From: Fibrobacter succinogenes
GTDB lineage: Bacteria > Fibrobacterota > Fibrobacteria > Fibrobacterales > Fibrobacteraceae
Assembly: GCF_902779965.1 (NCBI RefSeq)
Contig: NZ_CACZDK010000048.1
Location: 1-33,103 of the forward strand
Length of the DNA stretch: 33,103 nucleotides
Reading direction: 5' to 3'
Of the stretch, positions 1-33,103 are shown one piece after another (the first letter of the stretch is position 1; every line of letters begins with the position of its first letter). The translations under genes and the position numbers were made by a program. A model generated the notes under the pieces. It did no database searches. It was not told where the DNA came from and worked only from the letters and a program-made list of their open reading frames with translations.

Positions 1-179
1 GCTTGAACGAAGAGAAAGCCAGCGTCATTAAGGCGCTGGCAGTAACAGCCCCTTCTAGGGGCAAAGCAAGCCACCCCTCTTAGGGGTGGCTTGTGACTGT
101 CTTTTATTGTCACCCCAGCCTCAGTGCCTGGGTCGATTTTCCTCATGCCTCAAAGCGAGCTTCGCGAGCGACTACCTCA
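1..179. other. Left-edge intergenic region, no supported gene
   Basis: No convincing coding sequence is seen. One forward frame stays open from the edge to a stop at 81-83 and could be the last codons of a gene lying to the left, but 26 codons are too few to judge. The stretch holds a short hairpin (48-53 with 57-62), the strong terminator described separately, and from about 109 a TGTCA-led sequence with a small CCCAG/CTGGG inverted repeat that resembles the dispersed repeats found elsewhere in the window. Confidence 0.4.
67..106 (+). terminator. Rho-independent terminator for a gene left of the window
   Basis: A perfect 12-bp stem (67-78 CAAGCCACCCCT with 82-93) closes on a 3-base loop and is followed after a few bases by a T-rich stretch (TCTTTTATT). 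The T tract lies on the plus-strand side, so it would end a plus-strand transcript entering from the left. It also separates that transcript from the converging minus-strand serine hydrolase. Confidence 0.6.
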
Positions 180-1217
180 CTATAATTCTTCAAAGAACGC
201 GTCGGCAAGTGTGGCGCGGAACGCGTGGATGCGGTCGGCGTTGGGTTCTCGGTGCGGATAGGTGAAATTGCTGAGGAGAATGATGGCGCCTCCCTTGTCT
301 GGGTCGGCGACGATACTTGCGCCTGTGAAACCAGTTTTGCCGAATGCTTGCGGCGAAACCTTGGTGCCCATGAATCGAGGAGCGTTTAGTTCCCAACCGA
401 GGGCGGCGCAGGCGCCGAAGTTGTCGGGAAAAGCGTTGTGGCTTACGATGTCTAGAATTCCGGCGGGTATAATTTGCTTGTCCTCGAATTTCCCGTCCAT
501 GAGAATCATCTTCACGAACTTGAGCAAGTCGGGCACGCAACTGAACATGCCGGCGCTGCCGACGGGGAAGAGCTTTTGCAGGACCCAGGCGCTTTCGTCA
601 TGGACTTCACCTTGGATTTCGCGGTGGCGGAACTCACAGAGTTCTGTCGCCGCGATTTCTGATTTCGGGACACGCGTGAGCGGGTCGTAACCTGAACGTG
701 TCATGCCGAGTGGCGTGAAAAATCTTTCATTACCTTGTTCTTGCAAAGTCTTACCCGTAAGTCTTTGCAACAAAATTCCGAGCAAAACGCTGGCGGGGTT
801 TCCGTAGTTGAAAACCGTACCCGGTGCAGCGGAAAATTCGTATGTGTAAAGAACGTTGAGAATCTCTTCCGGAGAAAGTGCCGTAAGCGTTTTCATCGGG
901 ACGCGGTAATCAAGACTATGTGTGAGCAAATGCGAAACGTAAATCTCGTCGTGATAGTTTGTTTGAAGTTCCGGGATGTAATCGATGACTTTAGCGTCAA
1001 TGGAAAGCTGGCCTTCAAGAACATATGTGAGAGCTAACGTCGAAGTGGGGCAAACCTTCGTGAGCGATGCTATGTCGAAAACAGTATCTTCGGGAGTGTT
1101 CAGCGTGACGATGTTGCTTGTGCCGTCAGGGAGCAAATATCCAATGACCGCTTTGTCGAAAATATCAGAGCTTTCTGCGGCCTGTAAAAGATTTAATAGC
1201 TTTTCAGATGTTACCAT
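180..1217 (-). CDS. Beta-lactamase-fold serine hydrolase (PBP4*/EstB-like)
   Basis: 345 aa. It has the three signatures of the penicillin-binding/class C beta-lactamase-related family: the nucleophile motif S51-L-T-K54, the Y138-G-N140 motif, and K294-T-G296 in the usual order and spacing. GEVHDESAW near residue 203 is also typical of the esterase-like branch. Members are esterases, D-amino-acid peptidases or carboxypeptidases; the substrate cannot be read from the sequence. No clear signal peptide is seen, so a cytoplasmic location is likely. The start is supported by GGGGA just upstream. The ATG lies only about 12 nt after the T tract of the 6S RNA candidate and no separate promoter is obvious, so expression by readthrough from that RNA is possible. 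The family call is firm; the biochemical role is open. Confidence 0.85.
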   Translation of the reverse strand: MVTSEKLLNLLQAAESSDIFDKAVIGYLLPDGTSNIVTLNTPEDTVFDIASLTKVCPTSTLALTYVLEGQLSIDAKVIDYIPELQTNYHDEIYVSHLLTHSLDYRVPMKTLTALSPEEILNVLYTYEFSAAPGTVFNYGNPASVLLGILLQRLTGKTLQEQGNERFFTPLGMTRSGYDPLTRVPKSEIAATELCEFRHREIQGEVHDESAWVLQKLFPVGSAGMFSCVPDLLKFVKMILMDGKFEDKQIIPAGILDIVSHNAFPDNFGACAALGWELNAPRFMGTKVSPQAFGKTGFTGASIVADPDKGGAIILLSNFTYPHREPNADRIHAFRATLADAFFEEL

Positions 1218-1228
1218 TTTTTCCCCAT

Positions 1229-1396
1229 AAAAAAAAGGGCATCTCCTACGGTGCGAACACTCGAAACTACTTATCTACAATGATAGCAGCGCCTCGGGGA
1301 TTTGTTTTTCGCGTCAATGCGCGCCTAAACTGAACCACAAGAGCAACGAGCTGATTTATTCCTGTTAGATCGGGTGTAAAATCCGTGGGATGCCCG
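1229..1396 (-). ncRNA. ssrS: Candidate 6S RNA downstream of zapA
   Basis: A roughly 165-nt minus-strand transcription unit with its own promoter and a terminal U tract. The 5' end GGGCATC-CCACGG (1395-1383) pairs with CCGTAGG-A-GATGCCC (1251-1237), giving 13 base pairs with small bulges, and eight Ts follow (1236-1229). Inside, ACACCCGA pairs with UCGAGUGU with one mismatch, then comes a large, poorly paired centre with a small CGCG-capped hairpin. A long closing stem around a large central bubble is the 6S RNA architecture; 6S mimics an open promoter and binds housekeeping RNA polymerase. A position directly after zapA matches the ssrS neighbourhood known from proteobacteria. Structure, promoter, terminator and synteny all agree, but no covariance-model score is available. 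Confidence 0.65.
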
Positions 1397-1401
1397 CTTA
1401 T

Positions 1402-1430
1402 AATATATGTTTCTTATACACTAAAAACAA
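1402..1430 (-). promoter_or_regulatory. Sigma70-type promoter of the 6S RNA candidate
   Basis: On the minus strand TTGTTT (1430-1425) and TATATT (1407-1402) are separated by exactly 17 bases. The expected start, 6-7 bases further on, coincides with the first paired base of the RNA's closing stem (about 1395). The promoter lies just after the zapA terminator, so the RNA is independently transcribed. Confidence 0.65.
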
Positions 1431-1440
1431 GGGGAGAAAT

Positions 1441-1476
1441 GCAAAAAAATCTCGATAAAAATATCGAGATTTTTGC
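1441..1476 (-). terminator. Terminator of the zapB-like/zapA operon
   Basis: Inverted repeat with arms GCAAAAA(AA)TCTCGATA (1441-1457) and TATCGAGATTTTTGC (1462-1476) around a 4-base loop. Read on the minus strand the hairpin runs into a T tract. It sits 28 bp after the zapA stop codon and just before the 6S promoter. Confidence 0.75.
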
Positions 1477-1504
1477 TATGTGTATTAAATGTATCCCTTA
1501 GGGC

Positions 1505-1819
1505 TTAAACTTGGCTGTCGGCTTTGGGGAGCGCTTCGTCCAATTGGAGTGAAAGCTCCCTAATATCCTTATCCATCAGGTCGTGATACGATTTGGCTTT
1601 GCGCAATTGCTTGCGCAGCTCGACAATTTCGGAAGTGAGTTCCACAGCGAGCAAGCAGAGCTGCTTCTTCATTTCCAGTTTAAATTTCGAGGAATTATCG
1701 AGACGACTTTCGATGAAATCGACGATTTCTTTCAAGTCCGTATCGGGCAGGTCCGTGCGGATGTGGATGCGTTCTTGAGCGACGGTTATGCTGACTGATC
1801 TAAGTGTCTCGTTTGCCAT
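1505..1819 (-). CDS. zapA: Cell division protein ZapA family
   Basis: 104 aa, the usual ZapA size. The N-terminal half has the ZapA beta-rich head (SVSITVAQERIHIRTD, then LKEIVDFIESRL), followed by a long helix (LCLLAVELTSEIVELRKQLRKAKS) that in the family forms the tetrameric coiled coil. ZapA bundles FtsZ filaments at the division site. The start is preceded by AGGAA about 10 nt upstream. It lies 45 bp after a coiled-coil gene on the same strand, so the pair looks like a ZapB-like/ZapA operon ended by the hairpin at 1441-1476. The candidate 6S RNA follows, as in proteobacterial zapA-ssrS neighbourhoods. Confidence 0.8.
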   Translation of the reverse strand: MANETLRSVSITVAQERIHIRTDLPDTDLKEIVDFIESRLDNSSKFKLEMKKQLCLLAVELTSEIVELRKQLRKAKSYHDLMDKDIRELSLQLDEALPKADSQV

Positions 1820-1864
1820 ACTATTTCATTCCTACGCCAAATGGATCTTTATCCAACAACCACC

Positions 1865-2725
1865 TTAGCCGAAAAAACCGGGTTGCGAGCCTCCATTGCT
1901 CGCGAACAGGTCTGGGGTTTCGTCTTGCGGTTTGTTTTCGGGCTGAGCGGCGGGAACTTCAGGCTGTTCTTCAGCCGGCGCGTTGATATTGAATTCGGTG
2001 CCGAGCTCATTTTCGATGGTGGCAAGGAGCTGTTGGAACTTGGTCTGGGCTTCGGCAATTTCGTTGCTCTGGCTCTGGACTTGACCATTGAGGTTGTCAA
2101 TGATATCGTTCTTTTCGGCGACTTGACCATTCAGGCAATCGATGATGTTGTTCTTTTCGTTTACCTGTTCATTGAGTGAATCAATGATGCTATTCTTTTC
2201 GTTGACTTGTCCGTTGAGCGAATCAATGATGCTGTTCTTCTCGGCAACTTGTCCGTTAAGGGAATTGATGATGTTGTTCTTTTCGTTGACTTGTCCGTTG
2301 AGTGAATCGATAATGCCATTCTTCTCGGCAATTTGTCCGTTAAGGGAATTGATGGCGTTGTCTTTTTCTGCGGCTTTTCCGTTAAGGGCGTCGATGATTC
2401 CATTCTTTTCTGCAATCTGGGCATTGAGGGAATCGATAATGCCGTTCTTTTCGTTAATCTGTCCGTTTAGACTATCGATAGCGCGGCCTTTTTCGTTGAT
2501 GGCTTCGTCCTGAGCGGCTGCTTGGTTGGCTCGTGCGTTGAGAGCCGCTTCGCAGTCAGCAATCTTTGCGTTGGCAGAATCTAACAGATTTTTTTGGTTT
2601 TCGGCCTGTGCTTTGGCGCCTTCGAGAAGTTGCTTTAGCTTAGCGTTTTCTTCACGCAGGGCGCGGACCGTTCCAAGGACTCCTTCCACTTTCTGCGACA
2701 ACAAGTTCATGCTTTCAAAATTCAT
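1865..2725 (-). CDS. ZapB-like coiled-coil protein with ten 14-residue repeats
   Basis: 286 aa, soluble, predicted almost entirely helical. Residues 1-70 form a ZapB-like coiled coil (VEGVLGTVRALREENAKLKQ). Next come about ten tandem copies of a 14-residue unit, consensus xEKNxIIDSLNGQV, that is two heptads with I, L and V on the core positions and a Lys in the fourth core position. A non-repetitive stretch then leads to an acidic, Pro-rich tail ending QPGFFG. At DNA level this is a diverged 42-bp tandem repeat, so repeat number could vary by slippage. The ATG has a good ribosome site (GGAG). It is the first gene of the unit with zapA. A divisome spacer or scaffold is a reasonable inference from context; a generic coiled-coil protein is the alternative. 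Confidence 0.7.
   Translation of the reverse strand: MNFESMNLLSQKVEGVLGTVRALREENAKLKQLLEGAKAQAENQKNLLDSANAKIADCEAALNARANQAAAQDEAINEKGRAIDSLNGQINEKNGIIDSLNAQIAEKNGIIDALNGKAAEKDNAINSLNGQIAEKNGIIDSLNGQVNEKNNIINSLNGQVAEKNSIIDSLNGQVNEKNSIIDSLNEQVNEKNNIIDCLNGQVAEKNDIIDNLNGQVQSQSNEIAEAQTKFQQLLATIENELGTEFNINAPAEEQPEVPAAQPENKPQDETPDLFASNGGSQPGFFG
2069..2488. repeat. 42-bp tandem repeat array inside the coiled-coil gene
   Basis: About ten diverged copies of a 42-bp unit encode the 14-residue repeats. Recurring plus-strand blocks such as TTGTCCGTTGAG and GATGCTGTTCTT alternate. Boundaries are approximate. Differences between copies are mostly third-position or conservative. Confidence 0.7.
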
Positions 2726-2855
2726 TTTATCTCCATATTAAAATGTCGGGGGTGCAAAACTTACCTACGTAAGATATATAAAATTTTGATGTTGCAAGAT
2801 TGTTAGAAAATGTAAAAACGCAGCAAAAAACGGCTTTACGCTGTCTAACCTTGCA

Positions 2856-2890
2856 TGTCATTCTGGAGGCCATAGGCCGATAGAATCCAT
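2856..2890 (+). repeat. TGTCAT-led hairpin repeat, copy A
   Basis: A 35-nt element starting TGTCATTCTGGAG. ATTCT pairs with AGAAT (outer stem) and GGCC with GGCC (inner stem) around an ATA loop. Copy B at 23464-23498 differs at five positions, of which two pairs are compensatory, so the hairpin rather than the sequence is kept. It lies about 35 bp upstream of uvrC. Confidence 0.7.
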
Positions 2891-2924
2891 TACAAATAGA
2901 AATAAATTCTATCTTCTAAAAGTC

Positions 2925-4808
2925 ATGATCCCTGTAAGTGAACATATTGAGCGTCGCCTGGCAGAACTCCCTCTTTTGCCGGGGGTTTATATCATGAAGA
3001 ACGCTCAAGGGAAAATCATTTACATCGGCAAAGCGAAGGTCCTCAAAAATCGCGTGTCGAGCTACTTTGACGGGAGCGACCATGCCGGTCACCGTGCTGC
3101 AACTTTGATGCTTCCGTACATCCGCGACATCGAGTGGATTATCACGGAAAGCGAAACGGAAGCGCTTATTCTCGAAGCGAACTTGATTCGCAAGCATACG
3201 CCCAAGTACAACGTGCTCCTGAAAGACGACAAGCACTTTCCGTATTTGGCGTTCTCCGTGAATGAACCGTTCCCGCGGCTGTTCCTGAGCCGTTCCGTGA
3301 AAAAAGACGGCTGCTTGTATTACGGCCCTTACATGAGTTCCCGCATGATCCGCCAATTGCAGGATATCGCTGCGCGTTTGTTCAAAATTCGCGAATGCAA
3401 ATTGAAGTTGCCTTTGAATCGCCCTGTGCGGCCTTGCCTCAATTACCACATCGGTCGTTGCGAAGCGCCATGTGCAGGTCTTGTGACTCGCGAAGAGTAT
3501 AGCAAAAAAGTGGCACAGACACAAATGCTCTTGGGCGGTAAACGCGATGACCTGATAGAACTTTGGGAACGCGAAATGTTCGAAGCGAGCGAACGCATGG
3601 ATTTCGAAACCGCGGCGAAAAAGCGCGATGCTATTCAGGCGCTCAAGGCGACGAGTGCGCACCAGAAAACTGATGTGTCCGATGCAAGCCTCAGCATGGA
3701 TGTGATTTCGCTGAAGCGTAATGGTACGATGGCTGCTGCCGTGATTTTCGAATACCGTAACGGTGTGCTTTGTGGGCGCCGCCACTACCGCCTGGAATGC
3801 AAACTCGAAGACGACGAGACTGAAATTTTCAGCCAGATGGTGGTGCAGTGGTACATGGACGTGGAATTTATTCCTGGCGAAATTGCGACGGATGTGCCCT
3901 TGCCCGAAGACTTGGCGGAGCGCGAATCGATGGAACAGGCACTTGCCTCGAAGACGAATCACAAGGTGGTGTTGACGAATCCGCAGCGTGGCGAGAAACT
4001 CGGGTTCCTGAAACTTGCCGCTGCGAATGCCGACATGATTCTTGTGGAAATGCGTGCCGAAGTGCAGAAATATAGCGAAATCGATTCGAGCGTTTTTGAA
4101 CTGCAAAAAGTTTTGGGTTTAAAGAAGACTCCGTTCCGCATCGAATGCGTGGATATTTCTCATTTGTCTGGAACGAACACCGTGGCAAGTTTGGTTGCGT
4201 TCAAGAACGGTCGCCCCGACAAGAGCAATTACCGCAAGTTTATTATCAAGACCGTAACAGGTGTTGACGATTTTGCGAGCATGCGCGAAGTGATGACTCG
4301 CCGCATCCGGCGTTTGGAAGACGAGGGAATTCCGATGCCCGATTTGTGGGTGTGCGATGGTGGTAAAGGTCAGGTCGATGCTACGATGCAAATTCTAAAG
4401 GAACTCGGTCACGATAAGGATTTGCCTTTGATCGGGCTTGCGAAACGCTTGGAAGAAATCGTGTTTCCCGATGACCGCCCGAGTATTGTGCTGCACCGCA
4501 CTAGCCCCGCGCTGAAGCTTTTGCAGAACGCCCGTGACGAGGCGCACCGATTCGCCATTACGTACCAGCGCAGCAAACGCAAGAAAGACCTTGAAGTCGA
4601 ATGGCTCAAGATGCCTGGCGTTGGCCACGAAACCCGCATCAAGATTTTGAGCAAGTACAAGAGCGCCGAAGCGTTTATGGACGCCCCGCTCGAAGACATC
4701 ACAGATTTGCTCGGGAAAGTCCGCGGCACAAAGCTCCGCGAACAAGTCGCCGAATATTGCGCCGCCGGCACCCCCGAAGAAACGGAAACCGCTGAAGACG
4801 CTGAATAA
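2925..4808 (+). CDS. uvrC: Excinuclease ABC subunit C
   Basis: 627 aa, close to the usual length of about 610. UvrC makes the 3' and 5' incisions around DNA damage bound by UvrA/UvrB in nucleotide excision repair. Domains in order: GIY-YIG nuclease (GVY at 20-22, YIG at 33-35, with the following KAKVLKNR helix), a Cys-containing linker (RPCLNYHIGRCEAPC), a UVR motif for UvrB contact (about 219-252, MDFETAAKKRDAI), an RNase H-like endonuclease domain (from about 400, RIECVDISHLSGT and later VCDGGKGQV), and a C-terminal helix-hairpin-helix pair (about 560-600, MPGVGHETRIKIL). The gene is complete. The start has no strong ribosome site. No neighbour belongs to the same pathway and no obvious SOS operator is seen upstream. 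Confidence 0.97.
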   Translation: MIPVSEHIERRLAELPLLPGVYIMKNAQGKIIYIGKAKVLKNRVSSYFDGSDHAGHRAATLMLPYIRDIEWIITESETEALILEANLIRKHTPKYNVLLKDDKHFPYLAFSVNEPFPRLFLSRSVKKDGCLYYGPYMSSRMIRQLQDIAARLFKIRECKLKLPLNRPVRPCLNYHIGRCEAPCAGLVTREEYSKKVAQTQMLLGGKRDDLIELWEREMFEASERMDFETAAKKRDAIQALKATSAHQKTDVSDASLSMDVISLKRNGTMAAAVIFEYRNGVLCGRRHYRLECKLEDDETEIFSQMVVQWYMDVEFIPGEIATDVPLPEDLAERESMEQALASKTNHKVVLTNPQRGEKLGFLKLAAANADMILVEMRAEVQKYSEIDSSVFELQKVLGLKKTPFRIECVDISHLSGTNTVASLVAFKNGRPDKSNYRKFIIKTVTGVDDFASMREVMTRRIRRLEDEGIPMPDLWVCDGGKGQVDATMQILKELGHDKDLPLIGLAKRLEEIVFPDDRPSIVLHRTSPALKLLQNARDEAHRFAITYQRSKRKKDLEVEWLKMPGVGHETRIKILSKYKSAEAFMDAPLEDITDLLGKVRGTKLREQVAEYCAAGTPEETETAEDAE

Positions 4809-5039
4809 CCGAATGTAGCCGCTGACGCCCCGCCCGCATGATGAATACTAATGAGGTTTAAAGGACGTTAGCCCTTATTGTGTAAATTTTTCTAAATGTA
4901 AAAATTGCTAAACGCCGTTTAAATTTCGTCAATGCATTTTTACTAAGTCGCAAAATTATTTTTTAAATGAATAATCTATATTAGGTTTTGAATTTTTCAA
5001 TTAAAGGACCCTCGTGGGCCCTATTCTAAGAGGACTCAA
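4809..5039. promoter_or_regulatory. Intergenic leader and promoter region of the ABC transporter operon
   Basis: 231 bp, very AT-rich in its right half. A TATATT-like hexamer lies near 4976-4981. It is followed by a leader with a short imperfect hairpin (GGACCC around 5006, GGGCCC around 5016) and an AGAGGA ribosome site just before the ATG at 5040. No clear terminator for uvrC is seen. The promoter assignment is tentative. Confidence 0.35.
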
Positions 5040-6857
5040 ATGATTGGACTGAAATCGATTGCTAGAACGGCCTTGGTGCTTTCGGCAACTGGCGCACTTT
5101 TTGGGTGCGGTAGCTCATCGCAAGACGAGCTCGCCAGCGGTTCTTTGCCGCGTCAGGAAACGCTCTACTTGTCTGGGCAGCAGAATGATGCTCCTGGTAC
5201 GTTCAACCCCCTTGCAGAAAGCTGGATGACGACGTGGCCTGTGAGCGGTCGTTTCAACTTGATGTATGAACCGCTTTTGACGTACAACTCCCTGACGGGT
5301 GAAATTGAATCCCTCCTCGGTACGCTCGTGAACAAGAACAACGATAGCATCGTTGTGGACTTGAACCCGGCCGCAAAGTGGAGCGATGGCGAAAAGGTTA
5401 CTTCTCGTGACGTGAAGTTCATCTATACGATGGGTTCCATCAACACTAGCGAACAGATTTCTGCAATTCATGTCGACACGATTAAGTCCGAACCGGCAGG
5501 TGCGGTGGAACGCATTGCATTCCTCGTGAACAAGAAGCAGCGCAATAACCCGCTTTCCGTTTTGGACTTGATGCAGGCCATCCGTATCGTTCCTGCTCAC
5601 GTGTTCGAACCGCTTATCGAAAAGCTCGGTTCCAAGGACGAAGTCAAGAAACTCCCGATGGACCAGAACCCGGTTGTTTCCGGCCCGTACGCTCTCCGCA
5701 GCGCCGACCCGAACAAGATTATTCTTGAACGCCGTGACGACTACTGGGGCAACGCCGCTCTCCACAATGGTCAGCTCCCTGCTCCGAAGTATATCGTTCA
5801 CCCGATTTATAAGAACAACGAACATAACACGATCGCTATGCGTAGCGGCAACCTCGACGCTTCTCAGAGCTACATCCCGCGTATCAACCGCAAGGCTGGC
5901 GCTGGCGTACACACATGGCTCAATGAACCGCCTTACTTCTTGCCGGGTGCAATGCCGATGCTCATCATCAACACGATGAAGGAACCGCTTAACGACAAGC
6001 GCTTCCGCCGCGCTCTTGCAACCGCAATCGACTACATGGCTCTCCGCAAGTTCGCTGTGTCCGACTACACGGACCAGATCAAGCCGGGCCTCATCATGCC
6101 GACCAATCTCGAAGGCAAGTATATTAATGACGAAGACCTTGTTAAGTATGGTGTCAAGCTCACCATCACCGACGAAAAGGAACGCGTTGAAACTGTGAAG
6201 CAGATGCTTTCCGAAGCTGGCTACAAGTCTGTATGGAATAGCGATGGTACGCTCGACCACATGGAAAATGCCAAGGGCGAAAAGATTCCGACGATGTACA
6301 TCACGAGCCCGAACGGCTGGACCGACTGGGAAGCTATGGTGACTATCGCTGTCGAAGGTATGCGCAAGGCTGGTATCGATATTCGTGAAGGCTTCGTGGA
6401 CGGCGGTTCTTACTGGCCGGCTATGGGTCTTGGTAACTTCGACCTCATCATGCACAAGCCTGTTGCTGACGTGACTCCGTCTCTTCCGTGGAGCCGCTTC
6501 AACGAAATCATGGCAAGCCGCGACTGGCAGCCGCTTGGCGCTTGGGCTGGTACGAACATCGGTCGTTACAACCAACCGGGTACCGAAGGTTTCCGTCCGG
6601 AAGTGGACAAACTCCTTTCTGCAATTCCGCTCATGAAGAACGCCGATTCTATCGCAACCGCTTATCGCGAATTGAACAAGATCTTCATGGAAGACCAGCC
6701 GTCTATTCCGCTGGTTTACTTGCCGGAACAGTTCTATGAATTCAGCGACCGTGTCTGGACGAACTGGCCGACCGCTGAAAACCCGTACGCTCCTGCTCAG
6801 CTTCCGTGGGTGGCTTCGGGTACCAAGACCCTTTGGAATTTGAAGCTTGCTAAATAA
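5040..6857 (+). CDS. ABC transporter substrate-binding lipoprotein, family 5 (OppA/DppA type)
   Basis: 605 aa. An N-terminal lipoprotein signal has the lipobox L20-F-G-C23 followed by GSSS, so the mature protein is lipid-anchored. The rest matches the solute-binding family 5 fold: an early FNPLAE...LMYEPLLTYN region, the DLNPAAKWSDGEKVTSRDVKF segment typical of the family, RFRRALATAIDY in the second lobe, and a C-terminal region in which the protein ends with a W-rich strand. Members deliver oligopeptides, dipeptides, nickel chelates or sugars to a cognate permease; the ligand cannot be called. It is the first gene of a five-gene operon; the stop is 17 bp before the permease start. A GAGGA ribosome site supports the start. 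Confidence 0.92.
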   Translation: MIGLKSIARTALVLSATGALFGCGSSSQDELASGSLPRQETLYLSGQQNDAPGTFNPLAESWMTTWPVSGRFNLMYEPLLTYNSLTGEIESLLGTLVNKNNDSIVVDLNPAAKWSDGEKVTSRDVKFIYTMGSINTSEQISAIHVDTIKSEPAGAVERIAFLVNKKQRNNPLSVLDLMQAIRIVPAHVFEPLIEKLGSKDEVKKLPMDQNPVVSGPYALRSADPNKIILERRDDYWGNAALHNGQLPAPKYIVHPIYKNNEHNTIAMRSGNLDASQSYIPRINRKAGAGVHTWLNEPPYFLPGAMPMLIINTMKEPLNDKRFRRALATAIDYMALRKFAVSDYTDQIKPGLIMPTNLEGKYINDEDLVKYGVKLTITDEKERVETVKQMLSEAGYKSVWNSDGTLDHMENAKGEKIPTMYITSPNGWTDWEAMVTIAVEGMRKAGIDIREGFVDGGSYWPAMGLGNFDLIMHKPVADVTPSLPWSRFNEIMASRDWQPLGAWAGTNIGRYNQPGTEGFRPEVDKLLSAIPLMKNADSIATAYRELNKIFMEDQPSIPLVYLPEQFYEFSDRVWTNWPTAENPYAPAQLPWVASGTKTLWNLKLAK

Positions 6858-6874
6858 AGGATAAAGGACTACAA

Positions 6875-8278
6875 ATGCTTAAACAATATCCTATGCTACG
6901 TTATGTCCTGCAGAAGGCGTTCTGGTACTTGCTGACCTTCGTCTGTGCAGTGGCTCTCAACTTCGCGTTGCCGCGTCTCGGCGACAACAATCCGGTTGAC
7001 ATCATCATGGGTCAAGCCGGCAAGGGCCTTTCTCCGACTGAAGCTCAGAAGAAAAAGGCGGAACTCCTTGTGTCCTTTGGTATGGCCGAAGTTGACGAAC
7101 AAGGTAATGTTATTTACGAACCGGAAACCGATGCTAACGGCAATGTCGTGATGCAGAAGGTTCCGAAGCTCGACGCCAACGGCCAGCCGGTCGTGAACGT
7201 TGTGAAGCTCTTCAACGATGCTGGCGAACCAGTAATGGTCGAACGCCAGAAGCTCGATGAAGCTGGCAATCCGGTCTTTGTCGAAAAGTCTTCTGCCGCT
7301 CAGAAAGGCAAGAAGGGCAAGAAAGTTGTTAAGAAGGCTAAGAAGGTGAAGAAGGGCAAGGGCGCAAAGGCTGTTGCTGCTGATAAAGTCCCTGTCATGG
7401 AAAAGGTTCAAGCCGAACGCATCGATACCGTCATGGTCGATCAGCCGGTTATGAAGACCGATCCGAAGCTTGCTTCTGCAGTTTCTCAGTTCTTCCGCTA
7501 TGTGGGCAACGTATTCCACGGCGACCTTGGTCTTTCCTATCAGAACAACGAACCTGTGACAAACGTTATCAAGAAGTCCCTCCCGTGGACGCTCGCTATC
7601 CAGGCTCCGACGATTCTTCTCGGCTGGATCGTGGGTAACCTTCTCGGTGCTTTCGCTGCATACAAGCGCGGCATTTTCGACAAGGTATTCTTCCCGTGCG
7701 CCATGTTCTTAAACGGTGTGCCGTTCTTCGTGTTCGGTATGCTCTTGGTGGCATTCTTCTCCATCACGCTCGGCTGGTTCCCGGCTATGGGCGCTTACAG
7801 CCCGGACATTCCGGAACTCACGTTCAGCTGGTCTTGCTTCAAGAGCGTCAGCTGGTACTACGTGCTCCCGTTCTTCTCTGTGTTCCCGATTCTTCTTTCT
7901 GGTCAGGCAACGGGTATGCGTTCCATGTCTATTTACGAACTCGGTACAGACTACATGAAGTATGCTAAGTGGCTCGGCCTCCGTGAAGGCAAGATTATCA
8001 GCTACGTGTTCCGCAACGCTATGCTCCCGCAGCTCACTGGCCTTGCCCAGAGCCTCGGTGCCATGGTGGGTGGCGCTCTCATTACCGAAATGATCTTCTC
8101 TTATCCGGGTCTCGGTATGGCAATGCTCAATGCCATTCAGAAGAACGACTACGCAACGATCCAGGGTTGCACCTTGATGATTTCTACTTGCGTTCTCGTT
8201 GCAAACTTTGCAGTTGACGTTTTGATCGCTGTCTTTGACCCGCGTGTCAAGGCCGGTCTCCAGATGGGAGGTAAGTAA
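6875..8278 (+). CDS. ABC transporter permease (OppB/DppB type) with a large inserted segment
   Basis: 467 aa, about 140 longer than typical members. TM1 lies at about 12-32. The conserved permease core occupies roughly 205-467, with five membrane segments and the EAA-type loop (ELGTDYMKYAKWLGLREGKI then RNAMLPQLTGLA) that contacts the ATPases. Between them, residues about 70-140 form a degenerate repeat of about 14 residues (DxxGxPVxxxxxxL, about five copies), and residues about 142-165 are an almost pure Lys/Gly/Ala/Val tract (KKGKKGKKVVKKAKKVKKGK). In known OppB/DppB topology this loop after TM1 faces the periplasm. The insertion is in frame and uses the same codon style as its surroundings, so it is not an assembly artefact on its face. 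It is the second gene of the operon. Confidence 0.9.
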   Translation: MLKQYPMLRYVLQKAFWYLLTFVCAVALNFALPRLGDNNPVDIIMGQAGKGLSPTEAQKKKAELLVSFGMAEVDEQGNVIYEPETDANGNVVMQKVPKLDANGQPVVNVVKLFNDAGEPVMVERQKLDEAGNPVFVEKSSAAQKGKKGKKVVKKAKKVKKGKGAKAVAADKVPVMEKVQAERIDTVMVDQPVMKTDPKLASAVSQFFRYVGNVFHGDLGLSYQNNEPVTNVIKKSLPWTLAIQAPTILLGWIVGNLLGAFAAYKRGIFDKVFFPCAMFLNGVPFFVFGMLLVAFFSITLGWFPAMGAYSPDIPELTFSWSCFKSVSWYYVLPFFSVFPILLSGQATGMRSMSIYELGTDYMKYAKWLGLREGKIISYVFRNAMLPQLTGLAQSLGAMVGGALITEMIFSYPGLGMAMLNAIQKNDYATIQGCTLMISTCVLVANFAVDVLIAVFDPRVKAGLQMGGK

Positions 8279-8280
8279 TC

Positions 8281-9126
8281 ATGGGTAAGCTTTTAAGAAA
8301 CCTTCTCAAGTCCCCGATGTTCGTGATTGGCGTGTCCATCTTCGTGCTCACGCTCCTCATCGCCATCTTTGGACCTTTGTTCTACAACGTTGATACTCAC
8401 GCTCGTGACATCGTCGCTGGCCCGTATGCAGGTTCTAGCTCTGCTCACTGGCTCGGCACCGACCACCTCGGCCGTGACTATGTGTCTCTCTTGATTGCTG
8501 GTCTCCGCAGCTCTCTCTATGTGGGCTTTGTGGCTGGTATCATTGCTACGACGATCGGTGTGCTTATCGGTTTGTTCGGCGGTTTCCGCGGTGGCTGGGT
8601 TGACGAAGTGCTCAACATGCTCACCAACATCTTCATCGTGATTCCGCAGTTCGTGATTCTCGTTCTTATCAGCTCCGCTGTTAAGGATGGCCGTTCCCTC
8701 ACCTTGATTGGTCTCATCATCGGTCTTACCGCTTGGAGCTGGTCTGCCCGTGCCGTTCGTGCCCAGGCTTCTTCTCTCCGTAGCCGCGACCACATCGCCC
8801 TTGCCCGCATCAACGGTGCATCGACTTTGACGATTGTGATCAAGCATGTGCTTCCGTACTTGCTCTCGTACGTGTTCATGGTGTTCATCATGCAGGTGTC
8901 TTCTGGTATTCTTTCCGAAGCCTCCATCTCCATGATCGGTCTTGGCCCTGTCGATTCCACCAGCCTTGGTATCATCTTGAACCAGGCTAAGGACAACGGT
9001 GCTCTCTCCGACTCCATCTGGATCGCATTCATCCCGGCAACGATCGTCGTTACCCTCACGGTGTTTGCTCTGTACTTGATTAACACTTCCATGGAAGGCG
9101 TCTTCAACCCGCGCCTGCGCAAGTAA
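8281..9126 (+). CDS. ABC transporter permease (OppC/DppC type)
   Basis: 281 aa, normal length for the family. The N-terminal TM1 (VIGVSIFVLTLLIAIFGPLF) is followed by the OppC-type motif HWLGTDHLGRDYVSLLIAGLR and five further membrane segments. The cytoplasmic coupling loop ARAVRAQASSLRSRDHIALARINGAS contacts an ATPase subunit. It forms the heteromeric inner-membrane channel with the preceding permease. The ATG lies 3 bp after the preceding stop, and the ribosome site GGAGG overlaps the end of that gene, so translation is coupled. Confidence 0.94.
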   Translation: MGKLLRNLLKSPMFVIGVSIFVLTLLIAIFGPLFYNVDTHARDIVAGPYAGSSSAHWLGTDHLGRDYVSLLIAGLRSSLYVGFVAGIIATTIGVLIGLFGGFRGGWVDEVLNMLTNIFIVIPQFVILVLISSAVKDGRSLTLIGLIIGLTAWSWSARAVRAQASSLRSRDHIALARINGASTLTIVIKHVLPYLLSYVFMVFIMQVSSGILSEASISMIGLGPVDSTSLGIILNQAKDNGALSDSIWIAFIPATIVVTLTVFALYLINTSMEGVFNPRLRK

Positions 9127-9136
9127 GAGGTAAAAA

Positions 9137-10135
9137 ATGTCTGATAATGTTTTTGAAGTTGACCACTTGGGTCTTTATTACCTCGGCCGTTTTGGAGACA
9201 AGACTCACGCTGTTACAGACGTGTCCTTCTCCATGAAGCAGGGGGAAATCCTCGGTATCGCCGGTGAATCGGGTTGCGGTAAGTCCACGCTCGTTTCTGG
9301 CCTCATGGGTATGTGCATCCCGCCGCTTTATCCGGAAACGGGTGACGTTCGCGTCAAGAGCGGTGACCACATGGAATCCCTCATGAACCGCAGCATCGAA
9401 GACGTTCGTGCAAACGTTCTCGCTCAGAAGGTTTCCATGATTCCGCAGGGCGCATTCAACGCTTTGAACCCGGTTCGCAAAATCAAGGATATCGCAGCTG
9501 ACGTGATTGCGGCTCACCAGCAGCCGGGCAAGCAGCTCGACATGAAGGAAATCTACGATCGCCTTTGCGAACGCTTCGACTTGTTCGGCATGGACACGAA
9601 GCGCGTGTTGAACTCCTATCCGATTCAGCTTACCGCAGGTGAACGCCAGCGTTCCGTGATCGGTATTTCTACTTTGCTCAACCCGCAGATGGTGATTGCT
9701 GACGAACCGACTTCTGCTTTGGACGTTTCCACGCAGAAGGAAGTGATCAAGATGATTTTCGATCTTCTTGACAAGGGCATCTTCTCGACGATGATCTTCA
9801 TTACCCACGAACTTCCGCTCCTCTACCATGTGGCAGACAACATCGCCATCATGTACGCCGGCGAAATCGTCGAAAAGGGTACGGCAGAACAGGTCGTCAA
9901 GGATCCGCGTCATCCGTATACGCAGGCTCTCATGGGCGCTATGCTCAGTACCGAAGCTTCTCAGCGTGGCCGCCATCCGGTGGCTATCGAAGGTGCTCCT
10001 CCGAGCCTCAAGAACAAGATTGTGGGCTGCCGCTTCGCTCCGCGTTGCAGCAAGGCATGCCCGGACTGCAAGAAGAATACCCAGAATCTCCGCATTGTCG
10101 GCGATCGTGACGTGAGGTGCGATTATGCAAAGTGA
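9137..10135 (+). CDS. ABC transporter ATPase (OppD/DppD type)
   Basis: 332 aa. Walker A is G43-ESGCGKST51, the Q-loop sits in MIPQGAF, Walker B with the catalytic Glu is D189-E190 followed by PTSALD, and the switch His is in FITHE. The ABC signature is L165-TAGERQR instead of the usual LSGGMRQR, an unusual departure. The C-terminal extension is the oligopeptide-transporter type, with RFAPRC and five Cys in the last 38 residues (C..RFAPRC...C..C and a later C). Such Cys bind an iron-sulfur cluster in at least one characterised DppD, so that is possible here. It works as a heterodimer with the next gene, whose start overlaps its end by 11 bp. Confidence 0.92.
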   Translation: MSDNVFEVDHLGLYYLGRFGDKTHAVTDVSFSMKQGEILGIAGESGCGKSTLVSGLMGMCIPPLYPETGDVRVKSGDHMESLMNRSIEDVRANVLAQKVSMIPQGAFNALNPVRKIKDIAADVIAAHQQPGKQLDMKEIYDRLCERFDLFGMDTKRVLNSYPIQLTAGERQRSVIGISTLLNPQMVIADEPTSALDVSTQKEVIKMIFDLLDKGIFSTMIFITHELPLLYHVADNIAIMYAGEIVEKGTAEQVVKDPRHPYTQALMGAMLSTEASQRGRHPVAIEGAPPSLKNKIVGCRFAPRCSKACPDCKKNTQNLRIVGDRDVRCDYAK

Positions 10136-10934
10136 TAAGCCCATTGTTTTTTCTGCCAAGCGCATCAGCAAGGACTTCGGTGCCGGCAAGAACCTGAAGA
10201 CTGCCGTTAAGGACGTTTCCTTCGATATCTACGACGAAGAATTCATCTCCATCGTGGGTGGTTCTGGTTGCGGCAAGTCCGTGCTCGCCAAGATCATGCT
10301 CGGCCTTTACCAGCCGACTCGCGGTCAGTTCCTCTATCGCGACAAGCCGATTAAGAACTTGAAGGACCACTGGAACGAAGTTCAGTCCGTGTTCCAGGAC
10401 CCGTTCGGTTGCTTCAACCAGTTCTTCACTATCCGTAGCCAGCTCGAAGACGCTCTCAACATCCTCAAGGACAAGCCGTCCAAGGAAGAAGTCCGTCGCC
10501 GCGTTGACGAAGGCCTCATGGCTGTGAACGTTACCCCGGCTGATATCGAAGGCAAGTATCCGTTCGAACTCTCCGGTGGTCAGATGCAGCGTATGCTTCT
10601 CGCCCGTATCTTCGCGCTCCGTCCGAAGGTCCTTATCGCTGACGAAGCTACCTCCATGGTGGACGCCTGCGTTCGTGCAAACATCCTCGATTACCTCCGC
10701 AAGTTGAAAGACGAGCTGAAGATGACCGTGGTGTTCGTGACCCACGATATCGGTCTAGCAAACTACGTTTCTGACCGTATCTTCATCATGCACGACGGTA
10801 AGATCGTGAACCAGGGTACTCCTGCTGAAGTACTCGACAACACGAACGAACCGCACACGCTCCGCTTGCTCGATGACATTCCGGAAGTCCACAAGACTGA
10901 ATGGATCAAGAACAGCCACCGCAGCAAAAAGTAA
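10125..10934 (+). CDS. ABC transporter ATPase (OppF/DppF type)
   Basis: 269 aa. Walker A is G45-GSGCGKSV53 with Val in place of the common final Thr, the Q-loop lies in VFQDPF, the signature L149-SGGQMQR is canonical, and Walker B with catalytic Glu is D173-E174 (IADEATSMVD). The switch His is in FVTHD. It lacks the long C-terminal oligopeptide-transporter extension seen in its partner. Its canonical signature complements the degenerate one in the preceding ATPase, so the two ATP sites of the heterodimer are probably unequal. Last gene of the operon; a strong terminator follows within 20 bp. Confidence 0.92.
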   Translation: MQSDKPIVFSAKRISKDFGAGKNLKTAVKDVSFDIYDEEFISIVGGSGCGKSVLAKIMLGLYQPTRGQFLYRDKPIKNLKDHWNEVQSVFQDPFGCFNQFFTIRSQLEDALNILKDKPSKEEVRRRVDEGLMAVNVTPADIEGKYPFELSGGQMQRMLLARIFALRPKVLIADEATSMVDACVRANILDYLRKLKDELKMTVVFVTHDIGLANYVSDRIFIMHDGKIVNQGTPAEVLDNTNEPHTLRLLDDIPEVHKTEWIKNSHRSKK

Positions 10935-10951
10935 CGGTACCGTTTCTTTGG

Positions 10952-10987
10952 AAAAGCCGCAGCCTAAACCGCTGCGGTTTTTCTTTT
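10952..10987 (+). terminator. Terminator of the ABC transporter operon
   Basis: Stem AAAGCCGCAGC (10953-10963) with GCTGCGGTTTT (10971-10981), one wobble pair, loop CTAAACC, followed by T-rich sequence to 10987. It begins 18 bp after the last ATPase gene. Confidence 0.85.
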
Positions 10988-11117
10988 ATCCCTCGCGGAT
11001 TTTACGTAATCCACTCTTGCTTGGTGCCTTTGCACAAACAAAAATCTGTTACTTTACATTACCACATAAAGTGCGGAAAATTTGTTAAAAATGAATTTTA
11101 TGCAAGCGAAATAGAGC

Positions 11118-11146
11118 TTGTTTGAGATAATTTATCTCGATATAAT
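11118..11146 (+). promoter_or_regulatory. Promoter of the first subtilase gene, with a palindrome in the spacer
   Basis: TTGTTT (11118-11123), a 17-base spacer and a consensus TATAAT (11141-11146). The spacer contains a perfect 15-base palindrome, GAGATAATTTATCTC (11124-11138), the place where a repressor or MerR-type activator would bind. The expected transcript starts near 11153 and carries a leader of about 110 nt ending in the large hairpin at 11216-11252. Confidence 0.6.
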
Positions 11147-11215
11147 AAATTTATAATATAAAAATATCAAAAGTCGCTGTTTTTCCCCTACAAAATGCTT
11201 ATTTATTTTATTATT

Positions 11216-11252
11216 TATTATTTCATGATACATTTTGTATCATGAAATAATA
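11216..11252 (+). promoter_or_regulatory. 17-bp inverted repeat abutting the subtilase ribosome site
   Basis: Perfect inverted repeat TATTATTTCATGATACA (11216-11232), loop TTT, complementary arm 11236-11252. The last base of the right arm is also the first base of the AGGAG ribosome site (11252-11256). In RNA it is a strong AU-rich hairpin next to the ribosome site; in DNA it is a candidate operator. The right arm GTATCATGAA(A)TAATAGGAG is repeated before the paralogous gene at 13342. Confidence 0.7.
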
Positions 11253-11262
11253 GGAGTGTGAT

Positions 11263-13050
11263 ATGAATAAAACGGTGCTGACAGTGGCAGCAATGGCGGT
11301 TCTTGTAGGAGGTTCCGCTTCTTATGCAAAATCGGTTTCTAAGGACTCTCAGTCTGTAGAAAAAGAATTTGTGAGTGAAACGACTAATTCCCGCATGGAC
11401 AAGAGCGTTCAGAAGTTTGTCGAAGCACAAAAGAAAAACAACCAAAAACGCAGTGTTTCGGTGGCCTCCGACGTGCTTGGCCGTCGAGGTGGCGCTGTTA
11501 AGGGCAAGGCTGCTTTGAATTACAAAGTGAATGATGCCGATGTCCAGAAAATGAAAGTCGTCATTAGGGATGTCAAGGTTGACGAGGCGCCTTTGGCCGC
11601 GGTTAGTGGCCGTTACGAATATAGACCAGTTGCAGACCAAAAGGAATTCTGGCTGAACGGCTCCAAGGTTAGCGAAAAGAGCTACTTGGATCAGGCGAAA
11701 AAACGCAAACAGAAATACGATCGTTCTAGGAAGTCTTTTAAGTCTTCGCGTGTTGCATATCTTACGGCTAGCGAAATTGAAAAGGAACTTGCAAGCAGCG
11801 AGACCAAGTATATTTCTGAATTCAAAAAGCCTCAGCCGCAAGTCATGTATGGCCAGGATGGTAGCTGGGATTATCGCTATATATTGAATAAAGCTGGCGT
11901 TACCAACAACGCCCATAACGTGGGAGTTAAAGGTCAAGGCGTGGGCGTGCATTACAACGAAGGCGGTTGCGTCCCGTTGCAGTATGTGAATCAAAACTAT
12001 TTTGTGCAGCTAGAAACGCCGTGTAACGAATATTCTACGCATGCTATCGGTGTCGCTAGAATTTTGCAGACAACGGCTCCGCAGGCGAAACTTTATGCGT
12101 TGCAGGGGACCGATGGTCCTGAAAATCCGTCGAGCTATGATGTGCCCATTTTGATTGGTTCGAATTCATGGACTTATGGCTCGGATTACCCGTATTACGA
12201 AGACACTGATGCTACGATGGATAACTACATCTATGAAAATAGAGTGGTTGAATTTATTGCGGCAGGTAATGAAGGCCGTGACGCTATCATTCCTCCTCCG
12301 GCCCGTGCGTTCAACGTGATTACGGTCGGTGCTGTATCTCCGGCGGACGATATGTTTATGGGTTACTCGACATCTGGAAATCCGAGTCCTGGAAACGATA
12401 AGCCCGAAGTCGGCGTCTATTCTCATTTCCGTTTCCCGGACAAACCTTACACTGCTGGGCCGGGTGATACGTACGACGGAACTTTCTGCTGTACTAGCGG
12501 AGCGACTCCGTTTATTGCCGGTATGACCGCCGATCTGCTTTCTCAACACCAGTTCCTTTGGTGGCATCCGGAAGTAGTCAGGGCCATCTTGATTGCAGGG
12601 AGCAACCCCATCCAAAATCCTGATTACGACATTGATGATGCGCCTAGCGGCTTTGATGCTGGCATTCCGCATTATTCCAACTTCTCCTGGACGGATTCTT
12701 ATCGATGGAACTTCTGGGAAGGTGAAAACTCTTCTTGGTTTGATTCGAATCGAGAAATCACGTTCCCGGAATACGATATCACTAAGGGCAAGCGCTACCG
12801 TATCGCTATTTCGTGGCTGACTTCGGGTGAGTTTGCGGTTCGCTATCAGAGCGTCGCTCAAGATATCGACCTGAGCGTTTGGCAGGATGGTGTTAGAATC
12901 GCTCGTTCAGAATCGCCATCGAATCCGTTTGAACTTGTGGATTTTGTGGCTCGTTCTTCTAGCCCGCTAACGATTAAGATTAAGCGCTATTCGAATAGCT
13001 CGTCGAAGGAAAAGGTTGTTCTAGGGTACGCGTTCGTATCGAAGAACTAA
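11263..13050 (+). CDS. Secreted subtilase-family (S8) serine peptidase, paralog 1
   Basis: 595 aa. A signal peptide is at residues 1-22 (VLVGGSASYA), followed by a charged region of about 190 residues that is probably a prodomain. The subtilase core follows: His in STHAIGVARIL (H260), oxyanion Asn in IAAGNEG (N336) and nucleophile Ser in CCTSGATPFIAGM (S412). The usual catalytic Asp segment (V-x-D-x-G) reads VGVHYNEGG here, so Asp is replaced; Glu233, directly before GG, is the best substitute acid. The last 110 residues look like a beta-sandwich domain (RYRIAISWLT...DIDLSVWQDG). A tandem paralog follows at 13342. The cell-surface or extracellular role is inferred; the substrate is unknown. 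Confidence 0.82.
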   Translation: MNKTVLTVAAMAVLVGGSASYAKSVSKDSQSVEKEFVSETTNSRMDKSVQKFVEAQKKNNQKRSVSVASDVLGRRGGAVKGKAALNYKVNDADVQKMKVVIRDVKVDEAPLAAVSGRYEYRPVADQKEFWLNGSKVSEKSYLDQAKKRKQKYDRSRKSFKSSRVAYLTASEIEKELASSETKYISEFKKPQPQVMYGQDGSWDYRYILNKAGVTNNAHNVGVKGQGVGVHYNEGGCVPLQYVNQNYFVQLETPCNEYSTHAIGVARILQTTAPQAKLYALQGTDGPENPSSYDVPILIGSNSWTYGSDYPYYEDTDATMDNYIYENRVVEFIAAGNEGRDAIIPPPARAFNVITVGAVSPADDMFMGYSTSGNPSPGNDKPEVGVYSHFRFPDKPYTAGPGDTYDGTFCCTSGATPFIAGMTADLLSQHQFLWWHPEVVRAILIAGSNPIQNPDYDIDDAPSGFDAGIPHYSNFSWTDSYRWNFWEGENSSWFDSNREITFPEYDITKGKRYRIAISWLTSGEFAVRYQSVAQDIDLSVWQDGVRIARSESPSNPFELVDFVARSSSPLTIKIKRYSNSSSKEKVVLGYAFVSKN

Positions 13051-13083
13051 CTTGAATTTTTGAAATTTGGTGAAATGCGATGT

Positions 13084-13114
13084 ACTCGGCAGAGGAGGGG
13101 CTGCCGAGTTTTTG
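13084..13114 (+). terminator. Terminator after subtilase paralog 1
   Basis: Perfect stem ACTCGGCAG (13084-13092) with CTGCCGAGT (13101-13109) and a T run to 13113, 33 bp after the stop codon. The AT-rich remainder up to 13300 has no gene and must hold the promoter of the second paralog, which I could not place securely. Confidence 0.85.
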
Positions 13115-13303
13115 AAGTATATTAGAAAATTTGCTATGTATGTTGTAAGTAAAAAAATGTATAAATTATCAATTGTAAATTTAAAGTAAGCTAATAAAAA
13201 ATTGTATAGAATTATTTACGTGAATAAATTATTTTATATTGTAAAAATATGAAAACACCTTTTTTTTCTTAACAAAATTGCTCGTTATTTTATTAAATAT
13301 TGG

Positions 13304-13336
13304 CGTGGTACGAATCGTATCATGAATAATAGGAGC
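13304..13336 (+). promoter_or_regulatory. Inverted repeat before the second subtilase ribosome site
   Basis: TGGTACGA (13306-13313), one central base, then TCGTATCA (13315-13322), extended by a wobble and one more pair. It is followed by the same GTATCATGAATAATAGGAG context as the first paralog. The arms differ from those of the first copy while the pairing is kept, which argues for a conserved control site. Confidence 0.6.
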
Positions 13337-13341
13337 ATACT

Positions 13342-15123
13342 ATGAATAAAAAAATACTAACGATGACAGCGATGGCGGTTCTTGTAGGAGGATCCGCATC
13401 CTATGCACAAACGGTTTCTACTGATGTGAAGTCTGAAAAAGAAGCTCAAGTCGAAGAATCGGTGCAGGCACCTTCTCGAATGGATGGTGGCGTTAGAAAA
13501 TTCGTTGAAAAGCAGAAAAGTAATACGCAGAAGCGTAAGGTTGCGCTGAAATCTGACGTTCTCGGTCGTCGTGGTGGAGCTCAAAAGGGTGCTTTGAACT
13601 ACGAAATCAATGCATCCGATGTCGAAAAGATGAAAGTTGTCATCAGCGATATCAAGGCCGATGACACTCCGCTGCCAACTGTGAGCGGTCGCTACGAGTT
13701 CGATCCGCAAAAGAACCAAAAGGATTATTGGTTGAACGGATCCAAGATGAGCGAATCTGGTTATCTTGCAGAAGCCGAAAAGCGCGAGAAAAAGTATAGC
13801 GAATCGAAGAAGTTTAATTCTCCGCGTACCGCATACCTTACGGCAAGCGAAATCGAAAAGGAACTTTCGAGCAGCGAAACCAAGTACATTTCTGAATACA
13901 AGGAACCTAAGCCTGCATTAACCTATGGCGTACAGGATTATCGCGATTATACGTACATCCTCCAGAAATCAGAAATTACATCGTTTGCTCACAATAACAA
14001 TTACAAGGGTCAGGGCGTTGGCGTTTATTATAATGAAGGTGGTTGCCCTCCGCTTAACTATGTGAATACAACCTATTATACTCGCCTCGGAACTTGCCCG
14101 GGCTATGCAACGCACGTTATTGGCGTTACAAGAGTTTTGCAAACCACCGCTCCGCAGGCAATGATTTACGGTATCGATGGCGTTGACTATCCGCAGAATG
14201 TGCGTAGCTACTCTAAGCCGATTTTGATTGGTTCCCAGTCTTGGGGCTTTGTTACGGACGAAACCGGATACACTTCTGGCGATGCTGACATGGACAACTA
14301 CATTTATACGAATAGAGTTGTTGAATTTGTTGCTGCAGGTAATGGCGGTAGAAATAAGCTTGTGTCCGCTCCGGGAAGAGCTATGAATGCTATTTCTGTT
14401 GGTGCAATCTCTCCGGTGGATGACAAATACGTTTCTTATTCATCGTCTAAGAATGCTCCTACGAAAGTTGACAAGCCTGAAGTCGCTAACTATACAGGCT
14501 TCCGTTTCCCAGGGGATCCTTCTTACACGGCTGGCACTAACGATACCTATACCGGCGTCTTTAACGGAACTAGCGCAGCAACGCCCTTTATGGCTGGCAT
14601 GGCTGCGAACTTGCTTTCTCAGCATCACTTCCTCTGGTGGCATCCGGAAGTTGTCAAGGCTGTCTTAATTGCTGGTAGCAAGCCGGTTCAGAACCCGGAA
14701 TACGATGTTGATGCCGGTACTTATTTCGTGGCGGGCATTCCGCATTATTCAAGCTTCACTTGGAACGATTCCTATCGTTGGCGTTTCTGGCAGGGCGAAA
14801 ACAACAGCAATTTCGATTCGAATAAAGAAATTACTTTTGTCGAATACAATATTGAAAAAGGCAAGCGTTACCGTCTCGCCATTGCTTGGCTGACTTCTGG
14901 TGAATATGCTTTGAAGAACCAGAGAATCGCTCAGGATATCGATATGAGCGTTTGGCAGAACGGAACGAGAATCGCAAATGCTAATTCTTATGAAAACCCG
15001 TTTGAATTGGCCGATTTTGTGACCCAGTCTGCTGACCCTCTTACGGTCAAGATTAAGCGTGTTTCTAACCGTAATTCGTCCGAAAAGGTCCTTCTCGGTT
15101 ACGCTTTTGTGAAGACTAACTAA
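13342..15123 (+). CDS. Secreted subtilase-family (S8) serine peptidase, paralog 2
   Basis: 593 aa, alignable end to end with the preceding gene; the first residues (MNKxxLTxxAMAVLVGGSASYA) are nearly identical. Catalytic residues: His in YATHVIGVTRVL (H258), oxyanion Asn in VAAGNGG (N334) and Ser in NGTSAATPFMAGM (S411), closer to the canonical GTSMATP than paralog 1. The acid segment reads VGVYYNEGG, again Glu232 instead of Asp. The prodomain conserves LTASEIEKEL and SETKYISE. The pair arose by tandem duplication and has its own control region and terminator, so the two genes are separately transcribed. An active protease is likely but unproven because of the changed acid. Confidence 0.82.
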   Translation: MNKKILTMTAMAVLVGGSASYAQTVSTDVKSEKEAQVEESVQAPSRMDGGVRKFVEKQKSNTQKRKVALKSDVLGRRGGAQKGALNYEINASDVEKMKVVISDIKADDTPLPTVSGRYEFDPQKNQKDYWLNGSKMSESGYLAEAEKREKKYSESKKFNSPRTAYLTASEIEKELSSSETKYISEYKEPKPALTYGVQDYRDYTYILQKSEITSFAHNNNYKGQGVGVYYNEGGCPPLNYVNTTYYTRLGTCPGYATHVIGVTRVLQTTAPQAMIYGIDGVDYPQNVRSYSKPILIGSQSWGFVTDETGYTSGDADMDNYIYTNRVVEFVAAGNGGRNKLVSAPGRAMNAISVGAISPVDDKYVSYSSSKNAPTKVDKPEVANYTGFRFPGDPSYTAGTNDTYTGVFNGTSAATPFMAGMAANLLSQHHFLWWHPEVVKAVLIAGSKPVQNPEYDVDAGTYFVAGIPHYSSFTWNDSYRWRFWQGENNSNFDSNKEITFVEYNIEKGKRYRLAIAWLTSGEYALKNQRIAQDIDMSVWQNGTRIANANSYENPFELADFVTQSADPLTVKIKRVSNRNSSEKVLLGYAFVKTN

Positions 15124-15158
15124 TTCCTGATATCTCGTCAGAAAAATGAAATGTAGGG

Positions 15159-15184
15159 GCCCGGCGGTAACGCCGGGCTTTTTG
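15159..15184 (+). terminator. Terminator after subtilase paralog 2
   Basis: Perfect GCCCGGCG (15159-15166) / CGCCGGGC (15171-15178) stem with a GTAA loop followed by six Ts, 36 bp after the stop. Confidence 0.88.
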
Positions 15185-15285
15185 CGTTGTTGGCAGTTTT
15201 GTCGCTCCGGACATGTTTTGGAGATGGTATCGGGAGTTTGTCTTGCTTCACTCGTTTTTGCAAAAGGATTATATATATTACGGAT

Positions 15286-17049
15286 ATGAGTTTTTCTTGT
15301 TTTTTCAATTTAATGGGTGCCGCGGATTTTAATCAATCCGCACACGTTGCGCTGTCTGCACGTTATTCTCGTTTTGCGTTTGTGGCATTGTCGCTTGCCC
15401 TGGTGCAAACTTCTGCACTCGCTGCGGATCTTGTGAAGCAGAATATTGATACGACCGATGCGATGGTCACGCTTTCTAATTATGACCGTGGTTTCTATAC
15501 GCCTCAGGTTTTGCACATCAAGCCTTCGGGCGGAAAGCCGATTGAAAAACCGTACAGCAAACTTTTGCACCTCCGTGCTGAAATTTCGGAATTCAGCAGC
15601 CGCGCTTGGCTTGGCATTGATACGACTGGCGGTAAAAAGGACACGACATGGGGCAAGAGCCAAGATCTTACGGAAGATGCTCTTAATGTCTTGCAGACGA
15701 CCTTTGACAACATCCGCAAGAACAATGGCTTTGTGGTTGTTCGCATTTGTTATGACCCGTGGTACAACGGACGTAGCAATGTGACGCCGGAACACAAGTG
15801 GGTGTTGCGCCATGTGGAGCAGCTCGCTCCGGTGCTTTCGAAAAATACCGATGTGATTGTCGCTCTCGAAATGGGCATGCACGGGGCTTACGGCGAGATG
15901 CACAGCGATACGAGCATCACTTACGAACGTATTGCAGAGGCTACGAACTTGATGCTTCGCAACACGCCCCCAGAATTCAAGATTCTCACGCGCACGGGAA
16001 ACTATTCAGCAAAGGTTCTCGGCTTTGACAATTGGGGCGTGGATTTCCACATCGACGGCGAAAAGTTTGCTGAAATTGCAAAGGCAAAAGGTGACACGAT
16101 GTACCGTGTGGGTATGTTCAACGACGGCTATCTTGGAACGCAATATGATTACGGCACATGGGGCGCCGACTGCAAAACGTCTATTTGCCGCGAGGAAGGT
16201 GTTGCCTGGCTTGAAAAGTACGGTATCAATACACCGTATGGCGGTGAAGCGCTTACAACGGCTAGTGGCTATCAAGTCATCAACACGCCGGAATTTCTCG
16301 CTTACGAGGGCTTCCGCACGCATACAAGCTATTTGAATATCCAGTGGAACAACAATCTAATCGACAGTTGGAAAAAGTCGCATTTTAAGGGTAAAGATTT
16401 CGAATATGACGGAGCGAAAGATTCTTCGCTCACGGGTTTCAAGTACATCAATGATCACTTGGGCTACCGCTATGTGCTGCGTGAATCTTGGGTAACCGAT
16501 ACGGTTGGCTCCGATGGCGTTTTCAAGGCGAAACTTCGCATCCAGAATGTAGGCTTTGGCAACCTGACACGCAATGTTCCTGTGAAACTTGCTGTTGTAG
16601 ATGACATGGAAGGAAGCTTGTTGACGATGTGCCCAGGAACTTCTTATATAGATTTGCCTGATATCGATTTCCGCAATGTGCATAGCCGTACTATTTCGAT
16701 CGCTGGCGGCGATACAGTGATGACGTTCGATGGAAACAACGAAATTGAAATCACAGCCAAGTTGGATGGGCTCTCGAAAAAACGCTATCAAGTGTACTTG
16801 AAAGTAGGTGAGATTGAGTTTGCCAATCGCAAACTTGTGGGAGTTGGGTCTTGTGGGGAGGAACAGCCCGCTGTCTTTTTGGGCAAAGTCTATTATGACG
16901 AAAAAGTGACGGGAATTTCTCCACGCGCCTTATCTCCAGTATCAATACATCAAAAGCAAAACGCTCCATTTGTGCAGCGGACCCGCAATAATATCATCAT
17001 CCATAACGGCGACAAGCGCTATCGCGCAAACGGCGCGGGCGTTCAGTAA
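15286..17049 (+). CDS. Secreted DUF4874/DUF4832 protein (probable carbohydrate-active)
   Basis: 587 aa from the ATG at 15286. An upstream in-frame ATG at 15187 lies only 3 bp after the preceding terminator and would put 33 odd residues before the signal peptide, so I reject it. A TATATT hexamer ends 6 bp before the chosen start, so a short or absent leader is possible; ATG 15313 is an alternative. The signal peptide ends SALA-ADL. The N-terminal domain matches DUF4874 (NYDRGFY..., LLHLRAEISEF, VVVRICYDPWY) and the middle matches DUF4832 (MFNDGYLGTQYDYGTW, YGGEALT, HTSYLN). This pair has the look of a TIM-barrel glycosidase-like protein of unknown activity. A beta-sandwich tail follows. It converges on the GH5 gene. 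Confidence 0.75.
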   Translation: MSFSCFFNLMGAADFNQSAHVALSARYSRFAFVALSLALVQTSALAADLVKQNIDTTDAMVTLSNYDRGFYTPQVLHIKPSGGKPIEKPYSKLLHLRAEISEFSSRAWLGIDTTGGKKDTTWGKSQDLTEDALNVLQTTFDNIRKNNGFVVVRICYDPWYNGRSNVTPEHKWVLRHVEQLAPVLSKNTDVIVALEMGMHGAYGEMHSDTSITYERIAEATNLMLRNTPPEFKILTRTGNYSAKVLGFDNWGVDFHIDGEKFAEIAKAKGDTMYRVGMFNDGYLGTQYDYGTWGADCKTSICREEGVAWLEKYGINTPYGGEALTTASGYQVINTPEFLAYEGFRTHTSYLNIQWNNNLIDSWKKSHFKGKDFEYDGAKDSSLTGFKYINDHLGYRYVLRESWVTDTVGSDGVFKAKLRIQNVGFGNLTRNVPVKLAVVDDMEGSLLTMCPGTSYIDLPDIDFRNVHSRTISIAGGDTVMTFDGNNEIEITAKLDGLSKKRYQVYLKVGEIEFANRKLVGVGSCGEEQPAVFLGKVYYDEKVTGISPRALSPVSIHQKQNAPFVQRTRNNIIIHNGDKRYRANGAGVQ

Positions 17050-17068
17050 TTGTTTGATATACGTACGA

Positions 17069-17097
17069 AAAAGTCCCGACCATCAGTCGGGACTTTT
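17069..17097. terminator. Bidirectional terminator between convergent genes
   Basis: Perfect 12-bp stem AAAAGTCCCGAC (17069-17080) with GTCGGGACTTTT (17086-17097), loop CATCA. A/T tracts on both sides let it serve the DUF4832 gene (plus) and the GH5 gene (minus). Confidence 0.88.
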
Positions 17098-17131
17098 CAA
17101 ACTTCAATTTTATGTAACAAACTTTAATTGC

Positions 17132-19375
17132 TTACTTGTTTGTCCAGCGGAGCGAAGCCTTCTGGGTACCTTGACGGATAACCATCGTGTAGGATCCGTT
17201 GGGGAGGCTCTTGAGGCTGATGGAGTGGCTTCCAGCACTGTAAATGTCAGATTGCTGCATCACGTTTACACCGAGAGCGTCATAAACGTCCAGCTTCACA
17301 ATGCCTGTATTCTTGGTCGTGAATTGGAGCGTCGTGCCCATCATGCTTGCCTTGAGACCGTTTGCAATCTTGTGAACCGGCTTGATGGAAGTCTGCGGAT
17401 TGATGAATGCATTGTATTCTTCAAGGTTTACCGCGGCAGATTGGTCGCCGATAATGAATGTGACTGTGCGGACAAGAGAGTCTTCTGTTGCTGTTTCAGG
17501 AGCATGAGCCGTGATTGCTACAATTGCATTCTGGTTGCCAGCGATAAAACCGGTGCCATTTTTCGTGATGTATGCAGATGTTGGCAGACCGTTGTAAGTG
17601 TAGGTAACCGGAGTTTCGCTAATAGTTGCATCCGGAAGGCCTTTATCAGAAACGGCGCCTAGAGCGATTTTTTGGTCTTTGAACATGCTATGGATACGGG
17701 GGAGCGCCTTCTTGTAGGTGATTTCGAACGTGTCTTGCATAGCACGGAACCCTGTGACGGCCGGTGCCGATGCTACGATTTTAGTCGTTCCGAATGTCTT
17801 GAAGTGCAACATCCACACTTGTTTGCCTTTTTGTGCATTAGAGCATTTGGTGGTGTTTGAACAAACGGCTTTGCTTACAGAAATGATGCTCGGGTCTAGC
17901 GATGTGAGCGTGAATTTGGAACCTTGGATGGTCTTGTCTTCCATGGTCAAGATGTAGTCGAGATTTCCGTCTCCATCGAAGTCGAGTGCTTGTGCGGTCC
18001 CTCCTGATACAGTTTTACATGAGTTAGAGTAGGTGCAGTAGAGTTCTTCGAGGTTCGTGATGCTCTGGCCTGCGATTTCTTTGATGGTCACGACAGACTG
18101 GGAACCGTCATTACCCGTAAAAATGGCAAAACCGTAATCGCTCACGATGATATCGCTGCCAGATACGGAGGCCACTTTTTCGTTGCTAGAAGTATAAGTA
18201 CAGCCGGACTTGAGAACTCCAGAAATCTTGCCGTCGGTCTGCTTTGCGGTCGTTGCCTTGAAGGAGCAACTGCCGCTCTTGCCTTTAACGAGGGAGTCGG
18301 CCCAAGAACGAGCGTTCTTGGTGAGGTAGCTCTTGATAATGTTTCCCGAGGTGGTGTAAGTGGCTGCATCGAGGGCGGCTGCAGTGATGAGTGACTTTTC
18401 ACCAGCGAAGATAGCGGACTTTTCGCTCTTCTGGTCTACATCGGAAGTCTGCTGACGCAAACTCCAGTTGCAGTTCGGAATCTGTTTCTGGTCCATGTAA
18501 GATGTCCATTCGCTTGTGGCGTTTTCGTTCGGATTGCCGTCGCCGTCAGCGTTTGTGGTACCCCATTCGCTGATGAATACAGGGTATCCAGCGTTAAGAG
18601 TTTGGTCGATTCTGCCACTAAAAGAACCTTTGGAGTGCGTGGCTGCGTAGAAATGCAGTACGTAGGCAATGTTCGTTGAATTAACTGGGTCAGAAGCGCC
18701 GTTTTGCGGGTTTTGTGACCAACTCGGGGTTCCGACGATAATCAAGTTTTGCGTGTTGTTGCGGATGGCAGAGCTAATCGTGTTGGCGTAGCCCTTGATG
18801 GCGCTCCAGTTACCACCGCTGCCATCGACTGGTTCGTTATAGATTTCGTAAATGACGTTTGGCACGTCCTTGTATTTCTTGGAAATAGTTTCGAAGAAGG
18901 TCTTTGCGAGTGACGTCTCCGAATGGGCTCTGTGGCTGTGCCAGTCGATAATGATATACACGTCGTTTTCGATAGCGGCTTTGACCATTCTATCGATTGT
19001 AGAAAGCTGACCTTCTGGGCTCTTCGCGTAAGAAGTCTGATCGTCCAACTTGTTTTTGGTGCCGCCATCGGAATCGTAGTATTCAATACCCATGGCATAA
19101 CGGAACACGTCAATTTTGAGGTTGTCTACAGCCCATGAAATGACGGTCGGGTTGTAGTAAGAAAGACCCGTTGCGTCGGACCAGAAAAGGCTTACACCAC
19201 GGAGCATGGCTTGCTGGTTGTTCTTCGCGCCAACAATCTTGTTGCCGCTCGTGTGAAGGGCTCCGTAATAAGATACTGGCCCAACTTTCTTGGGAGTTGC
19301 TGTTGATGCATCGGCTGCAAAGGCAGATATTGCCGTAGCGGCCAGGATGCTTGTCAGTAGCTTTGTCAATTTCAT
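17132..19375 (-). CDS. Secreted GH5 endoglucanase with C-terminal sorting domain
   Basis: 747 aa. A signal peptide (to about residue 20, ISAFA-ADA) leads to a GH5 catalytic domain (about 33-350): LRGVSLFWSD, IIIDWHSH (H146), acid/base E181 in YEIYNEP, HFYAATH, and nucleophile E270 in FISEWGTT. This pattern is closest to the cellulase branch of GH5, so it probably cleaves beta-1,4-glucan. Two or three beta-sandwich/Ig-like modules follow (about 380-660). The last 75 residues (LDVYDALGVNVMQQ...LPNGSYTMVIRQGTQKASLRWTNK) form a beta-rich, basic C-terminal domain as seen in Fibrobacter secreted enzymes, related in style to type IX sorting domains. The start is supported by AAAGGAAC. It is divergent from the secreted protein at 19804. 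Confidence 0.92.
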   Translation of the reverse strand: MKLTKLLTSILAATAISAFAADASTATPKKVGPVSYYGALHTSGNKIVGAKNNQQAMLRGVSLFWSDATGLSYYNPTVISWAVDNLKIDVFRYAMGIEYYDSDGGTKNKLDDQTSYAKSPEGQLSTIDRMVKAAIENDVYIIIDWHSHRAHSETSLAKTFFETISKKYKDVPNVIYEIYNEPVDGSGGNWSAIKGYANTISSAIRNNTQNLIIVGTPSWSQNPQNGASDPVNSTNIAYVLHFYAATHSKGSFSGRIDQTLNAGYPVFISEWGTTNADGDGNPNENATSEWTSYMDQKQIPNCNWSLRQQTSDVDQKSEKSAIFAGEKSLITAAALDAATYTTSGNIIKSYLTKNARSWADSLVKGKSGSCSFKATTAKQTDGKISGVLKSGCTYTSSNEKVASVSGSDIIVSDYGFAIFTGNDGSQSVVTIKEIAGQSITNLEELYCTYSNSCKTVSGGTAQALDFDGDGNLDYILTMEDKTIQGSKFTLTSLDPSIISVSKAVCSNTTKCSNAQKGKQVWMLHFKTFGTTKIVASAPAVTGFRAMQDTFEITYKKALPRIHSMFKDQKIALGAVSDKGLPDATISETPVTYTYNGLPTSAYITKNGTGFIAGNQNAIVAITAHAPETATEDSLVRTVTFIIGDQSAAVNLEEYNAFINPQTSIKPVHKIANGLKASMMGTTLQFTTKNTGIVKLDVYDALGVNVMQQSDIYSAGSHSISLKSLPNGSYTMVIRQGTQKASLRWTNK

Positions 19376-19803
19376 GAGTGTGTTCCTTTTGTTTTGACAA
19401 AAAATATTTTAATAAAGCTAAGATAGTAAACAATTTACACTAATTTTTTGTTTACCGTTGTAACACTAAGCTAATTAAGCTTTGTGTTTTGTTCACCGTC
19501 ACCCTGTTTGGTTATTGCTATATAATGTAGTTTTCTGTGCGCAAGAATGAAATACTTGTAATCGTAATAAAAAAGTTGCGTTTTCACTGTGTGACTGAAA
19601 GCACAAAACAAATTTGTAACAAAATTTGTATGTATTTTGGAAGCTTCCAAAGTATTATATTTCAATGGAAAGGGCGGTTTGTAATTAATAATGTAAATTT
19701 TTTTTTCAAACGGCTGTAGGTATGGCATTTTTGAAGAAAAAAAAATATATTGTTGTCCAAATCACCCATTTTGGGAAAAACTATTAAAAAAAGAGAGAGA
19801 ATT
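19376..19803. other. Divergent AT-rich control region between GH5 and the frameshifted gene
   Basis: 428 bp without a gene. On the minus strand it holds the GH5 promoter listed separately. An imperfect inverted repeat around ACACTAAGCT...AGCTTTGTGT (about 19461-19485) lies further upstream and could be a shared site. The right end supplies an AGAGAGAG purine tract before the ATG at 19804; no confident plus-strand promoter was found. Confidence 0.45.
19406..19433 (-). promoter_or_regulatory. Candidate GH5 promoter
   Basis: Minus-strand TTGTTT (19433-19428), a 16-base spacer and TAAAAT (19411-19406), giving a leader of about 25 nt with an AAAAGGAAC ribosome site. It uses the same TTGTTT -35 as the 6S and subtilase promoters. 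Confidence 0.5.
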
Positions 19804-20708
19804 ATGAATAAGAAACTCACAATTGCATCGGCACTTCTTGCTGCCTCTGCTGCATTTGCTTTCCAAACATGGATTGGTGCTGATGAAGGCTCCTACCGTG
19901 TTTTGACTGAAATTGGTAACAGTACCGATACCGAAGGCTATTGGTTTAGCTATAACGATAAGAATGACGGCGGTGAATCCGAGGTTGTTTGGCCGGTTAC
20001 TCCGGGTACTACCTATTCCGACGACGCTTTGGACCCGATTATTGATGAATGCAAGGGTGTTTGCGGTACAGCTTCCCTTTCCAAGGGCACCTTGACCTAT
20101 CCGGCATTTGTTGGTATCGGCTTTAACGTTGTCGGTGAAAATGCTAAGGATAAAACCAAGTCTGATCCGGGTGACGCTACTGCTTGGGGTGGTGTTTGCA
20201 TTACCTATACCTCTGATGCTAAGGCCCAACTTGAACTCGGTCTCGGTGACTTCGACACTGAAATTAAGTATGCTAACCCGTACGTTGATCTTGCCAAGGC
20301 TACTTCGCCTATGACGAAGACCATTTCTTGGTCTCAGTTTAAGCAGCCGACTTGGTACACTGACAAAAACAAGATTTCCGGTGATGAAGCTGCAGCTCAG
20401 CTCGTTGCTATTAAGTTCAAAATTCAGGGCGCTGATGGTGACTATAAGTTTAACATCTGCGCAATTGGGGTGCTATTCACTCTGTCCGTGGTGCATCCTC
20501 TGTTAAGGCTCTCCTCTCTGGCCGTACCCTCAGCTTCTCTGGCGTTAAGTCCGACGCAACTGCAGAAGTCATGAACCTCCAGGGTCAGGTTGTTGCTAAG
20601 GGTGACGCTTCTAGCGCAATGAACCTCTCTGCTCTCGATGCAGGCGTCTACATGGTTCGCGTTGCTGGCAAGTCCGTCAACTTCACCAACAAGATTGTCT
20701 TGAAGTAA
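19804..20708 (+). pseudogene. Secreted beta-sandwich (carbohydrate-binding-like) protein, frameshifted before its C-terminal domain
   Basis: The start is ATG 19804 (MNKKLTIASALLAASAAFA signal peptide), not the in-frame ATG at 19750 that would precede it with 18 unlikely residues. The frame runs to a stop at 20572-20574, but after NICAIG (about 20466) it turns into low-complexity residues. In the -1 frame from 20469 the sequence continues sensibly as GAIHSVRGASSV, then SGVKSDATAEVMNLQGQVV and DAGVYMVRVAGKS, ending KIVLK at 20708. That is a typical C-terminal sorting domain. One G is missing in the run GGGG (20467-20470). The restored protein would be about 301 aa: signal peptide, a domain resembling galactose-binding/CBM sandwiches, and a sorting tail. 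I see no canonical slippery heptamer, so mutation or sequencing error is likelier than programmed frameshifting. Confidence 0.75.
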
Positions 20709-20730
20709 TTTTCGGATCTGCAAAGATTTA

Positions 20731-20766
20731 AGAAAAGGATCGCGTGAGCGGTCCTTTTCTTTTTTA
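20731..20766 (+). terminator. Terminator after the frameshifted secreted-protein gene
   Basis: Stem AGAAAAGGATCGC (20731-20743) with GCGGTCCTTTTCT (20748-20760), one wobble, GTGA loop, then a T run to 20765. It lies just after the stop reached in the restored frame, which supports 20708 as the original gene end. Confidence 0.85.
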
Positions 20767-20904
20767 AGTTTGTTTTAAAATTATTGCTTTTGCTCACAAG
20801 TAAATTTGTTTTTCTATTTTGTAATTGCGCTAAAAGCTATATTTATATATATTACATTGGCATTTACAGACTCCGTTTTCCGGGGATATTTTAACGAGGC
20901 TTTT

Positions 20905-22338
20905 ATGACTTTCAAAAAAATCCTGTTGCCTGCTTTTATTGGCTCAGCTTTTTTCTTGGGCGCCTGTGGCGATGACGCTCCGGTTTCTCCAAATAATTTG
21001 ACTCCGAGCTCTGCTGTTGTCAATCCGTCTTTGAGCTCTTCTTCTGGAATTACACCGTTGCCGACCTCCTCTGCTCCGGTTCCTGCAAGCTCATCGGCGG
21101 CATCTGTTGTTGTAAATTATCCTCAGCTTGCGACTGGGGCAAATAGTACATATGCATTAGCCAATTATACATATTGGAAGTCTTATCATGTTTCTTCAGT
21201 AGAACAGGATATGGCTCTTTATCCGTCTATTGCGCCTGAATTTCCGCTGGTGTTTTCGGCGGCGTTCTTGCCGGCTAGTCGTGTCATTTGGTCGAACCAA
21301 TCAACGGGTTATTACAAACAGTCTTGTTCTGTAGATGATGCTGTAGATAACAAATACCGCGCTTGTACTGTATCTGAAGGTATGGGTTACGGTATGCTTT
21401 TGGCTTATTTTAATGGCGATGATGCAACGTTCAATTCCTTGTGGAATTACACGCGTGCCTTCAGGGATTATGAAGGTACAGGGCTTATGCCGTGGATTAC
21501 CTACTCGTTCCACTACTCAACTCCGGATAATTCCAGTGCAACGGATGCCGATTTGGATATTGCAACGTCCTTGATTCTTATGTATTACAAGACAGGCAAT
21601 GCAATGTACTTGCAAGATGCTTTGGTCCTTGTGAATGCCCTTTGGAATTTAGAAGTGAACCCGGCGAATTTGCTCCTTTACTCTGGTGATACAGATCTTT
21701 GGAAGGGCGCCAATCCGGCTTACAACTTGAGCTACTTCTCTCCGGTGGCGCTTAGACTCTTTGCTATTGTGGATCCGGCACATAATTGGACTGGTGTGTT
21801 GGAAGCCATGTACGCTTACATGCAGAAGGTGCAGAATGCTGGTACGGGCGTGTTCCCGGATTGGAGCAATGAGGCTGGTGTAGCTGTTAATCCGCCTAAC
21901 AATTCTGCAACTACTACCTACTGGACATTCAACAAGGAAGCTGTCCGTATTCCGTGGCGTATTGCTTGGGATTATTATTGGTATCAGGATCCTCGTGCGG
22001 CTACGATTCTCACCAAGTTGAATACGTTTATTTCGGATAAGGCTAAGGGCAATCCTGATGATAAGGCTCTTGCTGTTAACTATTCATGGAATTTGGATGT
22101 GGGTAAAGACAAAACGAACAATACCTCCGTTCCGTCAGAGTGGTATGCCGCTTGGTGCGCTACGGGTATTGCTGGCAATGCTGCATGGCTCAATGCTTGC
22201 ACTATGGGCATGAATAACACGGTTCACACGAATGGATTGCCTCTTTGGAATTCTAAATCGAGCTATTTCTCGGATATCTTGTTTACGATGTATTCGGGCT
22301 TGTTGAACGGTGCGTTCCTCCGCCCTGCCGGAATCTAG
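20905..22338 (+). CDS. GH8 endoglucanase-like lipoprotein
   Basis: 477 aa from ATG 20905; the longer frame from 20806 would bury the lipoprotein signal. The lipobox LGAC puts lipid-modified Cys at residue 21, followed by a Ser/Pro-rich linker to about residue 70 typical of surface-exposed enzymes. The catalytic domain shows the GH8 signatures: proton donor E158 in VSEGMGYGMLLA and ATDADLDIA (D214-D218) in the second signature, with WSLDVG-like NYSWNLDVG near the C-terminus. GH8 enzymes are inverting endo-glycanases acting on cellulose, xylan or chitosan; cellulase is the likeliest given the GH5 neighbour, but xylan is possible. It lies after the terminator at 20731-20766, so it is transcribed separately. 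Confidence 0.9.
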   Translation: MTFKKILLPAFIGSAFFLGACGDDAPVSPNNLTPSSAVVNPSLSSSSGITPLPTSSAPVPASSSAASVVVNYPQLATGANSTYALANYTYWKSYHVSSVEQDMALYPSIAPEFPLVFSAAFLPASRVIWSNQSTGYYKQSCSVDDAVDNKYRACTVSEGMGYGMLLAYFNGDDATFNSLWNYTRAFRDYEGTGLMPWITYSFHYSTPDNSSATDADLDIATSLILMYYKTGNAMYLQDALVLVNALWNLEVNPANLLLYSGDTDLWKGANPAYNLSYFSPVALRLFAIVDPAHNWTGVLEAMYAYMQKVQNAGTGVFPDWSNEAGVAVNPPNNSATTTYWTFNKEAVRIPWRIAWDYYWYQDPRAATILTKLNTFISDKAKGNPDDKALAVNYSWNLDVGKDKTNNTSVPSEWYAAWCATGIAGNAAWLNACTMGMNNTVHTNGLPLWNSKSSYFSDILFTMYSGLLNGAFLRPAGI

Positions 22339-22428
22339 TTTAGCAGTTCCAAGTATCTTTCTTTATCTATCGCCCTGCATCTATTGTGGGGTCGATTTTT
22401 TTTAGATGGAATTTGTATATTCTTTAAT

Positions 22429-23394
22429 ATGAAAAAGAACGCGAATACTAAGGTCTCGAAGCCTGTCAAGGCGAAAAAAGCTAAGGCCGAGACTCAAGAA
22501 AAAAATGCTGACTCGTTGCTTGTTGCAACGAAAAACGATTCGACGAATGTCCTTGCGGTAGAACCGGATAGCTCAAGTGTGGGTGGTTCTGCGAACGAAC
22601 TCCAGCTCCCGACGCCGGAGCAATTAGGTATTTCTATATCGACGGGATTGTCTGGCGCTCCGCTTAAGGTGATCGTGGGCGATACGATTGATTTTCCGGT
22701 GACGGTCTCATGGAGTGCTCAAGGCAGTGCCATTTTGGTGGTGCCTACGAGTTCTGCCAATGCGAAGGGGCTTTTGCAGTTGGGCGTTTCGCAGGAATCG
22801 AGTCGTACGGTGAAGGATGGCAAGGAACTGGCGCAGATTACGTTCAATTACAAGCTCGTTGTTCAGGATACGGGTAACTTGAATATCCCGGCGATGCGAT
22901 TTGAAATCCCGACGCCTATGGGCCAGTCGCTGGACTTGCGTAGCGATTCTGTGCCGCTGCGTGCTGACGCTCCTGTGAGTATGTTGCCGATTGTGGTTGG
23001 CGTTTTTGTCGCTTTGTGCTTGGTTTTTGCTGGTCTGTGGCGTGTGCGTCGCAGAGCAAAGGCTAAAAAGGTTCTTGAAAAATGGAAAGATGCTTTGGCT
23101 GCAATCCGTGAACACATGCTTGTTTTGAAGCAACGCGTGAATGTGGCCGATAGCCGCGAATGGCTTTTGGAACTTGAAGGCGTTTGCAAAGAATACGTGG
23201 CGCTTCGTTTTCATGTCAAGGATGCATCTTCAGTCAATCTTGATAATCTTGTGAAAGAGGGTGTGCTTGATGGCTGGGAACATCTTGTTGAAGAATTTGC
23301 TCATGCCCGCTATGGTGGCGGCATCCGCGATAGCTTTGAAAATAAGGAAACTTGGAAAATAGCCTTGTCGCTGATGGGCTTGGAAGAAGAGTGA
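22429..23394 (+). CDS. Membrane-anchored BatD-like protein
   Basis: 321 aa from ATG 22429 (MKKNANTKVSKPVKAKK). The 15 upstream in-frame residues from 22384 look non-coding. Layout: a Lys/Ala-rich, disordered N-terminus (1-60), a beta-rich extracytoplasmic-type domain (about 65-185, LKVIVGDTIDFPVTVSW...FNYKLVVQDTGNLNIPAM), one membrane segment (about 190-210, MLPIVVGVFVALCLVFAGLW) followed by positive residues, and a helical cytoplasmic domain (about 215-321). This order resembles BatD/DUF4381-type proteins that accompany MoxR ATPases. No cleavable signal peptide is visible, which is odd for an exported domain. A moxR gene lies 7.4 kb downstream on the same strand, separated by an accessory-looking block. 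Confidence 0.5.
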   Translation: MKKNANTKVSKPVKAKKAKAETQEKNADSLLVATKNDSTNVLAVEPDSSSVGGSANELQLPTPEQLGISISTGLSGAPLKVIVGDTIDFPVTVSWSAQGSAILVVPTSSANAKGLLQLGVSQESSRTVKDGKELAQITFNYKLVVQDTGNLNIPAMRFEIPTPMGQSLDLRSDSVPLRADAPVSMLPIVVGVFVALCLVFAGLWRVRRRAKAKKVLEKWKDALAAIREHMLVLKQRVNVADSREWLLELEGVCKEYVALRFHVKDASSVNLDNLVKEGVLDGWEHLVEEFAHARYGGGIRDSFENKETWKIALSLMGLEEE

Positions 23395-23655
23395 TTTAGA
23401 CGAGAGCACGGCTCTCCGAGCCTACAGACGAGAGAGGCGGCTTAGCCGCAGTGGTTAGGTACGTGTCATCCTGGAGGGCAAAGCCCGATAGGATCCATAG
23501 TGTTGTCTATTGTCATTCCCGGTAGAGACTGTCCCGGACATGTTTCGGGGCGGGAATCTCTTTTTTTGTGCATTTATTCTGAAAAATCTGATAAGCGGAT
23601 GAAATCAGCAGATAAAATGCTCTTGCATTTATCCAAAATAATCTAATTTTGAAGA
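23395..23655. repeat. Repeat-rich intergenic region after the BatD-like gene
   Basis: 261 bp with several short elements and no gene: AGACGAGAG twice (23398-23406, 23426-23434), a GAGAGC/GCTCTC hairpin near 23402-23416, the 35-nt TGTCAT hairpin repeat copy B (23464-23498), and a second TGTCATTCCCG...CGGGAATC element (23511-23560) followed by a T run that may act as a terminator. The AGACGAGAG 9-mer recurs in inverted orientation at 30655-30684. Confidence 0.6.
23464..23498 (+). repeat. TGTCAT-led hairpin repeat, copy B
   Basis: Begins TGTCATCCTGGAG. ATCCT pairs with AGGAT and GGGC with GCCC around AAA. Compared with copy A (2856-2890), T-A becomes C-G in the outer stem and C-G becomes G-C in the inner stem, so two base pairs covary. 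Confidence 0.7.
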
Positions 23656-24351
23656 ATGGTTTGGAAGTTCTATTCTGTTGTTTTGGTGTTGCTTGTATTT
23701 GTTTTGAACGGATGCTGCGTTGTTACGCGTCCTCCTTCTGCGGCAGCTTTTATGAATTCGAATGCGAAGGATCTTAGTGGAGATGTTATTGGCCTTGCGT
23801 ATTATTCTGGTGATTTGGTCCATGAAGTAATTCACGATAAAAACTTATCGGGTAATAATGATGAAAGAGATTCCTATGAGTGGCCTGCTGATTTTACATA
23901 TACTCATTTTTTCAATTACAAAAATTTTTCAGCGAGTCTTGGCCTACAGACTGTAGTGCCTTTTTTACAACTTGGTTTTGTTTCTAAATATGTTGGCGTA
24001 TTGGGGTGGATGGCTGGTCTTGGTGGAATTATGGCCATCGAACAGTTGCCTTTGAACGAAAATTGGAAAATCGGTATTGCAGAACATTTTTCTAGGAATG
24101 GTTTTGAATCAAGGCTGAAAGAAAACGACTGTGGAGGAGGATTTGGTCCTACGGGAGCTTGTATTGGGAGTCCTGATCCTATCTATTATACGGAAGTTGG
24201 TGTAGGAGCTTATCTCTCGTATAAAAGTTTTGCGATTGAATTCCGTTATGGTCGTGATATCAGTGAAAGTAGAAATCGGTTTATTTTTTATTTGAATTGG
24301 ATGTTTTCTGTTTCTAAAAAAGAAAAACAAGAAGAATGGATTTGGAGATAG
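23656..24351 (+). CDS. PPSA-family lipoprotein, paralog 1
   Basis: 231 aa, family not recognised. Lipoprotein signal with lipobox LNGC (Cys20), then the family motif PPSAAAFM (26-33). The body is rich in alternating aromatic and glycine residues, suggestive of beta strands: LQLGFVSKYVGVLGW, IEQLPLNENWKIGIAEHFSRNG, EVGVGAYLSYKSFAIEFRYGRD, NRFIFYLNWMF. The same blocks in the same order occur in the genes at 24380, 27633 and 29538. An outer-membrane lipoprotein with a small barrel or sheet is a plausible inference, nothing more. There is no clear ribosome site; a TAATTT hexamer ends about 7 bp before the ATG, hinting at a leaderless message. AT-rich compared with uvrC and the ABC operon. Confidence 0.75.
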   Translation: MVWKFYSVVLVLLVFVLNGCCVVTRPPSAAAFMNSNAKDLSGDVIGLAYYSGDLVHEVIHDKNLSGNNDERDSYEWPADFTYTHFFNYKNFSASLGLQTVVPFLQLGFVSKYVGVLGWMAGLGGIMAIEQLPLNENWKIGIAEHFSRNGFESRLKENDCGGGFGPTGACIGSPDPIYYTEVGVGAYLSYKSFAIEFRYGRDISESRNRFIFYLNWMFSVSKKEKQEEWIWR

Positions 24352-24379
24352 ATTGGCTGATTAGATTTATAGGATTGTT

Positions 24380-25027
24380 ATGTTGTATAGATGTTTTATA
24401 TTAGCTGTCGTTATGTTTGTTTTGCTTTTTGCGGGGTGTTCTAGCCATCCACCTTCTGCTGCGCAATTTATGAATGTGAAGATGAAAGAGGGTGAATTTA
24501 ATAATTCTTTTATTGTTGGTGGATCAGCTCGTGCTGGTAATATTTATAAAGAACATGTAGATGGAGAAACTATACATTGGGATAGTTATACTTGTGCGGA
24601 ATCTTATGGAAATTTCGATTTATCTCTTTTATTTAGATATAATCATTTCATCCTAGGGTTCTCTATGGAAAACCTCTCATATAGAGGCGTTGTGGGATTT
24701 GTTAGTCAGTATATCGGATTGCAAGGTTGGGTTGGGGGGGTGGATTCCTTTTTCCCTGATGATAATCCATTTTTGGGAGGCTTGATGTTGATTGAAGAAT
24801 ATCCTATACATGAAAATTTGAAAATAGGTCTAAGTGAACATATTTCAAGAAATGCGTATCATATACATTATGATTTAAAAGATATCTCATCGATTTTATA
24901 CAATGAATTTGGTATAGGAACATATTTGACTTACAAGAATTTTTCTTTTGAATTCCGTTATGGTCGTGAAATTGGTGAACCGCGAAATCGCTTTTATTTT
25001 ATGACGCACTATGCATTTTTTAATTAA
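24380..25027 (+). CDS. PPSA-family lipoprotein, paralog 2
   Basis: 215 aa. Lipobox FAGC (Cys20) and PPSAAQFM (24-31). Family blocks: VVGFVSQYIGLQGW, IEEYPIHENLKIGLSEHISRNA, EFGIGTYLTYKNFSFEFRYGRE and NRFYF near the end. It is the shortest of the four and very AT-rich. It starts 28 bp after paralog 1, so the two are probably co-transcribed. No good ribosome site is seen. Function unknown; conservation of the second half (EHxSRN, EFRYGR) points to the functional or structural core. Confidence 0.75.
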   Translation: MLYRCFILAVVMFVLLFAGCSSHPPSAAQFMNVKMKEGEFNNSFIVGGSARAGNIYKEHVDGETIHWDSYTCAESYGNFDLSLLFRYNHFILGFSMENLSYRGVVGFVSQYIGLQGWVGGVDSFFPDDNPFLGGLMLIEEYPIHENLKIGLSEHISRNAYHIHYDLKDISSILYNEFGIGTYLTYKNFSFEFRYGREIGEPRNRFYFMTHYAFFN

Positions 25028-25048
25028 TTTGAACTATAATTTAGACGT

Positions 25049-26110
25049 ATGATTATCGATAAGGAAGAGGCTAAGCAGCGTGCGGCAGGACTCGACTTGT
25101 TTCGGGTGGTGGCTGCCGTGATGGTGCTGCTGTTCCATTGCCATATCCATCACGAAAACAGTTTCGGACCGTTGACGGGTTTTGTCTCGATGGGTGCCGT
25201 GTTTATGACGGCGTTCTTTATGCTCTCGGGCTATGTGCTGTTCTTGACGTATAAGGATAAGTCGCTTGTGCAGGCTCCGGCACTCAAGAAATTTTACCTG
25301 AAACGCATTTTCGGGATTTTTCCATTGTACTTGGTTGTGGCTGTATTGTATGTCGTGACGCTGGGGCAAGAATCATCGTTCCAGAATCTGGTGCTGTTGC
25401 CGATTGAAGTGCTTGGGCTGCAAAGTGTTTTTTCGACGCTGTTCCCGGTGAGTCACAATGACGGAACTTGGTTTATTTCTTGCTTGCTGTTTGCGTATTT
25501 GGCGTTCCCGCTGATGCAAGAAATTGTAAAGCAGATGACTACTCGTACGAAGTGGATTGCTCTTGCTGTTTGTATTGCGGTTTTGTTTTGGTCGCCGCTT
25601 GTGGTGCATACGTTCAAGACGGATTCTATTTATTCCAATCCGTTTTTCCGAGGTCTTGAATTTTTCATCGGTGTGCTGTTGTGCTCATTGCCGATTCGTG
25701 CTGGAATCGCGAAAAGTCTTGCGACTTGGAAAGCTTTGATTGTTGAAGTTTTGCTTTTGGTTGCAGGGGTATCGATTGCGGTGCGGCTGAATATTTTCGT
25801 GGGCAATTACATGCTTTACGACTGGATTGTAATTCCGCTGTTTGCCTGCATGATTTTAACTCTGGCTGGACTGAAATCGCCGAGATTGCTGGGGTCTGCG
25901 TTTTTGCGTTATGCGAGTGCGGCGAGTTATGCGTTTTTCTTGGCTCAAGTGTTCAATACACAAATTGAAAATTGGCTGTTTGCTGCGTGCGGTATCCAGA
26001 ACAATGTGCTGCAAATTGCTGTATCGGTTGTGCTGTGTGCGTTTATTGCTGTTATGTTGCACGAATTTGTAGAAAAGCCGTGTGCGAGAGTGTTGAAAAA
26101 GAAATTATAA
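25049..26110 (+). CDS. Membrane O-acyltransferase, acyltransferase-3 family
   Basis: 353 aa, about ten membrane segments. The N-terminal signature GLDLFRVVAAVMVLLFHCHIHH includes the conserved catalytic-type His (H30), followed by AFFMLSGYVLFLTYKDKS and an Arg/Lys-rich first cytoplasmic loop (FYLKRIFGIFPLYL). The protein ends with the typical HEFVEKPCARVLKK segment. Members (OafA/NolL type) transfer acetyl or other acyl groups to surface polysaccharides or peptidoglycan; the acceptor here is unknown. The gene sits inside the lipoprotein block, starting 21 bp after paralog 2. A consensus TATAAT lies about 8 bp before the ATG, so it may be expressed from a leaderless message. Confidence 0.9.
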   Translation: MIIDKEEAKQRAAGLDLFRVVAAVMVLLFHCHIHHENSFGPLTGFVSMGAVFMTAFFMLSGYVLFLTYKDKSLVQAPALKKFYLKRIFGIFPLYLVVAVLYVVTLGQESSFQNLVLLPIEVLGLQSVFSTLFPVSHNDGTWFISCLLFAYLAFPLMQEIVKQMTTRTKWIALAVCIAVLFWSPLVVHTFKTDSIYSNPFFRGLEFFIGVLLCSLPIRAGIAKSLATWKALIVEVLLLVAGVSIAVRLNIFVGNYMLYDWIVIPLFACMILTLAGLKSPRLLGSAFLRYASAASYAFFLAQVFNTQIENWLFAACGIQNNVLQIAVSVVLCAFIAVMLHEFVEKPCARVLKKKL

Positions 26111-26182
26111 ATGCGACTTGTTGGAGAACTTTGTCCTTGAAATTTGTATTATTTATGGTAAACGATTTGGAAGGAGTTTTTT

Positions 26183-27229
26183 ATGAAATTTTTGAATCTT
26201 GTTAGTTTATTTTTTAGCTCTGTGGTGATACTTGCCTGTAGTGGTGGCGACGAGTCTAATCCGGTGGCAGATAATTCAAGGGAAAATTTTGTGGGGGTTA
26301 AGTACCCGCTAGTTCTGGATGAGGCGAATCGGAAGTTTTCAACTTATGAAGTGAGCCGTCATGATGTTTGCAAAGTTGATGATGACAAATACGAATTCGT
26401 GACGATGGTGGATACACAACATATTGAAAGGGATTATGATTTTAGAGGCGATACGCTTGTTATTTTCTATAGCGATGAAGATGTTAGAACGTATGGTCAA
26501 ATATTTGTTGGTGGTAAAAATGGACAGATTAAGAATAAGTGGAAAATGATAAACTGCGAGTATGTTCAAGAAAGCAATTCGCTTGATTGCAGTGATGCAA
26601 AAAAATTAAGCAGCAGACAAAAAAATACAATTACATATTTTGAATTTACGCAGGATACTGTTTTTGCGTCAGTGACCGATTTGAGCGGTAAAGTAATAGA
26701 CATGTATGCTCCGACAGAAAATGAATATGACGATTATACAAGGTCTTATTATATGGAAATGATTTTTAATATAATTGTTAAGACGAATGAAAATGTGGGG
26801 TTGGCTGGATTTGATGCACCGTGGACGGTTTTTGATGAAGACGGAAGTTTTGAATGGTATGTGCAAAATAATAACGTTGTTATTAATAGTAGAGATAAAA
26901 AGCATATTTCATTTGTGATAGATGGGCAGAATTTTGAGGTCGAGTTTACCAAGGCGAAGGACTTGCAGTATAATCGAGGAAGTTATACTGAGGTTGGTGC
27001 AATTTTGAAATCTGACAATGGAGTTTGTGTTTTGGATTATATGTCTGATCCAAAAATGACTCCGGAAATTTGTAAAGCAGAAAATGCTAAACTGATGGAT
27101 TTTGCTACCACCTATAATAGCAAGGACTCGCTTTTGTATTATGGTGCGGATAGCTACCATATTGGTAATGCCGGTGAATTTAGGGACTGTATCGTTAATT
27201 TGGTGAAGAGTAAAAATGCCAAGTTCTGA
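26183..27229 (+). CDS. Lipoprotein of unknown function
   Basis: 348 aa. Signal peptide with lipobox ILAC (Cys19) followed by SGGDES, a typical surface lipoprotein tether. No domain is recognised. The body is rich in acidic and aromatic residues, with several short predicted strands (YEFVTMVDTQ, DTLVIFYSDEDV, NTITYFEFTQDTVFASV) and four Cys in the mature part that could form disulfides. It does not carry the PPSA-family motifs. A strong ribosome site (GGAAGGAG) precedes the ATG, unlike the neighbouring lipoproteins. Its last 14 bp overlap the start of the TfoX-N gene, implying translational coupling. Confidence 0.7.
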   Translation: MKFLNLVSLFFSSVVILACSGGDESNPVADNSRENFVGVKYPLVLDEANRKFSTYEVSRHDVCKVDDDKYEFVTMVDTQHIERDYDFRGDTLVIFYSDEDVRTYGQIFVGGKNGQIKNKWKMINCEYVQESNSLDCSDAKKLSSRQKNTITYFEFTQDTVFASVTDLSGKVIDMYAPTENEYDDYTRSYYMEMIFNIIVKTNENVGLAGFDAPWTVFDEDGSFEWYVQNNNVVINSRDKKHISFVIDGQNFEVEFTKAKDLQYNRGSYTEVGAILKSDNGVCVLDYMSDPKMTPEICKAENAKLMDFATTYNSKDSLLYYGADSYHIGNAGEFRDCIVNLVKSKNAKF

Positions 27230-27551
27230 AAAATTTCGTGATTATGTTTTGTCGCAGTTCAAGGGTGAACTGTTTGATGGTGGATTCCGCGTGACGACCC
27301 GTAAGATGATGGGCGAGTATATCCTTTATGCCGACGGAAAAGTTTTCGGCGGGATTTACGATGACCGCTTGCTGATAAAACCTGTGCCTGCGGCACTTGC
27401 GATGCTCCCGAATGCGAAAAAGCAATTGCCCTACGATGGCGCAAAACCGATGTTGCGTGTCACTGCTGAACAGATTGCAGACAGCGGCTTGCTTGTGCGT
27501 TTGCTCGACGCCATGCTTCCAGAGTTGCCTGCTGTGAAAAAGAAAAAGTAA
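27216..27551 (+). CDS. TfoX/Sxy N-terminal domain protein
   Basis: 111 aa, a stand-alone TfoX-N domain. Family features: FRVTTRKMMGEYILYADGKVFGGIYDDRLLIKPVPAA. Full-length Sxy/TfoX regulates competence with CRP in gammaproteobacteria, but single-domain homologs are widespread and mostly uncharacterised, so no competence role is claimed. The C-terminus is a short Lys run. The start overlaps the preceding lipoprotein by 14 bp. Confidence 0.85.
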   Translation: MPSSEKFRDYVLSQFKGELFDGGFRVTTRKMMGEYILYADGKVFGGIYDDRLLIKPVPAALAMLPNAKKQLPYDGAKPMLRVTAEQIADSGLLVRLLDAMLPELPAVKKKK

Positions 27552-27561
27552 ATGACAAATC

Positions 27562-27628
27562 GCCTGATGGGCGGTTGAAATTTGCCGATGAATTACGTTG
27601 AAACTTTTTGAATTAAAGCTATTTTATA
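27562..27628 (+). repeat. 67-bp direct repeat carrying a promoter, copy 1
   Basis: Identical over 67 bp to 29467-29533. It runs from the end of the upstream gene region to the start of PPSA-family paralog 3. It contains TTGAAA, a 16-base spacer and TATTTT ending about 8 bp before the start codon. The similarity continues into the signal-peptide codons, so this is a segmental duplication. Confidence 0.8.
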
Positions 27629-27632
27629 TGTG

Positions 27633-28379
27633 ATGAAGCGGTTGGCTTGTTTACTTGTTTTGGTTGTTGCGACATTGCTTACGGGATGTAATACAATGCT
27701 TGTTCATCCACCTTCTGCTTCGGCGTTTATGGAAAATGATAGAGATGGCTTTGTGCGCGATGCTTCAATTTCTGCTACAGTAGGGGGTGTGGCTTATGAT
27801 TTTATTCCTAAAAAGTATGTGAAAAGAGAAGTAAATGAAGAATACAGCTATAGAGAAGAGGAATCTCCTGTAGAAATTGCTGTTTCGTTTCAGCGACGCT
27901 ATGGATATTTTAAATACGGTTTTGGATTTGATTTATTATCACCTTATATACAGGTGGGGTTTGTTTCGGATTATTTTGGCGTGATGGGTTGGAGCAATCT
28001 TTGCTTGTGGCAATTTGAAAAAGTAGAACACAAGTATTTTCAGTGGGCGGGCGGTGTGTCTGTTATTGAACAGTTGCCGATAGGGAATGGCGTTCGCATT
28101 GGTTTGACGCAACATTTATCAAGAAATGGTCGTGAAAATATAGCTCATGGTATATATGACTTGGGCTTCAGCATTCCTACACCCACGCCTATATTCTACG
28201 ATGAAATTGGTGGAGGTGCATATGTTTCATTTGGTGTTGGAACAGGAACAAATGTTGGTATTGAATTTCGGCTCGGAAGAGATCTAACGTATTATCGTTT
28301 TGATGAAAAAGAAATTGATGGTAACATTATAAGCGATTTCAACCGGTATACGTTTATGATTGATTTTCAAGGGTGGTAG
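27633..28379 (+). CDS. PPSA-family lipoprotein, paralog 3
   Basis: 248 aa from ATG 27633; a GTG directly before it is the other possible start. Lipobox LTGC (Cys19), then PPSASAFM. Family blocks: IQVGFVSDYFGVMGW, IEQLPIGNGVRIGLTQHLSRNG, PTPIFYDEIGGGAYVSF and IEFRLGRD. It has a family-atypical insertion before the last strand and ends in aromatic FQGW. The upstream 67 bp is identical to that before paralog 4. No ribosome site is visible; the -10 element is so close to the start that a leaderless transcript is likely. A terminator follows at 28453-28486. Function unknown. Confidence 0.75.
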   Translation: MKRLACLLVLVVATLLTGCNTMLVHPPSASAFMENDRDGFVRDASISATVGGVAYDFIPKKYVKREVNEEYSYREEESPVEIAVSFQRRYGYFKYGFGFDLLSPYIQVGFVSDYFGVMGWSNLCLWQFEKVEHKYFQWAGGVSVIEQLPIGNGVRIGLTQHLSRNGRENIAHGIYDLGFSIPTPTPIFYDEIGGGAYVSFGVGTGTNVGIEFRLGRDLTYYRFDEKEIDGNIISDFNRYTFMIDFQGW

Positions 28380-28452
28380 TTTTTTGTTGGGTTATGTAAA
28401 ATTTTTATGAACCCCTTGCCAACTTTTTAATATATAGATACATTAATGACTG

Positions 28453-28486
28453 CGCATCTCGCTATACAAAGGCGAGGTGCGTTTTT
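28453..28486 (+). terminator. Terminator after PPSA-family paralog 3
   Basis: CGCATCTCGC (28453-28462) pairs with GCGAGGTGCG (28472-28481) with one wobble, followed by TTTTT. Confidence 0.75.
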
Positions 28487-28549
28487 GCTTTAGTCATAAT
28501 TTGATTTTGCAGGAACGCCTCTAATCATAAACTTGCCGCAAAAACGGCG

Positions 28550-28562
28550 TCGTATAATACGA
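28550..28562 (+). promoter_or_regulatory. Palindrome overlapping the dinD-like -10 element
   Basis: Perfect 13-base palindrome TCGTATAATACGA whose core contains TATAAT (28553-28558). It lies 16 bp upstream of the chosen start codon. A protein binding here would block RNA polymerase directly. It does not match the TGCNCN4GTGCA LexA box that I recall as reported for Fibrobacter. Confidence 0.5.
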
Positions 28563-28578
28563 TTACATGGAGGCTATA

Positions 28579-29301
28579 ATGAAGTCCGAAGAGATCAAGA
28601 CTCTGTTCGAAAAGTTCCAAGCTATTGCTTGCGAATACCAAGGGGTGGAATGTTGGAGTGCTCGTGACTTGAGTACGTTACTTGGATATACTAAATGGGA
28701 GCGTTTTAGTAATGCTATTGAAAAGGCGAAGGAAGCCTGTAAAAATGCAGGCGAAATTGTAGATGATCATTTTCCCGGCGCCGGGAAAATGATCCATCTT
28801 GCAAAGGGGGCGGTACGTGAAGTTGATGACTATATGCTTACTCGCTACGCTTGTTATCTGATTGCTCAGAATGGTGATTCTCGCAAGCCGGAAATATCTT
28901 TTGCGCAGAATTATTTTGCCGTTATCCGTTCCAAGGGCGATCAGGCGTTGTTCAACATTGATACGAATCTCTTAAAGCGTAAGTATAATGTCCCTGCGAG
29001 TCGCCCGCTGGCAGATTTTTTGCCTACGGTAAGTATCAAGGCTAAGGATCTTGCTGCGGAAATGACTTCTGTCAAAACTCAAACAAAAAATCTTTTTGGA
29101 CAAAAGAAAATTGAGAAGGAACATGTGGATAACAATCGCGCTGTCCGCAAAATGCTTCTTGATCGTGGTATTGTTCCCGAAAATTTGCCTGCAAGTGAAG
29201 ATGTTAAGAAGGTGGCGCGTCGTTTGAAAGCGACTGACGCGTCTCTTTTGAAATTTCAAAAAAGAAAAAGTAATATCATTTTCCCGGTGTTGGAAAAATG
29301 A
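28579..29301 (+). CDS. DinD-like protein (DNA damage-inducible protein D family)
   Basis: 240 aa from ATG 28579, chosen because GGAGG (28569-28573) lies 5 bp upstream; the ATG at 28567 would put this ribosome site inside the gene. The N-terminal half matches the DinD/BRO-N-like signature: VECWSARDLSTLLGYTKWERF, AIEKAKEACKNAG, LTRYACYLIAQNGDSRKPEISFAQNYFA. The second half has RPLADFLPTVSIKAKDLAAEMT and the terminal helix region RKMLLDRGIVPENLPASEDVKK. E. coli DinD is SOS-induced and inhibits RecA filament activity; that role is only suggested here. The length is slightly below the usual 270 or so. Codons about 63-72 (DHFPGAGKMI) lie on a perfect 30-bp palindrome. Confidence 0.85.
   Translation: MKSEEIKTLFEKFQAIACEYQGVECWSARDLSTLLGYTKWERFSNAIEKAKEACKNAGEIVDDHFPGAGKMIHLAKGAVREVDDYMLTRYACYLIAQNGDSRKPEISFAQNYFAVIRSKGDQALFNIDTNLLKRKYNVPASRPLADFLPTVSIKAKDLAAEMTSVKTQTKNLFGQKKIEKEHVDNNRAVRKMLLDRGIVPENLPASEDVKKVARRLKATDASLLKFQKRKSNIIFPVLEK
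28765..28794. repeat. Perfect 30-bp palindrome inside dinD-like gene
   Basis: The half-site GATCATTTTCCCGGC is followed immediately by its exact complement, with no spacer. A close relative with a 5-base unpaired middle lies at the 3' end of the same gene (29275-29303; 24 of 29 positions identical, in a different reading frame). Confidence 0.9.
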
Positions 29302-29303
29302 TG
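29275..29303 (+). repeat. Inverted repeat across the dinD-like stop codon
   Basis: ATCATTTTCC pairs with GGAAAAATGAT around CGGTGTT-like loop sequence, followed by TTTTTC. It overlaps the TGA stop (29299-29301) and can act as the gene's terminator. Sequence is shared with the palindrome at 28765-28794. Confidence 0.65.
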
Positions 29304-29466
29304 TTTTTCAGATTGGGCAAGCACAGCTTGCCCAATTTGGTAAACGCCGTTTGCCAAATTCGTTTCTCCAGAGGGCGTTTTGTCATGCCCTTCTCAAATG
29401 TCGTTCCGGCTGGAACCTGTGCTGAGCGTAGTCGAAGTATGCGGAATCGCCTTTCTTATTTGAAAT
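29304..29466. repeat. Hairpin cluster and dispersed-repeat remnant after dinD-like gene
   Basis: Two adjacent hairpins: ATTGGGCAAGC (29312-29322) with 29326-29336, perfect; and ATTTGGTAAAC (29335-29345) with 29349-29359, one wobble. The two hairpins resemble each other. Next comes a TGTCATGCCC element (about 29383) and GTGCTGAGCGTAGTCGAAG (about 29420), a word of a kind common in dispersed bacterial repeats. Short open frames here look spurious. Confidence 0.6.
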
Positions 29467-29533
29467 GCCTGATGGGCGGTTGAAATTTGCCGATGAATTA
29501 CGTTGAAACTTTTTGAATTAAAGCTATTTTATA
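29467..29533 (+). repeat. 67-bp direct repeat carrying a promoter, copy 2
   Basis: Identical to 27562-27628, including the TTGAAA-16-TATTTT promoter-like sequence, and placed the same distance from the start codon of PPSA-family paralog 4. Confidence 0.8.
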
Positions 29534-29537
29534 CGTG

Positions 29538-30386
29538 ATGAATCGGTTGACTTACTTAATTGTTTTGGTTGTTGCGGTGATGCTTGCGGGGTGCAGTTCT
29601 ATAATGCGTCCGCCTTCGGCTACAGCGTTTATGAGCAGTTATGAAAAAGATACTGCTGTTGTAAATTTGAACCTTGCCTTGTATAGTGGTGATTTAGATA
29701 ATCATGAAAAATATTATGATCATGATATAGAAAAGGATTTTAGTCATTCTGAATGGGTGCTTGATTTTTCTGAAATTGTTTTTTGGAATAAAGGATTCTT
29801 TTCGATTGGGTTGGGGGCTCAGTCGGTAACACCATTTGTACAATTGGGATTTGTATCTCCGTTTTTTGGCCTTTCCGCGTGGAGTTCTATTTATTCTCCT
29901 TTTAATAGTGGAAACTATTTGAGTGATAATTTCTGGAAAGATGTTTCCTTTGGTACGATGCTGATTCAACAAATTCCTATTGGAAACAAGGTAAAGATTG
30001 GCTTAACGGAACATTTTTCTAGAAATGGAGTTGAACGATACCTGTCTGAGGTAAAAGAAGGGTTCATGGCATTTTCTTTTCCAGAGCCGCATCCGCTGTT
30101 TTATTATGAAGTGGGCGGGGGAGCCTTTGCTTCGTATCGTTTAGAGGGTGTAACGATTGCTTTGGAATTTCGTTATGGTAGAGATTTAGATAATAAAAAG
30201 AATAGATTTGCTATAGCTTTGAGTGCTGTTGGTATGAAAGGTAAAAAAAGTGAAAATGAAAAAAAGCAAGAAGAAAACCGTCTGATGCAATTGGAAAAAG
30301 AAAAGGAAGAGGCTGAGAAAAGACGGAAAATGCGAGAATTGCAGTCTCTAGAAGAATACGAGGCAAGAGAAAAAACTTGGTTCTGA
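29538..30386 (+). CDS. PPSA-family lipoprotein, paralog 4, with charged C-terminal helix
   Basis: 282 aa from ATG 29538; GTG 29535 is the other option. Lipobox LAGC (Cys19) and PPSATAFM. Family blocks: VQLGFVSPFFGLSAW, IQQIPIGNKVKIGLTEHFSRNG, EVGGGAFASYRLEGVTIALEFRYGRD and NRFAIALSAVGM. Unlike its paralogs it continues for about 50 residues as a highly charged, probably coiled-coil helix (KKQEENRLMQLEKEKEEAEKRRK), ending EKTWF. The upstream region and signal peptide are nearly identical to those of paralog 3, so the two arose by recent duplication and then diverged. Function unknown. Confidence 0.75.
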   Translation: MNRLTYLIVLVVAVMLAGCSSIMRPPSATAFMSSYEKDTAVVNLNLALYSGDLDNHEKYYDHDIEKDFSHSEWVLDFSEIVFWNKGFFSIGLGAQSVTPFVQLGFVSPFFGLSAWSSIYSPFNSGNYLSDNFWKDVSFGTMLIQQIPIGNKVKIGLTEHFSRNGVERYLSEVKEGFMAFSFPEPHPLFYYEVGGGAFASYRLEGVTIALEFRYGRDLDNKKNRFAIALSAVGMKGKKSENEKKQEENRLMQLEKEKEEAEKRRKMRELQSLEEYEAREKTWF

Positions 30387-30754
30387 TAATCAACGCTTTT
30401 ATCTTGATTTTAGCGTGTTGTTTGATGCACAATTGTCGCGGCATTCGCCTTGTGGGGTTTTTAAGGGGGTGTCCCCTTAGGTGTGAGGGGGGGGATGGAA
30501 GACTTGCCCTAGAAGGAGGTGCCCGCTCGGTGGCGGGCATGACAATAGGGCAAGGCTGCAATCAGGGGGAGGCTTTCCCCTTCTGCTCCCTACAGTTTAC
30601 TAGAATCGTTTGTTTTTTCCTAAAGATTTTAGTATCTTAATGAACGAAAAAATTCTCTCGTCTTTAGTCTCTCGTCTCTCGTCTTATTCGCGAAAGAAGA
30701 TGGTTAAAAACGAAAGTGATAAAAATTTGAAGAAATACATAGAGAGGACTATAA
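30387..30754. repeat. Repeat-rich intergenic region before moxR
   Basis: 368 bp, no gene. Contents: a TAAGGGG/CCCCTTA hairpin (about 30462-30480), the large stem-loop at 30503-30554, a G-rich run, and CTCTCGTCT three times (30655-30663, 30669-30677, 30676-30684), the inverse complement of AGACGAGAG at 23398. It ends with an AGAGAGGA ribosome site for moxR. Confidence 0.55.
30503..30554. repeat. Two-storey stem-loop element
   Basis: Outer stem CTTGCCCTA (30503-30511) with TAGGGCAAG (30546-30554), inner stem TGCCCGC (30520-30526) with GCGGGCA (30533-30539). On the minus strand the inner part reads TTGTCATGCCCGCC, placing it in the TGTCAT-led repeat group. Confidence 0.75.
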
Positions 30755-31738
30755 ATGGATATTCAGGAACTTTCGGAAAAGATTAGACAGCAGAGTTCTT
30801 TTTGCATGAACTTGTTGCATGAAGTTGAAGATACGGTGATTGGTCAGAAGGCGATGGTCGAAAGCATTCTGACGGGTATTTTGGCGGATGGCCATGTGCT
30901 TTTGGAAGGTCTTCCGGGCCTTGCCAAGACGACTGCGGTGAAGGCTTTTGCAGATGCTGTGTCGCTCGACTTCAAGCGTATCCAGTTTACTCCTGATTTG
31001 CTGCCGGCAGACTTGCTCGGTACGACGATTTATAACGCCCGCGAGGCAAAGTTCGAAACGCGCAAGGGTCCGCTTTTTACGAACCTTGTGCTTGCTGACG
31101 AAATCAACCGTGCTCCGTCGAAGGTGCAGAGTGCATTGCTCGAAGCCATGCAGGAACGCCACATCACGATTGGCGATGAAACGTTCAAGCTCGACGAACC
31201 GTTCTTGGTGCTTGCCACGCAGAACCCGATTGAACAGGAAGGCACGTATCCGCTGCCGGAAGCTCAGGTGGACCGTTTCCTCTTGAAGGTAAAGGTCAGC
31301 TACCCGAACAAGGCCGACGAAATGAAGATTCTCGATGCTGTTTCGGGCGCAGGACTTCGCCAGCCGAAGGCTGTCGCGACGAAGGAAGATATCTTGAAGG
31401 CTCGCGAGCTCGTGAAGCAGGTTTATGTGGACGAACGCGTGCGCGAGTACATCGTGAACTTGGTCTTGGCCACTCGTGATCCGGGTAGCATCAAGCGTAG
31501 CGACTTGGTGGGCTTTGTGGAAGTGGGCGCTTCTCCGCGTGCTTCTATTGGTCTTGCCCAGGCTTCGAAGGCTCATGCGTTTATCCAGGGCCGCGCTTAT
31601 GTGACGCCGGAAGATGTGAAGGCTGTCGCGATGGAAGTGCTCCGCCACCGTGTGATTCTGAGCTACGAAGCCGAAGCTGAAGAAGTCACTGCCGAAACCG
31701 TCGTGCAGAAGATTTTGGACTCGGTTGAGGTTCCGTAA
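30755..31738 (+). CDS. moxR: MoxR-family AAA+ ATPase
   Basis: 327 aa, normal MoxR length. Walker A is G52-LPGLAKTT60, Walker B is D115-E116 in LVLADEINRAPSK, followed by the sensor 1 segment LATQNPIEQEGTYPLPEAQVDRF and, near the C-terminus, a sensor-2/lid region (GASPRASIGLAQASKAHAFIQGR). MoxR ATPases act as chaperones that help assemble or activate partner complexes, usually with DUF58 and von Willebrand-type (BatA/B) proteins encoded next to them. Here the gene stands alone: the next gene is on the other strand after a terminator, and the only BatD-like candidate is 7.4 kb upstream. A GAGAGGA ribosome site supports the start. Confidence 0.95.
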   Translation: MDIQELSEKIRQQSSFCMNLLHEVEDTVIGQKAMVESILTGILADGHVLLEGLPGLAKTTAVKAFADAVSLDFKRIQFTPDLLPADLLGTTIYNAREAKFETRKGPLFTNLVLADEINRAPSKVQSALLEAMQERHITIGDETFKLDEPFLVLATQNPIEQEGTYPLPEAQVDRFLLKVKVSYPNKADEMKILDAVSGAGLRQPKAVATKEDILKARELVKQVYVDERVREYIVNLVLATRDPGSIKRSDLVGFVEVGASPRASIGLAQASKAHAFIQGRAYVTPEDVKAVAMEVLRHRVILSYEAEAEEVTAETVVQKILDSVEVP

Positions 31739-31768
31739 TCTTAAGTACTCGCGAGAGTCGCGAGATCT

Positions 31769-31857
31769 TGTCATTCCCGCTATATGAAACTTTGAACTTT
31801 AGTTCTATTGTTGAGTTATGCTCTTTGAGTAGAAAGCGGGAATCCCCTTTTTGACAT
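31769..31857. repeat. Long-armed TGTCAT-led inverted repeat
   Basis: TGTCATTCCCGC at about 31769 pairs with GCGGGAAT at about 31837, about 55 bp apart, followed by CCCC and a T run. Same TGTCATTCCCG...CGGGAATC pattern as 23511-23560. Confidence 0.55.
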
Positions 31858-31890
31858 AAAAAAACAACGCCCTGCTTGGCGTTGTTTTTT
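31858..31890. terminator. Bidirectional terminator between moxR and the small membrane protein
   Basis: AAAACAACGCC (31861-31871) pairs with GGCGTTGTTTT (31878-31888), loop CTGCTT, with A and T tracts on either side. It lies just after the stop of the minus-strand gene at 31900. Confidence 0.88.
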
Positions 31891-31899
31891 GCTATTGGG

Positions 31900-32286
31900 C
31901 TATTCTTCGATGTTTTTGTAGGAGTGCTTGCCGAGGGGGTTGATTGGTGTTGTCGGTTCTTTGGGTTTGGCTTTGTTGCTTATGCTGTATTTGATTCCTT
32001 CGGCTTTGCGGATTTCTTCTTCGTAGGCTCTTTTGCCGCGCTCAAGCCCGTCTGTGGGGAGGTGAAACGCTTTGAAAATGGCGATGAGAGCGACTGTGCC
32101 TGCGTGCCAAATGTGCAAAGTGCCGATTGATTGGTGACCTCTACATATTGGGATTAGAAAAAGATTGCAAACTAGAATTCCCAAAACCGAGAGTACGCAG
32201 ACGCCGATGGAAAATGCGAGGATGATCTGCACCCACCAGGGCGAGGTGGCAAAAACTTGATAAAGTGTGCTGAAAAAATTTTCCAT
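31900..32286 (-). CDS. Small membrane protein, tandem paralog A
   Basis: 128 aa, family not recognised. An N-terminal amphipathic start (MENFFSTLYQVFATSPWWVQ) leads into a membrane segment of about 25 residues (IILAFSIGVCVLSVLGILVCNLFLIPI). A second weak hydrophobic stretch follows (WHAGTVALIAIFKAF), then a charged helix (LERGKRAYEEEIRKAEGI) and a fixed C-terminus GKHSYKNIEE. The gene at 32421 shares both ends and the middle WHAG...FK.FH(L/I)P.D.LER block. The second copy lies 134 bp upstream on the same strand. Function unknown; conserved ends suggest both termini matter. Confidence 0.65.
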   Translation of the reverse strand: MENFFSTLYQVFATSPWWVQIILAFSIGVCVLSVLGILVCNLFLIPICRGHQSIGTLHIWHAGTVALIAIFKAFHLPTDGLERGKRAYEEEIRKAEGIKYSISNKAKPKEPTTPINPLGKHSYKNIEE

Positions 32287-32420
32287 TGATTTTTGTAAAG
32301 CTGTAGTTTGAAAGTTGAACGCAAGGAATGTTCATACGGTAAATATAAATTGATTTGAATTGTGCTTCGATTATCCTTGCGTTTGTTATCTTAGGTAATG
32401 GCGTGATGGCGCTTTCTTTA

Positions 32421-32810
32421 TTACTCTTCAATATCTTTGTAAGAATGCCCGCTGAGAGTGGGATTGTCGTGAATTTTCTCTTTTAGCATGGCTTTTTGAA
32501 GAATGTTTTTATTAATGTTCTCCAATTTTCTGATTTTATCTTCATATATCATCTTGCTGCGTTCTAGACTGTCTGATGGAATATGGAATGTCTTGAAAAT
32601 GGAGATGAGAGTTGTTACGCCTGCATGCCATACGTATAATGTTGGCAATTTGGGCACACGTACCCCGTACAACGGAATGAAAAATAGATCGCATAAAAAA
32701 ATGGACAAAATTGAAAGAGCGCAAAGTCCTATGGAAAATGCGAGTAAAATTTGGACCCACCAAGGAGAGGTTGCCAAAATGTCGTACAATGTATTGAAAA
32801 AGTTTTCCAT
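32421..32810 (-). CDS. Small membrane protein, tandem paralog B
   Basis: 129 aa. Same architecture as the gene at 31900: MENFFNTLYDILATSPWWVQILLAFSIG, membrane segment, VWHAGVTTLISIFKTFHIPSDSLERSK, charged helix, and C-terminus GHSYKDIEE. It is more AT-rich and more Lys-rich than paralog A. The middle loop differs (YGVRVPKLPTL in place of CRGHQSIGTL). AGGAGGT lies shortly upstream of the start on the minus strand (about 32818-32824). The two copies probably arose by tandem duplication and are likely co-transcribed. Confidence 0.65.
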   Translation of the reverse strand: MENFFNTLYDILATSPWWVQILLAFSIGLCALSILSIFLCDLFFIPLYGVRVPKLPTLYVWHAGVTTLISIFKTFHIPSDSLERSKMIYEDKIRKLENINKNILQKAMLKEKIHDNPTLSGHSYKDIEE

Positions 32811-32930
32811 TTTGTAACCTCCTTTACATTAAATATAAAATAAAGTATTACTTGTAAAATAGTTATTTAATAATTACTTTATAAATGGGCTTATGGATAT
32901 TCTTTGAAATAAAAAAGCCCCCGCAAATGA

Positions 32931-33103
32931 TGTGAACCCCGAAAGTTGGACACAACTTTCGGGGTTTTCATGTATAAGAAACACACAGAAGAAGAGTGGG
33001 CAAGAGCCTTGGAAATGTTCCAAGAGGGATTTGGCCCTACCATTATATCAAGAACAACAAGCATAGACGAACGAGAACTTCGACGTCGATATAGGCAATA
33101 CGA
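32931..33103 (+). mobile_element. Left end of an IS3-type insertion sequence (partial)
   Basis: The sequence TGTGAACCCCGAAAGTTGGACAC from about 32931 resembles the terminal inverted repeats of IS3/IS150-group elements, and a transposase reading frame begins 40 bp inside. The right end is outside the window, so element length and target duplication cannot be checked. A 13-bp perfect hairpin (32936-32948 with 32953-32965) sits between the tip and the start codon and may limit translation of transposase from outside transcripts. Confidence 0.65.
32970..33103 (+). CDS. Partial transposase OrfA (helix-turn-helix), IS3-type
   Basis: The first 44 codons of a frame running off the window: MYKKHTEEEWARALEMFQEG, then GPTIISRTTSIDERELRRRYRQY. 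The pattern of a short charged start, a helix, and a second helix with Arg-rich recognition part fits the N-terminal HTH of IS3-family OrfA proteins. The start codon lies directly after the hairpin in the terminal repeat. Too short to assign a subgroup with confidence. Confidence 0.6.
   Translation, partial: MYKKHTEEEWARALEMFQEGFGPTIISRTTSIDERELRRRYRQY

Follow-up and report, generated by a model that had tools for sequence, protein, structure and literature searches.

6S RNA, which is widespread in bacteria, mimics an open promoter and in this way sequesters RNA polymerase. In E. coli the product RNA (pRNA) of 6S RNA starts at U44, and in the proteobacterial ssrS-ygfA arrangement the gene downstream of the RNA encodes a folate enzyme. 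The gene order zapB-zapA-ssrS has been reported for beta- and gamma-proteobacteria (PMC7641849), and for Bacillus 6S-1 RNA a collapse of the central bubble with release of the enzyme has been described (PMC8876501). A full-text search for 6S RNA together with Fibrobacter gave the name Fibrobacter only within a cited title. The locus described here lies next to zapA in Fibrobacter succinogenes and is very probably the ssrS (6S RNA) gene of the Fibrobacter family.

Results

An RNA gene directly downstream of zapA

The window is the whole 33,103-nucleotide stretch of F. succinogenes DNA that was analysed. Directly 3' of zapA, at window positions 1395-1229 of the minus strand, it contains a single-copy 167-nt RNA gene with the following surroundings:

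180-1217, minus strand: serine hydrolase (PF00144), 11 bp past the U tract
1229-1395, minus strand: very probable 6S RNA gene (ssrS), 167 nt including eight U, predicted start G1395
1229-1236, minus strand: U8 tract, likely terminator, directly after the closing stem
1402-1407, minus strand: predicted -10 hexamer TATATT, the same in 41/41 nearer homologs
1425-1430, minus strand: predicted -35 hexamer TTGTTT, with TTG here in 41/41 nearer homologs
1445-1474, no strand assigned: inverted repeat AAAAATCTCGATA/TATCGAGATTTTT, likely zapA terminator, between zapA and the RNA promoter
1505-1819, minus strand: zapA, 104 aa (PF05164, 17.5 bits), directly upstream of the RNA
1865-2725, minus strand: coiled-coil protein in the zapB position (coiled-coil Pfam matches only; same position in relatives)

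An earlier note on this DNA had proposed a TTGTTT-17-TATATT promoter, a start on the first base of the closing stem and eight Us 3' of that stem, and each of these elements was recovered. A 17-base spacer separates TTGTTT (1430-1425) from TATATT (1407-1402), and a further 6 bases separate the latter from G1395, which is the first base of the stem, the G of GGGCAUCC and the predicted start of the RNA. The body of the RNA without the U tract is 159 nt, from G1395 to C1237, and is followed by the eight U at 1236-1229. The pattern TTG-N3-17-TATATT, with a spacing of exactly 17 bases, was present in all of the nearer homologs (41/41), and a promoter match was present in 42/47 once distant ones were counted; shuffled upstream sequence gave about 1%. 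A U run follows the RNA in 37/47 homologs. Judged from these elements, the gene at 1395-1229 would be transcribed independently of zapA, and its predicted promoter and discrete 3' end are as expected of a 6S RNA.

The divergence of the F. succinogenes ZapA protein puts its PF05164 score (17.5 bits) below the cut-off of 23.8 bits, which the orthologs at the same place in other Fibrobacter pass. The protein in the zapB position is built of repeated units of the type EKNxIIDSLNGQV and differs in length among relatives. The RNA directly follows a same-strand zapA homolog in most of genus g1 and in g3, g4, g6, g7, g9, g10 and g11. In one clade of the genus (loci L022, L026, L027, L041, L043, L044 and L046, with further loci L048-L051, L072, L073 and L078-L080) it lies downstream of uvrC with zapA not nearby, and in genus g5 (L104, L106) it comes after apparent flagellar export genes (fliP/fliQ); in both groups the RNA gene has moved and its fold has been kept.

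The short distance between the U tract and the ATG of the serine hydrolase (at 1217; 11 bp from the last U, and not the 12 given in the earlier note) could suggest that the sequence is a cis-acting leader of that gene or, alternatively, a fragment of the zapA 3' UTR, instead of a free RNA. However, the downstream gene changes between clades while the RNA stays: only the F. succinogenes clade keeps the serine hydrolase as a neighbour, and elsewhere the place is taken by ispA (g6, g11), folD (L134), rny (L090) or others, as named from their translations. Furthermore, the uvrC-linked clade has the RNA without zapA, the RNA has its own conserved promoter, and the inverted repeat separates it from zapA, so that a leader or UTR fragment has practically no chance of being the correct description. 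For the free RNA, readthrough into the serine hydrolase is plausible, since ssrS and the adjacent gene of E. coli are transcribed together (PMC7641849). A dependence of the serine hydrolase on such readthrough, which the earlier note had raised, is not conserved and would be a local feature at most, because other clades have different genes downstream.

The fold is conserved by compensatory changes

The predicted fold of the RNA consists of the following parts:

1383-1395, minus strand: closing stem P1, 5' arm GGGCAUCCCACGG (fold of the window RNA)
1237-1251, minus strand: P1, 3' arm CCGUAGGAGAUGCCC (fold of the window RNA; covariation)
1370-1377, minus strand: P2, the helix bordering the bubble, 5' arm ACACCCGA (consensus fold)
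1257-1264, minus strand: P2, 3' arm UCGAGUGU (consensus fold; covariation)
1345-1369, minus strand: 5' strand of the central bubble, whose invariant columns are CCGAU-CUAACA (start) and AGCUC (far end)
1291-1344, minus strand: terminal stem, counterpart of the upstream promoter arm (consensus fold; covariation)
1267-1289, minus strand: hairpin GCUAUC...GUAGU in the 3' strand of the bubble (99.4% of cells paired)

With a closing stem, a large central bubble, a terminal stem and a length of 167 nt, the RNA has the outline and size (about 160-200 nt) of a 6S RNA. The fold energy of the window sequence is unremarkable (z = -1.28, with 24 of 200 shuffles as good) and not significant; therefore the outline seen in a single sequence proves little alone and is weak evidence on its own.

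Comparison with relatives, one of the checks proposed in the earlier note, was clearly positive. Of the 33 pairs in the consensus structure, 15 show two-sided change, and 51 two-sided compensatory cells were counted compared to 14.4 +/- 2.9 in shuffles (0/500 reaching the observed number). Sliding the structure along the alignment gave at most 24 double-change cells, as opposed to 51 at the true register. Compensatory changes occur in 5 of the 6 P1 pairs of the consensus structure, and pairs in P2 swap across genera (C-G/U-G/U-A and A-U/U-A; G-U/G-C/A-U). The hairpin in the 3' bubble strand has a pair probability of about 0.9 in the window RNA. By contrast with the helices, which vary, the bubble strands are nearly frozen: CCGAUCUA-CA, AGCUC, GCUA and GUAG, and UCGAG. 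Covariation or conserved pairing in the aligned sequences shows a fold with P1, P2, the bubble, the terminal stem and the 3'-strand hairpin.

The anatomy given in the earlier note was nearly exact, with two qualifications. The closing stem does contain the 13 pairs described but is interrupted, two bases bulging on the 3' side; and the large open centre exists as a bubble but holds a predicted second helix, the terminal stem and the 3'-strand hairpin inside it.

The apical hairpin of the terminal stem differs from clade to clade. In one Fibrobacter clade (L041, L046, L048-L051, L053) it is expanded by about 40 nt, giving an RNA near 199 nt, and the U tracts after the closing stem of these loci are weaker.

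Reciprocal models lead to accepted 6S RNAs of the phylum

A search of 1229-1396 (minus strand) with the Rfam 6S model RF00013, which the earlier note had put forward as a check, was negative in both window and genome: there was no match in 1100-1550 at E<=10 and nothing in the whole 4.1-Mb genome. Rfam 15 gave no gathering-level match in the window, and the Rfam search of seven Fibrobacteraceae relatives gave no 6S match at E<=10. Weak plus-strand matches (STnc430 and similar; E<=10) arise from the zapA terminator hairpin. SRP RNA, RNase P RNA and tmRNA all have matches above gathering score at other places in the genome, and therefore the window RNA is none of these.

Across the phylum, RF00013 found 6S RNA in 25/151 genomes, all of them outside Fibrobacteraceae (families f4, f7, f8, f9, f10 and f12), with three above the gathering score of 46.4 bits and others close to it; this score is a detection threshold and not a biological feature. 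The Fibrobacteraceae genomes that carry the window-type RNA gave no match with RF00013, and the window-type RNA is absent from the RF00013-positive families.

Covariance models were then used in both directions. R1 was built from 34 non-redundant Fibrobacteraceae copies, R2 only from RF00013-detected 6S RNAs and R3 only from Fibrobacteraceae RNAs; an alignment, A3, was left out as it contained two antisense matches. Run unfiltered over 15 Fibrobacteraceae loci, R2 ranked the RNAs of g11 (E 2.9e-4) and g6 (E 5.6e-4) highest, such E-values being rough for the custom-built models R1-R3. These two RNAs are the most divergent of the family, and both were matched over their full length and on the correct strand; they were followed by g9 (rough E 0.023) and g1 (rough E 0.054); on the window copy itself it was weak (8.3 bits, rough E 1.1). 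Conversely, R3 was run over 20 loci with RF00013-related 6S RNA, and by its similarly rough E-values the three best matches, each located where the 6S RNA lies and on its strand, were L091 (4.1e-4), L134 (0.0011) and L125 (0.0022); L119 (0.15) came next. R1 gave nothing above background on the RF00013-positive loci, and the broader R3 was needed. L091 belongs to the same class as Fibrobacter and scores 39.8 bits with RF00013; L134, of the same class (family f3), has RF00013 as its best Rfam match (E 0.029); and L090, of another class (family f8), scores 40.6 bits. R2 and R3 agree both ways in place, strand and full length. The sequence comparison thus supports homology to accepted 6S RNAs, reached through intermediate genera rather than from the window sequence directly, and divergence of the sequence accounts for the lack of an Rfam match.

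The gene neighbourhood bears on the same question. In L090 the RF00013-positive RNA begins 11 bases past a ZapA gene (PF05164, 55.7 bits), and in L134 the RNA lies directly after a ZapA gene (PF05164, 44.7 bits). The statement that the RNA follows zapA, as 6S RNA often does, therefore holds on both sides of the bridge formed by the models. In L134, positions 1501-2606 read zapA-6S-folD; a folate enzyme after 6S RNA recalls the proteobacterial ssrS-ygfA order, folD being named from its translation only.

Since no Rfam family matches, and since the long unpaired stretches that do not vary (CCGAUCUAACA, AGCUC) might act as seeds, the gene might alternatively encode a structured small RNA of unrelated origin, such as a base-pairing regulator, that by chance lies after zapA and has a 6S-like outline. 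It is difficult to reconcile this with the reciprocal matches, which fall at the 6S place in RF00013-positive genomes, with the zapA neighbourhood common to both sides, or with the fact that RF00013-type and window-type RNAs replace each other by family. Furthermore, the invariant stretches lie on the bubble strands, and many of the RF00013-detected 6S RNAs, those of family f10, have GA-CUAACA where the 5' bubble strand starts, together with a matching 3' strand, so that CUAACA occurs at the same place in both. An unrelated RNA is highly improbable on this evidence. An RNA of the Ms1 type, which has a 6S-like shape but targets core polymerase and not the sigma holoenzyme, must also be considered. 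Ms1 is structurally related to 6S RNA (PMC9130861), and a binding target is not readable from sequence; but Ms1 is described from Actinobacteria (PMC9130861), and here the homology is to 6S RNAs that RF00013 detects in the same phylum. That the RNA is of the Ms1 type is extremely unlikely. The reciprocal models, the shared zapA neighbourhood and the covariation together strongly support the identification, first offered in the earlier note, of this gene as the ssrS of its lineage.

Distribution in Fibrobacteraceae

BLASTN with the window RNA found matches in 80/101 genomes of the family, and with R1 a single match per genome was obtained in 88 Fibrobacteraceae genomes, which span nine genera, the distant g5, g6 and g11 included. 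The RNA is therefore single-copy and near-universal in the lineage, as 6S RNA would be, with genera g2 and g8 and family f2 lacking a match. In these three groups there was no credible 6S match with R1, R2 or R3; a few R2 matches in g2 and g8 looked like chance on inspection, the one in g2 lying inside a protein-coding ORF. The genomes concerned are G002 (g2; 99% complete), G008 (g8), and G149 and G152 (f2), whose 6S RNA is either still more divergent or lost.

Discussion

Proposed mechanism

By homology to 6S RNA, the following mechanism can be proposed. The sigma-70-type promoter would start an RNA of roughly 160 nt at G1395, and the U tract after the closing stem would end the transcript. 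The RNA would mimic an open promoter and occupy the housekeeping sigma-RNA polymerase holoenzyme when growth stops, which would lower transcription from many promoters. When nutrients return, the polymerase would copy the 5' bubble strand into a short pRNA of the predicted sequence AUCGGGUGUAAAAU, with synthesis probably starting at U27 (window 1369) within CCGAU. CCGAU is invariant in the 34-sequence alignment and the same letters occur in the 5' bubble strand of E. coli 6S RNA (checked), which together suggest this start and product. Synthesis of the pRNA would open P2, and the freed 3' arm of P2 may then pair with the conserved AGCUC in the far part of the 5' bubble strand, leading to bubble collapse and release of the enzyme. 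In the window RNA the predicted probability of the collapse helix GCUCG/CGAGU increases from 0.002 to about 0.6 upon blocking of nucleotides 14-27. Across the 34 relatives the helix is predicted in some and not in others and is weak in many, and because of this the collapse step is kept as a hypothesis. The CUAUC motif was considered as a possible -10 mimic, but the TG before it is not conserved.

It is also conceivable, although improbable, that the Fibrobacteraceae 6S RNA has gained an extra lineage-specific role through a second protein partner or through base pairing with a target. If true, this would explain why the bubble strands (CCGAUCUAACA, AGCUC, GCUAUC...GUAG) are nearly frozen across genera while the helices vary.

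Comparison with known 6S RNAs

This RNA is a divergent, hitherto unrecognised lineage of 6S RNA and ordinary in kind. The Rfam 6S model is silent in Fibrobacteraceae, and the family had seemed to be without a near-universal regulator of RNA polymerase, a gap that the gene described here would fill. It would provide a tractable regulator in an important rumen cellulose degrader, and an alignment of the Fibrobacteraceae RNAs would let annotation pipelines detect the gene. The zapA-ssrS order, described for beta- and gamma-proteobacteria (PMC7641849), would also be extended to Fibrobacterota.

Compared to the RF00013-detected 6S RNAs of the phylum (L081-L092, L134), the RNA is alike in length, closing stem, bubble, terminal stem and U tract; zapA is upstream in L090 and L134 also, and the Fibrobacteraceae and f10 RNAs have GA-CUAACA in common at the border of their 5' bubble strand. 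However, the Fibrobacteraceae sequence has diverged below detection by RF00013, its P2 is ACACCCGA/UCGAGUGU and not CUUGA/UCAAG, and, unlike the others, it has the hairpin GCUAUC/GUAG fixed in the 3' bubble strand. With E. coli 6S RNA (ssrS) it shares CCGAU in the 5' bubble strand and the zapA-ssrS order (PMC7641849), but RF00013 finds no sequence match and the downstream gene in Fibrobacter is not ygfA. No sequence similarity to B. subtilis 6S-1 RNA is expected, and in Fibrobacter a collapse helix is predicted for some relatives only; nevertheless, a small preformed hairpin in the 3' strand of the bubble is common to both RNAs, as is a possible collapse helix that joins the 3' arm of P2 to the far part of the 5' bubble strand (PMC8876501).
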